Source of the DNA: Spirochaeta thermophila DSM 6192 | GTDB lineage: Bacteria; Spirochaetota; Spirochaetia; Winmispirales; Winmispiraceae | Reading direction: 5' to 3' | Length of the DNA: 64,000 nt | NCBI RefSeq assembly: GCF_000147075.1 | Contig: NC_014484.1 | Span: 2,311,501-2,375,500 of the forward strand | Part shown: piece after piece, positions 1-64,000 of the stretch | Position numbering within the stretch: position 1 is the first letter of the stretch | Layout: every line of letters starts with the position of its first letter | The notes under the pieces: generated by a model | Seen by the model: the letters and a program-made list of their open reading frames with translations, nothing else | Told to the model about the DNA's origin: nothing | Database searches by the model: none | Position numbers and translations under genes: made by a program

Positions 1-518
1 TCCACGTCGACGGGGCCCGGCTTCCCCAGGCCGCCGCGGCCCTGGGGCTCTCGCTTAGAGCACTCACCGCCGAGTGCGGCGTCGACATCCTTTCACTCGG
101 GGGAGCGAAGTGCGGTCTCATGTACGGAGAGGCGGTGCTCCTGTGGGTGGACACGAAGGAGATGCCCTTCCACCTCAAACAGACCATGCAGCTCGCCCCG
201 AAGATGCGCTTCATCGCCGCCCAGTTCCTCGCCCTCTACGAGGACGACCTGTGGCTCGGCCTGGCCCGTACCGCCAACACCAGGGCCCAGCACCTCGCAC
301 GGGAACTCGCAGCCCTCGGGATCACCATCGCCTACCCCGTGGAGACGAACGCCGTCTTCCCGCGGCTGCCCGCCCCGGTGGCACGGAGGCTCCTCGCTCA
401 CTACACCTTCTATCAGTGGGAAGACGATATCCACCGCCTCATGACCTCGTACGCGACCCGGGAGGAAGATATCGAGACATTCGTGAGAGAGCTTCGATCC
501 ATCCTCGAAGCCGTCTAG
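1..518 (+). CDS. Threonine aldolase, C-terminal part (cut by window edge)
   Basis: PLP-dependent aldolase that splits L-threonine or allo-threonine to glycine and acetaldehyde. The frame is open from base 3 to the TAG at 516-518, so about 171 C-terminal residues are present and the start lies upstream of the window. The opening residues HVDGAR and then SLGGAKCG match the family: the Asp contacts the PLP ring and the Lys of GGAK is the expected Schiff-base residue. The stop shares the tetramer CTAG with the convergent reductase gene. The family is clear; low-specificity versus allo-specific cannot be told from this part. Confidence 0.85.
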   Translation, partial: HVDGARLPQAAAALGLSLRALTAECGVDILSLGGAKCGLMYGEAVLLWVDTKEMPFHLKQTMQLAPKMRFIAAQFLALYEDDLWLGLARTANTRAQHLARELAALGITIAYPVETNAVFPRLPAPVARRLLAHYTFYQWEDDIHRLMTSYATREEDIETFVRELRSILEAV

Positions 519-847
519 GGACAACGCTCCGGCGGCCTGCGTTCGGGGATGCTCCCCGCCTCCCTCCCCTCCCGGGCCGCCTCCCTGGAGAAGAAGAGGC
601 CGCAGAAGCACTGGCCGTACTCGGCGATGTCCGCCTCGGCGTAGACGCACGGACAGACCACATCCCTGTCCTTCTCCCTGTCCTCCCAGCTCTCCCTGCA
701 GGGGCAGAGGTAGTAGCCGTGGCGGTCCCTCTGCCTCGCGAGCCCCTCCACCAGGAAGGAGACGAACCGCTCGTCGGGATTGATCGCCCACCCCCTCTTA
801 CGGGCCGCCCGCTCCACGAAACGCCGTGCCTCCTCAATTCCGCTCAT
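515..847 (-). CDS. Ferredoxin-thioredoxin reductase catalytic-subunit-like Fe-S protein
   Basis: A 110-residue protein with the cysteine signature of the FTR beta subunit: YYLCPCR, then CPC, then CFC, enough to ligate one 4Fe-4S cluster beside a redox-active disulfide. The third motif is CFC where plant and cyanobacterial enzymes have CHC, so the His near the cluster is replaced by Phe. The spacing between motifs also differs a little from the plant form. The start is set by an ATGA overlap with the upstream glutaredoxin gene (844-847), which implies translational coupling. It probably takes electrons from a ferredoxin and passes them to the glutaredoxin-like partner. The family is well supported; the partner is inferred. 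Confidence 0.8.
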   Translation of the reverse strand: MSGIEEARRFVERAARKRGWAINPDERFVSFLVEGLARQRDRHGYYLCPCRESWEDREKDRDVVCPCVYAEADIAEYGQCFCGLFFSREAAREGREAGSIPERRPPERCP

Positions 848-1146
848 AGGAGAAGATCCTCCCAATCGGCACGGATGAATCCCACCCTGAACTCCCTCCG
901 CCCCTCGGGCCACTCCACCACCAGGAAGGGGAACCCCACCCGGACCTCGAACTCGTTGGCGAGCGAGGCCTTCAGGGACAGACGCTCCTCCCTGGGGAGC
1001 AGGTCGACCTCCAGGTAGTCGAAGGGGATCTCGTGCTCCTTGAGGAACTCCACCGCCCTCCGGCAGAACCCGCAGGTGGAAAGTCCGTACACCGTCACCT
1101 TGTAGGGGACGTCCCGTCCCTCGAACCGAGTGAACTCGTAGGCCAT
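844..1146 (-). CDS. Glutaredoxin-like thiol-disulfide protein
   Basis: A 100-residue thioredoxin-fold protein. It starts with a beta strand (YKVTVYGLSTCGFC), and CGFC is the dithiol active site near residue 24, followed by a glutaredoxin-like helix and the GFPFLVV segment that supplies the cis-Pro region. It lies directly upstream of, and overlaps by ATGA, an FTR-type reductase gene. This suggests a ferredoxin-driven glutaredoxin system rather than a glutathione-dependent one. Its own promoter is not obvious in the 44 bp upstream. Confidence 0.82.
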   Translation of the reverse strand: MAYEFTRFEGRDVPYKVTVYGLSTCGFCRRAVEFLKEHEIPFDYLEVDLLPREERLSLKASLANEFEVRVGFPFLVVEWPEGRREFRVGFIRADWEDLLL

Positions 1147-1190
1147 GTGATCACCATAACAGAACCCCGCCCCCTCCGCAAGCGCAGACC

Positions 1191-1991
1191 TCAGCCTCCC
1201 TCGGCCATCGCCTGCTCGAGCAGGGCGTTGATCTCCTCGAGCCGCCTGGAGAGGTTCTCTATGGTCCGCTCGATCCTCATCTTCTCCTGCTGCAACCGTT
1301 CGAGCGGATCGGGAGGCGCCTTCTCCTTCCGGAGTTCGGTCTTCACCACGTGCGAGGGCACCCCCTTGAGCAGGGCATCCTCGGCTCTCTTCCGCTCCTC
1401 GGGCTTCGCAAAGGAGACCACGGTCTTCATGTTCTCGTAACCTATCTCAGGAGAGACGTCGTAGGAATAGGCCTTGATGAGGGTATGGGCCACGGTCCTC
1501 CCGAGTCCCAGGACCCGTTCCACATAGTCCTCGAACCGAGCCCCGTACTTCTCACAGAGGGACTCGGCACGAACCAGAAGACGACCGAGATCCTTCATGA
1601 GCTTCCCGTTGGCGCCGATATAGTCCCTCTTGATCGTCTCGGTGAGCTGCTGGAACTCCTCGTTGTGTTCGAAGATGTTCTGATAGATCCCCATCTCTTC
1701 CGCCCGTTCGAGCAGACCGTGGAAGAGGGTCCAGAACTCCTGGGTGTGCGCCCTGTTCGTGACCGGGAGCGGCGAGGTGGTGTAGTAGATGTGGTGGGCG
1801 AACTCGTGGATCGCGGTGTACATGAGATCGTTGTCGTTGGAGAAGTTGCGATTGTGGATGATGATCTCCCGCCTGTCGGGATAGTAGACCCCGTTGGCCT
1901 TCTTGCTCTGTTTGCCGGAGAAGATCACGGTAAAATCGATCACGTCGGGTTCCAACCTGAGGAGCTGCTGTTTCACCTGGTCCTGGTTCAT
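1191..1991 (-). CDS. Putative zinc metallopeptidase-like protein (HExxH), function unknown
   Basis: A 266-residue protein carrying AIHEFAHHIYY near residue 80, the HExxH zinc-binding motif of zincin metalloproteases, preceded by a DLMYT helix as in SprT/ImmA-like folds. The C-terminal 45 residues are a charged coiled coil. No signal peptide is seen, so it is likely cytoplasmic. I take the ATG at 1991 because a very good promoter (TTGCGC, 17-bp spacer, TATACT at 2001-2029) ends only 9 nt upstream. No Shine-Dalgarno is present, so the mRNA may be leaderless. The protein is not recognised beyond the motif; the substrate is unknown. Confidence 0.6.
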   Translation of the reverse strand: MNQDQVKQQLLRLEPDVIDFTVIFSGKQSKKANGVYYPDRREIIIHNRNFSNDNDLMYTAIHEFAHHIYYTTSPLPVTNRAHTQEFWTLFHGLLERAEEMGIYQNIFEHNEEFQQLTETIKRDYIGANGKLMKDLGRLLVRAESLCEKYGARFEDYVERVLGLGRTVAHTLIKAYSYDVSPEIGYENMKTVVSFAKPEERKRAEDALLKGVPSHVVKTELRKEKAPPDPLERLQQEKMRIERTIENLSRRLEEINALLEQAMAEGG

Positions 1992-2000
1992 AGGCCCATG

Positions 2001-2029
2001 AGTATAGGGGAAACCAGGATGAAGCGCAA
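2001..2029 (-). promoter_or_regulatory. Sigma70-type promoter of the zincin-like gene
   Basis: On the minus strand TTGCGC (2024-2029), a 17-bp spacer and TATACT (2001-2006). The ATG at 1991 follows 9 nt after the -10 box, leaving at most a leader of a few nucleotides. Confidence 0.65.
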
Positions 2030-2058
2030 GCCGAACCACCCGAGGTTCGTCCGTGAAC

Positions 2059-2087
2059 TTGCGCTGTCCGGGGAAATGGCGTACAAT
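2059..2087 (+). promoter_or_regulatory. Sigma70-type promoter of the first chemoreceptor gene
   Basis: TTGCGC (2059-2064), 17-bp spacer, TACAAT (2082-2087). It is followed by a 40-bp leader with a GGAGAGAGG ribosome-binding site before the ATG at 2128. Confidence 0.65.
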
Positions 2088-2127
2088 CAATCGTGGCCCG
2101 CAACTTCAGACGGAGAGAGGAACCGAT

Positions 2128-4049
2128 ATGAAACTGCGAACGCGACTCTACCTCATCCTCATTTTGGTGGGCGTGTTGCTCTCCTTCGTAGTGGGAGCAC
2201 TCGTCGTGCGGAACGCCGTGATCACCTCGCTCCAGGACCTCCAGAAGGCCGGGTTCAGGACCCTCAGCCAGGCCCAGACATTCATCTCCCGGAGCAAGGA
2301 TCTCGTGGCCTACGATACCGAACTCCATCAGAACGAGTATCTCCCCGCCATCCTCGATCTCTGGAAGCAAAGCATCCGGCAGACCGAGCAGGCGCTCCTC
2401 GCCCTCAGCACCCATCCCGCGAGACGCTTCCTCTCTCCCGACCTCCGAGAGGAGATCACCAAGATCTACACGCTCTGGAGCACCAATCAGGAACGTTTCA
2501 CCCTCACCGAGCAATACCTCCAGGACCTCATCGACCTCCCCGACATCCCCGAGACGTACAAACGGGGGATACTGCAGATACAGAACTATCTCTATACCAT
2601 CCCTGATCCACCAGGCATCGCCCTCCTCCGCATCACCCAGGCCTGGGACCAGGTGAAGATCACCATCAACACCGCGGAGGAATTCGTCGCCCAAAGGATC
2701 GGACGTCTCGTGGACGAAATCGAGAGGCAGGTGGAGGTGATCACCACGGTGTCGCAGTGGGTGCTCATCGGCCTCACCCTCCTCGTCATCGGCCTCACCG
2801 CCCTCCTCGTGGCCACCACCACCCGCTCCCTCGCCTCCCGCATCCTCCGCATCGAGACCGCCATGAACCGCATCCGCAACCGCGACCTCACCTCCCTCCA
2901 CGAACTCGCCGATAGATCCCTCACCGCCTCCAAAGACGAACTCGCCCACCTCGCCTCCCACATCTCCACCGTCCTCCAGACCATCCGCGACTTCCTCCTC
3001 TCGGTCCGCGAGGCCTCCCGCAACGTCGAGGAGCTCAAGGACCTCCTCGCAGGCGGCGCCGCCCAGTCCGCCAGCGCCCTCAACCAGATCACCCGCACCA
3101 TCGAGTCCATCCGCGACCTCGTCGCCCGCCTCGATGCCAACCTCGACGCCACCTCCTCCGCCATCTCCTCCATCGTCGACCGCATCCACTCCGTCGTCTC
3201 CCAGATCCAGACCCAGGCCCGCAACATCGCCGAAAGCTCCGCCGCCATCGAACAGATGAACGCCTCCGTCCAGCACGTCGCCTCCCTCGCAGAGGACCGC
3301 CGTGCCCGCACCGCCGACCTCCTCTCCGTCATCCACGACGGCGGAGAAAAGGTCAGCACCACCAACGAGGTCATCTCCTCCATCCACCGCGAAATCTCCG
3401 ACATCCAGGAGATCATCGAGATCATCGACACCGTCGCCGAGCAGACCAACCTCCTCTCCATGAACGCCGCCATCGAGAGCGCCCACGCCGGCGAGGCCGG
3501 CCGCGGCTTCGCCGTCGTCGCCGAGGAGATCCGCAAGCTCGCAGAGTCCACCGGCGAGCACGCCGACCGCATCAGCCAGTCCCTCTCCCGCATCACAGAC
3601 CGCATCCAGCAGGCCCTCCGTGCGAGCGATGAGAGCCACCACGCCTTCGAGAACATCCGCCGCGACGTCTCCCAGTTCGCCACCGCCCTCGACGAGATCG
3701 CCGCCAGCATGACCGAGCTCTCACGCGCGAGCTCCTCCATCCTCTCCGCCACCCAGACCATCAACGAGATCACCACCCGTGTACGGGAAGGAGCGGAGGA
3801 CATGATGCAGAGGGCAGGGGAGATCCGGGACGCTGCGGAGGGATCGCGGAACATCTCCCTCGAGGTGAGGAAGGGGGTGGAAGAGATCGAGCGCGGCACC
3901 AAGGAGATCCTCCAGGCCGTCACCGTCATAAGCGACCTCGCCCAGGAGGCCCGCTCCCGCATGACCGGCCTCCGCCACACCGTCGACACCTTCACCCTCG
4001 AGGAGTCCCAGGCCGATAGTACGTCCCCACATCCGGAGGTCGCCCACCC
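2128..4049 (+). repeat. Mosaic direct repeat, copy 1 (chemoreceptor gene)
   Basis: Aligned without gaps (offset 6943) to 9071-10992. Identical blocks: 2128-2244 (117 bp, no difference seen), 2719-3762 (1044 bp, about five differences) and 3883-4049 (about two differences). The sensor-coding part 2245-2718 and a short stretch 3763-3882 differ strongly. The equal lengths and near-perfect synonymous identity indicate recent duplication or gene conversion. Confidence 0.9.
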
Positions 4050-4074
4050 CGCGGAAGCAGCCATCCCTTCCTAG
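2128..4074 (+). CDS. Methyl-accepting chemotaxis protein (chemoreceptor 1)
   Basis: Transmembrane chemoreceptor of 648 residues. TM1 is about residues 8-30, an extracytoplasmic sensor about 31-200, TM2 about 206-232 ([17 protein letters not shown]), then a HAMP segment and a long coiled-coil signalling domain. The CheA/CheW-contact hairpin [19 protein letters not shown] is close to the usual TNLLALNAAIEAARAGE. It signals through CheA to the flagellar motor; the ligand is unknown. No C-terminal CheR-tethering pentapeptide is seen. The start at ATG 2128 has a good ribosome-binding site. Codons 1-39 and most of the cytoplasmic part are nearly nucleotide-identical to the gene at 9071, while the sensor is unrelated in sequence. 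The stop shares CTAG with the convergent AraC-type gene. Confidence 0.92.
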
Positions 4075-5996
4075 GTGGAGGAGGGGGTGGCACGCCTCCT
4101 GTAGGCGGTGGGAGACACTCCCTCGTAGCGCTTGAAGACATAGCTGAAATAGTTGGAACTCTTGAATCCCACCCTGAAGGCGACCTCGGTGACGTTCAAC
4201 CTCCCCTCCCGGAGGAGCTCCTTCGCCCTTTCCACGCGGACGGAGGTGATGTACTCGCCGAACGTGCGACCCGTCTCCCGCTTGAAGAGATGGAGGAAGT
4301 AGGAGGGACTGATATTGAGGGACCGGGCCACCTCCTTGTAATCGATATCCCTGTCGAACCTCGCCTCCACGTAGCTCCTCGCCCGATCCACGAGGGAACT
4401 GGACTTCTGCCGGTAGTGATCGCTCACCCAGGATCCGATGGTCCTCACGAGCTCAAGCCCCGTACGGCACATCGAGTCGATATCCTCCGCCCGTTGCAAC
4501 TCGACACCCCATGAGAGCAGGTGTCCATAGATCCGGGCCTTGATGCGGGAAGACAGCACGGGTATCCCCGCCACGCTCCCCACGAGCTCGTACAGGGCGG
4601 CCCTGATCCACTCCGGATTGTCGAGCGACCATCTCCGTACCGCGGTGAAATAGTTTCCAAAGGCCTCCTCGAGGCTCCCCAGGTGCCCCAGCTTGATGCT
4701 GCTCACGAGCGACTCCTTCTCACTCGCCGGGAACGCCTCTCCATCTCCTGGATCGACCAGGTTCTCGTACTCGATCACCCCCTCCAGGTGGTGGACTTCG
4801 CCGTACTGCTGTGCATAGACCGCCTCCTGGAACGATGTCGCAATCCGGCACACCGACTCCTTCGGCCGCCCCACCCCGATCACCAGATGGACACCCTCGC
4901 GCGATGAGGTCCTGTAAAACCCCTCCAGGGCCTCCCTCAGGAGGGCCGTCTTCCCCTCTCCTGTCTTCACGAGGATCGCGTTCCGGTGATTCCCTACATG
5001 CAGTACGAGGACCTCGTCTTCGAGGAAATACCTCCTCAACTCCCGCTCGAGACGGGAAGAGATCCGATCCCCCTTCTCCAGATCCCCTCCCCCTCGGAGT
5101 GAAGACACATCCGAGACATGAACGCGCATCACCACCGCGGTATTGAGCTCAGCGCTCGCGGAGAGCAGTCTCAGGAACTGGGGGAGATCCTTCGATTCGG
5201 ATTCCCCCACGAGTATGCGGGAGGTAATCTCCCTCTCGATGAGGGGAACCACCTTCTCTCTGAGGAAATTCGTCTCCTGTACGTCGTACCCCACCGCTGC
5301 CACGAAGAAGATCACCACCAGGAAGGACGCCGTGTAGTAGAGCCACCACTGGGCGAGACACGAACCGATGATGAACGAAAGGGCGAAGACCGCGAGCCCC
5401 ATGTTGATCATCAAGTTCTTCTTCAGGTAGGCCCCACCCTCACCTGATCTCCAGAGATTACGAAGTCCCAGGAACGACACATAGAGGAGAAGGGCCCCTA
5501 TGCTGATCTGGGCATAGAGGGCGAACTCCCTCCCGTAATAGGGAGCTGCCCCAAAAGGGGTCGCGTTCTCATACCCCCGTACTCCCACGACCTCGAAAAG
5601 CACGACGCTGTCGCGTGTGCCCAGAGTGTTGAACACCACGTAGAGGACACTCAAGGAGACACACAGGAGGGCGAGCTCCACCATCAGGACGCTTCTCCTC
5701 CGCCACAAGAAGTTCGACATGAAGATCACGAGGGGGGCGATGATCCCTCCCAGGAGGAAGACCCGGAGGTTCACGATGATCAAGGGGAGAGGATAGGGAC
5801 CGAGGAGCACCTGGAGCGGTCTACCCAGGAGAAAGGCGGTGAAGGAGAACAGGAAGACCCTCAGGAACTTCAAGGACGCCGGGTGATGGACATTCGAAAG
5901 AAGGAAGTAGACGAGACACACCGTGAACACGAGGGAGCTCATCACCGGGATGGCGACATTGGAGACGAAGAGCGCAGCATCCTTCACCATCATCAT
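4071..5996 (-). CDS. Membrane-tethered AraC-family transcriptional regulator
   Basis: 641 residues. The N-terminal 250 or so contain about seven hydrophobic segments. A middle region ([10 protein letters not shown] through [14 protein letters not shown]) resembles the degenerate GGDEF-like domain of PucR/CdaR/YesN-type regulators. The C-terminal 100 residues hold two AraC helix-turn-helices ([20 protein letters not shown] and [20 protein letters not shown]). It probably senses at the membrane and controls the adjacent dctPQM genes. A longer reading frame to 6059 would run back into the dctM terminator hairpin. I therefore take one of the ATGs at 5990-5996, preceded by GGGGGAAGG. It lies between TRAP genes and chemoreceptor 1 on the TRAP strand. 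Confidence 0.82.
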
Positions 5997-6024
5997 AGTA
6001 TCCCAGACCTTCCCCCCTGGCAAG

Positions 6025-6056
6025 AAAAAATCCCTCCGGCGGATCCGCCGGAGGGA
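6025..6056 (-). terminator. Intrinsic terminator after dctM
   Basis: A perfect 26-bp palindrome at 6031-6056 (arms TCCCTCCGGCGGA and its complement), followed on the minus strand by six T (6025-6030), 8 bp past the dctM stop. It separates the TRAP operon from the downstream AraC-type gene, so the regulator is read either by readthrough or from a promoter I cannot see. Confidence 0.9.
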
Positions 6057-6063
6057 CACCCAC

Positions 6064-7347
6064 CTACTGTCCGAAGATGAGATTCGGCAGGAACAATACG
6101 ATGGAAGGGAAGAAGGTGAGAAGGAGGAGCTCCAGTATCACCGCAACCACGAAAGGTATGGAATCCTTGATGTAGTCTTCGGTGGGCACGTCGAGGATGG
6201 CGCACACCGTGTAGAGGACCACGCCCACGGGGGGAGTCATACTCCCCAAGGTAACCATGGTCATCATGAGAATACCGAAGTGCACGGGATCCACTCCCAC
6301 CGACTTCATGATGGGGAGGAAGATGGGGGTGAGGAGCAGGGTATTCACCGTGGGCTCCATGAACATCCCCGCCACCAGGAGGAATCCGAGGACGATGAGG
6401 AGCAGGAACGTGGGGTTCGAGGTGACCCCGGTGAGGAAGAGGGCGATGCTCTGCGGTATGCGGGTCACGGTGATCACATATCCCAGGATACCCGCACACA
6501 TGATGATGAGCATGATGACCCCGGTATCGATCGCGGTCTGTCTGAGCGCCTCGAGGAATTTCGTCCAGGAAAGTTCCTTGTAGACGAACCTCCCCACGAG
6601 AAAGGCATAGACCACGGCAAAGGCCCCTGCCTCCGAGGGGGTGAAGATCCCGAAACGGATCCCCACGATGAGGAGCAGGGGAAAGATGAGGGCATAGATG
6701 TTCTCCCAGGTGCTCCGGACCACCTCACCGAAGGAGGGAGGATGGGGCCGCTCGGGCTGATACCCCCGCCGCCTCGCCACGATCGAGGCCGTCACCATCA
6801 TGAAAAGCGCCATGAGGATACCGGGGACGATCCCTGCCGCGAACAACCTTCCGATGGAAACCTCCCCTATGTAGCCGAAGAGAATGAGTCCGATCCCCGG
6901 CGGGATGGTGGCCACGATGAGCGAACTGAGCCCGATCACCGCTGCGCTGTATCCCTTCGCATAGCCCTTATCCAGCATGGTGGGGCCGAGAATACGGGCC
7001 TCCATCGCGGCATCCGAGGCCGCGGCGCCGGAGATCCCTCCCATGAGCGTACTCAACACGATGCTCACATGGGCGAGTCCCCCCCTGAGGTGCCCGGCGA
7101 GTACAGAGGCATACCGCATGAGACGGTCGGTGATCCCGCTCACGTTCATGAGGTTCCCGGCGAGCACGAAGAAGGGCACGGCGAGCAAGGGGAAGGATTG
7201 GGTACTGCTCATCATCTTCGTGATGGGCACCGTGAGGGGCAGATCCGGGTTGCCGATGAAGAAGAGGATCCCGGCGACCCCGATCGAGAATGCGAGGGGC
7301 ACCCCCAGGAGGAGGAGAACCAGAAAGACGATGCCTACCACTATCAT
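6064..7347 (-). CDS. dctM: TRAP transporter large permease subunit DctM
   Basis: 427-residue, highly hydrophobic protein with about 11-12 membrane segments, typical DctM length, carrying family motifs such as GGISGAAASDAAMEARILGP and TPPVGVVLYTVCAI. It is the Na+- or H+-driven translocation subunit of a tripartite periplasmic transporter. The start at 7347 is fixed by an ATGA overlap with dctQ. A strong terminator follows. The substrate is likely an organic acid or sugar acid but cannot be read from the sequence. Confidence 0.95.
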   Translation of the reverse strand: MIVVGIVFLVLLLLGVPLAFSIGVAGILFFIGNPDLPLTVPITKMMSSTQSFPLLAVPFFVLAGNLMNVSGITDRLMRYASVLAGHLRGGLAHVSIVLSTLMGGISGAAASDAAMEARILGPTMLDKGYAKGYSAAVIGLSSLIVATIPPGIGLILFGYIGEVSIGRLFAAGIVPGILMALFMMVTASIVARRRGYQPERPHPPSFGEVVRSTWENIYALIFPLLLIVGIRFGIFTPSEAGAFAVVYAFLVGRFVYKELSWTKFLEALRQTAIDTGVIMLIIMCAGILGYVITVTRIPQSIALFLTGVTSNPTFLLLIVLGFLLVAGMFMEPTVNTLLLTPIFLPIMKSVGVDPVHFGILMMTMVTLGSMTPPVGVVLYTVCAILDVPTEDYIKDSIPFVVAVILELLLLTFFPSIVLFLPNLIFGQ

Positions 7348-7811
7348 TGCACCACCTCTCTTCCCGTGAGCAATTGCTTCACCAGTGTCCGGATCATGAG
7401 TCCGCACCCCACCGGGGCACTGAGCGTGGCCCAGGAGAAACTGATCTCGAGACCGCTGAACTGGCGGTCGAAGTTTATTATGGAGAGATAGAGGCCGTAC
7501 GCCCCTGCAAGACCGAGAAACGCGAGCGCGAGTATCCGCGAACCTGCGACGATCCCCTTCTGCACCGCGGGGGGGAACCTCCTCATGAGGATATCCATCC
7601 CTATGTGACGGCCATGCTGCAGCGCCAGATCGGCCCCCAGGAAGCTCACCCAGGCGAAGAGGAGCTGGGCGATATCCACCGACCATACGATGGGATACCC
7701 CACACTCCTCAAGACCGCAGCGAAGAAGACGCAGACCACGATCACCACGAGGAAGATCTGCACGATCAGCACCTCCGCTCCCGTGATATACCTGTCGATC
7801 GATCCCTTCAT
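7344..7811 (-). CDS. dctQ: TRAP transporter small permease subunit DctQ
   Basis: 155-residue protein with four predicted membrane helices and the DctQ core VWSVDIAQLLFAWVSFLGAD. It forms the membrane complex with DctM. The start ATG at 7811 has GGAGGA four bases upstream; a TTG six codons earlier is less likely. The 82-bp gap to dctP holds a stable hairpin, and the gene overlaps dctM by ATGA. Confidence 0.93.
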   Translation of the reverse strand: MKGSIDRYITGAEVLIVQIFLVVIVVCVFFAAVLRSVGYPIVWSVDIAQLLFAWVSFLGADLALQHGRHIGMDILMRRFPPAVQKGIVAGSRILALAFLGLAGAYGLYLSIINFDRQFSGLEISFSWATLSAPVGCGLMIRTLVKQLLTGREVVQ

Positions 7812-7842
7812 CCATTCCTCCACACACAAAGATGCGAAAACG

Positions 7843-7868
7843 GGGAGAAACCCCGAAGGGTTCCTCCC
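7843..7868 (-). promoter_or_regulatory. Intercistronic hairpin with cUUCGg loop between dctP and dctQ
   Basis: On the transcribed strand, GGGAGGAACCC and GGGTTTCTCCC pair over 11 bp (one G-U) around a C(UUCG)G tetraloop. There is no U-run, so it is probably an mRNA-stabilising or processing structure. Such a structure would allow the binding protein to be made in excess over the permease. Confidence 0.6.
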
Positions 7869-7893
7869 GTGGTGGTGTTCACCATCAATAAGT

Positions 7894-8886
7894 TCAGCGC
7901 TTGCCGAGCACCTTCATCACCTCTTCCCGGAGCGCCCGGTAGCCTTCGATCTTGTCGTAGACCGCCTCGCAGGCTTGCTTGAAGGGTGTGATGTCCACTT
8001 CCAGTATCTCCACCCCCTGGGACTTCAGGAAGGATTCGTTCTCCTTGAGCCCCTCCATGGTGAGCTGTGAGGCATAGTCACCCGCTTTGAGCGCCTCCTC
8101 GAGAAGGATCCGCCGATACGCCTCGGGCAGTCCCTTGAACCACGATTCGCTGCACACGAGCCCGGTGATGAGCTGGAAGTGGCCTGTCTTGGTGATGTAC
8201 TTTATCACCTCGTGGAGCCTCGCCCCCACCACGGCGGGAAACTGGGCCTCGGCCCCGTCGATCACCTTCTGCTGTATGGCCGGGTATACCTCAGACCACG
8301 CGAGCGCCACGGGACTGGCCCCCATGGCCTTTATGCTCTCCTGGAAGACCGTGGCACCGGGCGTACGGATCCTCAACCCTTTGAGATCCTGTGGGACTTT
8401 CACCGGCTTGTTGGTGAGGAAATGCCTCGCACCCTGGTACCAGTTGAAGGAGAGGATCCGGTAACCGTGTCCGGCGAGTTCCTCGGCCCACGTCGAGAAG
8501 AGGGACGAGGTCACGAGCTTCCTCGCCTCCTGGAAGTCGTCCACGATGTAGGGCGCCCCGAGGATCCCAATCGCGGGGACCGACTCCGCAAGCCGGGCCG
8601 GATCCGTGATCACCGCGACATTCGCGCCGGCCTTCACCTGTTCCATCATGTCCCTGGTGTCTCCCAGCTGGGAATTGGGATACACCTCCACCTTCACCCT
8701 TCCCTCGGTTCGGGCCTCCACGTTCTTCTTGAATTCCACCGCTCCCTTGTACATGGGATCGCTCTCGGTCACCACCATACCCACCATCAGTTTGTAGGTC
8801 TTCGTCTCCTCCGGGGCCCCCGATCCCCAGAGGGACATCCCGGCGAGCGACACCATGAGCACGAAACAGGCCATACGTCTCGTCAT
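7894..8886 (-). CDS. dctP: TRAP transporter solute-binding protein DctP
   Basis: 330-residue periplasmic binding protein. Residues 1-20 form a signal peptide (MTRRMACFVLMVSLAGMSLW). The DctP fold follows: ESDPMYKGAVEFKKNVE, the conserved LKGLRIRTPGATVFQE segment containing the substrate-carboxylate-binding Arg, and VIDGAEAQ. The start at 8886 has GGAGGT five bases upstream. It delivers ligand to DctQM. The tandem association with two chemoreceptor genes suggests the same solutes may be attractants, which is inference. Confidence 0.93.
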   Translation of the reverse strand: MTRRMACFVLMVSLAGMSLWGSGAPEETKTYKLMVGMVVTESDPMYKGAVEFKKNVEARTEGRVKVEVYPNSQLGDTRDMMEQVKAGANVAVITDPARLAESVPAIGILGAPYIVDDFQEARKLVTSSLFSTWAEELAGHGYRILSFNWYQGARHFLTNKPVKVPQDLKGLRIRTPGATVFQESIKAMGASPVALAWSEVYPAIQQKVIDGAEAQFPAVVGARLHEVIKYITKTGHFQLITGLVCSESWFKGLPEAYRRILLEEALKAGDYASQLTMEGLKENESFLKSQGVEILEVDITPFKQACEAVYDKIEGYRALREEVMKVLGKR

Positions 8887-9012
8887 ACGACACCTCCGTT
8901 GAGTAGATTTGTCCGAGATCCAGTGAATCCTGCTTTCGGCCATCCCGCATTCAAAATCTTATGAATTTCGTTCGTTCTACTGCTTTCTGCCGGTTCTCAC
9001 GTCATCCCGATG

Positions 9013-9041
9013 TTGCAACATGGGCGAAAACATTTTACAAT
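9013..9041 (+). promoter_or_regulatory. Sigma70-type promoter of the second chemoreceptor gene
   Basis: TTGCAA (9013-9018), 17-bp spacer, TACAAT (9036-9041), then AAGGAG upstream of the ATG at 9071. The sequence upstream of the ATG is not shared with chemoreceptor 1, so the duplication stops at the start codon. Confidence 0.7.
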
Positions 9042-9070
9042 CACTTTCATCAAGGAGTTGAACAGTTAAA

Positions 9071-10992
9071 ATGAAACTGCGAACGCGACTCTACCTCATC
9101 CTCATTTTGGTGGGCGTGTTGCTCTCCTTCGTAGTGGGAGCACTCGTCGTGCGGAACGCCGTGATCACCTCGCTCCAGGACCTCCAGGCCACGGGGCTCA
9201 AGGCCCTCATCCAGGCCCATGCCTTTCTCTCCCGGAGCAAAGACCTCATCGCCTATGGGAGCGAGACGCTCCAGAGCGCATCCCTCTCGGACCTCCTCGA
9301 TCGATGGAAGGAGAGCATACAGGAAGTGGACGAGGTGCTCCTCGATCTCAGCGAGCACCCCGGGGGGAGATTCCTCTCCCAGGACCTCAAGACGGACATC
9401 GCCAAGATCTACGCCCTCTGGGGGACGAACGCCGAGCGTTTCACGCTCACCGAGGAATACCTCACCGAGATCATAGAGAGCCCGGAGATCCCCGAAAACT
9501 TCAAACGGGACATTTTCCAGATCAACAACTACCTCACCACTCACCCGGATGCACCCCGAACCGCCCTCTTCAGGATCTCCCAGACTCTCACACAGCTGCG
9601 TATCACCGTATCCACAGTGGAGATGTTCGTGAACGAGCGCGTCGAAAGTCTGGTGGAGCGGATCGAGAGGCAGGTGGAGGTGATCACCACGGTGTCGCAG
9701 TGGGTGCTCATCGGCCTCACCCTCCTCGTCATCGGCCTCACCGCCCTCCTCGTGGCCACCACCACCCGCTCCCTCGCCTCCCGCATCCTCCGCATCGAGA
9801 CCGCCATGAACCGCATCCGCAACCGCGACCTCACCTCCCTCCACGAACTCGCCGATAGATCCCTCACCGCCTCCAAAGACGAACTCGCCCACCTCGCCTC
9901 CCACATCTCCACCGTCCTCCAGACCATCCGCGACTTCCTCCTCTCGGTCCGCGAGGCCTCCCGCAACGTCGAGGAGCTCAAGGACGTCCTCGCAGGCGGC
10001 GCCGCCCAGTCCGCCAGCGCCCTCAACCAGATCACCCGCACCATCGAGTCCATCCGCGACCTCGTCACCCGCCTCGATGCCAACCTCGACGCCACCACCT
10101 CCGCCATCTCCTCCATCGTCGACCGCATCCACTCCGTCGTCTCCCAGATCCAGACCCAGGCCCGCAACATCGCCGAAAGCTCCTCCGCCATCGAACAGAT
10201 GAACGCCTCCGTCCAGCACGTCGCCTCCCTCGCAGAGGACCGCCGTGCCCGCACCGCCGACCTCCTCTCCGTCATCCACGACGGCGGAGAAAAGGTCAGC
10301 ACCACCAACGAGGTCATCTCCTCCATCCACCGCGAAATCTCCGACATCCAGGAGATCATCGAGATCATCGACACCGTCGCCGAGCAGACCAACCTCCTCT
10401 CCATGAACGCCGCCATCGAGAGCGCCCACGCCGGCGAGGCCGGCCGCGGCTTTGCCGTCGTCGCCGAGGAGATCCGCAAGCTCGCAGAGTCCACCGGCGA
10501 GCACGCCGACCGCATCAGCCAGTCCCTCTCCCGCATCACAGACCGCATCCAGCAGGCCCTCCGTGCGAGCGATGAGAGCCACCACGCCTTCGAGAACATC
10601 CGCCGCGACGTCTCCCAGTTCGCCACCGCCCTCGACGAGATCGCCGCCAGCATGACCGAGCTCTCACGCGCGAGCTCCTCCATCCTCTCCGCCACCCAGA
10701 CCATCTCCTCCATCACCCAGAAGATCGAAGAGGGCGCCGAGACCATGCTCCAGCAGTCAGGCACCATCCAGGACGCCGCCGAGGGCTCCCGCTCCATCTC
10801 CTCAGAGGTCAGACGCGGCATCGAGGAGATCGAGCGCGGCACCAAGGAGATCCTCCAGGCCGTCACCGTCATAAGCGACCTCGCCCAGGAGGCCCGCTCC
10901 CGCATGACCGGCCTCCGCCACACCGTCGATACCTTCACCCTCGAGGACTCCCAGGCCGATAGTACGTCCCCACATCCGGAGGTCGCCCACCC
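9071..10992 (+). repeat. Mosaic direct repeat, copy 2 (chemoreceptor gene)
   Basis: Counterpart of 2128-4049 at a constant offset of 6943 bp. Identity begins exactly at the start codon and ends at 10992. The variable cassettes are 9188-9661 (sensor) and 10706-10825. The copies flank the TRAP/AraC island as direct repeats, so homologous recombination between them would delete or duplicate about 6.9 kb. Confidence 0.9.
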
Positions 10993-11005
10993 TGGAGTCG
11001 AATGA
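9071..11005 (+). CDS. Methyl-accepting chemotaxis protein (chemoreceptor 2)
   Basis: 644-residue chemoreceptor with the same architecture as the gene at 2128: TM1, periplasmic sensor about residues 40-197, TM2, HAMP, and a signalling hairpin with [17 protein letters not shown]. The first 39 residues and the cytoplasmic part are nearly identical to that paralogue even at silent sites. Residues 40-197 and a 40-residue patch in the C-terminal coiled coil differ, so ligand specificity should differ. The last residues diverge after HPEVAHP. The 3' end overlaps a small gene on the opposite strand by 71 bp. Confidence 0.92.
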
Positions 11006-11261
11006 CGAGGTTCTTCACCACCTCGCCGTACACCTCGTAGGGGATCTTCACCCGTTGGAGACGTCCCATCAGGGACCGGATCCGTGCGGCCTTTTCTTCC
11101 GAGAGAGCCGAGAGAAGGAATCTCTGCTCAGCCTCCCCCATGAAAAGGAGAGGGATGGCGATCTCCGCATCGGGGGTCCGCATGAGGATGTTGTGGAGGC
11201 TCACCGGATCGAGCCTGTGGGCCTCCTCGAGAATGCGCTCATGCGGTATCCGGGCCTTCAT
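10935..11261 (-). CDS. Small protein resembling a FliG C-terminal domain (tentative)
   Basis: 108 residues, all-helical in appearance. The pattern [20 protein letters not shown], then [20 protein letters not shown], recalls the flagellar switch protein FliG (DxxSLxxIL, then KRAxxxLxxxLExLGPVRLS). It starts with ATGA overlapping the cellobiose phosphorylase stop, so it is the last gene of the cellobiose operon. Its final 18 codons (from 10992 down) are antisense to the duplicated tail of chemoreceptor 2. That C-terminus was therefore probably acquired when the chemoreceptor copy arrived. The FliG relation is by eye only and the function is unknown. Confidence 0.5.
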
Positions 11262-13684
11262 GTCCCGAGGATCACCTCCACGACATGGTCTTTCCCCTCG
11301 GTATCGAAGGGTATACGGGCCGCTCCTTCGGATACCTCGACCGCCTGTCCATCCATGGTACAGCTCCGAACCCCCCGAGACACGTGCTCAGGGTTCCTCA
11401 CCGTGATCTCGTACCACGTACCCCGCACCTTCCTCCGCATCCTGAACCCGTCCCACTCGGGCGGCAGACAAGGGTCGATCACGATCCCGCCGTGGGTGAC
11501 CCGTACACCGAGGATGTACTGCGTCGCGGCCTGGTACATCCAGCTCGCGGTCCCTGTGAGCCAGCTGTTCCTCCCGAGCCCGAACTGTGGATGCTCGTCG
11601 CCCAAGATGTTCTGACAGAACACGTACGGCTCCACCTCGTAGATATCGATGATCTCGTTCTTCTTTATGGGATTCACCTGCCGGTGATACTGGTAGGCTC
11701 GCGCCCCGTTGCCCATCATGCACTCTGCGATGATCACCCACGGGTTCGCATGCAGGAAGATGCCTCCGTTCTCCTTGGCACCGGGAGGATAGGTCGTCAC
11801 CCCACCCAGATTCGGATCATAGTGGTCGTAGCCCGGGGTGCTCAGCTTGATCCCGTACCTGGTGTTGAGGTGTGTGTAGACCGCATCCAGCGCCTTGCGG
11901 GCACGCTCCGGTGTGGCGTTCCCCGAGATCACTGCCCATGACTGCGCATTGGTGTAGATCTTTCCATGGGCGTTCCCGCGCGAGCCGATCGGACTTCCAT
12001 CCCAATCGAAGTACCGCAGGTACCACTCGCCGTCCCATCCCACCTCGTTGACGCGGCGCTTCATCTCCTCGGCATAGGAACGGTAGGTCTCCGCCTTCTC
12101 CTTCTCTCCGAGGTGATCCATGAGGTCGGCGAGATCACGAGCCGCCTTGCTGAACTGGTGGGCGATGAAGAAGGACTCTGCCCCGGTCTTGAGGTTCACG
12201 GTATCGTTCCAGTCCGCAAACCCGAGGTGTGGTATCCCGTGGACCCCGGTATCGTTCCATGTGAAGGCCACCGCCCGTTCGAGATGCTCGAGCACACGTG
12301 CACTCTCAAGAGGTCTCCCCTCTTTATCCTTCTCATAGAAGGGGATCTCTTCCTCGAGAAAGGCATAGTCACCGGTCTCTGCGATGTAGTGACACACGGC
12401 GAAGACCAACCACAGGTGGTCGTCCCCATAGTACTGCGGTCGATCCTCCATCTCCCGCGCATCCCCCATGGTGGCTTCCATGGTCTTGGGGTTGAACTGG
12501 TGCATGGACGAGCCGTTCCGCTTCTGCACCGAGAGGAGCTTCCTGAGGAGCTTCTTCGCACGACCAGGTGCACCCGCCACCACGGCCATCACGTCCTGGC
12601 TCGAATCCCGCACCCCGATCCCCCGGGCTCCGTAGCCCAGCTGGTAGTACGAGAGGTACCTGGACCAGTTGAGGGTGACGTAACACTGCCTGGGGTTGTG
12701 GGTATTCACGAGCAGGTCGAACTCAGGATCAGGAGTTTCCACCTGACACACGTTGAGGTATTCTTCCCAAAACGCCTGCATCCTCGCAAAGGCGGCATCC
12801 ACCTCCTCCGGCTCCCTGAACCGTTCGATCACAGGCATCGCCTTCTCCACCGATTCCACCTGGCCCAGCTGGACGATCACCCTCCGCTCCTCACCCGGCG
12901 CGAGAGGACCCAAGTGGTGCATGAGGGCACCCACGTTGTCGCCCCGAAGCGGTTCGTAGTTGGAGAACTCACGCCCATCGACGAGTGAGAACGGCACCTT
13001 CCACGTACCGTACTCGTTCTCGCCCAGGAATCTGCGTCTGTCGGCCTCGAACGACGAGACCGGCCAGTTAGAGGTGAGGAAATTCTCGGCTCTCCCTATC
13101 TGCATAAAGGCGCACTGCCTCAGGACGAGGAGCTCCCCCGGTCTTCCGATGGCCTTGCTCGTCATGGTCTGGGGCACCCAGTCCGCGTTGGTCAGCTGCT
13201 TGAGGGCGTCGAAGTGGGAGTACTCCACCACAGGGATCAGGTCGAGGACCTCAACCGGATCGCTCCCCGTGTTCCGGATACGCACGTCCTGGAGGACCAC
13301 GCTCTCCCCCTCGGGCACGAAGACCGTGATCTCGGTGCGGATCCCGACGTACTCCATGAGGAACCGGGAATACCCCAGGCCGATCCTGCACTCATAGCGA
13401 TCGTACTCATGGAGGGTGGGAACATAGTAGGGGGAGTAGAGGAAAGACCGATCCCCCCTCCTCCCGCGGAGATAGATGGTGGAGCCTTTGAACTCCGAGG
13501 AGGGGAGCTGAGTGATGTACTTGGTGATCCGGTTGAGTGCAGGATCGCCTTTGCAGATCAGGAGCCCTCCCGTGTGATCCACGAACCCACCGAAGTCTAT
13601 GGTCCCTACGTAGTTGATCCACTTCACGGGAGTGCGTGGATTGGTGATCACGTACTCTCTTCCTTCGAAATGTCCGTACGACAT
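11258..13684 (-). CDS. Cellobiose phosphorylase (GH94)
   Basis: 808 residues, the usual length for cytoplasmic GH94 cellobiose phosphorylases. It splits cellobiose with phosphate into glucose-1-phosphate and glucose, saving ATP. The N-terminal beta-sandwich begins MSYGHFEGREYVITNP. The (alpha/alpha)6 domain contains GVRDSSQDVM and HLGFADWNDTVN, where the first Asp (residue 491) aligns with the general acid Asp490 of Cellulomonas gilvus. The start at 13684 has AAGGAGG upstream. It lies 21 bp after the beta-glucosidase stop and overlaps the small FliG-like gene. Regulation is probably by the divergent AraC gene at 15160. Confidence 0.95.
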   Translation of the reverse strand: MSYGHFEGREYVITNPRTPVKWINYVGTIDFGGFVDHTGGLLICKGDPALNRITKYITQLPSSEFKGSTIYLRGRRGDRSFLYSPYYVPTLHEYDRYECRIGLGYSRFLMEYVGIRTEITVFVPEGESVVLQDVRIRNTGSDPVEVLDLIPVVEYSHFDALKQLTNADWVPQTMTSKAIGRPGELLVLRQCAFMQIGRAENFLTSNWPVSSFEADRRRFLGENEYGTWKVPFSLVDGREFSNYEPLRGDNVGALMHHLGPLAPGEERRVIVQLGQVESVEKAMPVIERFREPEEVDAAFARMQAFWEEYLNVCQVETPDPEFDLLVNTHNPRQCYVTLNWSRYLSYYQLGYGARGIGVRDSSQDVMAVVAGAPGRAKKLLRKLLSVQKRNGSSMHQFNPKTMEATMGDAREMEDRPQYYGDDHLWLVFAVCHYIAETGDYAFLEEEIPFYEKDKEGRPLESARVLEHLERAVAFTWNDTGVHGIPHLGFADWNDTVNLKTGAESFFIAHQFSKAARDLADLMDHLGEKEKAETYRSYAEEMKRRVNEVGWDGEWYLRYFDWDGSPIGSRGNAHGKIYTNAQSWAVISGNATPERARKALDAVYTHLNTRYGIKLSTPGYDHYDPNLGGVTTYPPGAKENGGIFLHANPWVIIAECMMGNGARAYQYHRQVNPIKKNEIIDIYEVEPYVFCQNILGDEHPQFGLGRNSWLTGTASWMYQAATQYILGVRVTHGGIVIDPCLPPEWDGFRMRRKVRGTWYEITVRNPEHVSRGVRSCTMDGQAVEVSEGAARIPFDTEGKDHVVEVILGT

Positions 13685-13705
13685 GATACGACCTCCTTAC
13701 TCAAC

Positions 13706-15046
13706 TTACACTTCGAAGACCTCGTTCCCTGCGATCACCTCTCGATAGTAGTAGTAGCTGTCCTTTGGGATGCGCCGCCCGTCGAGGTAGTCGCAGTACA
13801 CGATCCCGAAGCGTTTGGTATACCCGTATGCCCACTCGAAATTGTCGATGAACGACCAGAGGTAGTATCCCTTGAGGGGGATCCCCTCCTTCACGATCCT
13901 CGCAGCAGAGGCGAGGTGGTCTCTGAGGTAGGCAATCCTCTCCGGATCGTGGCATGCATCCTCATCCGGCGTGAGCACGTCTTGGAAGGCAGCCCCGTTC
14001 TCGGAGACATACATCTCGGAAGGCGTGTAATGATCGTACACCCACCTGAAGAGACGATACAATCCCTGTGGCACGATGGCCCACCCCATAGCCGTTTTGG
14101 GATAGTGATCGGGTGCTTCCGAGAAACCACGTGGATTCTCCGGATCCGCCTTTATCGCCCGCTCCGAATAGTAATTGAGCCCGAGGAAATCCATCGGAGT
14201 GGCGATGATATCCAGATCCCCCTCCTGGAGGGGGAAGGAATCCCCAGCCTCCCTCACGAGTCGCTCCGGGTATCCCCTGCCGTAGAGCGGGTCGAGGAAG
14301 AGCTTCGCACTCTCCTCCCTGTACTTCTCCAGGGCGAGAAGGTCCTCCTCCCTCCTCGTGGCCGGACGCCCCACCGACACCACCTGGACCATCCCTATCC
14401 TCCCCTCATATCCCCCGTCCCGGAAGGCCCGGACCGCAAGGCCATGCCCGAGGTAGAGGTGGTGGAGTGCAGACATGGCGAGGTTCCAATCCTCCTTCCC
14501 GGGAGCATGCCATCCCAGGGCGTATCCAAGGACCGACGAACAGAGCGGCTCGTTGAGTGTGGCCCACATCTTCACCCGGTCACCCAGGGCATCGAAACAC
14601 GCCCTGGCATAGTCCGCGAAATAGAACGCCGTCTCCCTGGAGGGCCATCCTCCCTCATCCTCGAGGTATTGGGGGAGATCCCAGTGATAGAGGGTCACGA
14701 AGGGCTCTATACCGTGAGCGAGCAACCCGTCGATCAGCCTGTCGTAGTAATCGAACCCCTTCGGGTTTCGTTCCTTCATCGAATAGGGGAAGACCCTCGG
14801 CCACGCGATGGAAAACCGGTACGAGGTGATCCCGAGCTCTGCCATGAGCTTCACATCCTCTTCGTACCGCCGATACTGATAGGCACCGGGCTCACCGTTG
14901 TGGCCGTATTTGACCTTTCCGGGCATCCGGGAGAAGGTGTCCCAGATGCTCTCCCCCCTCCCGTCCGCGCCGAGCGATCCCTCGACCTGATAGCTCGAGG
15001 TCGCCACTCCCCAGACAAAGTCCTCAGGAAACAGGCCTTGCTTCAT
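13706..15046 (-). CDS. Beta-glucosidase (glycoside hydrolase family 1)
   Basis: 446 residues, standard GH1 length. It opens FPEDFVWGVATSSYQVEG. The acid/base Glu is in TLNEP and the nucleophile in YVSENGA; FLGLNYYS and SFIDNFEWAYGY complete the family signature. It hydrolyses cellobiose and short beta-glucosides; without a signal peptide it acts in the cytoplasm. The ATG at 15046 is preceded by TGGAGGACGT; a longer frame to 15085 lacks a good site. It is the first gene of the cellobiose operon, giving both hydrolytic and phosphorolytic routes for the same sugar. Confidence 0.95.
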   Translation of the reverse strand: MKQGLFPEDFVWGVATSSYQVEGSLGADGRGESIWDTFSRMPGKVKYGHNGEPGAYQYRRYEEDVKLMAELGITSYRFSIAWPRVFPYSMKERNPKGFDYYDRLIDGLLAHGIEPFVTLYHWDLPQYLEDEGGWPSRETAFYFADYARACFDALGDRVKMWATLNEPLCSSVLGYALGWHAPGKEDWNLAMSALHHLYLGHGLAVRAFRDGGYEGRIGMVQVVSVGRPATRREEDLLALEKYREESAKLFLDPLYGRGYPERLVREAGDSFPLQEGDLDIIATPMDFLGLNYYSERAIKADPENPRGFSEAPDHYPKTAMGWAIVPQGLYRLFRWVYDHYTPSEMYVSENGAAFQDVLTPDEDACHDPERIAYLRDHLASAARIVKEGIPLKGYYLWSFIDNFEWAYGYTKRFGIVYCDYLDGRRIPKDSYYYYREVIAGNEVFEV

Positions 15047-15099
15047 ACGTCCTCCAGCATACACATATGTGATGTGATCCATCAACCTGCGAGAGAAGT

Positions 15100-15113
15100 A
15101 TATCAGATGATAT
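15100..15113. promoter_or_regulatory. Palindromic candidate operator between araC-type gene and cellobiose operon
   Basis: ATATCA-GA-TGATAT inverted repeat, with a second palindrome CACATATGTG at 15062-15071. Both lie in the 113-bp divergent intergenic region. The position suits a regulator site, but no binding protein can be assigned. Confidence 0.35.
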
Positions 15114-15124
15114 GACCTTTTTCC

Positions 15125-15153
15125 TTGACGATATTACCTCTTTTTAGCACAAT
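15125..15153 (+). promoter_or_regulatory. Promoter of the AraC-family regulator, overlapping its start
   Basis: TTGACG (15125-15130), 17-bp spacer, CACAAT (15148-15153). The ATG begins 6 nt later, exactly where transcription should start, and no Shine-Dalgarno is present. This predicts a leaderless transcript. Confidence 0.6.
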
Positions 15154-15159
15154 ACGGTC

Positions 15160-16068
15160 ATGTTTTCTGTTTCCAAGGGAGAGCTCTTCCGAAACAACGA
15201 GAGGATACGGATATCCACCAACTTCCTCCCCTCCCGTCACGCACCGGATCACGGTGTGGATCTCACCTACATCCCCCACCATCACGACTTTTTCGAGCTG
15301 GTGGTGATCCTCGACGGGGAAGGATTCCACCACATCGGCGAGACCGCGCACTCGGTATTCCGGGGCGATGTGTTCATCATCCTCCCGTCCGTGCCCCACC
15401 ACTTCCAGGCCTCGCACCTGCGCCTTGTGAATGTGATGTTCCGGGAAGACGTACTGGAGCCCTACGAGCACGAGCTCCGACAGCTCCCGGGCTTCACGGC
15501 CCTCTTCACCCTGGAGCCGCGGGAGCGCCTCGAGGGGAGGCGCAAGGGGCACCTCAGGCTCTCGGGCTCGAGGCTCGAAGAGGTGGAACGACTCATCCAC
15601 CAGCTCATCCGCGAGGAGAACTCACGCGCACCGGGACACACCATCATGGCTGCGGGCCTCTTCTTCCAGCTGCTCACCGTCCTCGCCCGTGAATACCAGC
15701 GCCTCTCCACCCCGGAAGCCCACCGGATCCTCACGATAAGCTCGGTCCTCTCCGCACTCGAGACCCAGTACCCCCGTCGGTGGACACTCGAGGAGCTCTG
15801 CGCCAGGGCGAACCTCTCCCCTTCCACCCTGCGCCGCCACTTCATAAGGGCCGTGGGCATGCCTCCCCTCCGTTACCTCGCCTATCTCAGGGTGGAGAAG
15901 GCATGCGAGCTCCTCACCCATACGGACCTCACCATGCTCGAGATAGCGGAGGAGGTGGGCTTCCAGGACAGCAACTACTTTGCCCGCCAGTTCAGACGGT
16001 ACAAGGGCATCTCTCCCAGGGAGTTCCGCCGGATCACGCGGCGTGGCGTCTCCGCACCTGCACCCTAG
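15160..16068 (+). CDS. AraC-family transcriptional regulator (cupin + HTH)
   Basis: 302 residues. The N-terminal half is a cupin-like sugar-binding domain (HHHDFFELVVILDGEGFHHIG and FRGDVFIILPSVPHHF). The C-terminal 100 residues have two AraC HTH motifs (TLEELCARANLSPSTLRRHF and MLEIAEEVGFQDSNYFARQFRRYKG). It is divergent from the beta-glucosidase/cellobiose phosphorylase operon and is likely its regulator, with a beta-glucoside as effector (inference). An in-frame TAG just upstream forces the ATG at 15160, which has no ribosome-binding site. The stop shares CTAG with nadA. Confidence 0.88.
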   Translation: MFSVSKGELFRNNERIRISTNFLPSRHAPDHGVDLTYIPHHHDFFELVVILDGEGFHHIGETAHSVFRGDVFIILPSVPHHFQASHLRLVNVMFREDVLEPYEHELRQLPGFTALFTLEPRERLEGRRKGHLRLSGSRLEEVERLIHQLIREENSRAPGHTIMAAGLFFQLLTVLAREYQRLSTPEAHRILTISSVLSALETQYPRRWTLEELCARANLSPSTLRRHFIRAVGMPPLRYLAYLRVEKACELLTHTDLTMLEIAEEVGFQDSNYFARQFRRYKGISPREFRRITRRGVSAPAP

Positions 16069-17144
16069 AGGGCGAGCATCCGCTCCACCGCCGTGAGGGC
16101 CCGCTCCCGCATCCGCTCGTCCACGAAGACCTCGTACTGCTCATAGCGGAGCGCATCCCGTGTCTGCTCGAGGGTGATCTGGTTCATGTGGGGACATCGC
16201 ACCGAACAGAGCCTGAGCATCTTCTTCTCCGGATGGGCCGCCATGATGTTGTCACCCATGGAGCACTCGGTGAGGAGCAGGTAGCGAGAGGCCTCCGTGC
16301 TCTCCACATAGTCGATCATGGCCCTGGTGCTTCCCGCGAAATCGGCCTCGCGCACGACCTCGGGCGCGCATTCGGGGTGGGCGAGCACACACACATCGGG
16401 GAACTGGGCCCGGATCCTGCGCACGTCGTCCACGGTATACTTCTCGTGCACCTCACACCGCCCCCGCCATCCTATCACCGCCCCCTCCCACGAGGATCGA
16501 TCCCTCACATCGGCCGCATCCCTTCCCTCACGATCCTGGAGGATGGGTGAAAGCCCTCCATCCTCCTTCTTGAGGAAGAGGATGCGCCTTCCGAGCTGCT
16601 CGGCCACATTCGAGGCGAGGTACTGGTCGGGAAGGAAGACCACCGTGCCTCCGCCGAGGGCCTTCACCACCCGATCGGCGTTCCCCGACGTGCAGCAGTA
16701 ATCGCTCTCCGCCTTCACGTCCGCATAGGTGTTCACATAGGTGACGATGGGCACGCCGGGAAGGAGGGCCCTGATCGCCCGCACATCCTCTGCGGTGATG
16801 CTCTCTGCAAGAGAACATCCCGCCTCGAGCGAGGGGATGAGCACCTTCTTGGAGGGATTGAGTATCTTGGCGGTCTCGGCCATGAACTTCACCCCGCAGA
16901 ACACGATGATGGGCTTATCGGTTCCCGCGGCCTTCCTGCTGAGCTCGAGGGAATCCCCGCGCTCGTCGGGTACATAGGTATAGAGTGCGGGCTCCATATA
17001 GTTGTGCCCCAGGATGAGGGCGTTCTTCTCCTCTTTGAGGGCACGTATCTCGAGGATGAGCTCGGCCTTCAGAGGGATCTCCACCTCGGGGACGATCTCC
17101 CCCATCCGGCGCTTCATGTCCTCCTTGAGTTCCCTGAGCGTCAT
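16065..17144 (-). CDS. nadA: Quinolinate synthase NadA
   Basis: 359 residues. It makes quinolinate from iminoaspartate and dihydroxyacetone phosphate, using a 4Fe-4S cluster, in NAD synthesis. The three cluster Cys are in SLEAGCSL, SDYCCTSGN and LLTECSMGDN; the early ALILGHNYMEP motif is typical. An extra segment of roughly 25 residues (around LFLKKEDGGLSPILQDREG) lies before GRCEVHE, where most NadA proteins are shorter. The start at 17144 has GGGAGG upstream. No nadB or nadC is adjacent. Confidence 0.93.
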   Translation of the reverse strand: MTLRELKEDMKRRMGEIVPEVEIPLKAELILEIRALKEEKNALILGHNYMEPALYTYVPDERGDSLELSRKAAGTDKPIIVFCGVKFMAETAKILNPSKKVLIPSLEAGCSLAESITAEDVRAIRALLPGVPIVTYVNTYADVKAESDYCCTSGNADRVVKALGGGTVVFLPDQYLASNVAEQLGRRILFLKKEDGGLSPILQDREGRDAADVRDRSSWEGAVIGWRGRCEVHEKYTVDDVRRIRAQFPDVCVLAHPECAPEVVREADFAGSTRAMIDYVESTEASRYLLLTECSMGDNIMAAHPEKKMLRLCSVRCPHMNQITLEQTRDALRYEQYEVFVDERMRERALTAVERMLAL

Positions 17145-17209
17145 ACAGACCTCCCATGGCAGATCTCTTTTTCACAAAATATTACAAAACACATAAGGAA
17201 TCCAGACCC

Positions 17210-18010
17210 CTACAATCCCGCCTCCGGGACGAACACCACCTGGGGCCGACCGCTCACGGGATGCGAGATGCACACCACCTCGATTCCGTAGAGATCCCTG
17301 AAGAGTGCGGGATCGGCGACATCCTCCGGCGTCCCCGAGGCGAGGACCCTCCCCTCCTTGAGGCACACGAGCCTGTCCGCATAGAGGAGAGCCAGGTTGA
17401 TGTCGTGGAACGTGGCGAGGGCCCCCACCCCCCTCCGCCGGCACACACCCCTCACCAGTCCCATCACCCGGCACGCGAACCCCGGATCCAGGTGACTCGT
17501 CGGTTCGTCCAGGAGGAGTACCGCCGGCTCCTGGGCGAACGCCCGGGCGAGCACCACCCGCTGCACCTCACCCCCGCTCACCTCACCCACCCTCCGCCCC
17601 CTGATACCCCACACCCCCACCTCCTCCATCGCCTCCCGTACCGCCCGGGCATCCCTCTCCCCCTCCGGCTGCAGCCGCCCGAGGTGCGGCCACCTGCCCA
17701 TCCGCACCACCTCCTCCACCGTGAAGGGGAAGGGCACCACCACCTGCTGGGGGACATACCCCACCCTCCGGGCGATCTCCTTCTGGGAGAGCCTCCGCAC
17801 CTCCTCCCCACACACCCACACACACTCCACCTCCGGCTCGAGCACCCGGACCACCAGCCTGAGCAGCGTGCTCTTCCCCGCCCCATTCGGCCCGAGCACC
17901 CCCACCACCTCCCCCCTCTTCACCCACACCCCCACCGCATCCAGCACCCGCCGGTCCCCCAGACTCGCCCCCACCCCCTCGCACCGCAACACCACCTCGT
18001 CCTGAGCCAT
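17210..18010 (-). CDS. ABC transporter ATPase, siderophore/heme/cobalamin type
   Basis: 266 residues. Walker A is GPNGAGKST, the Q-loop YVPQQVVVPFPFTVEEVV, the signature VSGGEVQR, Walker B AVLLLDEPT and the switch FHDINLALLYADR, all typical of FecE/BtuD. It is the last gene of a binding protein-permease-ATPase operon, 72 bp after the permease. The start ATG at 18010 is preceded by GGAGGTGTCG. It powers uptake of an iron chelate or B12-like ligand. Confidence 0.9.
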   Translation of the reverse strand: MAQDEVVLRCEGVGASLGDRRVLDAVGVWVKRGEVVGVLGPNGAGKSTLLRLVVRVLEPEVECVWVCGEEVRRLSQKEIARRVGYVPQQVVVPFPFTVEEVVRMGRWPHLGRLQPEGERDARAVREAMEEVGVWGIRGRRVGEVSGGEVQRVVLARAFAQEPAVLLLDEPTSHLDPGFACRVMGLVRGVCRRRGVGALATFHDINLALLYADRLVCLKEGRVLASGTPEDVADPALFRDLYGIEVVCISHPVSGRPQVVFVPEAGL

Positions 18011-18082
18011 CGACACCTCCACCCATACCCTAGCAAAGCCCCCGCGGACACGCAACACACCCGCCTCCCGCAGGAGAGCCCG

Positions 18083-19099
18083 TCACCCTCGCCGCCACCT
18101 GAGGAGGTAGACGAAGAACGGCACCCCCACGAGCGCGGTCACCACCCCCACAGGAAGCTCCGAGGGCGAAAGGACCACCCGCGCCAGGGTATCCGCGGCC
18201 ACCATCACCATCCCCCCCAGCCAGAGCCCTCCTGTGAAGACCCGCACATGACGCGCCCCCAGGAGACGCCGCACCATGTGCGGCACCACGAGCCCCACGA
18301 ACCCCACCGGACCGCAGAGCGCCACCACCCCCGAAGCCGCGAGCGAGACCACCAGGAGGAGGTAGAGCCTCACCCGCACCACCCGCACACCCAAACCCAC
18401 CGCTGTCTCGTCTCCCATGGAGAGCACGTCGAGATCCCTCACCCAGGGAACCACCAGGAGCACTTCCCCCAACAGCAGCCCCAGGGCGACCCCCACCTTG
18501 TCCCAGTCGGCCGTGGAGAAACTCCCCATCATCCAGAACACCAGGCTCCCCACCCTGTCCCGCACGAACGTGAGAAGGAGCGAGAGAAGGGCCGAGAGGA
18601 AGAGACTCACCGAGATACCCGAGAGCAGGAGGGTCTCGGTCGCCGTGCTCCGCACCGAACCCGCGATCCCGTAGACCAAGAGGAGGGCCGCCGCTCCTCC
18701 CGTGAACGCCCCCACCATCATGGACAAAGGCAGCCATTCCCCCGGAAGGACGAAGACCGCCGTCGCGGTACCCAGGGCACCTCCCGCCGAGACACCCAGG
18801 ACATAGGGATCGGCCATGGGATTCCGGAAGACCCCCTGATATACCGCACCGGCGCCCGCCAGGACCGCCCCCGAAAGGAAGGCGAGGAGCACCCTGGGCA
18901 GACGCACGTAGAGCAGGATCCTGTCGATCACCCCGAGCCTGGAGGGATCGGGCAACCCCTCCCTGAGCAGACGAAGCAAGGCCGCCCACACGCGCGGAGG
19001 CGACACCTCCGCAGCTCCCACCAACACCGCACCCCACACAAAAAAAACGGTGAGGGCCATGAACAACCCCCACCGAAGCACGCGAACCCATCTCCTCAT
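18083..19099 (-). CDS. FecCD/BtuC-family ABC transporter permease
   Basis: 338 residues with about ten membrane helices. Family marks are RLPRVLLAFLSGAVLAGAGAVYQGVFRNPMADPYVLG, the GLVVPHMVRRLLG segment that contacts the ATPase, and the terminal ELPVGVVTALVGVPFFVYLL. It translocates an iron complex or cobalamin. The start at 19099 is set by an ATGA overlap with the binding-protein gene. Confidence 0.93.
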   Translation of the reverse strand: MRRWVRVLRWGLFMALTVFFVWGAVLVGAAEVSPPRVWAALLRLLREGLPDPSRLGVIDRILLYVRLPRVLLAFLSGAVLAGAGAVYQGVFRNPMADPYVLGVSAGGALGTATAVFVLPGEWLPLSMMVGAFTGGAAALLLVYGIAGSVRSTATETLLLSGISVSLFLSALLSLLLTFVRDRVGSLVFWMMGSFSTADWDKVGVALGLLLGEVLLVVPWVRDLDVLSMGDETAVGLGVRVVRVRLYLLLVVSLAASGVVALCGPVGFVGLVVPHMVRRLLGARHVRVFTGGLWLGGMVMVAADTLARVVLSPSELPVGVVTALVGVPFFVYLLRWRRG

Positions 19100-19983
19100 T
19101 CCTCGAAGGCCTCCGGATGGATGATACGCGCCAGGGCCATGAGCCCCTCCCCTATACGCGGTCCCTGCCGGTCGACGAGATTGTTGTCGATCTCGAACAC
19201 CCGCCCCTCCTTCACCGCCGTGAGCTGGGTATAGGGGGGGGTCTTCATGAATCCCTGCTTCGTGTTGTAGTACTTCGAACAGATGATGATATCCGGATCC
19301 TTTTCCAGGAGCCTCTCCGCACTGTACTGCCATCCCTCCACGTCGGAGGCCACGTTCACCCCTCCGGCGATCTGGATGAGGGTATCGATGAACGTCCCCT
19401 TTCCCGCAGTATAGTCGCCGAACTGACCATAGCTTATCACGTAGTACACCCTTGGCCGGGGGAGCCCGCTCACCGCGCTCATCACCGTGAGCACCACCTG
19501 CTCTATCCCGTCAATGAGATCCTCCGCCTTCTGCACAGCCCCCACCACGCGGGCCACCTGGAGGATCGTCTCGTAGGTCCCCTCGAAACTCTCAGGGTAA
19601 TTGAAGACCGCCACCGGGATCCCGAGCTTCCGCAGCTTCTCGTCCACCTCCTTGGAGAGGTGGGAGGAGGCGATCACCACATCCGGCTCCAGGGCCACGA
19701 GGCGCTCGATATTGGGCTGGAGGATCGTGCCCACCGACGGGACACCCGCCACCTCGGCAGGCCAGTCACAGTAGTCGGTGCGCCCCACCACGAGATCACC
19801 CTTCCCGAGAGCGAAGAGCGTCTCGGTGATATTCGGAGCCAGGGAGACGATTCTGTCGGGATACTCCGGGAGAAGGATCTGTCTCCCATACGAGTCGGTG
19901 ACCCGGACCGCGGGCTCCTCCTGCGCCGCGAGCCCCGAACCGAGGAGGAAGACGACCAGTAGCGAAGCCCATATCCTCCGCAT
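19096..19983 (-). CDS. Periplasmic binding protein, BtuF/FecB-like
   Basis: 295 residues. It has a signal peptide (MRRIWASLLVVFLLGSGLAA), then the helical-backbone binding-protein fold: RIVSLAPNITETLFALGKGDLVVGRTDYCDWP, GTILQPNIERLVALEPDVVIAS, YNTKQGF. The TDYCDWP-PSVG-NIERLVAL pattern is most like BtuF-type cobalamin binders, but iron chelates cannot be excluded. AAAGGAG precedes the ATG at 19983. It is first in a three-gene importer operon. I saw no cobalamin riboswitch upstream. Confidence 0.88.
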   Translation of the reverse strand: MRRIWASLLVVFLLGSGLAAQEEPAVRVTDSYGRQILLPEYPDRIVSLAPNITETLFALGKGDLVVGRTDYCDWPAEVAGVPSVGTILQPNIERLVALEPDVVIASSHLSKEVDEKLRKLGIPVAVFNYPESFEGTYETILQVARVVGAVQKAEDLIDGIEQVVLTVMSAVSGLPRPRVYYVISYGQFGDYTAGKGTFIDTLIQIAGGVNVASDVEGWQYSAERLLEKDPDIIICSKYYNTKQGFMKTPPYTQLTAVKEGRVFEIDNNLVDRQGPRIGEGLMALARIIHPEAFEE

Positions 19984-20047
19984 AGACCACTCCTTTCTGC
20001 AAGAAACTATCGAGTCGGAGTCGCTCTCGCCGCACATGGGAGATCCC

Positions 20048-20434
20048 TCACCAGATGGTCTGCACGTCGTACTGGGCGATCTGCGGATCGGAGGTGAGGA
20101 TCGCACACTTCTCCATCTGCGCCTGGGCGACGAGCATCCGGTCGAAGGGATCGTTGTGGAGCCATGGGATATAGAGGAGGCGCACCATGTGTTCCTTCTT
20201 GAGCTTGAGCCACTTGATGGAGTTCACACTCATCTCCCGGTCGATCACCTTCTTCCACCCCTTCTCGAGCCGGAGCTTGCCCAGGGACATCTTGAGACAG
20301 ATCTCCCAATAACTGGCTGCACTGAAGTAGAGCACATTCTGGGGATTGTAGAAGACCTCCTTCGCCCGCTCGGAGAGCTTATCGCTGTCCGAAACAGCCC
20401 AGAGAAACGCCTGTGTATCGATCAGTATGTTCAT
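20048..20434 (-). CDS. vapC: PIN-domain toxin, VapC family
   Basis: 128-residue PIN-domain ribonuclease with acidic residues in LIDTQAFLW (Asp6), ASYWEI (Glu44 region) and HNDPFDRMLVAQA near residue 95, then ILTSDPQI. That is the layout of the Sll0205-type VapC subgroup. It overlaps the upstream antitoxin by ATGA, the classic toxin-antitoxin arrangement. It presumably cleaves RNA when freed from antitoxin. Confidence 0.85.
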   Translation of the reverse strand: MNILIDTQAFLWAVSDSDKLSERAKEVFYNPQNVLYFSAASYWEICLKMSLGKLRLEKGWKKVIDREMSVNSIKWLKLKKEHMVRLLYIPWLHNDPFDRMLVAQAQMEKCAILTSDPQIAQYDVQTIW

Positions 20435-20667
20435 GGCACGTACTCTGCAAAGATGTCGTCGAGCGGTTCGTTGAAATCATCCGACATGTACACGATGAGC
20501 CCTTTCGCCCCATCCAGGACGCGATCGGAACGCACACCCTGAACAGGGACGAACCTCACGAGTGGGATCTTCTCCTCGTCGGTGATCACCACATCCTCCC
20601 CCTTGAGGGCGCGCTCGAGAAGCTCCTCGAACATCTTTGCCGCAACGGACCGCTCTATCGTGAACAT
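20431..20667 (-). CDS. Phd/YefM-like antitoxin partner of VapC
   Basis: 78 residues. The N-terminal MFTIERSVAAKMFEELLERALKGEDVVITDEEKIPLVRFVPV matches the Phd/YefM fold, and the acidic tail DDFNEPLDDIF would wrap the toxin. The ATG at 20667 sits 6 nt after a near-consensus -10 with no Shine-Dalgarno, so the toxin-antitoxin mRNA is probably leaderless. Confidence 0.8.
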   Translation of the reverse strand: MFTIERSVAAKMFEELLERALKGEDVVITDEEKIPLVRFVPVQGVRSDRVLDGAKGLIVYMSDDFNEPLDDIFAEYVP

Positions 20668-20673
20668 ATCTAC

Positions 20674-20702
20674 ATTGTAATGAAATACCACATCTTCGTC
20701 AA
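20674..20702 (-). promoter_or_regulatory. Promoter of the VapBC-type operon
   Basis: TTGACG (20697-20702), 17-bp spacer, TACAAT (20674-20679) on the minus strand. The predicted transcription start coincides with the antitoxin ATG. Confidence 0.7.
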
Positions 20703-20740
20703 TTTACTTTCGAGGAGAAACAGGAAAAGAGCGCGAGAGT

Positions 20741-22087
20741 TCATCTGTGCCACCAGTCCGAGGGCACCTCATGTGCAGCCACCACCACACCGAGCCCCCC
20801 CCACCCATCGTATATCCGTCCGGTGAGAATCCCCACGAGCCTCCCTTGCTCATCGAAGACCGCACCACCCGACATCCCCTCCCCGATCCATCCAGAAACC
20901 TTGAGGAGATCCCGACGCCCTCCCTCCGTCCACACCCTCTCCCGTCCGGCGACCAGAGAGGGTAAGCGAAGCTCCACGGGCCGGGAGCGCAATCCCACCC
21001 CCGGTGGATAGCCGACGAGGGTGATCCGGCTCCCCACACGCACCTCGGAAAAGGCAGGGGTCACGACGGGGAAATCGATCCCTTCGGGGAGGGGCCTGCC
21101 GTAGAGATCGGCCGTCAACCGGAGGAGGGCGAGATCCCGCACCTCGTCCTCGAGGATCACCTCTGCACGGAAGAGCTCATCCGGCGGCATCCCCTCCTCA
21201 CGGGTCACCGCCACCACCACCTCCTCACCGCCCTCCACCACGTGCAGGGCGGTGAGGATCTCACCATCCTTCGATATCAGCACCCCCGATCCCATCGATC
21301 GGCCGGCCACCACCTGTACCACCGGGCTCAAGACAGGTCCTCGTGCTTCGAGAGGGGGAGGAGACTCCTCGAAACGCACGAGGAGCACCACCTCCTCGGG
21401 CGCCTCCAGGACCCGCAGGTCCGCCACCATGAGGGCGTAGTCGCCGGGAGCGAGTCCCTCTCCCACCACCAGGGACTCCCGTCCCAGAGGGGTGGTGGCC
21501 CGATGGGAGGCCGCCCGAGGATCCGGAACCGCAGTCCCGGGAGCGAGGAAAAGATCCACATCCCCCTCCGCATCGAGGACATCCACCCTCAGGGCCGGCA
21601 CTCCCTGAGGCACCTTCAGCCTCCCCACCGTGCACATGGCCTGCTCGGGCGAGAGCACGAGCCTCACCGGTCGTCCTGTCTCGATGTCGAACGAGGCCTC
21701 ACCGGAAACGAGCGAGAAGAGGAGTGAGACATCCACTCCCTCACCCACACCACCCTCATACCCCACCTCCACCACGTACGTCCCCGGCCTGAGCGTCCCC
21801 TCCCATCGCGTGAGCCACACCTCCCACCCCTCCCCTACGGTCCTCGCCACCACCCGCCCCTCCCTTCTCACCGCCACCTCCACCGACCCCCCGGCACGGA
21901 CCCGGAGGCGCGCGGCCACGGTGGAGGGCGGCACACTGAAGGTGAACACCCTCACCCCCGGCTGAGGCTCCACCCTGGCGGACACCTCCCTTCCGGGGAA
22001 GAGCATGGCGGGGAAGTCCGCACCCCCCTGAAAGGGATCCGCGGATACGAACGCGACGCACAACATGATCCCTGCGAGAATCCTCAT
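20741..22087 (-). CDS. Secreted trypsin-like serine protease
   Basis: 448 residues. It has a signal peptide (MRILAGIMLCVAFVSA), then about 220 residues of beta-rich sequence that looks like two pre-peptidase C-terminal (PPC)-type domains, then a trypsin-fold domain. The catalytic triad is His in ILTALHVVEGG, Asp in VRDLALLRL and Ser in GEGMSGGAVF. No PDZ domain follows, unlike DegP. It is divergent from gpsA. The ATG at 22087 is preceded by AAAGGGGGAGT. Likely periplasmic or outer-surface; substrate unknown. Confidence 0.82.
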   Translation of the reverse strand: MRILAGIMLCVAFVSADPFQGGADFPAMLFPGREVSARVEPQPGVRVFTFSVPPSTVAARLRVRAGGSVEVAVRREGRVVARTVGEGWEVWLTRWEGTLRPGTYVVEVGYEGGVGEGVDVSLLFSLVSGEASFDIETGRPVRLVLSPEQAMCTVGRLKVPQGVPALRVDVLDAEGDVDLFLAPGTAVPDPRAASHRATTPLGRESLVVGEGLAPGDYALMVADLRVLEAPEEVVLLVRFEESPPPLEARGPVLSPVVQVVAGRSMGSGVLISKDGEILTALHVVEGGEEVVVAVTREEGMPPDELFRAEVILEDEVRDLALLRLTADLYGRPLPEGIDFPVVTPAFSEVRVGSRITLVGYPPGVGLRSRPVELRLPSLVAGRERVWTEGGRRDLLKVSGWIGEGMSGGAVFDEQGRLVGILTGRIYDGWGGLGVVVAAHEVPSDWWHR

Positions 22088-22096
22088 ACTCCCCCT

Positions 22097-22125
22097 TTGC
22101 AATTCCACGGCGGATACTCTACTAT
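22097..22125 (+). promoter_or_regulatory. Promoter of gpsA
   Basis: TTGCAA (22097-22102), 17-bp spacer, TACTAT (22120-22125), 95 bp upstream of the gpsA ATG. The same region read on the minus strand offers TATAGT for the divergent protease gene, so the two promoters overlap. Confidence 0.6.
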
Positions 22126-22219
22126 ACCATACGCATGATTGCGTACAAACACAAGCGGACTCCCATCCGAGCCCCCGCATCCCTTTGCCTGCACAACCCG
22201 ATCGGAAAGGAGCTTCACG

Positions 22220-23362
22220 ATGCGCGTCAACTTTCAGGTGCCCATCCTTCGTAGCAAGATAGGAGTGATAGGTGCGGGTGCATGGGGCACCGCCATTGCC
22301 CAGGTCGTGGCAGAGAAAGGCCACCACGTCGATCTTTGGGTGTACGAACAGGAGGTGGCGGAAGAGATCAACCGGCTCCACGAGAACATGAGGTATCTGC
22401 CCGGTGTGAGGCTCTCCTCCCGGATCCGCGCCACCACGGACCTCGCGGAAGCGGTACAGAAGAAGGAATACCTCCTCCTCGTCCCCCCTTCCCCCTTTCT
22501 CCTGAAGATCACCTCCGGCATTTCCTCTCTACCCGACATCACGAAAGGGAGACCCATCATCGCGGTGTTCACCAAGGGGTTCATTCCGGACGAGGGGGGC
22601 AGACCCAGACTCATCCTGGAGGCCATGGAGGACCACCTCCCGCCCTTCTACAAGGACAACCTCGTCTACGTCTCAGGTCCCTCCCATGCGGAAGAGGTGG
22701 GAAGGGGGAAACTCACCGGGCTCATCAGCGCCTCCAAGAACCCCAAACACAGCATCAAGGTGCGCAATCTCCTCACGAGCCATAGACTCCTCGTCTTCTC
22801 CAGCCTCGATACCATCGGCGTGCAGGTGAGTGCGGCCATCAAGAACGTGATCGCCATCGCCTTCGGGGTACTCGACGCACTCATCGAAACCGGCTCCGAG
22901 TTCGTGGGTGACAACACAGAATCGCTCCTCCTCGCCGCGGGTCTCAACGAGATCCAGGCCCTCGGCACGGCCATGGGCTCCACCCACCCGGAGACCTTCA
23001 CGTCCATCGCCGGGGTGGGAGACCTCGACGTCACATGCCGGAGCAAGTACGGGAGGAACCGAAGGTTCGGCAGGGAGATCCTCCTCAAGAACATCCTGAG
23101 ACCTTTCAAGGACATAGACGATCTCATCCGCAACATCTCCAGGCTCGACTACCTCCCGGAAGGGGTCTTCGCGGCGACCCACGCCCACACCCTCGCAAAG
23201 ACCTACAACCTCAGGCTCCCGATCATAAGGAGCGTCTACCGCATCCTCAACAAGGAGGATCAGCCGGTCGACATCATCGAGGACCTCCTGGTGAAACTCC
23301 TCACACGCACGAGGAACACCGGTCTCATCGAGCGGTTCAGGGAGCGCTTCCTGAAGGACTGA
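22220..23362 (+). CDS. gpsA: Glycerol-3-phosphate dehydrogenase [NAD(P)+]
   Basis: 380 residues. It reduces dihydroxyacetone phosphate to sn-glycerol-3-phosphate for phospholipid synthesis. The Rossmann motif is GVIGAGAWGTAIA, the catalytic Lys is in SAAIKNVIAIAFG, and substrate-binding VGDLDVTCRSKYGRNRRFG follows. It is somewhat longer than E. coli GpsA (339). AAAGGAG lies nine bases before the ATG at 22220. The 3' end overlaps the convergent radical SAM gene by 26 bp. Confidence 0.93.
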   Translation: MRVNFQVPILRSKIGVIGAGAWGTAIAQVVAEKGHHVDLWVYEQEVAEEINRLHENMRYLPGVRLSSRIRATTDLAEAVQKKEYLLLVPPSPFLLKITSGISSLPDITKGRPIIAVFTKGFIPDEGGRPRLILEAMEDHLPPFYKDNLVYVSGPSHAEEVGRGKLTGLISASKNPKHSIKVRNLLTSHRLLVFSSLDTIGVQVSAAIKNVIAIAFGVLDALIETGSEFVGDNTESLLLAAGLNEIQALGTAMGSTHPETFTSIAGVGDLDVTCRSKYGRNRRFGREILLKNILRPFKDIDDLIRNISRLDYLPEGVFAATHAHTLAKTYNLRLPIIRSVYRILNKEDQPVDIIEDLLVKLLTRTRNTGLIERFRERFLKD

Positions 23363-24716
23363 GAGCCCGGATCCGGGCGTTCCGTTCCCGGACCTTTCGC
23401 TTGAGGCACTCGAGATCGGAGAAGGTAAACCCCTCCCATTCGAGGGGGAAGATGGAATTGTTGTGGAAGAGGGGCTCGTGCGCGATGGGATACCGCGATC
23501 GCCGAACACTCTCCTCCCAGAGGGAGGTCCCGGGGATCGGGGAGTACTCGGCGAGGGAGACGAGCACCGGCAGGTCCTCCAACGCCGAGAGGGTCCGCTC
23601 CACCTCGTCACTTCTCTGCCCCGGAAGTCCCACCAGGACGTATACGACGATCGACGAGGGGGGAAACCCCGCATCCCTGAGGATCTCCACGGCCCTCAAG
23701 AACTCCCCGCTCGTCACCTTCCGATCGTAGCGGGTGTGGAATCCCTCCTCCGCGCTCTCGAACCCCACACGGACCTCGCGGAACCCTGCCCGCACCATGA
23801 GGGAGGCGGTCCGCCTGTCGAGGAACCGTGCGTGCAGGGCATTGGGTACGTAGAAGGAGAGGCCCGATCTCCTTGCCGAGCCGAGGCGTGAGAGGACCCG
23901 TTCGAGGAACGGCAGGAGACCTTCCTCCTTTCCCACCAGCAGGGCATCGTCGTAGAAGGCGAAGGTGGAGGTGCGGCACCGCGAACGGTAGTCCATCAAG
24001 AGATCGAAGAGCGCATCCCCTCTTCCCGGGACGAATCGGGAGAGCCGGGACGAGGCGCAGTAGGTGCACCGATAGGGACACCCCTGATGGAGCCTGAGCA
24101 CTCCGGCCTCGCGCCACACCCGTTCGAGGAGGAGGGGGCGATCGGGGACGACTCCCTGTGGAACGGGAAGCCCCTCCTTCCCGAGGGCCGACCGGAGGGC
24201 CTCGAGATCATCGCCCTGCACGATCACGTCGGGTCGCACGACCTCTTCGCAGTGCCGGGGGAGAAGGGAGGCATACACCCCTCCCACGGCGAGGAGGGAT
24301 CCGGGAAAGCGTCTCCGTATCAGATCCGCCGCCTCCTTCACCCCGTGATACCAGTACGTCATGCCCGAACCTATGAGCACCACCGAAGGCGGGTCCTTCG
24401 GATACCAGGAGGAGAGGATCTCCTCCACCCGTTCGGGGAGGATGCCATAGCGTGCGAACCTCCGGCGCGCCCCCGCATAGGGAGGGGGGAGGGGGATCCT
24501 GAAGAACTTGCCCGTCCCATCGGGGCGTCGTCTCACGGGTCCGAGCATCTTCGCGGTGTAGGCATCCCTGTAGTCCAGGCAGTCGAGGAAGCGCACCTCG
24601 TATCCCGCCTCTTCGAGCCATCGCCCCACACGCAGGAGCCCGTACGGTCTGAGGAAGAGATCGAAGAGGGCGAAATCGTAGACGGGCGGCTGGATGAGGA
24701 GTGCAGAGGGAGGCAT
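23337..24716 (-). CDS. Radical SAM protein with N-terminal B12-binding-like domain
   Basis: 459 residues. The N-terminal 170 resemble a cobalamin-binding-type Rossmann domain (SALLIQPPVYDF, VLIGSGMTYWYHG, LLAVGGVYASLLPRHCEEV). The radical SAM core has the cluster motif CPYRCTYC near residue 200, then AFYDDALLVG, EVRVGFESAEEG and VYVLVGLPGQ. This is the architecture of BchE-like enzymes and methyltransferases, with unknown substrate. Its start ATG shares one base with the stop of the upstream histidine kinase (TGATG), so the two are coupled. It overlaps gpsA convergently. Confidence 0.85.
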   Translation of the reverse strand: MPPSALLIQPPVYDFALFDLFLRPYGLLRVGRWLEEAGYEVRFLDCLDYRDAYTAKMLGPVRRRPDGTGKFFRIPLPPPYAGARRRFARYGILPERVEEILSSWYPKDPPSVVLIGSGMTYWYHGVKEAADLIRRRFPGSLLAVGGVYASLLPRHCEEVVRPDVIVQGDDLEALRSALGKEGLPVPQGVVPDRPLLLERVWREAGVLRLHQGCPYRCTYCASSRLSRFVPGRGDALFDLLMDYRSRCRTSTFAFYDDALLVGKEEGLLPFLERVLSRLGSARRSGLSFYVPNALHARFLDRRTASLMVRAGFREVRVGFESAEEGFHTRYDRKVTSGEFLRAVEILRDAGFPPSSIVVYVLVGLPGQRSDEVERTLSALEDLPVLVSLAEYSPIPGTSLWEESVRRSRYPIAHEPLFHNNSIFPLEWEGFTFSDLECLKRKVRERNARIRALSPSGSAP

Positions 24717-25351
24717 CAGCGCACGAGGGGGAAGGTGACGAGCCAGGTCTTCTCTGCGGGCGAGAGCCTCAGGGACCCGCCCATCTGCCGTGTGAGGGCC
24801 TCCACGAGGGTCATCCCCTCGCTCGGGGCATCCCCCTTCTCGAACGGGAGTCCGTCGTCGGTGAGGGAGAGGAGGCCCTCTTCCCCCCTCCTCACGAGTG
24901 AGACCGCGATGGTCCCGCCTTTGTGATCGAAGGCGTGTTTGAGCGCGTTCACCACCAGTTCGTGGACCAGGAGGAGGAGGGGGAGCGCCTGTCGAGGGGA
25001 GACCACGAGGTCTTCGCAGTGCCATACGAAGGACACACCCCTCCCCTTGTAGAGGGGTGCCATCTCCTGCACGAGATGGGAGACGGCTCGGGAGAGATGG
25101 ACCATCCCGCCTTCCGGCCGGAGTTCGAGAAAGGAGTAGAGATGAGCGAGACCCCGGAGCTGGGCGGCGACTTCCTCCAGGATCATGCCCGACTCCTCGG
25201 GGAGGGATGCGGCCTTGAGCCGCATGTAGCTCACGAGGAGCGAGATGTCGTTCCGCACCCGGTGGGAGAGCTCCCTGTAGTGGAGGGCGTCATGATCGGA
25301 TGCATTCTCGTCCGGATGTGGAGATCGCACGGAGTTCCCATTTCGGTTCAT
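24716..25351 (-). CDS. Minimal cytoplasmic histidine kinase (HisKA_2 type)
   Basis: 211 residues without sensor or membrane segment. The phospho-acceptor region is ELSHRVRNDISLLVSYMRLKA (HisKA_2/HWE-like) and the N-box is LLLVHELVVNALKHAFDHKGG, followed by LTDDGLPF as a weak G-box. It lacks a clear second ATP lid. No response regulator is adjacent. Translation of the radical SAM gene is coupled to it. The start at ATG 25351 follows a GGTGAGGGG-type site. It could respond to a partner protein or to light/B12-type signals; this is not determinable here. Confidence 0.78.
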   Translation of the reverse strand: MNRNGNSVRSPHPDENASDHDALHYRELSHRVRNDISLLVSYMRLKAASLPEESGMILEEVAAQLRGLAHLYSFLELRPEGGMVHLSRAVSHLVQEMAPLYKGRGVSFVWHCEDLVVSPRQALPLLLLVHELVVNALKHAFDHKGGTIAVSLVRRGEEGLLSLTDDGLPFEKGDAPSEGMTLVEALTRQMGGSLRLSPAEKTWLVTFPLVR

Positions 25352-25407
25352 ACGCACCCCTCACCTTTTTATCGACACGTTCTTCGATAAGATTATCCCT
25401 ATTCTAC

Positions 25408-26076
25408 TTATCCCTGTTCTTCCACGTCCTCTCCGGGCTCCTCCTCGAGCAGACGCCGCACTTCCGCGGGCCCGAACCCGCGCCTGGCCATCCGGGCGAA
25501 TATCCTCTCCCCGGAGACGCCTTGCCTCACGAGGCGCATCACGTACTGTCTCGCACCTTCCCGCAGGGTGGCCTCGTCCCACTCATCCAGGGAGGCCCGG
25601 ACGGCCTGCGGATCCACCCCCTTCCGGAGGAGCCCCTGCCTGAGGGCACCTCTCCCAAGCGGGCTCTTCCTGGTCCGCAACTCGATCCACGTCCGGGAGT
25701 AGACCCGGTCGTCGACCACTCCCCGCGCCTCCAGTGTGTCGAGGAGCGCATCCACCTGTGAGGAGGAGAATCCCTTTCTCAGGAGCTTCGTCCTCAGGTG
25801 CCTCCTGGTGTAGAGGTGGCGCCTGAGGAGGGGCTCCAGGTACTCCTCCATGCGGGTTCGTTCATCCCTCGCCGCCAGGTTCGAAAGGCGATCGGCGCGG
25901 ACACGGACGCCCACCTCCAGGCCCTCCTCCCGGAGGGTCCGCCGCAGAAGACAAAAAAAGGAGCCGTCCGCGAGGTGCACCACTGCGCACCCGGGCGGGG
26001 CTCCCTCTTTCTCTATCCCAACGATCAGGTCACCGCTTGGAGAACTGGAAGCTTCTCCTCGCCTTCTTGTGCCCAT
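25408..26076 (-). CDS. recX: RecX-family regulatory protein
   Basis: 222 residues built from three-helix RecX repeats ([41 protein letters not shown] and so on). RecX modulates RecA filaments. The likely ATG at 26076 is inside the 3' end of rpsI, a 47-bp overlap, with GGAAGAAG upstream. A later non-ATG start cannot be excluded because the first 20 residues are not RecX-like. recA is not in the window. Confidence 0.8.
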
Positions 26077-26425
26077 ACTTCTTCCGTTCCACCATCCTCG
26101 GGTCACGGGTGAGGAACTTGTTCGCCCGGAGGACCGGTGTGTTCGTTTCGTCGTAGGCCGAGAGGGCGCGCGCGATCCCGTGCCGGATCGCCCCGGCCTG
26201 ACCGCTGATACCCCCGCCCTTCACGGTGATGTAGAGGCTGAACTTCCCCTCGGTTCCGGTCACGATAAGGGGCTGGCGGACCATGATCCTGTGGTCTTCC
26301 CGGGGAAAGTACTCCTCGAGCGTTTTTCCGTTGATGGTGATGGTACCGTCGCCTTCCCGCAGGAAGACACGCGCGACAGAGGTCTTCCTCCTCCCTGTCG
26401 CCACTGCAAGATTAATCGTTGCCAC
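26030..26425 (-). CDS. rpsI: 30S ribosomal protein S9
   Basis: 131 residues, full length. It shows [35 protein letters not shown] and the terminal basic tail [12 protein letters not shown] that reaches the P-site tRNA. GTG start at 26425. Second gene of the conserved rplM-rpsI pair, 12 bp after rplM. Confidence 0.98.
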
Positions 26426-26437
26426 GACCTCACTCCC

Positions 26438-26863
26438 TTATGAAAGGACTACTGGTTTCTGAGCTGCGTGGGGATGCGTCTCCCCGGCGTAGATCTTGAC
26501 CCTGCGGAAGAGCGCCCTCCCGAGCCGGTTCTTGGGGAGCATCCCCTTGATGGCCTTCTCCAGGGGATAGGTGGGATGTTTCTCCATCACCTGGGAAAAG
26601 GTGGCCACCTTGAGACCGCCGGGATACCCGGTGTGCCTGTAGTAGAGCTTCTTCGTCTCCTTGTTCCCCGAAACGACGATCTTGTCGGCATTCACGATGA
26701 TCACGTAGTCGCCCACCGCCTGATGGGGGACGTAGTAGGGCTTGTGTTTTCCGCGGAGGATCGCCGCCACCTGGGTCGCAAGCCTCCCGAGGGTCTTGCC
26801 CTTCGCATCGATGAGATACCACGTGGGCTGTATGTCTTTCGGCTTCAGGAATATGGTCTTCAT
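26438..26863 (-). CDS. rplM: 50S ribosomal protein L13
   Basis: 141 residues, full length. Typical segments are WYLIDAKGKTLGRLATQVA, DYVIIVNADKIVVSGNK, YRHTGYPGGLK and GMLPKNRLGR. It is an early assembly protein of the large subunit. GAGGATGGGAG lies upstream of the ATG at 26863, behind a clear promoter. Confidence 0.98.
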   Translation of the reverse strand: MKTIFLKPKDIQPTWYLIDAKGKTLGRLATQVAAILRGKHKPYYVPHQAVGDYVIIVNADKIVVSGNKETKKLYYRHTGYPGGLKVATFSQVMEKHPTYPLEKAIKGMLPKNRLGRALFRRVKIYAGETHPHAAQKPVVLS

Positions 26864-26899
26864 GCTCCCATCCTCGTGTCAACCAGTATGTGAGCCTCT

Positions 26900-26928
26900 A
26901 TAGTTTCACAGAGAGGTTGCCTTGTCAA
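26900..26928 (-). promoter_or_regulatory. Promoter of rplM-rpsI-recX
   Basis: TTGACA (26923-26928), 17-bp spacer and AACTAT (26900-26905) on the minus strand, about 37 bp before the rplM start. TATAGA three bases further is an alternative -10. Confidence 0.6.
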
Positions 26929-26944
26929 GGGCCGCGCTGCTGCC

Positions 26945-27175
26945 CTAGGATTCCCTGGAGGCCCGTTCCCGCTCGAGTTTCCTGGTCTCCGCCCTGTCCT
27001 TTATGTCGGCGAGGCCTACCAGGATGGCGATGAGCCCGACGAGAAAGAGGAGGAAGGGCACACCACCCCGCAGGAGTACCAGGAAGTCCTCCCACCACCC
27101 GAGGGTCCATGCGAGGGGAAGTACACAGTAGAGCCCGCCTGCCACGAGAAGCAGACCTATGAGTATGGCAACCAT
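26945..27175 (-). CDS. Small membrane protein, unknown
   Basis: 76 residues with two hydrophobic helices (MVAILIGLLLVAGGLYCVLP and FLLFLVGLIAILVGLADI) and a charged C-terminal tail. GAGGAGGTGAAG directly precedes the ATG at 27175 and a TTGACA promoter lies just upstream, so it is probably expressed. No family recognised. Confidence 0.65.
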   Translation of the reverse strand: MVAILIGLLLVAGGLYCVLPLAWTLGWWEDFLVLLRGGVPFLLFLVGLIAILVGLADIKDRAETRKLERERASRES

Positions 27176-27192
27176 CTTCACCTCCTCGTCCT

Positions 27193-27221
27193 GTACTAGC
27201 ACAGGGAGAGTGCGTTGTCAA
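27193..27221 (-). promoter_or_regulatory. Promoter of the small membrane protein gene
   Basis: TTGACA (27216-27221), 17-bp spacer, TAGTAC (27193-27198). Its -35 box overlaps, on the other strand, a TTGTCA at 27215-27220 that could serve the ferredoxin gene. Confidence 0.55.
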
Positions 27222-27250
27222 TACGCACCTTCCGTGAGTACGTTATACCC

Positions 27251-27490
27251 ATGAGAGTCAAGGTGGATACCGGACGCTGTATCTCCTGCGGCCTGTGCGA
27301 GGAGATGCTTCCCGAGGTGTTCAAGGTGGAGGAGAGGGGGGCTTCGGTCATCCTCCCGCACATCGAGGACGAGGATCGGAAGGCGGTGGTGTGGGGGCTG
27401 CTGGAAGACTGCCCGGGGGAAGCGCTCACCGTGGAAGGGGAGGAACCGAGGATCATCCCCTTCCATGCCGCTCGACCAGAAAGGCGATGA
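27251..27490 (+). CDS. 4Fe-4S ferredoxin (single cluster)
   Basis: 79 residues. Cluster ligands are CISCGLC near the N-terminus and the distant Cys in LEDCPGEAL, the layout of Thermotoga-type single 4Fe-4S ferredoxins. It is a low-potential electron carrier, and a candidate donor for the FTR-like protein at 515-847 (inference). There is no Shine-Dalgarno before the ATG. TTGTCA, 17 bp, GTACGT then 7 nt to the ATG suggests a leaderless or near-leaderless mRNA. The 3' end overlaps a convergent gene by 38 bp. Confidence 0.85.
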   Translation: MRVKVDTGRCISCGLCEEMLPEVFKVEERGASVILPHIEDEDRKAVVWGLLEDCPGEALTVEGEEPRIIPFHAARPERR

Positions 27491-27794
27491 AACCCACGCC
27501 CAGGAGGAGCGGGGGGAGGACGGCGACTGCGATATCGGCGAAGAGGGCCCAGGGGTCGCGCAGGGGGAGGAGCGAGAGGTCGGCGAGTGCGCGGTACACC
27601 GCCGCGGCGTAGAGGAAGAGCGTGGCGAGGGAGACGAGGATCCAGGAGGGGCGTTCGGTCTTCCTCCACACGAGGATGGCCCCGATGCAGGCGAGGGTGA
27701 GGGCGGCGAGCTCCGCGAGGTGGGGAATCACCAGGCGTTCCATGTCATGAATGTCGGCACGATCGGCCCTCGAGTGGAGGGCCGTTTCGCTCAT
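27453..27794 (-). CDS. Small integral membrane protein, unknown
   Basis: Up to 113 residues with three hydrophobic segments (HLAELAALTLACIGAILVW, WILVSLATLFLYAAAVYRAL, DIAVAVLPPLLLGVGFIAFLV). An ATGA overlap with the upstream gene favours the start at 27794. An alternative ATG at 27743 would leave an 8-bp-stem hairpin (27764-27784, CGGCCCTC arms) between the genes. No ribosome-binding site is clear for either. Last gene of the long minus-strand operon; function unknown. Confidence 0.55.
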   Translation of the reverse strand: MSETALHSRADRADIHDMERLVIPHLAELAALTLACIGAILVWRKTERPSWILVSLATLFLYAAAVYRALADLSLLPLRDPWALFADIAVAVLPPLLLGVGFIAFLVERHGRG

Positions 27795-28636
27795 GGGAAG
27801 AGTTCTGCGGACACTTCCTCGGCGGTCCTCCGGAAGAGGGCCCATTCCCCGGGCGAGATCTCGGCCGGGAAGACGCCGGGAACCCCGGGTGAGGGGGAGA
27901 CGAGGATGCCGCGGGAGAGGAAGCGCCGAAAGAGGGTCGGGTGGTCCCGGGGGGGTTCCTCGAGATAGAGGTAGGGGCCGGTGTGGCGCCAGGGAGGAGG
28001 GAGGGCGTCCAGGTAGTGGCCCACCCCTTGGAAGAGGTGGCCCGCCCCGAGGAGGTCGTGGATGCTGCGGGTCATGGCCGCGAGGAGGAGGGGACTCGCG
28101 AGGGCATCCGGCACGTCAGGCAGGAGGGACTCCTCGCGTGCACAGAGGACGCCGGGGAGGGCGAGGCCGGGGATGGGGAAGACGGGGATGGCAAGGGGCG
28201 TGGGGGGAGGGGGAAGGAAAGGCCGCGCCCAGGCGACGAGAGGGCTGCGGTGGGGCTGGAGGGAGGCGGGGAGGGCGGGGTCGTGGAGGGTGTAGGGGCG
28301 CTCGTGGCGGGAGGCGAGGTGGGCGAGGAGGGCTTCGTGGGAGGGGAAGAGACGGAGATGGGGGTGGGTGGGGAGGAAGGCGCGGAGGGCCTTGCGGAGT
28401 CGAAAGAGGTAGACCGAGGGAACGCGGAGATAGAGCCCTTTCGAGATCTCGTTCTTGAGCACCCTGCCGACCTGTCCGGGCCGGTGTCCAAGTACCGCCT
28501 TTCCTCCCTCTCCGTAGAGGTCGAGGATGCGTTCCCCCTTCTTCGTGTAGAGGCGCCAGCCCCTCGCCCGTTTCACGAAGGGAACCTCGGCGAGGAGGCG
28601 TTCCGCTTCCAAGATTTCCTCACGGAGTTCACTCAT
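27791..28636 (-). CDS. Degenerate class-III-aminotransferase-like protein lacking the PLP lysine
   Basis: 281 residues against about 430 for the family. The N-terminal part (WRLYTKKGERILDLYGEGGKAVLGH) and the C-terminal part (SRGILVSPSPGVPGVFPAEISPGEWALFRR) resemble the small domain of glutamate-1-semialdehyde aminomutase-type enzymes. The large domain is shortened and proline/alanine-rich. After about residue 66 the protein contains no lysine at all, so no Schiff-base residue exists. It may be a non-catalytic relative. It overlaps the helicase gene by 8 bp. The role is unknown. Confidence 0.6.
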   Translation of the reverse strand: MSELREEILEAERLLAEVPFVKRARGWRLYTKKGERILDLYGEGGKAVLGHRPGQVGRVLKNEISKGLYLRVPSVYLFRLRKALRAFLPTHPHLRLFPSHEALLAHLASRHERPYTLHDPALPASLQPHRSPLVAWARPFLPPPPTPLAIPVFPIPGLALPGVLCAREESLLPDVPDALASPLLLAAMTRSIHDLLGAGHLFQGVGHYLDALPPPWRHTGPYLYLEEPPRDHPTLFRRFLSRGILVSPSPGVPGVFPAEISPGEWALFRRTAEEVSAELFP

Positions 28637-30680
28637 GCCGTATCCTCTCGAGCGGGGTGTACGAAGGCAGGAACTCGCACGTGTACCCTGTCTCGAAGCG
28701 GACCTTCACCACCAGGAGGTTCCCGTTGTGCCGGCGCTCCACCACCATACCGTATCCGTAATCGTCGTGGTAGATCCTGCTCCCTACAGGGAAGTCCTCC
28801 TCTTCCTCCTCCTCGTACGAGGGGGAGAGACACTCGGGAGGGATCTCCCTGAGAAACCGTGAGGCCTGCTGGAAGCTCCTCCTGCCCCTGATGTTTCTCG
28901 TCTGGGCCCAGCTCAAGAAGAGCCCGTCCTTCGCCCGCGTGAGGGCCACGTAGAAGAGTCTTCGTTCTTCCTCGATATCCTCGGGACTCGAAGCCGCCCA
29001 TGAGGGAAAGACGCCCTCCTCCAGGCCCGTGATGATGACCTTCGAGAACTCGAGCCCCTTGGTGTTGTGCATGGTGATGAGCACCACCCCGTCACCCGAT
29101 CCCCTGTCCAGGCTCCCTTCGAGCGCCACGTACTCGAGAAAGGCGAGGAGACCGTCCCTGCCTCCGGGATACGACCGGGCGAGGGCAAGGAGCTCCTGGA
29201 GGTTCTCCAGCTTCTGACGGGCGGTGTAGTCGTCGAATCCCTGATAGTAGTCCCAGAGCCCGCTCTCCTTGAGCAGGTCCTCCATCCAGGAAGCGAGGTC
29301 CATACGGGAGAGCCGCTCCCCGATGTGATCCAGGAACCGGGCGAACTCCACCATCGAGGCCCCCGCCTTACCCGGGACCACTCCCTCTCGGAGCACCTCC
29401 ACCAGCGTCGATCCGGTGCCACGCGCGTGCGAGATGATGGCCTCCTGGCTCTTCGCGCCGATCCCCCGGGGCGGCTTGTTGATCACCCTGAGGAAGGAGA
29501 CCTCGTCACGGGGATTGAGCACCAACCGCAGGAAGGCCAGGAGATCCTTCACCTCCTCCCGCTCATAGAACCGGAGCGATCCCACCACCCGGTAGGGTAC
29601 CCCTTCCCTCGCGAGGGCGAGCTCGAGCAGCCTGGACTGGTAGTGGGCCCGGTAGAGGACGGCGACGTCCTCCCACCCCTCCTCACGGAGGAACCGTGCC
29701 CAGTACGCCGCCTCCTCCTCCGCCGACGGGAACGAGAGGATCCGGATCACATCCCCCCCCTGTCGGATCGGCCTCAGCGTCTTGCCGAGACGCCCCTCGT
29801 TGTGGGCGATCACCCCTGAGGCGGCTCTCAGGATGGTCGCGGTGGATCGGTAGTTCGTCTCGAGTCGAACGATGTGAGTACCCTCGAAGGCATCCGGGAA
29901 GTCGAGGATGTTCCGCACCTCGGCCCCCCGGAACCGGTAGATCGACTGATCTTCGTCGCCCACCACGCAGAGGTACGTCTCGGGCCCGTAGAGCTCCCTG
30001 AGGAGAAAGAACTGCGCCACGTTCGAGTCCTGGTACTCGTCGACCATCACCACCCGGAACGCGGCATGGACCTTGCGCCTCACGTCCTCGTGTTCCTTGA
30101 GCAGTCTGAGGGGGAGGAGGATGAGGTCACCGAAGTCCACGTTCCCCGTATCCCTGAGCCGATCCTCGTACCGCGCGTAGAGCTCCGGGAAGTCATCGTC
30201 TTCCAGTATGGAGGAGAGGTCATCTTCAGGACCGAGTGCGTAGTCCTTCGCCCTCGAGATCGCCCACGCATAGCGGGAGAGGTGTCGGCGTTGGCTGCCC
30301 TCGAGAATCGAAGAGAGGAGCGCGCGTGCATCCTCGTCATCATAGATGGCGAAATCCCGAGCGAGGCCCAGGCGTTCTCCGTAGAGCCTCAGGAGCCAGG
30401 CACCGAACGAATGGAAGGTCTTTATCATCACCCCTTCGGTTCGGGGTGAGAGCTGGAGGGCACGCTCGTACATCTCCCGGGCAGCCTTGTTGGTGAAGGT
30501 CACCGCAAGGATCGACCGAGCGGGAATACCCAAGGCGTCCACCAGGTAGGCGATCTTGGTGGTGATGACGCGGGTTTTCCCGGAACCGGCCCCTGCGAGT
30601 ATGAGGAGGGGACTCCCGGAATGAAAGACCGCCTCGCGTTGTTCGGCATTGAGCGTCTCGAGATACGAAAGATCGACCAC
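28629..30680 (-). CDS. UvrD/PcrA-family ATP-dependent DNA helicase
   Basis: 683 residues, superfamily 1A. Motif I is LILAGAGSGKTRV, motif Ia TFTNKAAREM, motif II VMVDEYQDSN, motif III VVGDEDQSIYRFRGA, motif IV ETNYRST, motif V ITMHNTKGLEF and motif VI VALTRAKDGLFLSWA. The C-terminal 45 residues (DDYGYGMVVERRHNGNLLVVKVRF) look like the Tudor-type domain of PcrA. It unwinds DNA 3' to 5' in repair and replication. It starts at 30680, next to the lipoprotein stop. Confidence 0.95.
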   Translation of the reverse strand: MVDLSYLETLNAEQREAVFHSGSPLLILAGAGSGKTRVITTKIAYLVDALGIPARSILAVTFTNKAAREMYERALQLSPRTEGVMIKTFHSFGAWLLRLYGERLGLARDFAIYDDEDARALLSSILEGSQRRHLSRYAWAISRAKDYALGPEDDLSSILEDDDFPELYARYEDRLRDTGNVDFGDLILLPLRLLKEHEDVRRKVHAAFRVVMVDEYQDSNVAQFFLLRELYGPETYLCVVGDEDQSIYRFRGAEVRNILDFPDAFEGTHIVRLETNYRSTATILRAASGVIAHNEGRLGKTLRPIRQGGDVIRILSFPSAEEEAAYWARFLREEGWEDVAVLYRAHYQSRLLELALAREGVPYRVVGSLRFYEREEVKDLLAFLRLVLNPRDEVSFLRVINKPPRGIGAKSQEAIISHARGTGSTLVEVLREGVVPGKAGASMVEFARFLDHIGERLSRMDLASWMEDLLKESGLWDYYQGFDDYTARQKLENLQELLALARSYPGGRDGLLAFLEYVALEGSLDRGSGDGVVLITMHNTKGLEFSKVIITGLEEGVFPSWAASSPEDIEEERRLFYVALTRAKDGLFLSWAQTRNIRGRRSFQQASRFLREIPPECLSPSYEEEEEEDFPVGSRIYHDDYGYGMVVERRHNGNLLVVKVRFETGYTCEFLPSYTPLERIRHE

Positions 30681-30681
30681 G

Positions 30682-31050
30682 CTACCACTCCATGGGCCAG
30701 AGGACCTTCCACTCCCCGCCCTCTTTCACGAGATAGAGACTCTCCCGACCTTCCCCTTCGATGAGATAGTCCACCCTGATACGATCCCCCTCTTCCACGA
30801 CATCCTCGAGCCTGAAGGAGCGCACCGAAAGCGCACTCCTTTCCCCCTCGGGGACGAGGGCCACGAAGGCCTGGAGGAGATCCAGCGAGGGCAAGGTCTG
30901 GCGGGCGGCGTACCGCCGCGCCTCTTCGATGTCGAGCGAGACCAGGGCGGTGAGGAACCGTCTCGCCACCTCACGGGGACTGCCGGATGCACACGAGAGG
31001 GAAACCGTGACGAACAAGACGAGGGAGAGGAGCCCCAGGCCCTTCTTCAT
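30682..31050 (-). CDS. Putative lipoprotein, unknown
   Basis: 122 residues. It has a signal peptide with lipobox (MKKGLGLLSLVLFVTVSLSC), then an alpha+beta domain (SPREVARRFLTALVSLDIEEARRY ... LYLVKEGGEWKVLWPMEW) of the kind seen in NTF2-like/DUF4878 lipoproteins. It starts 4 bp after rimO with no clear ribosome-binding site, so it is probably coupled to rimO. Cell-envelope location predicted. Confidence 0.7.
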   Translation of the reverse strand: MKKGLGLLSLVLFVTVSLSCASGSPREVARRFLTALVSLDIEEARRYAARQTLPSLDLLQAFVALVPEGERSALSVRSFRLEDVVEEGDRIRVDYLIEGEGRESLYLVKEGGEWKVLWPMEW

Positions 31051-31054
31051 GGGA

Positions 31055-32383
31055 CTATTGTGACAGACAAACCCCTTCCAGATCAATGCCGTTCCGCTTA
31101 AGCACCCTCGCCCGTACGACGCGGCCGGGCTCGAGCCCTTCACCGTGCACCACCACGAGCCCGTCCACTTCCGGTGCCTGGAAGGCCGAACGCGCGAGGG
31201 CCATATCCTCCCCCTCGATCCGTTCCTCCACCAGGACCTCACATTCCCTTCCCACCCATCGCTCGAGTCGTTCACCGGTGATCCCCTCCTGGAGGCGCTC
31301 GAGATCCTCCTTCCTCCGCTCCGCCCGCTCCAGTCTCACCCCGGCCTTACGACCTTCCTCCCGGTGCCACGCTTCCGCGGGGGTACCCTCCTCGGGTGAA
31401 TACACGAAGAATCCCGCCCAATCGAGCCGCACCTCTTCGAGGAACCGCGCGAGGGCATCCAGGTCCTCCTCTTCCTCTCCCGGGAACCCGAGGAGGAAGG
31501 TCGATCGCACCACCACGTCGGGCAGCGAGTCCCTCAATGCGTGCACGAGTTCGGCGTACCGCTCGGCATCGCCCCTTCTCCCCATTCTCCGGAGGAGGCG
31601 CGCCGAGACGTGCTGGAAGGGAAGGTCCACGTAGGGAAGGAGGCGTCGGTCCTGCCCCATGAGGCGAAGGATCTCCCATGGGAAATGATCTGGATGTATG
31701 TAGAGGAGCCTCACCCAGAAGTCGCCCTGCAGCTCGAGTATGCGTTCGAGGAGGCCAAAGAGGCTTCCACCCCTCTCCTTGCCGTACGAGCCCAGGTCCT
31801 GGGCCACCAGATTCACCTCGCGTATCCCTTCCCCGAGGAGGCCCTTCACCTCCTGGACGATCTCCTCTTCGGGCCGGCTCCAAAACCGCCCGCGGATGAG
31901 CGGGATGGCACAATACGAACACCGGTTGTCGCAGCCCTCGGCCACCTTCACGTAGGCGCTCCCTGGAAAGGAGAGCAGGCGCTTCCTCCGGACATGTGCG
32001 GGCCGCCGGGCCTGAGGCGTCCACACCACCCTCCTGCCCTCCATCACCTGCCGGGCTGCATCCACCACTGCGGAGAGGTCGGCGTTCCCCAGCACTCCAT
32101 CCACCTCCTCCATCTCCTCCCCCAGCTCTCTCCCGTACCGTTGAGCGAGACACCCCGTGAGGAGGATCCGCTTGTCCGGAAAACGTTCCCTGAAGAGGAA
32201 GGCGGTCTCCAGCGACTCCTCCTTCGCATCCCTGATGAACCCGCAGGTGTTCACCACAATGAGATCGGCCTCGGCAGGGTCCTCCACCAGCTCCCACCCG
32301 GCATCGAGAAGGAGCGAGATGATGACTTCGGCATCCACCTGGTTTTTCGCGCAGCCGAGTGGTTCGAGATAGAAAGAAGGCAT
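31055..32383 (-). CDS. rimO: Ribosomal protein S12 (aspartate-C3) methylthiotransferase RimO
   Basis: 442 residues. The UPF0004 domain Cys are in LEPLGCAKNQVD, VNTCGFI and LLTGCLAQRYG. The radical SAM motif is EGCDNRCSYCAIPLIRG, with LPFQHVSARLLRRMGR and a C-terminal TRAM domain (WVGRECEVLVEE). It modifies Asp89 of ribosomal protein S12. GCAKNQVD distinguishes RimO from MiaB. Start at 32383 with GGAGAG upstream, 11 bp after the rodZ-like gene. Confidence 0.93.
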   Translation of the reverse strand: MPSFYLEPLGCAKNQVDAEVIISLLLDAGWELVEDPAEADLIVVNTCGFIRDAKEESLETAFLFRERFPDKRILLTGCLAQRYGRELGEEMEEVDGVLGNADLSAVVDAARQVMEGRRVVWTPQARRPAHVRRKRLLSFPGSAYVKVAEGCDNRCSYCAIPLIRGRFWSRPEEEIVQEVKGLLGEGIREVNLVAQDLGSYGKERGGSLFGLLERILELQGDFWVRLLYIHPDHFPWEILRLMGQDRRLLPYVDLPFQHVSARLLRRMGRRGDAERYAELVHALRDSLPDVVVRSTFLLGFPGEEEEDLDALARFLEEVRLDWAGFFVYSPEEGTPAEAWHREEGRKAGVRLERAERRKEDLERLQEGITGERLERWVGRECEVLVEERIEGEDMALARSAFQAPEVDGLVVVHGEGLEPGRVVRARVLKRNGIDLEGVCLSQ

Positions 32384-32394
32384 GGATCTCTCCG

Positions 32395-33522
32395 TCAGTA
32401 CGCCGGCACCAGTTCCAGATGGTACGAGCCGTTCTCCGTGTTCCTCACCCAGGTGAGAAGCCATACAGCCACCTCACCCACCTCCCCCAGCTTCATCTCC
32501 ACACCGCCCACCCGTGCGGTGACCACCCCGGCGTTGGAGAGCCACAACCAGGCCTGCTGGCGCATACTCGCCCTGAAGACATCCCCCCGCTGGAAGAAAC
32601 GCTCCACCACCTCGCCGTCGTCCACCTTGCTTCTGAAGAGCACGGGACCCCTGAAGGAGAGTTCGAGCATCACGATATCCTGCACATCCGCGGAGAGCAC
32701 CACCTGGGAGGAAAGCCGGCGCCCCTCCTCGAGCGTGGAACCGATGGGAGCGAGGAGAGGAACCCCCTCCTTCACCTCCTCCACCGCCACCTCCCGGGTC
32801 TGCCCGCCCTCCACCAGGACCTGCGGCCCCTCCACATGGCGGTCCAACCGCACCACGGCCTCGGCCCCCTCCTCCCCTCTCCTTATCTCCCTCACGAGCA
32901 CCGCCAGATCGGGCTTCCCGTCCCCGGAAACGTCCAGTCGTGCCGATGCCCCTCTCTCCAAGGGGAACTCCCCTTCCTCCGTCTTCACGAGGAGGGTCTC
33001 GGCTCCGAAACGCTCGAACGAGAACCGATGGTCCTCTTCCCCCACACGCATCACCACCGCATCACCCTCACGGAAAACCCCCTCCATCACCTCCTCCTGG
33101 AAGCGCACCCCCCGCTCCTGCGGGGCCTCGGACGGGCGAGGCACACGAGCCGCCTCGGCGGCCCCCCCCCGGGGAAAGACGAAGTACCCTCCCACGCCGA
33201 CACCGATCACCAGCAGGACCACGAGGAGGATCCACCATGGGAACGAACGAGGACGCCCCACCAGATCCTCTATCGGGGGCTCCTGTTCCTGAAGTCGAAT
33301 GTTCCGATAGAGACTCACCATACGCTGCGGATCGAGGCCCAGGTACTCCGCATAGGACTTCAGGAAACCCATCAGATACGTCTCACCGGGAAAGGCGGAG
33401 AAGTCCTCCGCTTCCAGTGCCTCAAGGTAGCGCCTCAGGATGAATGTATCCTTTTCCGCCTGGTAGAGGGAGATCCCCTTCTCTTCTCTCGCGTTCTTCA
33501 ACACGGCACCGAGCGATTCCAT
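32395..33522 (-). CDS. RodZ-like protein (XRE HTH, one TM, periplasmic domain)
   Basis: 375 residues. The N-terminal 85 are an XRE-type HTH without an obvious DNA-binding role (LGAVLKNAREEKGISLYQAEKDTFILRRYLEALE). A single TM follows at about 94-116 (FPWWILLVVLLVIGVGVGGYFVF), then a beta-rich periplasmic part and a C-terminal DUF4115-like end (FQRGDVFRASMRQQAWLWLSNAGVV). It may link the cytoskeleton to wall synthesis as RodZ does with MreB. GGGGGAGG precedes the ATG. Confidence 0.8.
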   Translation of the reverse strand: MESLGAVLKNAREEKGISLYQAEKDTFILRRYLEALEAEDFSAFPGETYLMGFLKSYAEYLGLDPQRMVSLYRNIRLQEQEPPIEDLVGRPRSFPWWILLVVLLVIGVGVGGYFVFPRGGAAEAARVPRPSEAPQERGVRFQEEVMEGVFREGDAVVMRVGEEDHRFSFERFGAETLLVKTEEGEFPLERGASARLDVSGDGKPDLAVLVREIRRGEEGAEAVVRLDRHVEGPQVLVEGGQTREVAVEEVKEGVPLLAPIGSTLEEGRRLSSQVVLSADVQDIVMLELSFRGPVLFRSKVDDGEVVERFFQRGDVFRASMRQQAWLWLSNAGVVTARVGGVEMKLGEVGEVAVWLLTWVRNTENGSYHLELVPAY

Positions 33523-33545
33523 GAGCCTCCCCCGATCTCACATCC

Positions 33546-34238
33546 TCAGGATTCAGGATTGAAAAGGAAATTGTAATAGACATTCGCCGAAGGCGGAGAA
33601 TCGTATTCGAACCTCGCATCAGGGAGATTCTGATTCACCCTGATGTTCACGAAATCGAAGGTAACCTCCTGGTAGTCCACGGTGACTCCCTTGAGACGCC
33701 TCATGTACCCATCCTGCCCCACGCTCATGATGATCTGCCGGAACCCCACCCGTGTGGAACGCCAGGTGAGGTTGAGCTTCACCACGGGTTCGGGAGAGCC
33801 CTTCCCCGCGGCCACCAGTTCCTCCGGATCGAGACTCACATACCCCGGGCCCTCGAGATAGGCGATGGAATAGTTCCGCCTCAAGAGGGCGAGCCCCTCT
33901 CCCGTTGCGAGCTGGAGACCGGATCCGGAGAGACTCTGCTGGAGCACCACGCGTTCCGACGGCACATAGATGAGGAGTTCCTCTCCCGTGCTCACGAGGA
34001 CCTGATCCTCGGGTTCCGAGAAGTCGATCCTGAGCTTGCCGGGTCGCTTGTAGAACAGAGTGCCTCTCATCACCGACTGGGGCGTGGTTATGGTGATATC
34101 CGCCACATAGTCCTTGATCTGGGCATACCGTTGGGCCACCTGCTCGAAAAACTGCTGTGCGGTGAGGACCTCCTGACCCACGAGACCCCCCGTCACCCAT
34201 AACACACACACCCAGGCTGCCGTCAGCCGTTTCACCAT
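33546..34238 (-). CDS. LolA-like outer-membrane lipoprotein carrier
   Basis: 230 residues. Signal peptide (MVKRLTAAWVCVLWVTGGLVG), then a LolA-type beta-barrel half: FFEQVAQRYAQIKDYVADITIT, RGTLFYKRPGKLRIDFSEPEDQVLVSTGEELLIYVP. It would carry lipoproteins or other lipids across the periplasm. AAGGAG lies before the ATG at 34238. Second gene of the long operon. Confidence 0.82.
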   Translation of the reverse strand: MVKRLTAAWVCVLWVTGGLVGQEVLTAQQFFEQVAQRYAQIKDYVADITITTPQSVMRGTLFYKRPGKLRIDFSEPEDQVLVSTGEELLIYVPSERVVLQQSLSGSGLQLATGEGLALLRRNYSIAYLEGPGYVSLDPEELVAAGKGSPEPVVKLNLTWRSTRVGFRQIIMSVGQDGYMRRLKGVTVDYQEVTFDFVNIRVNQNLPDARFEYDSPPSANVYYNFLFNPES

Positions 34239-34289
34239 GGAGAACTCCTTCGAGATAACCATCTTTGCGTATAGGGAGCCCTTTGTCAA

Positions 34290-35036
34290 TCAGGAGGAAT
34301 CCTGGGAAAGGCGACGGAGCATGTCCCGGATCTCGGCGGCCTTCTCGTAATTCTCCTTCTCGAGTGCGCTCTGGAGCTGCGCCCTGAGTCGGGCTGCCGG
34401 ATCCGCCTCCATCTCCTCTATCTCAGCCGATACCGTGGTGAGATAGGAAATCGAGCGTAACTTCTCGAAGAAGAAGATCGGAGAATCCAGATCCTCCATT
34501 CCCTGGAGCTGGGAGAGGGCTTCGCCGAGCACCGTACGGGCTGCCTCATGATCCTCCTCCTTGAGAGACACCATCGCCCGGGCCACGGCATGCATCCTGA
34601 GAAGATAGGGCCAGTACTGGAGGAGTTCCCTCGCCTCCTCATGGGGATAGAAGGACTCCACCAGGGAGAAGATCTCCATATTGTGGGCAGTATCCTCCAC
34701 CACCCGTTCGAACTCTCCTATCTGGAAGAGGTGGAGATAACGATAGTAGAAGAGCACCGCCTCCTGATGGAGGGCATCGAACTCCTCCTTCCCGAGAGCG
34801 AAGCCCGCTTCGCTCCCCTGTTCCCGGATCCAATCCTCCTTCCTGGCCTTCACCATATCGAGGACCGTAGGATACCCCCCGGGCCTGAGACCGTCGGGAC
34901 GGCCCTCCACCTCGTACTGCTCGATCCCAAGGGGCAGCCGCACCTGGAGCAGGGGTCTCCCATCGACACCCTCTATGAGACGCACATTGTGCTCAGGATC
35001 ATACGGCCACTCGAGGAGCACGGCAGAGATGTCCAT
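34290..35036 (-). CDS. UVR-motif protein, unknown
   Basis: 248 residues. The C-terminal segment LRAQLQSALEKENYEKAAEIRDMLRRL is a UVR (UvrB/UvrC) motif, also found in McsA-like adaptors. The rest is helical and acidic with no known domain. I take ATG 35036 because MDISAVLLEW begins the ordered part, although a longer frame to 35126 is open. No ribosome-binding site is visible at either. First gene of the eight-gene minus-strand operon; divergent from pyrH. Confidence 0.65.
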   Translation of the reverse strand: MDISAVLLEWPYDPEHNVRLIEGVDGRPLLQVRLPLGIEQYEVEGRPDGLRPGGYPTVLDMVKARKEDWIREQGSEAGFALGKEEFDALHQEAVLFYYRYLHLFQIGEFERVVEDTAHNMEIFSLVESFYPHEEARELLQYWPYLLRMHAVARAMVSLKEEDHEAARTVLGEALSQLQGMEDLDSPIFFFEKLRSISYLTTVSAEIEEMEADPAARLRAQLQSALEKENYEKAAEIRDMLRRLSQDSS

Positions 35037-35144
35037 ATGTACAATATACTCACAGCGGAGACTGGATTCCACCTCCGGTTCCTTGGCATTCGATCCCTTT
35101 TCGTATAGCGTAACAGGAAGAACCATCTACACCAGAGGGAACAC

Positions 35145-35837
35145 ATGGACAAGACCATCGTCATGTCGCTCGGGGGCTCCATCGTGGCCCCTGACGGAGT
35201 GGATGCGGAGTTTCTCTCGATCTTCCGGCACCACATCACCTCCTTCCTCGAGGAACACGATGGGGTCCGACTCATCCTGGTGGTGGGAGGAGGAGGACCT
35301 GCACGACGCTATCAACAAGCCTTTCGAACGATCACCGGCTCGGACGACCACGCCCTCCTCGACTGGATAGGGATCGCCGCCACCAGGCTCAACGCAGAAC
35401 TCCTTCGAGCCCTGTTCCATCCTCTCTGCGCCGATCCTGTGGTCACGGACCCCACCGCCGAAATCCCGTTCACCGGTCGAATCCTGGTGGCTTCCGGGTG
35501 GAAACCGGGCTTCTCCACCGATTTCGACGCGGTACTCCTCGCGGAGCGTTTCGGGGCCCGGACGCTCCTCAACCTTTCCAACATCGCCATGGTCTACTCG
35601 GACGATCCCCGCACCAACCCCGACGCCACCCCCCTTCCCCGTCTCTCATGGAAGGAGTTCAGGGCCATGGTGGGTGACGAGTGGACGCCGGGGAAGAACG
35701 TGCCCTTCGATCCGGTGGCCGCACGCAAGGCCCACGAAGGGGGGCTTTCGGTGATCATCGCCGCAGGGAAGGACATCGAGAACCTCTCGGCCATCCTCGA
35801 AGGACGTCCTTTCAGGGGAACCGTGATCGAATCCTGA
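35145..35837 (+). CDS. pyrH: UMP kinase, archaeal/spirochaete type
   Basis: 230 residues, amino-acid-kinase fold. Marks are MSLGGSIVAPDGVDAEFL, LVVGGGGPARRY, DWIGIAATRLNAELL, FSTDFDAVLLAE and FDPVAARKAHEGG. These fit the archaeal-type PyrH subfamily more than the E. coli hexamer type. It phosphorylates UMP to UDP. AGAGGGAACAC precedes the ATG. Convergent 26-bp overlap with the radical SAM gene. Confidence 0.9.
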   Translation: MDKTIVMSLGGSIVAPDGVDAEFLSIFRHHITSFLEEHDGVRLILVVGGGGPARRYQQAFRTITGSDDHALLDWIGIAATRLNAELLRALFHPLCADPVVTDPTAEIPFTGRILVASGWKPGFSTDFDAVLLAERFGARTLLNLSNIAMVYSDDPRTNPDATPLPRLSWKEFRAMVGDEWTPGKNVPFDPVAARKAHEGGLSVIIAAGKDIENLSAILEGRPFRGTVIES

Positions 35838-36771
35838 GCCACCCCTCGAGCGGCACGGCGAGATCGGGGTCGAACGGGGACTCCCTGGTGAAATCCGGGA
35901 CGAGGGAAGGACCTTCAGGATACTCCTGCAGGAACCCCTCGTCCACCTCATACTCCTCGAGCATCCTGAGCACCTCCTCGTATTCCCGCACGGTGAGACG
36001 TCTCGTGAGCGGGAGGGGGAAGGAGGCACCGGTATCCGTCGCCTTGCCCGCAGGATCGTACTGCACCATGAGGGAGAGGATGGCCCGGCCTTCCGCGTGC
36101 TCCTTCCACCATGCGAGCACTCGCTCCGTGGCCTCGAGGGCCCCGGGGAGCACGAGATGCCGCACGATCACCCCCTGGAGGAGTCGGTCACCATCCCACA
36201 CAAGGGGTCTCCGGCGAATCATCGCCCGTACCGCCCGCTCCGCCACCTCGGGATAGTCAGGGCTTCCGAAGACATCCACCGCAATCCCCCGATCGAGTGT
36301 CTTGAGATCGGGAAGGAACACGGACACGTGGGGGAAGAGGAGTTCGAGGGATTCCTCTCGCTCATACCCGGAGGAGTTCCAGACCACCGGGAGTCGGAGC
36401 CCCTGATCCCGCGCACGCGAGAGCCCCTCCACCACGGAAGGGATGAAGTGCGTGGCGGTCACCAGATTGATACAGGAGGCCCCTCCCTCTTGGAACTCCA
36501 GGCAGAGCGAGGCGAACTCGTCCTCGGAAACCTCCCACCCTACACCACCTGAGGATATCTGGTGGTTCTGACAAAACGGGCACCCGAGTGTGCAACCGGT
36601 GAAAAAGAAGGTACCGGCCCCCGTCCCTCCCACGAGCGGAGGCTCCTCACCCCTGTGATAGACGCACGCCGCAAGGCGCATCTTCACCCCTTCACCACAA
36701 AACCCCCTCTTCACCCGCCTGTCCACCCTGCAGCGTCGGGGACAGAGCTCACATCCTTCGTAGACACACAC
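35812..36771 (-). CDS. PflX-like radical SAM protein (COG1313-type)
   Basis: 319 residues from a GTG at 36771 with GGGAGGGAG just upstream. The frame stays open to 36915, but that part runs through a transcription terminator and leader RNA, so I exclude it. The N-terminus has a Cys cluster (GCELCPRRC, RGFCG). The radical SAM motif is CTLGCPFCQNHQIS, followed by NLVTATHFIPSVVEGL and PDLKTLDRG. The family is annotated as pyruvate-formate-lyase-activating-like, but true substrates are unknown. Expression is probably controlled by the structured leader at 36805-36973. Confidence 0.85.
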   Translation of the reverse strand: MCVYEGCELCPRRCRVDRRVKRGFCGEGVKMRLAACVYHRGEEPPLVGGTGAGTFFFTGCTLGCPFCQNHQISSGGVGWEVSEDEFASLCLEFQEGGASCINLVTATHFIPSVVEGLSRARDQGLRLPVVWNSSGYEREESLELLFPHVSVFLPDLKTLDRGIAVDVFGSPDYPEVAERAVRAMIRRRPLVWDGDRLLQGVIVRHLVLPGALEATERVLAWWKEHAEGRAILSLMVQYDPAGKATDTGASFPLPLTRRLTVREYEEVLRMLEEYEVDEGFLQEYPEGPSLVPDFTRESPFDPDLAVPLEGWLRIRSRFP

Positions 36772-36804
36772 GAGGTCTCCCTCCCTGTCCTGATTCGTCG
36801 AACG

Positions 36805-36831
36805 AAAAAAGCCAGCTGTCGAGCTGGCTTT
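36805..36831 (-). terminator. Intrinsic terminator inside the radical SAM leader
   Basis: A 10-bp stem (36808-36817 with 36822-36831; core AGCCAGCT/AGCTGGCT, loop of four) followed on the minus strand by T6. It lies between the leader promoter and the coding start, so it can only act as an attenuator or as the end of a separate small RNA. Confidence 0.85.
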
Positions 36832-36973
36832 CTCAGGGTGGCAGAGGAGCTCAACGCTCGTGACCACGCCCTCGCTTTTTCCTAATCGAAACACATTTGA
36901 AATCTCTCGTCGCACTCTGCCGCCGGCTCACCGCCGGCCTTCTCTCTTGGGTGGTGTCATCACACCCTCCCTT
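36805..36973 (-). ncRNA. Structured leader RNA / candidate riboswitch-like attenuator
   Basis: About 170 nt transcribed from a consensus promoter (36980-37008) and ending in an intrinsic terminator 33 bp before the radical SAM GTG. It contains P1 (36963-36968 with 36835-36840), a hairpin GCCGGC-5 nt-GCCGGC (36922-36938) and a helix pairing 36915-36920 with 36841-36846. On the RNA, GUUGAGCU (36848-36855) can pair over 8 bp with AGCUCGAC (36818-36825), which would break the terminator stem. I could not match it to a known riboswitch, T-box, SRP, tmRNA or RNase P core. It could also be a free-standing small RNA such as a 6S-type RNA. Confidence 0.6.
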
Positions 36974-36979
36974 ACTTCA

Positions 36980-37008
36980 AGTATAACCCTCCTCTCAGCC
37001 GCTGTCAA
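36980..37008 (-). promoter_or_regulatory. Near-consensus promoter of the leader RNA
   Basis: TTGACA (37003-37008), 17-bp spacer, TATACT (36980-36985). It is among the strongest-looking promoters in the window, with predicted start near 36973. Confidence 0.8.
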
Positions 37009-37069
37009 ACGAAACTTCATCAAGGGAAGGGATGCATCTCTTCCGGAAACATCGTATACTTTTCGTCAC

Positions 37070-37831
37070 ATGGGGCCCGCCCATCCTCTCACGATCCGAT
37101 GCTATGCCGAACTGAACGACTTCCTTCCGCCTCACCTGCGGCAGAAGGACATCCCCTATACGGCCTCCGAGGGGGAATCGGTGAAGCACATCCTGGAGGT
37201 GCTCGGCATCCCGCACGTGGAGGTGGACCTCGTCCTCCTCGACGGAGAACCGGTGGACTTCTCTGCCGTCCCCCGCTCCGGCCAACGGCTGGCGGTCTTT
37301 CCCGTGTTCGAGACGTTCGACATCTCGGGCATCTCCCCCCTCTCAGGACGTCCCCTCCGCATCCCGCGGTTCGTGCTCGACGTACACCTAGGGAAGCTCG
37401 CCCGGCTCCTCAGAATCTGCGGATTCGACAGTCTCTATGAACGGGATGCCGAAGATCTCGACATCGTACGCCGGGCCCACGAAGAGCGGAGGATCATCCT
37501 CACTCGCGACAGGGCCCTCCTCATGAGGAAGGAGGTGACACACGGCTATTGTGTTCGGTCGGATATCCCCCGCACCCAGCTGGAAGAGGTGATACGCCGC
37601 TTCCACCTTGAACGCAACGTCCAACCTTTCTCCCGCTGTCCCCTCTGCAATACCCCGCTTTCCCCCGTCCACCCCGCCGAGGCCCCCGTCACCTGTCCCT
37701 CCTGCGGAAAGACCTATTGGAAAGGGTCACACTACAGGAACCTCTTCATCCTCCTCCAGCGCCTGGACCTCGTTCCCCGCCCGGATGGACGTCCCGGAGC
37801 AGATAGTGGAGACGCGCCTTCGCATTCCTGA
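37070..37831 (+). CDS. Mut7-C RNase-domain protein with ubiquitin-like N-terminus
   Basis: 253 residues. Residues 1-85 look like the Mut7-C ubiquitin-like domain (IRCYAELNDFLPPH ... LDGEPVDFSAVPRSGQRLAVFPVF). Residues about 100-245 are the Mut7-C/PIN-like nuclease domain (RFVLDVHLGKLARLLRICGFDSLYE, ILTRDRALL). A zinc ribbon follows (CPLCN ... CPSCGKTYW). It is predicted to be a ribonuclease. The ATG at 37070 lies 9 nt after TATACT (37055-37060) without a Shine-Dalgarno, another possible leaderless gene. Confidence 0.85.
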   Translation: MGPAHPLTIRCYAELNDFLPPHLRQKDIPYTASEGESVKHILEVLGIPHVEVDLVLLDGEPVDFSAVPRSGQRLAVFPVFETFDISGISPLSGRPLRIPRFVLDVHLGKLARLLRICGFDSLYERDAEDLDIVRRAHEERRIILTRDRALLMRKEVTHGYCVRSDIPRTQLEEVIRRFHLERNVQPFSRCPLCNTPLSPVHPAEAPVTCPSCGKTYWKGSHYRNLFILLQRLDLVPRPDGRPGADSGDAPSHS

Positions 37832-37937
37832 TATACTGCTCGTATCGTCGAATGAGCGCCCTGTAGTGTTCTATCTCGCGCTCCCAATGGGCGATCTTCT
37901 CCTCGAGCTGCCGGACCTCGTACTCTTCCTCCCTCAT
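37746..37937 (-). CDS. Short coiled-coil protein, unknown
   Basis: 63 residues, almost wholly a charged coiled coil (VRQLEEKIAHWEREIEHYRALIRRYEQYI). It starts by ATGA overlap with the upstream TPR gene, which argues it is translated. Its tail (GGERGPGAGGG) is antisense to the end of the Mut7-C gene. It may be a structural partner of the TPR protein. Confidence 0.55.
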   Translation of the reverse strand: MREEEYEVRQLEEKIAHWEREIEHYRALIRRYEQYIRNAKARLHYLLRDVHPGGERGPGAGGG

Positions 37938-38494
37938 GAGGACATCCTCCTGCTCCCCCTCAGACTTCTGAAGCGCTCCCTCGCCTCTCGCTCCTTCTCC
38001 TCGTCCCCCAGCTCCTCATAGGTATCCGCGAGATTGAACCAGGCGTCCTCGTACCCTGGATCGAGCTCCACCGCCTTCTCAAAACAGGTCCTCGCCTCCT
38101 CGTACCGCTCCTTCACAAAGGACAAGACGCCCAGCACATTCCAGGCCCGCGCGGACGTTGGCTCCTTCTCCACGGCCCTCCTGCACAGGGCCTCGGCCTC
38201 GTCGAGTCGTCTCATCTCGAAGAGACAGTAAGCGAGTTCCAAGAGATACTCAGGTTTCTCCTCCGTGGAGACCGTGAGGGCGTTCCGCAGGGCCCGCTCC
38301 GCTGCTCCGTAGTCCCCCATACCCTCATACGCTATGGCGAGGTTGTAGTGGAGATCACCTGCGTTGGGCCGTTGCTGAATGAGGTTCTCCAGTATCCGGG
38401 CCGCCTCCACGAATTCCTTCCGTTCCGTGAGCTCCACGGCCCGGAGGTTGAGCTCGGCCACTGTACGATCGTCTACCGTGCTCTCAGGTGCCAT
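37934..38494 (-). CDS. Tetratricopeptide-repeat protein
   Basis: 186 residues with about four TPR units (EAARILENLIQQRPNAGDLHYNLAIAYEGMGDYGAAERALRNAL ... AWNVLGVLSFVKERYEEARTCFEKAVELDPGYEDAWFNLADTYEELG). No signal peptide, so a cytoplasmic scaffold. GGAGGGAGGAAGAG precedes the ATG and a TTGCAA/TACAAT promoter lies just upstream. Confidence 0.85.
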   Translation of the reverse strand: MAPESTVDDRTVAELNLRAVELTERKEFVEAARILENLIQQRPNAGDLHYNLAIAYEGMGDYGAAERALRNALTVSTEEKPEYLLELAYCLFEMRRLDEAEALCRRAVEKEPTSARAWNVLGVLSFVKERYEEARTCFEKAVELDPGYEDAWFNLADTYEELGDEEKEREARERFRSLRGSRRMSS

Positions 38495-38517
38495 GGCTCT
38501 TCCTCCCTCCTAAAATA

Positions 38518-38546
38518 ATTGTAATCAGGAGATGGGGTCTTTGCAA
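38518..38546 (-). promoter_or_regulatory. Promoter of the TPR gene
   Basis: TTGCAA (38541-38546), 17-bp spacer, TACAAT (38518-38523) on the minus strand, 24 bp before the ATG. Confidence 0.65.
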
Positions 38547-38598
38547 ACAAGATTGACATGATCCACACTCATACGATAGCCTGATACCATGCACATAC

Positions 38599-38682
38599 GC
38601 CGGCGTGGCGGAACCGGGAGACGCGGCAGACTCAAAATCTGCTGGACGCATGTCCGTGTGGGTTCGAGTCCCACCGCCGGCA
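38599..38682 (+). tRNA. tRNA-Leu (anticodon CAA)
   Basis: 84 nt, class II with a long variable arm. Acceptor GCCGGCG pairs with CGCCGGC, then discriminator A (38682). The anticodon stem GCAGA/TCTGC encloses loop CTCAAAA, anticodon CAA reading UUG. T-arm GGTTCGAGTCCC. CCA is not encoded. A TTGACA lies at 38553-38558 with a weak -10 near 38575. Confidence 0.95.
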
Positions 38683-38723
38683 CGAACCTCTCCTCCCCCT
38701 ATCTCCTGCCTGAGAGGTGACGC

Positions 38724-40577
38724 ATGTCCCTGAAAAAAGGTCTTTCCACCCTCGAGGTCTTCAGCATCGCCACAGGAGCCATGATAAGCTCCGGGCTCTT
38801 CGTGCTCCCCTCCATCATCTACCGCGAGGCGGGAGTCGGACTCAGCCTCTCGTACCTCCTCGCAGGCTTCCTCCTCCTCCCTGCGGTCTTTTCCCAGCTC
38901 GAACTCTCCACCGCCATGCCGAAGGCAGGTGGCAACTATCTCGCGGTGGAGAGGATCCTGGGCACGGCCGCCGGGGTGGTGGCAGGGATCACCAATTGGC
39001 TCGCCATCAGTCTCAAAGCGGGGTTCGCCCTCATCGGGATAGGCACCTTCATGACCCTCCTCTTCCCCCACCTCACCGAACAGGAGATCAAGCTCATCGC
39101 CATGGGAGCTTGCATCTTCTTCACTCTCCTCAATATCGTGAGCGTGGAATCCTCGGGCAAGGCGCAAGTAATCATGGTGGGAGGACTCCTCGCGATCCTC
39201 GCTGCCTACATCCTCCTCGGATACAGAGCCATGGACTTCTCCAACTTCGTGAAGGCCCCGGCCGGTGACATCCACAGGATCCTGGGGGCGGCAGGCACGG
39301 TGGTGATCTCCTATGGCGGCATCACCAAAGTAGCAAGCATCGCCGAGGAGGTGAAGGACCCCGGAAAGAACCTGGTACGGGGCATTATGCTCTCCTTCTG
39401 GGTGACTATCGCCTTCTACGCACTCGCCGTACTCGTAACCCAGGGACTCCTCTCGCACGAGGAACTCACCTCCACCTACACCCCCATTTCCACCGCTGCA
39501 GGCAAGCTGGTGGGCCCGGTGGGCGTATGGCTCACGGGCCTCTCGGCCCTCCTCGCCTTCATCACCACGGCGAACGCGGGGATCATGACCGCCTCCCGCA
39601 ACCCCCTCTCCATGGCGCGAGACGGCCTTCTCCCCTCCTTCTTCGGTCGCGTCTCCGGGAAGACCGGCACCCCCATCCCCTCGATCCTCACCACCTCCGC
39701 CGTCATCCTCGCCGTGGTGGCGGGGCTCTCCATCGAGAACTTCGCGAAGGTGGCCTCGCTCTTCATGCTCTTCACCTACATCCTCACCAACCTCTCGGTC
39801 ATCGTGATGCGATATGCAGGCCTGGTGAACTACCGCCCCACCTTCAGGAGTCCCTTCTTCCCCGTACTCCACATCATGAGCATCGTAGTATACGCCATCC
39901 TCATCGTCGACATGGGAGCCCTCACCATCGCCATTGCAGGAGGGATCATCCTCCTCTCCCTCCTCTGGTACCTGGTCTACGCACGCACCCAGTCGAGGCG
40001 ACGGTCGGCCTTCCTCCACATGGTGGCCCGCCTCACCAACAAGGAGATCGCAGGCGACGACCTCGAGGAAGAGCTCCTCTCCATACTCCTGGAACGCCAC
40101 GATATCGTGGAAGACGAATTCGACAGACTCATCCGCGAGGCATGGATCCTCGATATGGAGCGGCCGTCCACCCAGGAGGAGGTCTTCGAGATCCTCGCCC
40201 AGGCCATCTCGGAACGGATCGACATCCCCGTGGAGACGGCCCGCGAGAAACTCCTCACCCGCGAACAGGAGGCCTCCACCATCATATTCCCGGGTATCGC
40301 CGTGCCGCACGCCATACCCCACATCGTGGTGGAGGGTGAGGGCACCTTCGCGGTCTTCATCGTGCGCAACGTACACGGTATCACCTGGAACGACCAGACC
40401 GTATACACCGCCTTCTGTCTCGCCGGAAGCAAGGACAAGAGGGACCTCCACCTGAGGGCCCTCATGGCCATCGCCCAGATCGTGCAGACCAGAATCTTCA
40501 CAGAGGAATGGCTCAAGGCACGCAATCCCCAGGAACTCAAGACCATCCTCCTCCTTGCGGAAAGGAAGCGCACCTGA
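38724..40577 (+). CDS. APC-superfamily permease fused to a PTS EIIA (PtsN-type) domain
   Basis: 617 residues. The first 430 or so are a 12-TM amino-acid/polyamine permease (LEVFSIATGAMISSGLFVLPS, the conserved first helix). Residues about 460-617 form a PTS_EIIA_2 fold (RPSTQEEVFEILAQAISE, ASTIIFPGIAVPHAIPHI, where PHA carries the phospho-acceptor His). The active-site His is kept, so phosphorylation by HPr/EINtr could gate transport. Start at ATG 38724 with GAGAGGTGACGC upstream. The substrate is unknown. It overlaps nothing and lies 1 bp before the HAD gene. Confidence 0.85.
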   Translation: MSLKKGLSTLEVFSIATGAMISSGLFVLPSIIYREAGVGLSLSYLLAGFLLLPAVFSQLELSTAMPKAGGNYLAVERILGTAAGVVAGITNWLAISLKAGFALIGIGTFMTLLFPHLTEQEIKLIAMGACIFFTLLNIVSVESSGKAQVIMVGGLLAILAAYILLGYRAMDFSNFVKAPAGDIHRILGAAGTVVISYGGITKVASIAEEVKDPGKNLVRGIMLSFWVTIAFYALAVLVTQGLLSHEELTSTYTPISTAAGKLVGPVGVWLTGLSALLAFITTANAGIMTASRNPLSMARDGLLPSFFGRVSGKTGTPIPSILTTSAVILAVVAGLSIENFAKVASLFMLFTYILTNLSVIVMRYAGLVNYRPTFRSPFFPVLHIMSIVVYAILIVDMGALTIAIAGGIILLSLLWYLVYARTQSRRRSAFLHMVARLTNKEIAGDDLEEELLSILLERHDIVEDEFDRLIREAWILDMERPSTQEEVFEILAQAISERIDIPVETAREKLLTREQEASTIIFPGIAVPHAIPHIVVEGEGTFAVFIVRNVHGITWNDQTVYTAFCLAGSKDKRDLHLRALMAIAQIVQTRIFTEEWLKARNPQELKTILLLAERKRT

Positions 40578-40578
40578 C

Positions 40579-41259
40579 ATGAAGAACCGCTACCGCATGA
40601 TCTTCTTCGATCTGGACGGCACCCTCCTCGACTACGCACGGGCCGAGGCATGGGCCCTCGAGCAGGCCGTGCGGGAGACCGGCCTCGAATGGGCCCCCGA
40701 GGTGCTGGAACGCTACCGGCGCGCCAATGCCGAACTCTGGAGGGCCCTCGAGCAAGGACGAACCGACGCTGCCACGCTCACCCGTCGGCGCTTCCAGGAA
40801 GCCATCCCCTCCCTCTCCGACCGCGAGGCGGAGCGTCTCAACGGCATCTATCTCTCCCACCTGGAGCAGGCGGGATTCCTCCTCCCCCACGCGAAGGAGA
40901 CCCTCCTCTTCCTCTCCTCCCGGTACCGCCTCGGCGCCCTCTCCAACGGCTTCTCCCGCATCCAGAGATCCCGGCTCAGGGCCGCAGGGATCGACAGCCA
41001 CCTCGCCTACGTCCTCACCTCGGAGGACGCCGGAACCGCGAAACCTGATCCCGCCTTCTTTGCCCGGGCTCTCAGGGACAACCGCCTCCGGCCGGGGGAG
41101 GCCCTTATGGTGGGCGACTCCCCCACCTCCGACATCGCAGGCGCCCTCGGCGCAGGCATGGATTCCTGCTGGATCTCACCCGGAGACGATCGCCCCCCGA
41201 TTCCCCGCCCCACCTATCGGATCAGGAACCTCGAGGAACTCCGTGCCATCCTCGGCTGA
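40579..41259 (+). CDS. HAD-family hydrolase, YjjG/nucleotidase-like
   Basis: 226 residues. Motif I is FFDLDGTLLDY, motif II ALSNGF, motif III Lys in TAKPDPAFF and motif IV MVGDSPTSDIAGAL. The cap is helical (C1). Closest in look to YjjG-type 5'-nucleotidases that clean non-canonical pyrimidine nucleotides, which would fit its dcd neighbour. Start one base after the permease stop. Confidence 0.85.
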   Translation: MKNRYRMIFFDLDGTLLDYARAEAWALEQAVRETGLEWAPEVLERYRRANAELWRALEQGRTDAATLTRRRFQEAIPSLSDREAERLNGIYLSHLEQAGFLLPHAKETLLFLSSRYRLGALSNGFSRIQRSRLRAAGIDSHLAYVLTSEDAGTAKPDPAFFARALRDNRLRPGEALMVGDSPTSDIAGALGAGMDSCWISPGDDRPPIPRPTYRIRNLEELRAILG

Positions 41260-41263
41260 CCGC

Positions 41264-41292
41264 TTGCCCCGGCCCAGGTTTACGGGTACAAT
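41264..41292 (+). promoter_or_regulatory. Promoter of dcd
   Basis: TTGCCC (41264-41269), 17-bp spacer, TACAAT (41287-41292). The dcd ATG is only 9 nt beyond, without a Shine-Dalgarno. Confidence 0.6.
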
Positions 41293-41301
41293 CTCTCCGC
41301 C

Positions 41302-41829
41302 ATGATACTTTCAGGGAAAGAGATAGAAAAACGACTCGGAAGGGACATCTTCATAGAGCCGTTCTCCGAGAGGCAGCTCAACCCCAACAGCTACAACCTG
41401 AGGCTCCACAACGAGCTGCTCGTGTACACCACGCCCGTCCTGGACATGAGGAGGCCGAACCCCACCGAGCGCCTCGTCATCCCCGAGGAGGGGCTCCTCC
41501 TCGAACCGGGACGGCTCTACCTCGGGCGGACCGTGGAGTATACCAGGACCTACAACCTGGTCCCCATGCTGGAAGGCCGCTCTTCCGTGGGGAGGTTGGG
41601 CCTCTTCATCCATGTCACCGCAGGGTTCGGAGACGTGGGGTTCGAAGGGTACTGGACCCTCGAGATGTTCTGCATCCAACCGATAAAAATCTACCCTGGT
41701 GTTGAAATCTGTCAGATCTACTACCATACTATAGAGGGAGACTATGAGCCGTACCGGAGCAGGAAATACCAGAAGAACACCGGTATCCAGCCGAGCCTCC
41801 TGTACACCGAGTTCGAGGAGATGCGATAG
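41302..41829 (+). CDS. dcd: dCTP deaminase
   Basis: 175 residues, normal length. SGKEIEKRL opens the protein; LEGRSSVGRLGLFIHVTAGFGDVGFEGYWTLEM holds the nucleotide-binding Ser/Arg and the catalytic Glu. It turns dCTP into dUTP for dTTP synthesis; whether it is bifunctional (direct dUMP) is not clear. The ATG follows a -10 box at 9 nt. Confidence 0.93.
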   Translation: MILSGKEIEKRLGRDIFIEPFSERQLNPNSYNLRLHNELLVYTTPVLDMRRPNPTERLVIPEEGLLLEPGRLYLGRTVEYTRTYNLVPMLEGRSSVGRLGLFIHVTAGFGDVGFEGYWTLEMFCIQPIKIYPGVEICQIYYHTIEGDYEPYRSRKYQKNTGIQPSLLYTEFEEMR

Positions 41830-41874
41830 ATGGTCCCTCTCACCCCACTCTCCATCCTCCTGCTGGAAGGCACC

Positions 41875-43428
41875 ATGAACGACGACAGGGACGACCGCCC
41901 TCTGCTCGACCGCGACGACGTACCAGAGGACATCAAGGCCGAGCTCATCCTCTTCCGCAAGCAGAACCGTATCCTCCAGAGCAAGCTCGCCTATCTCATC
42001 GCCCAGAACAAGAAGCTCAAAGATCTCCTGGAGAAACACAAACGGGCCAAGGAGATCGCGGAGTACAAACTCTCCATCCACCCCGTCACCGGACTCCCTA
42101 ATCACTACAGAATGAGCCAGGATCTCCCCTTCATCCTCCGGAAATCCCAGGAGGAGCACCAGGTGGCCCTCTTCATCGTGAAGCTCGACCGCTCGTACAA
42201 CATGCTCTCGAAGACGCTCAAACCCACCATGACGGAGTGGATACTCTACCAGACGGGCATGAGGATCGCCCAACTCGTGGGGACAGAGAACCACCTCTAC
42301 CATACTCGTGAGGACGAGTTCATCGTAGTGGCCACCACCCTCACCACAGAGGAGGAGATCATCAGCCTCGCGAGGGAGATCTCGCAGACCGTGAAGCGCC
42401 CCCACATCTTCTCCGGATACCACATATCGATAGGGAGCTACATCGGGATCGCCCTCTACCCGGATCACGGCTTCAACAAACACACCCTCCTCCACAATGC
42501 GGACATCGCCATGGAATATGCCATGGAGCAGAACACCTCCTTCGAGATCTTCAAGGACGAGCTCCGCGAACGGGTGGTGGAACGCATGGACCTCCAGCAG
42601 TTCCTCATCAAATCACTCGAGGCCCAGGCCATACTCGAGATAAAGAAACAGTTCGACCTCTTCTTCCAACCCATTCTCACCCTCGAGCCCACAGGGGAGA
42701 AGCGGTGGAGGATCACCAGGATCGACGCAGAGGCCCTCATCCGCTGGCATCATCCGACCAAAGGACTGCTCCTCCCGAACAAGTTCATCCCCGTGGCCGA
42801 GGAAACCGGTGTCATCATGCTTCTGGGCACCTGGGTCCTCTACACCGCGGCGGATACCTTGCGGGAATGGGAAATCCTCGGATCCAGGAAGCCGCTCATC
42901 TCCATCAATATCTCTCCGGTCCAGTTCGCCAACACTAACCTTGAGGAGTCCATCGCAAAGGTACTGGAGAGCAGGGAGATAGACACCTCCCACCTTATGC
43001 TTGAGCTCACCGAGAACGTGGTGATGCAGGATCCCATGGAATCCATCAAGAAGATGCAGAGGATCCGGGAGTACGGGATCAAGTTCGCCCTCGACGACTT
43101 CGGAACAGGGTACTCCTCCCTCAACTACCTCAAGTCGTTCCCCATATCGTATCTCAAGCTCGACAGGACCTTCTTCAAGGACACCCCGGAGAACGCATAC
43201 GACAAGGCTATCGTCCGCTCCGTCATCACCCTCGCGAGAGAACTCTCATTGGGAGTGATCGCGGAAGGGGTGGAGACAGAGGCACAGTGCGAGTTCCTCC
43301 TCGAAGAAGGCTGTACCACGATCCAGGGCTTCCTCTTCAGCAGGCCCCGGGACAGCGAGAGTTTCCTCCACTTCGTCCAGAACTGGCTCGACAGGGAAGT
43401 GGAACTCCCCTCCACCCCCCTAACCTGA
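41875..43428 (+). CDS. Degenerate GGDEF / EAL domain protein (c-di-GMP phosphodiesterase-like)
   Basis: 517 residues. An N-terminal coiled coil is followed by a GGDEF-like domain whose signature reads REDEF, so it is unlikely to be a cyclase. The EAL domain keeps metal and catalytic motifs: EALIRW, LTENV, DDFGTGYSS, LKLDRTF, AEGVETEAQ and QGFLFSRP. It should therefore hydrolyse c-di-GMP to pGpG. No membrane part. I prefer ATG 41875 with GGAAGG upstream over 41830, which abuts the dcd stop. A PilZ effector is at 61711. Confidence 0.9.
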   Translation: MNDDRDDRPLLDRDDVPEDIKAELILFRKQNRILQSKLAYLIAQNKKLKDLLEKHKRAKEIAEYKLSIHPVTGLPNHYRMSQDLPFILRKSQEEHQVALFIVKLDRSYNMLSKTLKPTMTEWILYQTGMRIAQLVGTENHLYHTREDEFIVVATTLTTEEEIISLAREISQTVKRPHIFSGYHISIGSYIGIALYPDHGFNKHTLLHNADIAMEYAMEQNTSFEIFKDELRERVVERMDLQQFLIKSLEAQAILEIKKQFDLFFQPILTLEPTGEKRWRITRIDAEALIRWHHPTKGLLLPNKFIPVAEETGVIMLLGTWVLYTAADTLREWEILGSRKPLISINISPVQFANTNLEESIAKVLESREIDTSHLMLELTENVVMQDPMESIKKMQRIREYGIKFALDDFGTGYSSLNYLKSFPISYLKLDRTFFKDTPENAYDKAIVRSVITLARELSLGVIAEGVETEAQCEFLLEEGCTTIQGFLFSRPRDSESFLHFVQNWLDREVELPSTPLT

Positions 43429-44190
43429 GAGCACCCCCGCGGAGGGAGGGTGAAGGAGGTCGCTCACCCAGTCCACCTCGTCCCAGAAGGCGTAGCGGTA
43501 CTCGCGACGAAAGTGTGCATCCTGACGGGCGAATTCCTCCCAGAGGGAATCGGCGGGAGGATCCGCCGTGATCACCACCCGTTCCCCAGTGAAGGGGTGG
43601 ATAAAGGCGAGGAGCCTCGCATGGAGATGGATGCCTCCTCCCCGGTTGGTGCGCTTCGCCCCGTACTTTATGTCCCCCTTTATATGACACCCGAGGGCCG
43701 AGAACTGGGCCCGTATCTGGTGATGCCGTCCGGTATGGAGACGCACCACTACGAAGAAGTAGCGATCCCCTGAACCGATCACCTGGTAGGAGAGGCGTGC
43801 GTACTCGCTCCCCTCCTTCTTCTCCGCAAAGGCGAAGGACTTGTTGATCCTCCGATTCTCCACGATGTAGTGCTCCACCGTGTCGCTCGGAAGAGGAGGA
43901 GGGGCATCGAGGACCGCCCAATAGAGCTTGTAGACACCTCGTCTCCGGAACAGGTGGGAGAACTTCCCCGCCGCCTTCCTGTGCCTGGCGAAGAGCACGA
44001 TTCCACTCGTGGGACGATCCAGGCGGTTCACGAGGTGGAGCCTCGGAGGGGCCTCGGCTCCGTCTCTCATCCGCAGGTGCTCGAGGAGGGACTCCTGGAG
44101 CGTCCCTTCCATCACGCTGTTCTGCTGGACGAGCTCCTCTCCGGTCTTGTTCACCGCGATGATGTGTGCATCCTCGTAGATGATATCCAC
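43420..44190 (-). CDS. RluA-family RNA pseudouridine synthase
   Basis: 256 residues. LHLVNRLDRPTSGIVLFAR carries the catalytic Asp; VRLHTGRHHQIRAQFSALGCHIKGDIKYG is typical. No S4 domain, so closest to the RluA/YqcB subgroup acting on rRNA or tRNA. GTG start at 44190 preceded by GGGAGGGAGAC. 9-bp convergent overlap with the EAL gene. Confidence 0.9.
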   Translation of the reverse strand: MDIIYEDAHIIAVNKTGEELVQQNSVMEGTLQESLLEHLRMRDGAEAPPRLHLVNRLDRPTSGIVLFARHRKAAGKFSHLFRRRGVYKLYWAVLDAPPPLPSDTVEHYIVENRRINKSFAFAEKKEGSEYARLSYQVIGSGDRYFFVVVRLHTGRHHQIRAQFSALGCHIKGDIKYGAKRTNRGGGIHLHARLLAFIHPFTGERVVITADPPADSLWEEFARQDAHFRREYRYAFWDEVDWVSDLLHPPSAGVLSG

Positions 44191-44238
44191 GTCTCCCTCC
44201 CTGGGGATAAAGGTGACATCTTATGGGCCTGTAACATC

Positions 44239-44274
44239 GAGTGTTGAAAAACGCGGGGAAAAAAGATAAGGGGT
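44239..44274 (+). repeat. Left terminal inverted repeat of the IS
   Basis: Starts GAGTGTTGAAA and ends GATAAGGGGT. It pairs with 45504-45537, the middle being diverged by a 2-nt length difference. Confidence 0.75.
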
Positions 44275-44318
44275 ATCTCCCACCACACTAATCCTTTATT
44301 TCAAGGAGGAGATACCCC

Positions 44319-45545
44319 ATGAAGCGCGGCAAGACACGCGCACTGACTGAGACACAGTATACCCTCTCTGGCCTCATGAAGCAAGTAGAGGCCCAGCTCC
44401 GGGAGGAGGTACGCCACACCTACAAGACGTACCTGGAGCACCTCCTTGAGGCACTGAGAGAGGAGGCAGTAGGGCGACCGCGATATGCACGAGAGGAGGC
44501 CGGGGAGGCACCGTACTACCGGTACGGCTACAGGAAGTGGAAGAGGGTGCAGACCCCATGGGGGCCGATCGAGGAGGTACGCGTGCCCCGGATCCGCACC
44601 GGCGGGGGGAAGGAGGTGAAGTTGGTGACCTCCGAGCAGAGGCTCGTGGCCCTCACCGAGCAGCTCCTCCTTGGGTATGTGGGAGGGATGAGCGCGCGGA
44701 GATATGCCATCCTGTTACGGGAGTGAGGGATAGGCGAGGCCCACCCGCAGACGATCTTACGGATCATAAAGCGTCTTCGTGAGGAGAAGGAGCGGTGGCG
44801 GAGGCGGCCGCTTAGTGGGGTGAAGGCGCTCGTGCTGGATGGGGTGTGGGGAAAGCTGAGGGGAAAAGGGAGGAAGGGGCTGGTGATCTTGAGTGCCGTG
44901 GGGGTGAAGGAGGACGGGTCTCATGAGCTCCTCGACTGGGTCGTTGCGGAGCGGGAGGACCGAGCGAGCTACGAGCGACTGCTTACCAGGCTCTATGAGC
45001 GGGGGCTTTATGAGGTGGAGCTGGTGGTGGCCGATGAGGCTGAGGGGATCTGGCAGGCCGTGGAGACGGTGTATCCTGAGGCGAAGAAGCAGGTATGCCT
45101 CTGGCACCTTGAGCGGACGCTCCTCAATGAACTGAGAGGTAAGGAGAAGAGGCACGTACAGGAGAGGCGGCGGGCATTTCGGGACGCCTACCGGAAGCTT
45201 TTGGCGGCACGAGAGAAGGAGGAGGCGGAGAAGGCCCTTGAGGGGTTCTGGAAGGAGTGGGGAGCCCGTGCGCCGCGGATGACGGCTGCACTCCTGTGGC
45301 GGAAGGACCGACTGTTCTCCTATCTGGAACTGCCCTATGAGTGGAAGGAGAAGGTGAGGACGAACGCCCTTGTGGAGAATCTCTTTCGGCACATGAGGAC
45401 ATTTCTTCGACGGTATCCTGGGTATATGAGCCGTGCCCATGCGGATGAGGTGGTAGGCCTCTACGTGGTGGGCATGCAGATACACTCGCAGTGTGGGAGA
45501 CGCACCCCTTATCAGCTCCAGCTCAATTTCAACACTCCTCCTTGA
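44319..45545 (+). pseudogene. IS256/mutator-type transposase with an in-frame TGA
   Basis: One frame of 408 codons interrupted by TGA at 44724-44726 (codon 136), between SARRYAILLRE and GIGEAHPQTILRII. Both parts are in the same frame, so this is a point nonsense change, most simply TGG to TGA. The DDE residues look intact: Asp in VLDGVWG, Asp in VVADEAEG, Glu in TNALVENLFRHM. The second part has no good start of its own. AAGGAGG precedes the ATG at 44319. The 3' end runs into the right inverted repeat. Confidence 0.85.
45504..45537 (-). repeat. Right terminal inverted repeat of the IS
   Basis: Reverse complement of the left end for 11 outer and 10 inner bases. It overlaps the last codons of the transposase. 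Confidence 0.75.
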
Positions 45546-45567
45546 CAGTGCCCATCATTTCCTGCTC

Positions 45568-45596
45568 TTGACAAACCCCCCATTTGTACGTACTCT
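45568..45596 (+). promoter_or_regulatory. Promoter of tRNA-Ala
   Basis: TTGACA (45568-45573), 17-bp spacer, TACTCT (45591-45596). Transcription should start near 45603, six bases before the mature tRNA 5' end. Confidence 0.75.
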
Positions 45597-45613
45597 GTAC
45601 GTACAAATGGGGG
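45577..45613. repeat. Perfect 17-bp inverted repeat spanning promoter and tRNA 5' end
   Basis: Arms 45577-45593 and 45597-45613 (CCCCCATTTGTACGTAC and its exact complement) with a 3-nt centre (TCT). The centre lies in the -10 box and the right arm ends in the first five bases of the tRNA-Ala gene. Most of the left arm is in the promoter spacer and is not transcribed, so an RNA hairpin is unlikely. An operator or cruciform is possible. Confidence 0.85.
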
Positions 45614-45682
45614 TGTAGCTCAGTTGGCTAGAGCGCTTGAATGGCATTCAAGAGGTCACGGGTTCAACTCCCGTCACCTCCA
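45609..45682 (+). tRNA. tRNA-Ala (anticodon GGC)
   Basis: 74 nt. Acceptor GGGGGTG pairs with CACCTCC (one G-T), discriminator A at 45682. D-arm GCTC...GAGC, anticodon stem CTTGA/TCAAG with loop ATGGCAT (anticodon GGC), T-arm ACGGG-TTCAACT-CCCGT. CCA not encoded. T7 follows immediately and may help termination. Confidence 0.96.
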
Positions 45683-45714
45683 TTTTTTTGTCCCCACCTC
45701 TCCAGGATGATGTG

Positions 45715-47277
45715 ATGGCGGCGGATACGAACGTTCCCCTTCCTGATTCGCAACAACCTCCCGGTTTCGACGAACTCTTCGGACAAGGGGGAGGGCCGGC
45801 TCCCGGCAAACGGGGGTTCACCATCCCCAAGGAGCTCGTGGAGGCTCCGAAGCCCTTCTTCAAGGATCCTCAGTACTACCAGAAGGTCCTCTCCGGTGAA
45901 GGGGAGGGGGCGAAACGACTCCACCAGAGTCTCGCCGCCTTCCTGAATACAGAGGATCCACAGGAGCGATCGATCTACCGCAACCGCATTATCACCGCTT
46001 CCTGGGAAGTGGCATCGTCCATCGCCCCCAAGATCACCAGACGGGATCTCCCGCTCCCCAAGCGCCTCTTCCTCAGGTTCGGCATCCTGCTCCCCACCCT
46101 CCTCAGCGAGGAACAGCGCGAGATGTTCTCCCGGGTCATCCTCGACAACACCACCGGGGAACCCGTCCACTACGTGGACGAGTGGCTCTACAAGATCGGC
46201 ATCGGCGAGATCGCTCCTTCGGCCCAGGACGAGACCCTCACTGCGAAGAAGCGTCAGACAGAGCGGAAGAAGAACATCCTGGGGGAGCTCCAGGGCAAGC
46301 TCGAGGCCCAGAAGATGGTCATCATGAACAAATCCTTCGAGCTCGAGGCCCAGGAACAGGCCCTCCAGGAGCAGCTCAGGGTGATGTGCGCCCACGGGCG
46401 GGACCCCTCCAATCAGAACGCGCTCTTTCCCTTCACCGAGGCGCAGAAAGGCGCCTACACCGAGGCCCTCAATACGCTCCGCCGCATCTCACAGCTCGAC
46501 AAGGAACTCGCACGGGAATACGCCGAGCTCAAGCGCATCACCGCCCACATGGAAAAGGCCCGTGACGCGGGGATGGAAGAGGAAGAGGTGGACGCCGATG
46601 TCATACGGCAGGAGATGAGCGCCGTCAGGCAGATGGCCAAGCTCTGCGTAGGGAGACAGGGAAACCACTTTCCGCTCGCCATGCGGCACTACATACGACC
46701 CAGAATCGAGGAGGTCGGCATAAGGGAACGAGTCCTCCAGATCCTCGCCGAGATAGAATACCTCGATCCGGGGGCCTTCGAACGGACCTACCGGCAGCAG
46801 GTCCACAGGATCGTGCCCCACGTGATACTCATACCCTCCTATGGCGAACGGGGCATCTGCTGGGAACCCTTCGAAAAGTACAACAGGGGAACGAGCAGGG
46901 GGCGGATCGCCATCCCCATGTACCCGAAGGACCTCAGGACCGCGGTGATCGCCGCTGTGGGCGATCTCAGGTGGCAGGTGGCGAAAGAGAAGGCACAGCA
47001 CTACTGGATGGAAGAAGGACTCACGGGGTGGTACTACCAGTACTTCACGGACCACAAGATGAAGGGGGACGTGAAGGAACAGTTCATCGAGGACTACATC
47101 CTCTGGATCACCAAGGAGAGCGAGGGGACGCAGAAGCTCGCCCGGGAGGTGAGGGACATCTTCTGGCGCTATATGCCCTTCCCACAGGAGATCAAGGACA
47201 AACTCAAGACCCGCGGCTTCGTGTACGCCGAGCTCTACAAGAAGGACATCAACAGATCCCTCTCAGACGGCTACTGA
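45715..47277 (+). CDS. Conserved-looking large protein, function unknown
   Basis: 520 residues, soluble, no signal peptide. It has a Pro/Gly-rich N-terminus, a central charged coiled coil (LTAKKRQTERKKNILGELQGKLEAQKMVIMNKSFELEAQEQAL) and a long C-terminal alpha/beta part (HRIVPHVILIPSYGERGICWEPFEKYN, GWYYQYFTDHKMKGDVKEQFIEDYILW). I do not recognise a family. The ATG at 45715 is 33 bp after tRNA-Ala with only a weak AGGA upstream, so it may be co-transcribed with the tRNA. The sequence looks well conserved rather than random (no low-complexity drift). Confidence 0.7.
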   Translation: MAADTNVPLPDSQQPPGFDELFGQGGGPAPGKRGFTIPKELVEAPKPFFKDPQYYQKVLSGEGEGAKRLHQSLAAFLNTEDPQERSIYRNRIITASWEVASSIAPKITRRDLPLPKRLFLRFGILLPTLLSEEQREMFSRVILDNTTGEPVHYVDEWLYKIGIGEIAPSAQDETLTAKKRQTERKKNILGELQGKLEAQKMVIMNKSFELEAQEQALQEQLRVMCAHGRDPSNQNALFPFTEAQKGAYTEALNTLRRISQLDKELAREYAELKRITAHMEKARDAGMEEEEVDADVIRQEMSAVRQMAKLCVGRQGNHFPLAMRHYIRPRIEEVGIRERVLQILAEIEYLDPGAFERTYRQQVHRIVPHVILIPSYGERGICWEPFEKYNRGTSRGRIAIPMYPKDLRTAVIAAVGDLRWQVAKEKAQHYWMEEGLTGWYYQYFTDHKMKGDVKEQFIEDYILWITKESEGTQKLAREVRDIFWRYMPFPQEIKDKLKTRGFVYAELYKKDINRSLSDGY

Positions 47278-47279
47278 AC

Positions 47280-47552
47280 CTACCTCTTTCTCTGAAAGAG
47301 AGGGGAGAAATAGGCCTCGAAATCTATCTTCTTACTCACCCACACCACGAGACGGTGGTAGATCACGTACGTGCCCACGAGGGCGAGAAGGAAGATGAAG
47401 AGGATCATGTAGGCAGAGACCTCGGGGGACACCACAGGGGCGAGAAACCTCCCGTAGAGGAAGAGGAGGACGAACACGAGGATGAGCATGATCGCCAGGT
47501 TCACCACCGTGGCTCCCAGGATGAAGAGTACCGTGTTAAGCTTCTTGTTCAT
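47280..47552 (-). CDS. Small membrane protein downstream of lspA
   Basis: 90 residues with two to three TM helices (LNTVLFILGATVVNLAIMLILVFVLLFLYG, AYMILFIFLLALVGTYVIYH). Starts 17 bp inside the lspA end, so it is part of that operon. Function unknown. Confidence 0.65.
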   Translation of the reverse strand: MNKKLNTVLFILGATVVNLAIMLILVFVLLFLYGRFLAPVVSPEVSAYMILFIFLLALVGTYVIYHRLVVWVSKKIDFEAYFSPLFQRKR

Positions 47553-48072
47553 GATCTCGCTCCTTTGAATCTTTTCGCATCTCGATGAAGAAAGAGACCA
47601 GGAGGATGAGGGAGCACACCACGATCGAGGCGTCGGCGATATTGAACGTGGGCCACCGCTCCAGGCCGAAGATGCCGAAGAACTTCACGTCTATGAAATC
47701 CACGACCCCCGCATCCCTGAAGAAGCGGTCGATGAGGGTGCCCACACCCCCCCCCAAGATACCCGCAAGGGCCCATCGCTGGAGCGAGGAAAGCTCGTCC
47801 GACCGGAAGAAATAGACCAGGATCCCCACCAGCAAGACCACGGGGACGAAAAGGAAGAGGAAGATCCTCACGGGCTCGGGAAGGGTCCGCCCCAGACTGA
47901 AGGCTCCGGCCTTGTTCGTGGTGTGGATGATACGGACGAGATCGCCGCCGAACGACCAGCCCACCCTGTGATAGGGTATCCGTGTGACCACCAGATACTT
48001 CGTGAACTGGTCGAGTGCGGCGATCAGCACCGTGAGCGTGAAGGGAAGGTATCGCGTGAACGTCCGCTTCAT
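47536..48072 (-). CDS. lspA: Lipoprotein signal peptidase (signal peptidase II)
   Basis: 178 residues, four TM helices. The catalytic Asp pair lies in GVVDFIDVKFFG and PTFNIADASI, with VGTLIDRFF before them. It cleaves prolipoproteins, such as that at 30682. GGAGGAACC before the ATG at 48072. Third gene of the glycosyltransferase-nif3-lspA group. Confidence 0.93.
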   Translation of the reverse strand: MKRTFTRYLPFTLTVLIAALDQFTKYLVVTRIPYHRVGWSFGGDLVRIIHTTNKAGAFSLGRTLPEPVRIFLFLFVPVVLLVGILVYFFRSDELSSLQRWALAGILGGGVGTLIDRFFRDAGVVDFIDVKFFGIFGLERWPTFNIADASIVVCSLILLVSFFIEMRKDSKERDHEQEA

Positions 48073-48086
48073 GGTTCCTCCTGCAC

Positions 48087-48851
48087 TCAAAGTCCCGTGG
48101 GAAGATCTATGAAGAACCCCTCGATTCCCAGGTCCCTCTCGACCCGCTCCTTGAGGGCGAGGGGTCCCACCGTCTCCGAGCGATAGTGCCCTATGCCCGC
48201 CACAGTGACGCCCCCCTCCTGCGCCGGATAGTAAGCCGAATGGTGCACCTCTCCTGTGATGAACGCATCCAGCCCGAGGCTCACGGCTTCCTCCACCACG
48301 GAAGAGGCCGATCCCGAGACCACCCCCACCGTCCGGATCTCCTCGGGACCGAAGGGGAGCAAGGTCACCGCCTCGTTCACCCCGGGGAACCGCCCGAGGA
48401 GATCGTGTACAGAAACCGGATGTTCCAGGGTCCCCCACACCCCGAGAGGGACACCGCGATACCACCCGAAAGGACGTGTCTCCGAAAGACCCAGGAGTGC
48501 GGCGAGACGCGCGTTGTTCCCCACCTCGGGGTGGGCATCCAGGGGGAGGTGCGCCGCGAAGAGAGAGAGGGAGGATTCCACCAGAAGCGAGAGCATCCTG
48601 TATCTCGGCCCCACCAGCGGGACGGGGTCTCCCCAGAAGAGACCGTGGTGGACCACGAGGAGGTCTGCTCCCGCCTCATGGGCCCGCCTCGCCGCCTCTT
48701 GACAGGCATCCACGGCATAGGCGATACGGGAAACCGGCCTCGCGGCATCACCCACCTGGAGACCGTTGAGCGATGCATCGAAGGAGGAGTACTTCCCTAT
48801 CTCCAGAAGTTCTTCGAGATACTTCGAGACCTCACCCACCGTGTGTGCCAT
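48087..48851 (-). CDS. Nif3-like dinuclear metal-centre protein
   Basis: 254 residues. SFDASLNGLQVG at the start, LLVVHHGLFWGDP (metal-binding His pair), FAAHLPLDAHPEVGNNARLAALLG, GVVSGSASS and TGEVHHS are the Nif3/YbgI motifs. Biochemical role uncertain; GTP cyclohydrolase 1 type 2 is the usual annotation. The ATG at 48851 lies exactly 6 nt after TATAGT (48858-48863), with no Shine-Dalgarno: leaderless candidate. Confidence 0.88.
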   Translation of the reverse strand: MAHTVGEVSKYLEELLEIGKYSSFDASLNGLQVGDAARPVSRIAYAVDACQEAARRAHEAGADLLVVHHGLFWGDPVPLVGPRYRMLSLLVESSLSLFAAHLPLDAHPEVGNNARLAALLGLSETRPFGWYRGVPLGVWGTLEHPVSVHDLLGRFPGVNEAVTLLPFGPEEIRTVGVVSGSASSVVEEAVSLGLDAFITGEVHHSAYYPAQEGGVTVAGIGHYRSETVGPLALKERVERDLGIEGFFIDLPTGL

Positions 48852-48876
48852 GCGGATACTATACCGCAGGGTTTCT

Positions 48877-49983
48877 CTATTGGGAAGTGCGTCCCACGAC
48901 GCCCAGGAAGGAACGGAGACGATCCATACTCTTCCGCCACGAGGGGAGCGAGGAAGCTGTTTCGTAGGCCCGAAGCGAGTAATCGAGGAATCCCGATCTC
49001 CTCTTGATCCAGGAAGAAAGGACCTCGTACAGTCCCCTCGCATCGGAGGGTTTCAACCACACTCCGACATCATCGGGAAGCCACTCCCGGAGCCCCAGGA
49101 GGGAGCTCCCCACAGGCACCACCCCCCATCCGAGGCCCTCTCCACATACCAGGCCCATCTCCGGCCGGTTGCTCATGAGGACGACTGTATGCGCCCTCTC
49201 GAAATGGTCCATGAGCGAGAGATCGTCCACCCTCCCCACCAGGTCCACGCGCCTCGAAAGGCCCATGGCCGAGATCTCCTCTTGGATACGAAGGACATAG
49301 GAGGGATCCACCGCGAGGGACCCCACGATGGTACAGTGCCACCCTCTCACCCCCTGCTGCGAGAGATGGAAGAGGGCGTCGAGGAGGACATCGAGACCCT
49401 TGTGGGGAACCACGTTACCGACCCAGAGTATCTCGAAGGTGTCGGAAAAGGCCTTCCGCTTCACATCGAGTTCGGTCATCCTCCCGTGGAGACGGTCGAA
49501 CCCAGGAGGGATGAGCTCCACCCGGCACTTCGTCCCACAGCGCTCCTCGACGCGCTCCACGATGCGGGGATGGGCACAGACGAGCCCACTCAAAGCGGTC
49601 GCCGCGGAAACCTTGAGCCGGGCGAGCACTTCCTGGTGGAGCAAACTTCCCTCGGGAGAGAAGTCGAGCCTCGAGAGGATCCCGCAGGCCCGGTACCGTC
49701 TCCAGAGGGTCCTGGACGCACCGGACCAGAAGAGGGGCAGGAGGGGCTCCTGGATGATCACTACTTCGGGACGAAGGAGAGAGAGGATCCGCTCGATCCT
49801 CCCTGCGAGGGCCTCCACGAAACCCGCAACGAGACTCCTCCACGCACCCGGCACCTGCCCCAACCTCAGCACCCTCACCTCGTATCCCCAGTCCCTCAGT
49901 GAATAGAGCATGTGTTCTTCGAAGATCTCCTCCCCGGTCCTTCCAAGGGGAGAATGGACGGAAAGCACCACCACCTTTTTCAC
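48877..49983 (-). CDS. Glycosyltransferase (GT4/GT1 type)
   Basis: 368 residues, GT-B fold. Donor-site features are ILWVGNVVPHKGLDVLLDALFHL, RVDLVGRVDDLSLMDHFERAHTVVLMSNRPEMGLVCGEGLGWGVVPVGS. Likely adds sugars to a surface glycan or glycolipid. GTG start at 49983, weak ribosome-binding site. Stands alone, without other glycan genes. Confidence 0.82.
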   Translation of the reverse strand: MKKVVVLSVHSPLGRTGEEIFEEHMLYSLRDWGYEVRVLRLGQVPGAWRSLVAGFVEALAGRIERILSLLRPEVVIIQEPLLPLFWSGASRTLWRRYRACGILSRLDFSPEGSLLHQEVLARLKVSAATALSGLVCAHPRIVERVEERCGTKCRVELIPPGFDRLHGRMTELDVKRKAFSDTFEILWVGNVVPHKGLDVLLDALFHLSQQGVRGWHCTIVGSLAVDPSYVLRIQEEISAMGLSRRVDLVGRVDDLSLMDHFERAHTVVLMSNRPEMGLVCGEGLGWGVVPVGSSLLGLREWLPDDVGVWLKPSDARGLYEVLSSWIKRRSGFLDYSLRAYETASSLPSWRKSMDRLRSFLGVVGRTSQ

Positions 49984-50025
49984 TGTCCCGCTCTTTTTAT
50001 ATCATTGAACAAAACCTTCCGGCCT

Positions 50026-50724
50026 TCAACTCCTTTTTTCGTCAAAAAGATCGGGTGACTCAAGCCCGCTGTACCGGAAAGGAGTCGTCGCATCGGCTCC
50101 CCGATAGGAGGGGTCCTTCAATATGTGATCGCGTACGGGATACACTTCATACTCATCGAGGAAGGGTCCCTCGGATGTGAGGCGCCCCTCCATGATCCAG
50201 GAACCGAGTTCCCCCTGCTCCAGGATGCAAGGCACCCTCGGCCACGGGAAAAGGCCACGCTCCCCCCTCCGCGGGGATCGGGTGAGCACCACACATCTCG
50301 ACGCCTTCCCGCGTCCCTCCCCCACATCCAGCAGGCCCGCGAGGAAGAAGAGACCACCCGCCCGCTTACGGCAATAGAGCGGATAGACCACGCCGTACCG
50401 CCGGAGGGTCTCGTAGAACCCATCCACCACCAGGACGCAGCGTTCCCCCCTCTCCAGGAGCCGCCTGAAGAGGGGTCTCTCAGAGAGGGTTTCCCACCGC
50501 GCGTTCGGCACCACGGTTTCGCGCCCGGCTCCCTGCAGGATCACGAGCCCCCACCGGGCGACTCCCGGCAGCACGGACCTTCGCCGGTGGAACAACACTC
50601 CCACCTTGGGGCGCGTATAGGCACACACGTGAGAGAAGCCCGAGGGAAATCCCTCCGGGAGGGACGTCCCCAGGGCTTCCTCCACCGCATCCCGCTCCAT
50701 CGTCAACGAGAGCCTCACGCACAC
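50026..50724 (-). CDS. SRAP-domain protein (HMCES/YedK family)
   Basis: 232 residues. Starting at the GTG 50724 puts Cys at position 2 (MCVRLSL), as needed for the thiazolidine link to abasic DNA. Other family marks are VVPNARWETL (Asn and Glu of the active site), VLVVDGFYE, LFFLAGLLDV and CVVLTRSP. It shields abasic sites in single-stranded DNA. A longer frame to 50739 would bury the Cys, so I reject it. Divergent from the thioredoxin-like gene. Confidence 0.87.
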   Translation of the reverse strand: MCVRLSLTMERDAVEEALGTSLPEGFPSGFSHVCAYTRPKVGVLFHRRRSVLPGVARWGLVILQGAGRETVVPNARWETLSERPLFRRLLERGERCVLVVDGFYETLRRYGVVYPLYCRKRAGGLFFLAGLLDVGEGRGKASRCVVLTRSPRRGERGLFPWPRVPCILEQGELGSWIMEGRLTSEGPFLDEYEVYPVRDHILKDPSYRGADATTPFRYSGLESPDLFDEKRS

Positions 50725-50796
50725 ACCACATCCTAGCATGTCCCGTTTCCCCTGTCAGGTATTCCCTTTCGCCTTGTAACCTGGTATCGTTGGTCC

Positions 50797-51162
50797 ATGC
50801 ACGCTCGCATCACCGATACCATCCTGGATCTCACCATGAGAGAGGGTGAGCTCCCCCTGGAGGTACGGGAACGAAGCCCTCTGGTGGTGGCCCTGTTCAC
50901 CCAGGACTGGTGTCCGCAATGGACCCACATGGCCGAATGGCTCCTCCCCCTCGCCGAAGAGAGGGGAGACCTTTCGGTCTTCTGGGTGGAGTACAACCGA
51001 AGCCCTCTCTTCGCCCCCTTCCTCACGTTCAAGGAAACGACCTGGGGGAACCACCTCATACCCTACCTCCGCTACTATCACAGGGGCAGACTCTTCCACG
51101 AGAGCAACTACGTCTCCCGCCCCATGTTCATGGACATCCTCACCGCCAAGGAGGTGTTATGA
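50797..51162 (+). CDS. Thioredoxin-fold protein with incomplete active site
   Basis: 121 residues. PLVVALFTQDWCPQWTHMAEWL is a thioredoxin-like strand-turn-helix, but the usual CxxC reads CPQW, leaving a single Cys. A disulfide-reducing role is therefore doubtful. The ATG is 6 nt after TATCGT with no Shine-Dalgarno. The stop overlaps the start of the HD gene by ATGA. Confidence 0.65.
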   Translation: MHARITDTILDLTMREGELPLEVRERSPLVVALFTQDWCPQWTHMAEWLLPLAEERGDLSVFWVEYNRSPLFAPFLTFKETTWGNHLIPYLRYYHRGRLFHESNYVSRPMFMDILTAKEVL

Positions 51163-51749
51163 GCCACATACCCACGAGGGACGAGGCGTGGGGCCTCCTC
51201 ACCGCCCACATCGAATCGGAGAACCTCAGGCGGCACTGCCTCGCGGTCGCTGCGGTGATGGAGCACTTCGCGAAGAAGATGGGTGAACCTCCGGACAAGT
51301 GGTACATCATCGGTCTCGTCCATGACCTGGATTACGAAAGGCATCCGGATCGTCACTGTGAGGTGACCCCGATCATCCTCCGTGAAGCGGGGTGGCCGGA
51401 AGACTACATCCGCGCGATCCTCAGCCACGGCTGGAAGAGGGTGACCGACGTGGAACCCGTGCACCCCATGGAGAAGGTGCTCTTCACGGTGGACGAACTC
51501 ACGGGACTCATCGCCGCCACCGCCCTCGTGAGGCCCTCCCGCTCCATCCTCGACCTCACCCCGAAATCGGTGAAGAAGAAGTGGAAGGAGAAGAGCTTCT
51601 CGGCCGGGGTGGACAGGGGACTCATCGAGGAAGGGGCCCGGATGCTGGGGATGGAACTCTCCGAACTCATCGCGGAGACCATCGAAGGCATGAAGCCTGT
51701 GGCGGCTTCGATCGGACTCGAGGGAAACCCGGCGACACCTTCTTCATGA
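51159..51749 (+). CDS. HD-domain hydrolase
   Basis: 196 residues. His in LRRHCLAVAAVMEHF, HD in IGLVHDLDYERHP and a later Asp in LFTVDELTGLI form the HD metal site. Predicted phosphohydrolase of unknown substrate. ATG overlaps the upstream gene, GGAGGTGTT just before it. Ends in front of a strong hairpin. Confidence 0.85.
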   Translation: MSHIPTRDEAWGLLTAHIESENLRRHCLAVAAVMEHFAKKMGEPPDKWYIIGLVHDLDYERHPDRHCEVTPIILREAGWPEDYIRAILSHGWKRVTDVEPVHPMEKVLFTVDELTGLIAATALVRPSRSILDLTPKSVKKKWKEKSFSAGVDRGLIEEGARMLGMELSELIAETIEGMKPVAASIGLEGNPATPSS

Positions 51750-51750
51750 A

Positions 51751-51777
51751 GAAGCGGCGCCTTTTGGGCGCCGCTTC
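51751..51777. terminator. Hairpin between convergent genes
   Basis: 11-bp perfect stem (GAAGCGGCGCC and complement), loop TTTTG. It has no U-run on either side, but it sits 2 bp after the HD gene and 15 bp before the convergent stop, the place of a shared terminator. Confidence 0.6.
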
Positions 51778-51791
51778 GTGAGTCTGTCTCT

Positions 51792-52544
51792 TCACCACCG
51801 GGGTCCTGCCCCTCCCCTGCCGGGTCCCCCCATCATGCCGGGACCATGTCCCCCCATCCATCCTCTCCCCAGGAGGAGGTCCTCGTAGTCCTCCTGGGAG
51901 AGATACCTGGGCTTGTAGGTGATACCCACCAGGGAGAGCTGCCTCACCCCTGCGGCGAGTCGACGTGCGAGCGCCTGCTCGAGCCAGAGGTAGGCGAGAT
52001 CGAGGTCCTCGTTGTCCGAGTGCTCACGCCCTTCCCTCACCTGGACGAGCATCCGCTCCGTGAACGCGTTCATGGCCTGCACCGCCTCCGCCACAGAGTC
52101 GACCTTCTCCGCTTCCCTGTAGAGCCTGGTCACCTCGGAGGAGGAGTATGAGCCTGCAGGTTTCCCCTCGAGGGTATTCTCGATCCCGTAACGATCGAGG
52201 AAGAAGTCGAAGAGGGAACCGTCACCTTGCCGTTCGGCCTGGAAGGCGAAGAGGCTCTGGGGGAACTTCTGTGCATAGAGGTCCGTGAGATCCCTCATCG
52301 CCTTCTCGTATTCGAGGAGCGAGAGGAGATCCTCCCTCTCCTGCGTCGAGAGCGAGGAGGGGGGTACCTGTTGCAAGAAAGAGAATGCGCCCGGACCTCT
52401 CCCGTATCCCCTTTGGGGCCGAGCCACCGCTTCATCATTCTGCGGAGAAACGCCGTACGGCATACCCGGTCTGCCGGGGGCGGCCATGAGGAGGGCCGAG
52501 GCACTGAGGAGGACACCCGCCACGATCATCATTCTTCGTTTCAT
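51792..52544 (-). CDS. Secreted DUF2202-like helical protein
   Basis: 250 residues. Signal peptide (MKRRMMIVAGVLLSASALLMA), then a four-helix, ferritin-like DUF2202 domain (LSTQEREDLLSLLEYEKAMRDLTDLYAQKF, DNEDLDLAYLWLEQALARRLAAGVRQLSLVGITYKPRYLSQEDYEDLL) and a Gly/Met-rich tail. Possibly metal-related, not established. AAGGAG before the ATG. Downstream of and in line with a two-component system that may control it. Confidence 0.8.
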   Translation of the reverse strand: MKRRMMIVAGVLLSASALLMAAPGRPGMPYGVSPQNDEAVARPQRGYGRGPGAFSFLQQVPPSSLSTQEREDLLSLLEYEKAMRDLTDLYAQKFPQSLFAFQAERQGDGSLFDFFLDRYGIENTLEGKPAGSYSSSEVTRLYREAEKVDSVAEAVQAMNAFTERMLVQVREGREHSDNEDLDLAYLWLEQALARRLAAGVRQLSLVGITYKPRYLSQEDYEDLLLGRGWMGGHGPGMMGGPGRGGAGPRW

Positions 52545-52575
52545 CACACCACTCCTTACAGTGTTGATCTCATTC

Positions 52576-52593
52576 CGTACCACGTACGGTACG
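52576..52593. promoter_or_regulatory. Inverted repeat upstream of the DUF2202 gene
   Basis: CGTACC-6 nt-GGTACG, 32 bp before the start. Candidate regulator site; no -10/-35 pair is clear here. Confidence 0.3.
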
Positions 52594-52656
52594 TATGAGA
52601 ATCTACCCGATCTGTATGGAGATTCTGTGAAGAAACCACAGGGGATCTATGAAGAA

Positions 52657-54012
52657 TCACGATGAGGCGGGAAGTCGTACCGTGAACCGCACCCATCCCT
52701 CCGCACTCGCCGCCTCGACCCGCCCCCCATGCCCCTCCACCACCGCCCGCACGATCGCCAACCCCAGCCCACTCCCCCTGCTGTGTCTCCCACGCTCCCC
52801 CCTGTAGAGGCGCTCGAACACCAACGGGAGCTCCTCCTCTCCGATCCGGCCGGGATTCTCGACCTGGAGCACCACCTCCGCCCCAGCCCTCTCCACCCGC
52901 ACCCGCACCGGCCCCTCCCCCGACGCGTGCTGGAAGCCGTTGCGCACCAGGTTCTCCACCATCCGTACCAGGAGATCCCCCTCACCGAGCACCACCCCCT
53001 CATCCTCCACCGAGACCTCCACCTCCCTCCCTTCCCCCAGCATCCGGAGCCGCTCCACCACCTCCGCCGCCACACGCCCCAACGCCACCTCTTCCCGCAG
53101 CCCCCTCCGCGCAGGATCCTCCACCCGAGTAAGGAGCGCGAGGTCCTCGATGAGGGCCTCGATCCGCGCCAGCTCATCCAGCACCAGCGAAACACGCTCC
53201 CCGGAGACCTGCAACACCCCATCCCTCATCCCCTCCAGCTGGGCCCGCAAGGCCGCGATCGGGGTACGGAGGTCGTGCGCCACATCCTGTGACCACTGGG
53301 CCCTCAGCCGCTCTTCCCTGAGGAGCTGTTCCTGGAGGGAGACCGCCGCCCTCCCTATGGCCGAAAGCTCCTCGATCGAGGCATCCGGGAACACCACCCC
53401 CCGCTCCCCCCTCGCGAGCCGCACCAACCCCTCGGCCATACGCCGAGCCGTACGGGCGAAGTCGCGCACGAGGAGGAGGAGCACCCCCCCCGAACCGATC
53501 AACGCCACCACCCCCCCGGTGACGAACGGCACGAGAAACCCCCTCGTGAGCGCACCCTCCTCCTCGGACGCACCGAACCCTGCCACCCGGAGCCCCACGT
53601 ACCCCTCCACCCGGCCATCCACCCTCACCGAATCCCACCGCAGCCCCTCCCACACCTCCCCCGGAACATCCCCCACGCCCCCCGACCCCATCATCCCCCG
53701 CATCCCCATCCCCGGCTCCCCCCTCATCCAGGCCGCCACGGGCCGCCGCTCCCTGTCGAGCACCACCACCACCTGGAGGAACGGCGCGTACGGCCTCAAG
53801 ACCCGCATCACCTCGGCCCGTCCGAACCGCCCCTCCGCCGCCACCTCCTCGAGGGCATCCACCACCTCCCCCCTAATCCGCGCCTCCCTCGTTCGCTCCA
53901 GGGCGCCCAGGGACGCCCTGGCCGACACCCCCACCGCCACGGAGAAGAGGAACACGAAGACCCCGAACCCCACCCCGAAGGCGAGGAGGATCCTCCCCAT
54001 GAGCGTCCTCAT
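52657..54012 (-). CDS. Sensor histidine kinase (HAMP, HisKA)
   Basis: 451 residues. TM1 about 8-30, a periplasmic loop of about 125 residues with a Gly/Met-rich patch (GMGMRGMMGSGG), TM2, HAMP, then the H-box VAHDLRTPIAALRAQ, N-box VRMVENLVRNGFQHA and G-box GSGLGLAIVRAVVEGHGG. Its start overlaps the response regulator by ATGA. The Met-rich loop hints at metal (copper/silver) sensing, inference only. Confidence 0.9.
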   Translation of the reverse strand: MRTLMGRILLAFGVGFGVFVFLFSVAVGVSARASLGALERTREARIRGEVVDALEEVAAEGRFGRAEVMRVLRPYAPFLQVVVVLDRERRPVAAWMRGEPGMGMRGMMGSGGVGDVPGEVWEGLRWDSVRVDGRVEGYVGLRVAGFGASEEEGALTRGFLVPFVTGGVVALIGSGGVLLLLVRDFARTARRMAEGLVRLARGERGVVFPDASIEELSAIGRAAVSLQEQLLREERLRAQWSQDVAHDLRTPIAALRAQLEGMRDGVLQVSGERVSLVLDELARIEALIEDLALLTRVEDPARRGLREEVALGRVAAEVVERLRMLGEGREVEVSVEDEGVVLGEGDLLVRMVENLVRNGFQHASGEGPVRVRVERAGAEVVLQVENPGRIGEEELPLVFERLYRGERGRHSRGSGLGLAIVRAVVEGHGGRVEAASAEGWVRFTVRLPASS

Positions 54013-54698
54013 ACCCGCACCCCCATCATCCTGTACCCGATCCCCCGCACCGTCTCGATCCAATCGGAGCTCCCCAGCTTGGCCCTGAGGTTCTTGATGT
54101 GCGTGTCCACCGTGCGGGCCGAGCCTTCGTAGAGATAGTCCAGGGCCTCCCCCAGGATCTGCTCCCTCGTGAAGACCCGTCCCGGCGAGGAGGCGAGGAG
54201 CCTCAGGATACGCCACTCGGCGGGGGTGAGCCGCACCTCGCGCCCCTCCACCACCGCCACGGGCAGCTCGCCATCCACCCGGAGTCGCCGCCCCTCCCAC
54301 TCCACCTCGCCCGCCTCCTCCCGCCCCCCTCCCTCACCCATACGCCGCATCAAGGCCTTCACCCTCAAGACCAGCTCCCGAGGAGAGAACGGCTTCACCA
54401 CGTAGTCGTCGGCCCCCAGCTCGAAGCCGAGGATCCTGTCGCTCTCAGCCTCCCGCGCAGTGAGAAAGACGAGACCCACCTTCCCGTCCCGCTCCCGTAT
54501 CCTCCGCGCGAGCGAGAACCCGTCGCCGTCCGGGAGCATCACGTCGATGATACACACGTCCGGACGCTGAAGCCTCATGCTCTCCACCACCCCCCTCACC
54601 CCATCGAACTCCACCACCTCGAACCCCTCCACTCGAAGGTAGAGCGAGACCGCCTCCCTGATCGCCGCGTTGTCCTCTACGAGATACACCCTGGACAT
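54009..54698 (-). CDS. OmpR/PhoB-family response regulator
   Basis: 229 residues. Receiver with Asp in CIIDVMLPDGDGF and Lys in DDYVVKPFS, and a winged-helix output domain (RLTPAEWRILRLLASSPGRVFTREQIL, ARTVDTHIKNLRAKLG). ATG at 54698 sits exactly 6 nt after CACAAT of a TTGTCA-17-CACAAT promoter without a Shine-Dalgarno, so the mRNA is predicted leaderless. First gene of the two-component operon. Confidence 0.93.
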   Translation of the reverse strand: MSRVYLVEDNAAIREAVSLYLRVEGFEVVEFDGVRGVVESMRLQRPDVCIIDVMLPDGDGFSLARRIRERDGKVGLVFLTAREAESDRILGFELGADDYVVKPFSPRELVLRVKALMRRMGEGGGREEAGEVEWEGRRLRVDGELPVAVVEGREVRLTPAEWRILRLLASSPGRVFTREQILGEALDYLYEGSARTVDTHIKNLRAKLGSSDWIETVRGIGYRMMGVRV

Positions 54699-54704
54699 AC
54701 CACC

Positions 54705-54733
54705 ATTGTGCGCACAAAACACGGAGATGACAA
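54705..54733 (-). promoter_or_regulatory. Promoter of the two-component operon
   Basis: TTGTCA (54728-54733), 17 bp, CACAAT (54705-54710). Its -35 box overlaps that of the divergent promoter ATGACA-17-TATAGT (54727-54755), so one polymerase should exclude the other. Confidence 0.65.
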
Positions 54734-54755
54734 GTCCGCGCTTTTTTCGTATAGT
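54727..54755 (+). promoter_or_regulatory. Divergent promoter for the 2-TM/winged-helix gene
   Basis: ATGACA (54727-54732), 17-bp spacer, TATAGT (54750-54755), with GGAGGAGG before the ATG at 54782. Confidence 0.6.
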
Positions 54756-54781
54756 GTGTAGAGAGACCCGGAGGAGGACAC

Positions 54782-55234
54782 ATGCCGCACAGGCGCAGGT
54801 GGGACGAAGACGACCATCCCGAAAGACACGATCGGTATCACGAGGAAGGAATCATCTCGGGCCTCTCGATGATCCTGGTATTCGGCGTACTCTGGAGCAC
54901 CACCAACATCGTATTCTTCGTCTTCCCGCTCGTATTCGCCGGCATCATCCCCCTCCTCCACGGACTGCGGAAACTCTTCACTCGGCTCGCCCGGAAGACG
55001 CGCCGCAGACCATCCGGCGACAGGGAGAAGGAGATCCTCCTCGTCGCGAGGAGACACGGGGGGGTGCTCACCCCGACCATCCTCGCGGTGGAGACAGAAC
55101 TCACGCTCAAAGAGGCGGAGAAGATGCTGGAGCAGCTCGCCTCCAAGGGCTATGCGAGCATGGAGATCACCGACTCGGGCCGTATCGAATACCACTTCCC
55201 CGAGTTCAAGGAGAGGGGGACCCTCCCCTCATGA
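54782..55234 (+). CDS. Two-TM protein with C-terminal winged-helix-like domain
   Basis: 150 residues. A charged N-terminus (HRRRWDEDDHPERHDRYHEEG), two TM helices (LSMILVFGVLWSTTNIVFFVFPLVFAGIIPLL) and a winged-helix-like tail (REKEILLVARRHGGVLTPTILAVETELTLKEAEKMLEQLASKGYASM). Divergent from the two-component system; function unknown. Confidence 0.75.
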   Translation: MPHRRRWDEDDHPERHDRYHEEGIISGLSMILVFGVLWSTTNIVFFVFPLVFAGIIPLLHGLRKLFTRLARKTRRRPSGDREKEILLVARRHGGVLTPTILAVETELTLKEAEKMLEQLASKGYASMEITDSGRIEYHFPEFKERGTLPS

Positions 55235-55236
55235 AA

Positions 55237-55263
55237 AGGCGCTGTGGGGGTCCCACAGCGCCT
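55237..55263 (-). terminator. Terminator downstream of fabF
   Basis: 12-bp perfect stem (AGGCGCTGTGGG and complement), 3-nt loop, followed on the minus strand by TTTT. Also suitable as a bidirectional stop for the gene ending at 55234. Confidence 0.75.
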
Positions 55264-55286
55264 CACCTCTTCTTCACTCCTATGGA

Positions 55287-56528
55287 CTACTCCCGGTACT
55301 CCTTGATCACCACCACCCCGTTGTGCCCTCCAAAACCGAAGGTCTCCGAGATGGCGGCCCGTATCCTCCCCTTCTTCCCCTCGTTGGGCACATAGTCCAA
55401 GTCGCACTCCGGATCCGGCTCCTCCTGGTTGATGGTGGGAGGGAAGAACTGATCCACGATGGCCATGGTGGAGAGGATGGCCTCGATCGCCCCTGCGGCG
55501 CCGATACAGTGGCCCGTCATGGACTTGGTCGACGAGACCTTGAGCTTGTACGCATGATCGCCAAAGGCCTGCTTGATCGCCCTAGTCTCGATGGGATCGT
55601 TGAGCGGGGTCGAGGTCCCGTGGGCATTCACGTAGTCGATATCCTCCGGTGAGAGCCCGGCATCCCTGAGCGCCCGCTGGATGGCCCTCACCGCCCCCCT
55701 CCCCTCGGGATGCGGCGCCGTGAGGTGGTAGGCATCGCACGTCATGCCGTACCCTGCGAGCTCGGCATGGATCCGCGCACCGCGGGCCTTCGCGTGCTCC
55801 AGGCTCTCGAGGATGAGCACCCCGGCCCCCTCACCCATCACGAACCCGTCACGATGCTTGTCGAAGGGCCTCGAGGCCTTCTTCGGGCTATCATTGTACT
55901 TCGTACTGAGGGCCTGGATCACGATGAACCCTGCAATCCCGAGCGGCGTGATGGCCGCCTCGGTCCCCCCCACGATCACCACGTCCGCCTCGTCCTCACG
56001 GATGAGCCGGAGGCCCTCCCCTATGGCGTCGGTACCGGAGGAGCAGGCCGTGGTGATCGTGTAGCACGGCCCCTGGGCGTTGAAGTACATCGCGATATTC
56101 CCCGGGGCGATGTTCCCGATGATCTTGGGGATGGTGAGAGGCGCCACCCGTGAAGGCCCCTTCTCGAAGAGCGTACGGAACGAGTCCTCGAGTGTCTCGA
56201 ACCCTCCGATCCCGTTCCCGATCACCACCCCGAGCCGTTCAGGATCCACCCCACCGTCAGCAAGCCCTGCGTCCCTCATCGCCTCGATGGCCGAAGCCAC
56301 GGCGAACTGGGAGAAGGGATCCATCTTCCGCGCCTCTTTCCCTATCACCGCCCGGGCATCGAAGTCCTTCACCTCAGCGGCGATCCTACACGCGTACTCG
56401 GTCGTATCGAAGTGGGTGATCCTGTCGATCCCGCACTCGCCACGCTTCACCGCCTCCCACAACTGGGGCACCGAGTGTCCGAGGGACGTCACCGCCCCCA
56501 TCCCGGTGATGACCACGCGTTTCTTCAT
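55287..56528 (-). CDS. fabF: 3-oxoacyl-ACP synthase II
   Basis: 413 residues. Cys-His-His triad in TITTACSSGTDA, YVNAHGTSTPLND and KSMTGHCIGAAGA. Condenses malonyl-ACP with acyl-ACP in chain elongation. GAAGGAGGACCGG before ATG 56528. Last of fabD-fabG-fabF; no acpP gene lies between fabG and fabF as it does in many bacteria. Confidence 0.95.
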   Translation of the reverse strand: MKKRVVITGMGAVTSLGHSVPQLWEAVKRGECGIDRITHFDTTEYACRIAAEVKDFDARAVIGKEARKMDPFSQFAVASAIEAMRDAGLADGGVDPERLGVVIGNGIGGFETLEDSFRTLFEKGPSRVAPLTIPKIIGNIAPGNIAMYFNAQGPCYTITTACSSGTDAIGEGLRLIREDEADVVIVGGTEAAITPLGIAGFIVIQALSTKYNDSPKKASRPFDKHRDGFVMGEGAGVLILESLEHAKARGARIHAELAGYGMTCDAYHLTAPHPEGRGAVRAIQRALRDAGLSPEDIDYVNAHGTSTPLNDPIETRAIKQAFGDHAYKLKVSSTKSMTGHCIGAAGAIEAILSTMAIVDQFFPPTINQEEPDPECDLDYVPNEGKKGRIRAAISETFGFGGHNGVVVIKEYRE

Positions 56529-56547
56529 CCGGTCCTCCTTCATGGTC

Positions 56548-57291
56548 TCACATCCCCATCCCGCCGTCCACGCCGATCACCTGGCCGGTCACATACGAGG
56601 CGAGATCTGAGGCGAGAAAGAGACAGATCTTCGCCACTTCCTCGGGCTGTCCCAGCCGTCCCATGGGGATACGGGAGAGAAGGGCATCCTTCACCTTGTC
56701 CGGGAGCTTCTGGGTCATGGGGGTATCGATGAACCCGGGTGCGATGGCGTTCACCCGCACGTTGCGGCTCGCCACCTCCTGGGCCAGACTCTTGGTGAGA
56801 CCGAGGAGCCCCGCCTTGGAGGCGGAGTAGTTGCACTGTCCCGCATTTCCGTGCACACCCACGATGGAGGAGATGTTGATGATGGACCCCTCCCGCTGTC
56901 GGGCCATGGCATGGGCGATCCTGCGAGAGAAGAGGAACGCGCTCGTGAGGTTCACCCTGAGCACGCTCTCCCAGTCATCGATCGACATGCGGAAGATGAG
57001 CCCGTCCCTCGTGATGCCAGCGTTGTTCACCAACACATCGATCCCGCCGCTCTCGGTCAGGATCTCCCCCACCACCTTGTCCACCTGTTCCTCGTCGGCC
57101 ACGTTGCACTGTCTGTAGGCCACCGTGGTCCCCCGTTCAGCGGCGAGGGACTGGAACTCCTCCATATGCTCGCTGGGATTGAGGTCCACGAACCACACCG
57201 ATGCCCCCTCCTGGAGAAAGAGGCGCACGATCCGGGCCCCGATACCCCTGGAGCCTCCGGTCACGAGAGCCTTCTTGTCCTTCAAAAGCAT
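56548..57291 (-). CDS. fabG: 3-oxoacyl-ACP reductase
   Basis: 247 residues, short-chain dehydrogenase. Cofactor motif VTGGSRGIGARI, NNAGITRD, catalytic Ser in NISSIVG and YSASK dyad; C-terminal TGQVIGVDGGMGM. Reduces 3-oxoacyl-ACP with NADPH. AAGGAG before the ATG, 11 bp after fabD. Confidence 0.95.
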   Translation of the reverse strand: MLLKDKKALVTGGSRGIGARIVRLFLQEGASVWFVDLNPSEHMEEFQSLAAERGTTVAYRQCNVADEEQVDKVVGEILTESGGIDVLVNNAGITRDGLIFRMSIDDWESVLRVNLTSAFLFSRRIAHAMARQREGSIINISSIVGVHGNAGQCNYSASKAGLLGLTKSLAQEVASRNVRVNAIAPGFIDTPMTQKLPDKVKDALLSRIPMGRLGQPEEVAKICLFLASDLASYVTGQVIGVDGGMGM

Positions 57292-57302
57292 ACCACACTC
57301 CT

Positions 57303-58235
57303 TTATCCTGTGATTTTCTCTATCTGTTCACGGGTACCCGCCGGAAGGCAGGGCACCTCCGCCGAGAGGGCCTTCCAGAGGCCGCAGAGCACCGTGCCAG
57401 GTCCTACCTCGAGGGCCCGCTGCACCCCTTCCTCGAGAAGGGCCTGCTCTTCCTCTGTCCACCGCACGGGGCTCGTGATCTGTGCGACCGCCATCCGCTT
57501 CGCCTCCTCGCCCGAGGTGAGCGGCCGCGCCGTGACGTTAGAATACACCTTTTTCACGGGATCTGCAAACGAGTACCCGGCGAGGAAGTCGGCAAACTCC
57601 TCCTGGGCCTCCTTGAGAAGCGGAGAGTGAAACGGCCCCGACACTCTGAGCCGCACCGCCCGACGTGCCCCTGCGGCCTTGCAGACCTCCTCGGCCTTTG
57701 TGAGCCCCTCCTCGGTCCCCGAGAGCACCACCTGTACCGGACTGTTGTAGTTCGCGATGTACACATCGGGGATCCCCGCTCCCTCGAGCACCTCCTCCAC
57801 CTTCCCCTGAGGGAGCCCCAGGATCGCGCTCATCCCGGTCTTTCCTCCCCGCTCATCCCAGGCCCGGGAGGCCCGCTCCATGCACTCCCCCCGCTTCACC
57901 ACAATGGGAAACACCTGCTCCGGGGTGAGGATACCCGCCTCCACCAGGGCGGCATACTCCCCAAGGCTGAACCCCGCACACACCGAGGCCTCTATCCCCT
58001 TTTCCTTAAGATAGGCGGCCGCCGCCAGATTCACCAGCGTGACGGCGATCTGGGTGTTGTCGGTGCGCTTCAACTCCTCCTCCGAGCCCTCGAAGATGAG
58101 CCGGGTGAGGTCACGCCCCGTCACATCCTCCGCGAGGGCGAAGAGGTCTCTCACGTTCTGACTCGCCTCGTACAGATCCCTCCCCATACCGGAGTACTGG
58201 GCCCCCTGACCGGGGAAGAGAAAGGCATACGTCAT
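57303..58235 (-). CDS. fabD: Malonyl-CoA:ACP transacylase
   Basis: 310 residues. FLFPGQGAQYSGMG opens the fold, the nucleophile Ser is in AGFSLGEYAALVEAG and the catalytic His in VSGPFHSPLL. Loads malonyl onto ACP. ATG 58235 with GGGAGG upstream; an extended frame to 58283 overlaps the promoter and is rejected. First gene of the fab operon. Confidence 0.95.
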   Translation of the reverse strand: MTYAFLFPGQGAQYSGMGRDLYEASQNVRDLFALAEDVTGRDLTRLIFEGSEEELKRTDNTQIAVTLVNLAAAAYLKEKGIEASVCAGFSLGEYAALVEAGILTPEQVFPIVVKRGECMERASRAWDERGGKTGMSAILGLPQGKVEEVLEGAGIPDVYIANYNSPVQVVLSGTEEGLTKAEEVCKAAGARRAVRLRVSGPFHSPLLKEAQEEFADFLAGYSFADPVKKVYSNVTARPLTSGEEAKRMAVAQITSPVRWTEEEQALLEEGVQRALEVGPGTVLCGLWKALSAEVPCLPAGTREQIEKITG

Positions 58236-58254
58236 GGCATCCTCCCTTGCATCC

Positions 58255-58283
58255 ACCATACCGTATTTCGTTTTATCGGTCAA
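58255..58283 (-). promoter_or_regulatory. Promoter of the fab operon
   Basis: TTGACC (58278-58283), 17-bp spacer, TATGGT (58255-58260), 20 bp before the fabD ATG. Confidence 0.6.
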
Positions 58284-58306
58284 CGGCCGAATATCGTCCG
58301 CCCGCC

Positions 58307-58335
58307 TTGCACTCTTTTTTCCGTATCTTTATACT
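58307..58335 (+). promoter_or_regulatory. Promoter of oadGAB
   Basis: TTGCAC (58307-58312), 17-bp spacer, TATACT (58330-58335), then CAAGGAG before the oadG ATG. Divergent from the fab promoter. Confidence 0.7.
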
Positions 58336-58366
58336 TCGTTCAAGACCCCAGCAACAAGGAGTGTCT

Positions 58367-58582
58367 ATGAATCATATCCTCGAACAGGGCCTCATCCTCA
58401 TGGTCCTGGGTATGGGGGTGGTCTTCGCCTTCCTTTCACTCCTGGTGATCATCATGAACCTCTCGTCGAAGATCATCCTCAGGTTCTTCCCCGAGAAGGA
58501 GGAACCGGTGCCGCAACAGGCGGACGCGTCCGCCGAGATCGCCGCGGCCATCGCGGCCGTCACCTATCATACGCGACACTAA
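58367..58582 (+). CDS. Oxaloacetate decarboxylase gamma-like subunit
   Basis: 71 residues: one TM helix (GLILMVLGMGVVFAFLSLLVIIMNLSSKII) and a short soluble tail, the OadG pattern. It anchors and assembles the alpha subunit on the membrane. AAGGAGTGTCT before the ATG, first in the oad operon. Confidence 0.85.
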   Translation: MNHILEQGLILMVLGMGVVFAFLSLLVIIMNLSSKIILRFFPEKEEPVPQQADASAEIAAAIAAVTYHTRH

Positions 58583-58606
58583 TACTTTTCAAAGAAAGGA
58601 CATGCC

Positions 58607-60406
58607 ATGAAGAAACGAGTCCACTTCATGATCACCGCGTTCCGTGACGGGTTCCAGTCCGTGTACGGCGCGCGTGTGCTCACCAAAGACTTCCTCCCCG
58701 CCTTCGAGGCCGCGGTACAGGCCGGCCTCACCCACTTCGAGATAGGGGGAGGCGCTCGCTTCCAGTCCCTCTACTTCTACTGCAACGAGGACGCCTTCCA
58801 GATGATGAAGACCCTCCGCGAGGTCGCAGGCCCCGATGTGGACCTCCAGACCCTCGCGAGGGGCGTGAACGTGGTGGGGCTCGATTCCCAGCCGCGCGAT
58901 GTCATCAAGCTCCACGCCAAGCTCTTCAAGAAGTACGGTGTGAGCACCATCCGGAACTTCGACGCCCTCAACGACGTGAACAACCTCATCGACTCCGGAA
59001 GAGCCATCGTCGAAGCGGGGCTGCGTCATGAGGTGGTAGTCACCATGATGGAACTTCCACCGGGATGCGAGGGCGCCCACACACCCGAGTTCTACATCGA
59101 CACCCTCAGGCAGATCCTGGACGCAGGCATCCCCTTCGATTCCGTCTGTTTCAAGGACGCATCGGGCACCTCGGTGCCGAAGAAGGTCCATGAGACCATC
59201 AAGGGCGCGCGCAAACTCCTGGGTGACGACGTACACCTCGTGTTCCACTCCCACGAGACCGCAGGAGTGAGCATCGCCCAGTACATGGCGGCCCTCGAGG
59301 CGGGAGCCGACCAGATCGACCTCTCCCTCGCCCCGGTCTCCGGCGGCACCTGTCAGCCCGACGTGCTCACCATGTGGCACGCACTCCGGGGTACCGAGTT
59401 CGATCTGGGGATCGATCCCTACAAGATCATGGAGGTCGAAGAGGTCTTCAAGGAGTGCATGGCCGACTACTTCAAGCCGCCCGAGGCCCTCGCCGTGGAA
59501 CCCCGGATTCCCTTCTCCCCCATGCCCGGGGGGGCCCTCACGGCCAACACCCAGATGCTCCGCGACAACGGCCTCATGGACAAGTATCCCGACATCATAA
59601 AGAACATGGAAGAGGTGGTCCGGAGGGGAGGGTTCGCCACCTCGGTGACACCGGTCTCCCAGTTCTACTTCCAGCAGGCCTTCAACAACACCCTCTTCGG
59701 GCCCTGGACGAAGATCGCCGAGGGCTACGGGAAGATGGTCCTCGGTTACTTCGGTAAGACCCCGGTACCGCCCGATCCGGAGATCGTGAAGATCGCCCAG
59801 GAACAGCTCGGCCTCGAACCCACCACCGAAAAGGTGGTCGACATCAACGACCGGGACCCCAACAAGGGGATCGAGGCCGCCAAGAAGATGCTCCAGGAGG
59901 CGGGGCTGCCCGTCACCGAGGAGAACATCTTCATCGCCGCCACGTGTAAGGACAAGGGGGTCATGTTCCTCAAGGGCGAGGCCAAGGTGAACGTGAGGAA
60001 GATCGACCGGAGCAAGGAAGGAAAAGAGGAGAAGACCGCCTCGGGAGCCAAGGTCTACGCCGTGACACTCGGGGGGAAGAGCTACAAGGTGAAGGTCGAC
60101 GGTTCCACGGCCGTGGTCAACGGCAGGACCTACACCGTGGAGGTGAAGGAGGCGGAGGACGCTCCGGCCTCCTCCGGTGCTCCCTCGGGTGAGCGCGCTC
60201 AGGTCACCGCACCCCTCCCGGGCCTGGTGCTCCGGATCCCCGTGCAGGAGGGAGATCATGTGGAGGACGGTCAGGAGATCATCGTCCTGGAGGCCATGAA
60301 GATGGAGAACCCCATCTACGCCCCCAAAGCGGGCACCGTGGCCGCCATCCTGGTGAAACAGGGCGATCACGTCAAGGCCGGCGACGTCCTCGTAGAGATA
60401 GAGTAG
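58607..60406 (+). CDS. oadA: Oxaloacetate decarboxylase alpha subunit (carboxyltransferase + biotin domain)
   Basis: 599 residues. The N-terminal carboxyltransferase barrel opens ITAFRDGFQSVYGARV, a variant of the usual TxxRDAxQS metal motif. CFKDASG (carboxylated-Lys region) and VFHSHETAGVSIAQY follow. The C-terminal biotinyl domain has EAMKMEN with biotin Lys565. It moves CO2 from oxaloacetate to biotin. A malonyl- or methylmalonyl-type substrate cannot be wholly excluded because the entry motif is atypical. Second gene in oadGAB. Confidence 0.88.
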   Translation: MKKRVHFMITAFRDGFQSVYGARVLTKDFLPAFEAAVQAGLTHFEIGGGARFQSLYFYCNEDAFQMMKTLREVAGPDVDLQTLARGVNVVGLDSQPRDVIKLHAKLFKKYGVSTIRNFDALNDVNNLIDSGRAIVEAGLRHEVVVTMMELPPGCEGAHTPEFYIDTLRQILDAGIPFDSVCFKDASGTSVPKKVHETIKGARKLLGDDVHLVFHSHETAGVSIAQYMAALEAGADQIDLSLAPVSGGTCQPDVLTMWHALRGTEFDLGIDPYKIMEVEEVFKECMADYFKPPEALAVEPRIPFSPMPGGALTANTQMLRDNGLMDKYPDIIKNMEEVVRRGGFATSVTPVSQFYFQQAFNNTLFGPWTKIAEGYGKMVLGYFGKTPVPPDPEIVKIAQEQLGLEPTTEKVVDINDRDPNKGIEAAKKMLQEAGLPVTEENIFIAATCKDKGVMFLKGEAKVNVRKIDRSKEGKEEKTASGAKVYAVTLGGKSYKVKVDGSTAVVNGRTYTVEVKEAEDAPASSGAPSGERAQVTAPLPGLVLRIPVQEGDHVEDGQEIIVLEAMKMENPIYAPKAGTVAAILVKQGDHVKAGDVLVEIE

Positions 60407-60415
60407 GAGGCCGCC

Positions 60416-61642
60416 ATGTCATTGTGGGATGGACTCAAAGAACTGTGGATGACCACCGGTCTCTACGGATTCCTCCAGCCGGGCGGCTGGGGGAACTTCC
60501 TCATGATCCTCGTGGGGCTCGTCCTCCTCTACCTCGCGATAAAGAAGGAGTTCGAACCCCTCCTCCTGGTGCCCATCGGGTTCGGCGCCATCCTGGCGAA
60601 CATTCCATTCGCTGAGATCGCGGCCCACACCGAACTCCACGGAGTGATCGGTGAAGGGTTCATGCGCCTCGAAGAGGTGAAGACCGGGCTCATCGGCTTC
60701 TTCTACGACGCGGGTGTCACGAGCGGGGTCTTCCCCCTCATCATCTTCATGGGAGTGGGGGCCATGACCGACTTCGGACCGCTCCTCGCCAATCCCCGCA
60801 CCCTGCTCTTGGGTGCCGCGGCCCAGTTCGGGATCTTCGGCGCCCTCTTCGGGGCCCTCGTACTCGGCAAGTACGTGCCGGGTATCAACTTCGACCTCTA
60901 TGCCGCAGGCGCCATCGGCATCATCGGAGGCGCCGACGGGCCCACCTCCATCTACGTGGCTTCCCGGCTCAAGCCCGAACTCCTCGGAGCCGTGGCCGTG
61001 GCGGCCTACTCCTACATGGCCCTCGTGCCCATCATCCAGCCGCCCATCATGAAGCTCCTCACCACCAAGGAGGAGCGCCGCATCAAGATGGAGCAGCTCC
61101 GCCACGTCACCAAGACCGAGCGCATCGTGTTCCCGCTCGCCACGCTGGGCCTGTGCATCCTCCTCCTGCCCAGTGCCACCCCGCTCCTCGGGGCCCTCAT
61201 GTTCGGCAACCTCGCACGTGAGTGCGGAGTGGTGAATCGGCTCTGGGACACCATGCAGAACGCCCTCATCAACATCGTCACCATCATGCTGGGCCTCGCC
61301 GTGGGGTCGAAGATGGAGGCCGACAAGTTCCTCAACCTTGAGACCCTGGGCGTGCTCGTCCTGGGTGCATTGGCCTTCTCGCTCGGCACCGCGGCCGGCG
61401 TGCTCCTAGGCAAGCTCATGAACGCCTTCTCAAAGAAGCACCCCGTCAACCCCCTCATCGGGGCTGCCGGGGTCTCCGCCGTACCCATGGCGGCCCGCGT
61501 GGCCAACAGGGTGGGCCAGCAGGAGAACCCGCACAACTTCCTCCTCATGCACGCCATGGGGCCGAACGTGGCAGGGGTGATAGGCTCCGCCGTGGCGGCC
61601 GGCGTGCTCCTCGCCGTCGTCCCGGTGATGGCTGGCGGCTGA
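60416..61642 (+). CDS. oadB: Na+-pumping decarboxylase beta subunit
   Basis: 408 residues, about ten TM segments. Typical are [58 protein letters not shown] (the Asp used for Na+ transport) and [15 protein letters not shown]. It decarboxylates carboxybiotin and exports Na+. Starts 10 bp after oadA and ends before a terminator. Confidence 0.93.
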
Positions 61643-61668
61643 TCCCCGCAGGACACAGACCACACGAG

Positions 61669-61693
61669 AAGAGGCCCGCGTTGCGGGCCTCTT
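61669..61693 (+). terminator. Intrinsic terminator of oadGAB
   Basis: 11-bp stem (AAGAGGCCCGC and complement, loop of three) ending in TTTCTTC, 26 bp after oadB. The convergent PilZ gene stops at 61711. Confidence 0.85.
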
Positions 61694-61710
61694 TCTTCAA
61701 GCGCCCTCGC

Positions 61711-62160
61711 TCACTCCCCGGAGCCCTGCCGTTCCCCGTGGGAAGCCTTTCCCGAGAGATGCGCCTCTATGAAAGAGGAAAGCTCGTGGAAGAAGAGAGG
61801 AGAGACGTCGATGAAGGCGAAACCCGCCCGTCTCACCACGTCGCCCTCGGGCTCGTGGCCCCAGACGAGGCGGGCGAAACAGTAGAGAGGCTCCTCCCGT
61901 CCCGGGAGGTGTATCTCGAGCCGCACCTTCCTCTTGCCGGTGAGGAGCTGATGGAACGCGTGTCTGTCGATGTGGATCACGTCCGCGAGCCCCACCCCGC
62001 CCAGGCTGACGTCCCGCGTCCGCACGTAGACGGGATGGTGCACAGCGGCGGGGTCGTCTTCCTTCCAGTGTGCGAGTTCGTATCCCACCTTCAACTCGAG
62101 AGACACCCTGGGGAATCTCCGGCGTTCTCTCCCATCGGCCACGCGCGCCTCCTCTGACAT
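61711..62160 (-). CDS. PilZ-domain protein (c-di-GMP binding)
   Basis: 149 residues. RERRRFPRVSLELKVGYE is the RxxxR arm and RDVSLGGVGL the (D/N)xSxxG motif of PilZ. It should bind c-di-GMP, produced or removed elsewhere (EAL protein at 41875). AGGAAGAGG before ATG 62160 and an excellent promoter upstream. Confidence 0.88.
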   Translation of the reverse strand: MSEEARVADGRERRRFPRVSLELKVGYELAHWKEDDPAAVHHPVYVRTRDVSLGGVGLADVIHIDRHAFHQLLTGKRKVRLEIHLPGREEPLYCFARLVWGHEPEGDVVRRAGFAFIDVSPLFFHELSSFIEAHLSGKASHGERQGSGE

Positions 62161-62176
62161 CCTCTTCCTACGTTCA

Positions 62177-62205
62177 AGTATACACCGAATACCACGGGAG
62201 TGCAA
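62177..62205 (-). promoter_or_regulatory. Promoter of the PilZ gene
   Basis: TTGCAC (62200-62205), 17-bp spacer, TATACT (62177-62182). The -35 box overlaps the T-run of the upstream PEPCK terminator. Confidence 0.7.
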
Positions 62206-62237
62206 AAAAAGAGAGGACGTCGCCCGGCGACGTCCTC
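62204..62237 (-). terminator. Terminator of the PEP carboxykinase gene
   Basis: 10-bp perfect stem (62213-62222 with 62228-62237, GAGGACGTCG arms, 5-nt loop) followed on the minus strand by seven T (62204-62210), 20 bp after the stop. Confidence 0.9.
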
Positions 62238-62257
62238 CTGCCTTCACATGAAGGGAA

Positions 62258-64000
62258 TCAGCCCTGAGCGAGCTGCTCGGGCTTCACGACAGGACCGAAC
62301 TTCTCCTTGAGGGCGAGAAGCCCCTTCTCCTGTTCGTCGTACACCTGGAAGAGTCTCTTGGGGATACCCTGATCCTTGCCGTACGCCTCCCGCTGGAGGT
62401 TGATCCGGGCCAGGATGTTGTCGATGTAGAGGGAGAAGTGCATCTCGTAGAGCTCGTAGGGGTATTCCTTGTCGATCTTCTCCTTGAAGAGCTTCTTGAG
62501 GTCCTCGTACTTCGGGATATACCCTATGGGCGTCTCGATGGCCTCCACGTCCCCGTTGGCGAAGAGCTCGAGCCAACCGAGCCATACCTTCACGTCACGC
62601 TTCTCACCGAGGAGGCCCTTACCCTTACCGCCCCTCGCCTCGTGGGTGAGGAAGTAGTTGAGTCCCGCGATGATCGGCCTTCCCTTCTCCGAGAACTTCT
62701 TGGAGTTGAAGAAGCGGAACTGGGCCTCCATGTAGTCACCGAGGGGCCCGGGGATGAACGGCTCGTTGGCCCACGGCTGTCTCCGCACGCCGGTCACGCC
62801 GATCTCGGTGGCCGTGGCGGCCGAGACGATGGACGCCCCGATCACCACTCCCTCGTCGGGCGTGCGGGCGACCCAGATGGGAGGCATGGTGTCGCTGTCA
62901 CGGCCGGAGTAGGTGATCACCTTGACGGGAACCCCGGCGGGATCCTCGGCGAGTTTCGTGTTGTGGTTCTCGATGGCCTCACAGAGGAGGGTCACGCGGG
63001 CATTCGGGTGTGAAGGCGGAATGGGCTTCCCGTTCTCGTCGGTCTTCCCCTTCCACCACTCGCCCTGGAAGTTGCGGCCGCGCTCGGGAAGCTCCTCCCC
63101 GCACCCCGTCCAGAAGGGCTTCTTGTGCTCGTCGATGAGCACGTTCGACCAGATCACCTCAGCCCCCTCATGCCGAAGGACCTTCATGAGGTGCGGATCA
63201 CCTTCCCAGTTCACGTCCTCGACGATGCCGAAGATTCCCTTCTCGGGGTTCACTGCGCGGAGCGTCCCGTCCTTCTCGATCCACATCTGGGCGAGGTCGT
63301 CCCCGATGAACTCGTCACCGGCCATGGCCGTGGTGGTCTTGCCGCATCCGGAGGGCGCGGCACCCGCGAAGTAGGTCACCCTGCCGCCAGGCCCCTTCAC
63401 CCCGGTGATGAACATGTGCTCGGAGAGCTCCTCCTCGACCTTGTAGTAGGTGGAGTAGTCCACCGCGAACCGGTGGTTGCCTTTCTTGAGGAGCAGGGTG
63501 TTCCCCGCATACGTACAGAACGTGGAGAAGGTCGTGAACCAGCTCCTGTCCATGAAGATGCGCGCATTGGGAACGTCCTCAGGCCTGTTGGGTCCCTGCG
63601 AGTGGACATTGGTGAAGAAGATCCCCTTCCGCGCCACCTCTGCATCGAACTGCTCGTAGCAGTTCCTGTAGAGGAGCTCCGCCGAGTGGAAGACGTAGGA
63701 CGAGCTCGAGATTTCGATGGCCGGAATGGCGGCCTGTGCCCCGACCGGGCCCCTGTCGAAGAACCCGATCATCATGGTCATCCCCTTCATGATACCCTTC
63801 ATGTACTTCTGCACGTACTCGAGGGCCTCCTGTCGGGGGATGGAACGGGCGAGGGCGCTCGTCTTCTCACCCTCGTTCACGATGTAGAAGGTCTGCTTCA
63901 CCAGACGTGCCTGGTCCTGGGGGAGATCGAAGTGCACCGTGTGCCTCGGGAGGGCCAGCGGCTCCTCCTCTCCCCACTCGAGCGACCACTTCCGGATGGT
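62258..64000 (-). CDS. pckG: Phosphoenolpyruvate carboxykinase (GTP), 5' end beyond window
   Basis: At least 580 residues to the window edge; the frame continues open past 63937 to 64000 (LPRHTVHFD), so the start lies to the right. Converts oxaloacetate and GTP to PEP and CO2, or the reverse in anaerobes. The P-loop is AGAAPSGCGKTTTAM, followed by GDEFIGDDLAQMW (Mn2+ site) and the Arg/Lys-rich GVRRQPWANEPFIPGP. The sequence fits the GTP class, not the ATP class. It works on the same metabolite pool as oadGAB next door. A strong terminator follows. Confidence 0.93.
   Translation of the reverse strand, partial: TIRKWSLEWGEEEPLALPRHTVHFDLPQDQARLVKQTFYIVNEGEKTSALARSIPRQEALEYVQKYMKGIMKGMTMMIGFFDRGPVGAQAAIPAIEISSSSYVFHSAELLYRNCYEQFDAEVARKGIFFTNVHSQGPNRPEDVPNARIFMDRSWFTTFSTFCTYAGNTLLLKKGNHRFAVDYSTYYKVEEELSEHMFITGVKGPGGRVTYFAGAAPSGCGKTTTAMAGDEFIGDDLAQMWIEKDGTLRAVNPEKGIFGIVEDVNWEGDPHLMKVLRHEGAEVIWSNVLIDEHKKPFWTGCGEELPERGRNFQGEWWKGKTDENGKPIPPSHPNARVTLLCEAIENHNTKLAEDPAGVPVKVITYSGRDSDTMPPIWVARTPDEGVVIGASIVSAATATEIGVTGVRRQPWANEPFIPGPLGDYMEAQFRFFNSKKFSEKGRPIIAGLNYFLTHEARGGKGKGLLGEKRDVKVWLGWLELFANGDVEAIETPIGYIPKYEDLKKLFKEKIDKEYPYELYEMHFSLYIDNILARINLQREAYGKDQGIPKRLFQVYDEQEKGLLALKEKFGPVVKPEQLAQG

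Follow-up and report, generated by a model that had tools for sequence, protein, structure and literature searches.

The window, the whole stretch of 64,000 nucleotides analysed here, comes from Spirochaeta thermophila DSM 6192, whose 2.47-Mb genome is a single contig and whose order has three species in our comparison set. Its minus strand carries a consensus promoter, TTGACA-17-TATACT, which has 11 of the 12 letters of the consensus (sites of this quality are expected 0.3 times in 3 kb), and, after about 170 nt, a strong intrinsic terminator whose hairpin of at least 10 bp runs into six U residues (36831-36805). The RNA that these would delimit folds better than dinucleotide shuffles of itself, with z scores of -3.6 with the terminator and -2.4 without it. 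A preliminary description of this DNA had proposed a riboswitch-like leader here; it had found a real transcription unit but misread its nature, and it overlooked a micro-ORF (36960-36928) near the 5' end. The features of the unit are collected in Table 1.

Table 1. Elements of the small RNA gene, with their positions in the window
Feature	Position	Strand	Basis
-35 hexamer TTGACA, own promoter of the RNA gene	37003..37008	-	TTGACA-17-TACAAT equivalent in G002
-10 hexamer TATACT	36980..36985	-	17 nt from TTGACA
Small RNA, ~170 nt	36803..36974	-	5' end inferred from -10 box, 3' end from terminator
Shine-Dalgarno GGGAGG (AGGAGG in the class consensus), doubling as 5' arm of P1	36966..36971	-	sequence; pairs counted in homologs
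P1, Shine-Dalgarno arm paired with Pro-Pro codons (...CACCACCC)	36949..36971	-	covariation
Micro-ORF ATG ACA CCA CCC AAG AGA GAA GGC CGG CGG TGA (MTPPKREGRR*)	36928..36960	-	Pro-Pro frame in homologs
P2 hairpin GCCGGC GGUGA GCCGGC, stop codon in loop	36922..36938	-	probability and homologs
AAGCGAGG, corresponding to the AAGUGAG box of many homologs	36870..36877	-	consensus line
3' hairpin region P3/P4 (AGGG..UGG/CCACCCU, GAGC/GCUC inside)	36834..36871	-	G002 alignment and fold
Intrinsic terminator AAAGCCAGCU CGAC AGCUGGCUUU + UUU	36805..36831	-	fold and covariation

Several neighbouring genes are worth recording. The divergent gene (window 37070-37831, plus strand) encodes a protein that combines a Mut7-C RNase domain with a ubiquitin-like Ub-Mut7C domain at its N terminus, and an archaeal-type UMP kinase, here in a bacterium, is encoded at window 35145-35837 on the plus strand (TIGR02076 above cutoff). 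In both Winmispiraceae genera a gene for a small coiled-coil-like protein follows a TPR gene; its copies are L006:1368-1535 on the plus strand, which has no Pfam match, and an ORF of ~63 codons near window 37.85 kb on the minus strand.

Relatives of the RNA in the Spirochaetia

The RNA is 98% identical in a congener (G001) and is recognisable in another genus (G002). A covariance model built from the three Winmispiraceae copies (R1) retrieved full-length homologs from across the class, in 32 of 395 genomes at E<=0.1 with a best new match of 8.5e-11, and a second model (R2), retrained with 19 sequences, extended the set. After curation, in which loci were kept for recognisable anatomy, the covariance-model searches yielded this RNA in 71 genomes that represent about 20 families of the class Spirochaetia; it is single copy in most genomes. 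The weak matches L089, L090 and L095 were dropped because they have neither a Shine-Dalgarno sequence nor a Pro ORF.

In the R3 search of the phylum, the best matches outside the class (E ~1e-5 to 1e-3) were ordinary gene-end terminators lacking a micro-ORF. As these are chance terminators, matches with E above ~1e-5 are mostly noise and the family looks restricted to Spirochaetia. Used as an exact DNA pattern, a 24-base conserved Winmispiraceae stretch gave no matches in the genome and viral collections. A motif pattern run against named genome contigs gave 11 matches, five of them chance occurrences in other phyla and six the RNA itself, as confirmed by covariance model. All six true matches, Candidatus Thalassospirochaeta sargassi among them, come from records titled Spirochaetia, Spirochaetes, Spirochaetales or Thalassospirochaeta.

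When 110 nt upstream of each locus were scanned with a spacer of 16-18 nt, a sigma70-like promoter agreeing with the consensus in at least 9 of its 12 letters was present at 53 of 69 loci, against 8.4 expected from shuffles; at 10 letters or more the count was 33 of 69, against 1.6. The genes around the RNA change from lineage to lineage. Upstream lies uvrC in 16 loci (recognised by its GIY-YIG domain), a second family, read as serC on the strength of its sequence, in 15, and other genes elsewhere. The downstream gene varies in family and strand across the class; a crude longest-ORF rule puts it on the opposite strand at 38 of the 69 loci, and in G002 just 2-3 nt separate the end of the terminator from the stop codon of a UMP kinase gene in convergent orientation. 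Together, the promoters, a covarying terminator and the changing neighbours point to an independent transcription unit. The other reading offered in the preliminary description, a stand-alone small RNA, thus appears to be the right one, with a predicted promoter and terminator of its own and no dependence on neighbouring genes.

In several lineages (L017-L022, L031, L032, L122-L148), the promoter is farther upstream and there is a separate conserved 5' leader element, 40-80 nt upstream of the micro-ORF, consisting of GAGGUAA plus a hairpin or, in the Treponema-like set, of GAUGAGGAC.

The micro-ORF and the conserved structure

In the homologs that were kept, a Shine-Dalgarno sequence is followed 4-9 nt downstream by a start codon, opening a micro-ORF of about 8 to 33 codons that begins M-x(0-5)-Pro(-Pro). 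In all 67 homologs having a CCNCC motif, the motif shares the reading frame of the start codon and reads Pro-Pro; the remaining four of the 71 have a single early in-frame proline. The spacing from start to Pro-Pro is 3, 6, 9, 12, 15 or 18 nt. Since four families (f22, f26, f28 and f31) each contain several of these spacings, at least 8 or 9 independent indels would have occurred, every one a multiple of three; we estimate the chance of all of them keeping frame at ~(1/3)^8 or less, assuming that the families are monophyletic. A covariance model is blind to reading frame, so frame conservation does not depend on the way in which the homologs were collected, with the caveat that the models were trained on copies carrying the CCNCC motif. 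This constancy of frame across variable spacings indicates that the micro-ORF is almost certainly translated. By this comparative evidence, the RNA would share with dual-function small RNAs the possession of a translated ORF, here for a peptide smaller than gene finders usually call.

A pattern search that left codon 2 free revealed a lineage of the Treponema-like family f24 whose peptide is MQ[FYLI]PTKR, in 24 of 245 genomes, and the reversed pattern found none; codon 2 is Gln, written CAA or CAG, in all 26 of the copies whose proline is preceded by two codons. This lineage has one proline, not two. Beyond Pro-Pro, the peptides diverge between families in both sequence and length (8-33 residues), and a common arginine four codons past Pro-Pro sits in P2 (GCCGG), where it could reflect a constraint on the RNA. 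The peptides are hydrophilic by inspection and, at 8-33 residues, do not resemble the hydrophobic membrane peptides of ~20-60 residues that define type I toxin mRNAs.

The conserved structure consists of P1, P2, a 3' hairpin region and the terminator, and it differs from the helices first proposed. In the homologs it is the RNA that is conserved and not those helices: the 12 pairs of the closing helices of the suggested multi-helix core can all be drawn in the window's letters, but only 6 survive in G002. The GCCGGC hairpin, P2, is present as described and very stable, with a pair probability of 0.99. Across 65 homologs, 97.6% of P2 cells are paired, with double changes in five of the six pairs, and the micro-ORF extends into or through this hairpin. 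For P1, P2 and the terminator together, 92.1% of cells are paired in the same 65 homologs, double-change cells number 129 versus 40 in shuffles, and sliding the pairing partners collapses the covariation score. Because the alignment was fitted to the structure and related sequences inflate double-change counts, this covariation is support, not proof. The core CC:GG pairs of P1 vary little since the Shine-Dalgarno sequence and Pro-Pro both constrain them; the flanking pairs, unlike the core, do vary. In the window's copy, other pairings compete with P1, whose inner pairs have a probability of only ~0.34 and whose outer pairs have one of 0.03.

The 3' half shows a frequent AAGUGAG box followed in several families by a hairpin, with poor sequence conservation and no common alignment. 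Within P3/P4, the change of GAGC/GCUC to GAGA/UCUC is compensatory. An anti-Shine-Dalgarno seed, CUCCU, found in the window and G002, was rejected because other families do not keep it. Five loci (L071, L072, L074, L081 and L084) have an extra common stretch around GGAGGCGCCTATAGA, 3' of P2.

Candidate functions of the RNA

A covariance search against Rfam (release 15) at gathering and permissive thresholds matched no family, in agreement with the preliminary description, which recognised no known aptamer; scans of the window and the homologous loci gave chance matches only, such as RNAI on the terminator. The size of the RNA had also suggested a kinship with 6S RNA, and its length, own promoter, wide distribution and mostly single-copy state would suit a divergent housekeeping RNA, whether 6S RNA, SRP RNA or tmRNA. 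We regard this as extremely unlikely. Neither the window nor the homologs have an Rfam match even at permissive thresholds, and RF00013 (6S) has none in genomes G000-G002 at E<=10 or at the homologous loci, whereas the same search was positive in 8 of 14 controls. Further, the window's RNA and its homologs fold into several hairpins and not into the one long hairpin with a central bubble of 6S RNA, and they have a Shine-Dalgarno sequence and a probably translated ORF; to our knowledge, 6S RNA has no conserved translated ORF.

That the RNA is a cis-acting leader, governing the radical SAM gene through a terminator and an antiterminator, is also very improbable. In the window's genus the gene does lie ~35 nt past the terminator on the same strand, as it would behind a riboswitch or attenuator, and no separate promoter was found for it, so that read-through may drive it. 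However, riboswitches and attenuators precede a conserved regulated gene, while G002 keeps promoter, RNA and terminator and lacks the radical SAM gene genome-wide, and the genes downstream vary across the class. The terminator is kept and the mutually exclusive antiterminator is not: all 8 of its pairs exist in the window's letters, but only 3 of 8 in G002, and forcing it costs 11 kcal/mol (-59.5 versus -70.5).

The early prolines could alternatively make the RNA a ribosome-pausing sensor of EF-P activity or prolyl-tRNA, like mgtL/mgtP, with the paused ribosome refolding the RNA downstream. Adjacent prolines can lead to peptidyl-tRNA drop-off, which EF-P relieves (PMC8934632), and Salmonella mgtP is an EF-P-responsive leader ORF (PMC5021804); the spirochaete RNA resembles mgtL/mgtP in being a structured RNA whose short ORF has consecutive proline codons early, as 67 homologs do. 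Against this, the residues reported to strengthen stalls after diprolyl, Trp, Asp, Asn and Gly (PMC4176338), follow Pro-Pro in only 6 of 67 cases, Lys, Val, Tyr and Glu being dominant, and the f24 lineage has a single proline. Unlike mgtL/mgtP, the RNA ends at its terminator with no regulated gene on the same transcript: neighbours vary, and in G002 the next gene is convergent. We therefore think such a sensor improbable. It is less easily dismissed, though still rather unlikely, that the RNA is a miniature mRNA whose micropeptide is the functional product, with P1, P2 and the terminator setting only translation and stability. The start codon and Pro-Pro frame are kept, as is MQ[FYLI]PTKR with its synonymous second codon in one lineage, but the peptides vary between families in length and sequence, apart from the proline near the start and an arginine that could be imposed by P2.

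The explanation that we favour, as probable on comparative grounds, is a stand-alone small RNA gene belonging to a new class-wide spirochaete family, both miniature messenger and structured RNA, and dual-function or translation-gated. Points against it are that P1 is weakly predicted in the window's copy with CC:GG pairs that vary little, and that the 3' half is too poorly conserved for its alignment to yield a common fold or seed. Small RNAs with a short ORF are a known kind, represented by SgrS, RNAIII and VcdRP (PMC4021124, PMC8672173). Like SgrS/SgrT, RNAIII/delta-haemolysin and VcdRP, the spirochaete RNA would be a stand-alone promoter-to-terminator RNA with a short translated ORF. It differs in that its ORF is much shorter, unrelated in sequence and starts Met-(few)-Pro-Pro, its Pro-Pro codons double as the Shine-Dalgarno partner, it is conserved over a whole class, and base-pairing in trans is only putative. 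We found no Spirochaetia RNA of such a kind described in the open literature searched. Candidate RNAs near uvrC appear in a 2021 microbiome survey (PMC8040213); two are specific to Prevotella and four come from other organisms. As far as searched, in Rfam 15 and open papers and leaving aside those near-uvrC candidates, what is new is the family itself, its distribution over the whole class and the use of the Pro-Pro codons for two purposes.

How such an RNA might work can be sketched. As long as the RNA is free, its Pro-Pro codons (CCNCCN) would pair with the Shine-Dalgarno sequence and so damp initiation, which would then compete with P1. A ribosome that binds and translates the first codons would melt P1 and reach P2, the site of the stop codon in many members, so that translation would toggle the 5' half between a ribosome-occupied and a folded state. 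The 3' half, with the AAGUGAG box, P3 and the terminator hairpin, is likely the business end and may act in trans on other RNAs or on a protein, which would make the molecule a dual-function or translation-gated small RNA. More tentatively, we suggest that the Pro-Pro codons serve as the anti-Shine-Dalgarno arm of their own hairpin and that translation, by starting, determines how the small RNA folds and thereby its activity in trans. If so, the RNA would be a class-wide spirochaete regulator switched by the onset of micro-ORF translation.

Its presence in about 20 families of one class, usually with a good sigma70-like promoter, suggests that the RNA is probably abundant and important there. 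As a defined candidate regulator, it can be tested in spirochaetes that grow in culture, among them Treponema-like lineages with MQ[FYLI]PTKR, and the overlap of Pro-Pro codons with Shine-Dalgarno pairing is a specific design that mutations can check. Some Treponema-like genomes apparently carry two or three copies of the gene; in G669 (L130, L146 and L148), where one of three pattern matches lies at a contig end, part of this may be assembly duplication, and the other cases are G672 (L134 and L147) and G303 (contigs C6 and C124).
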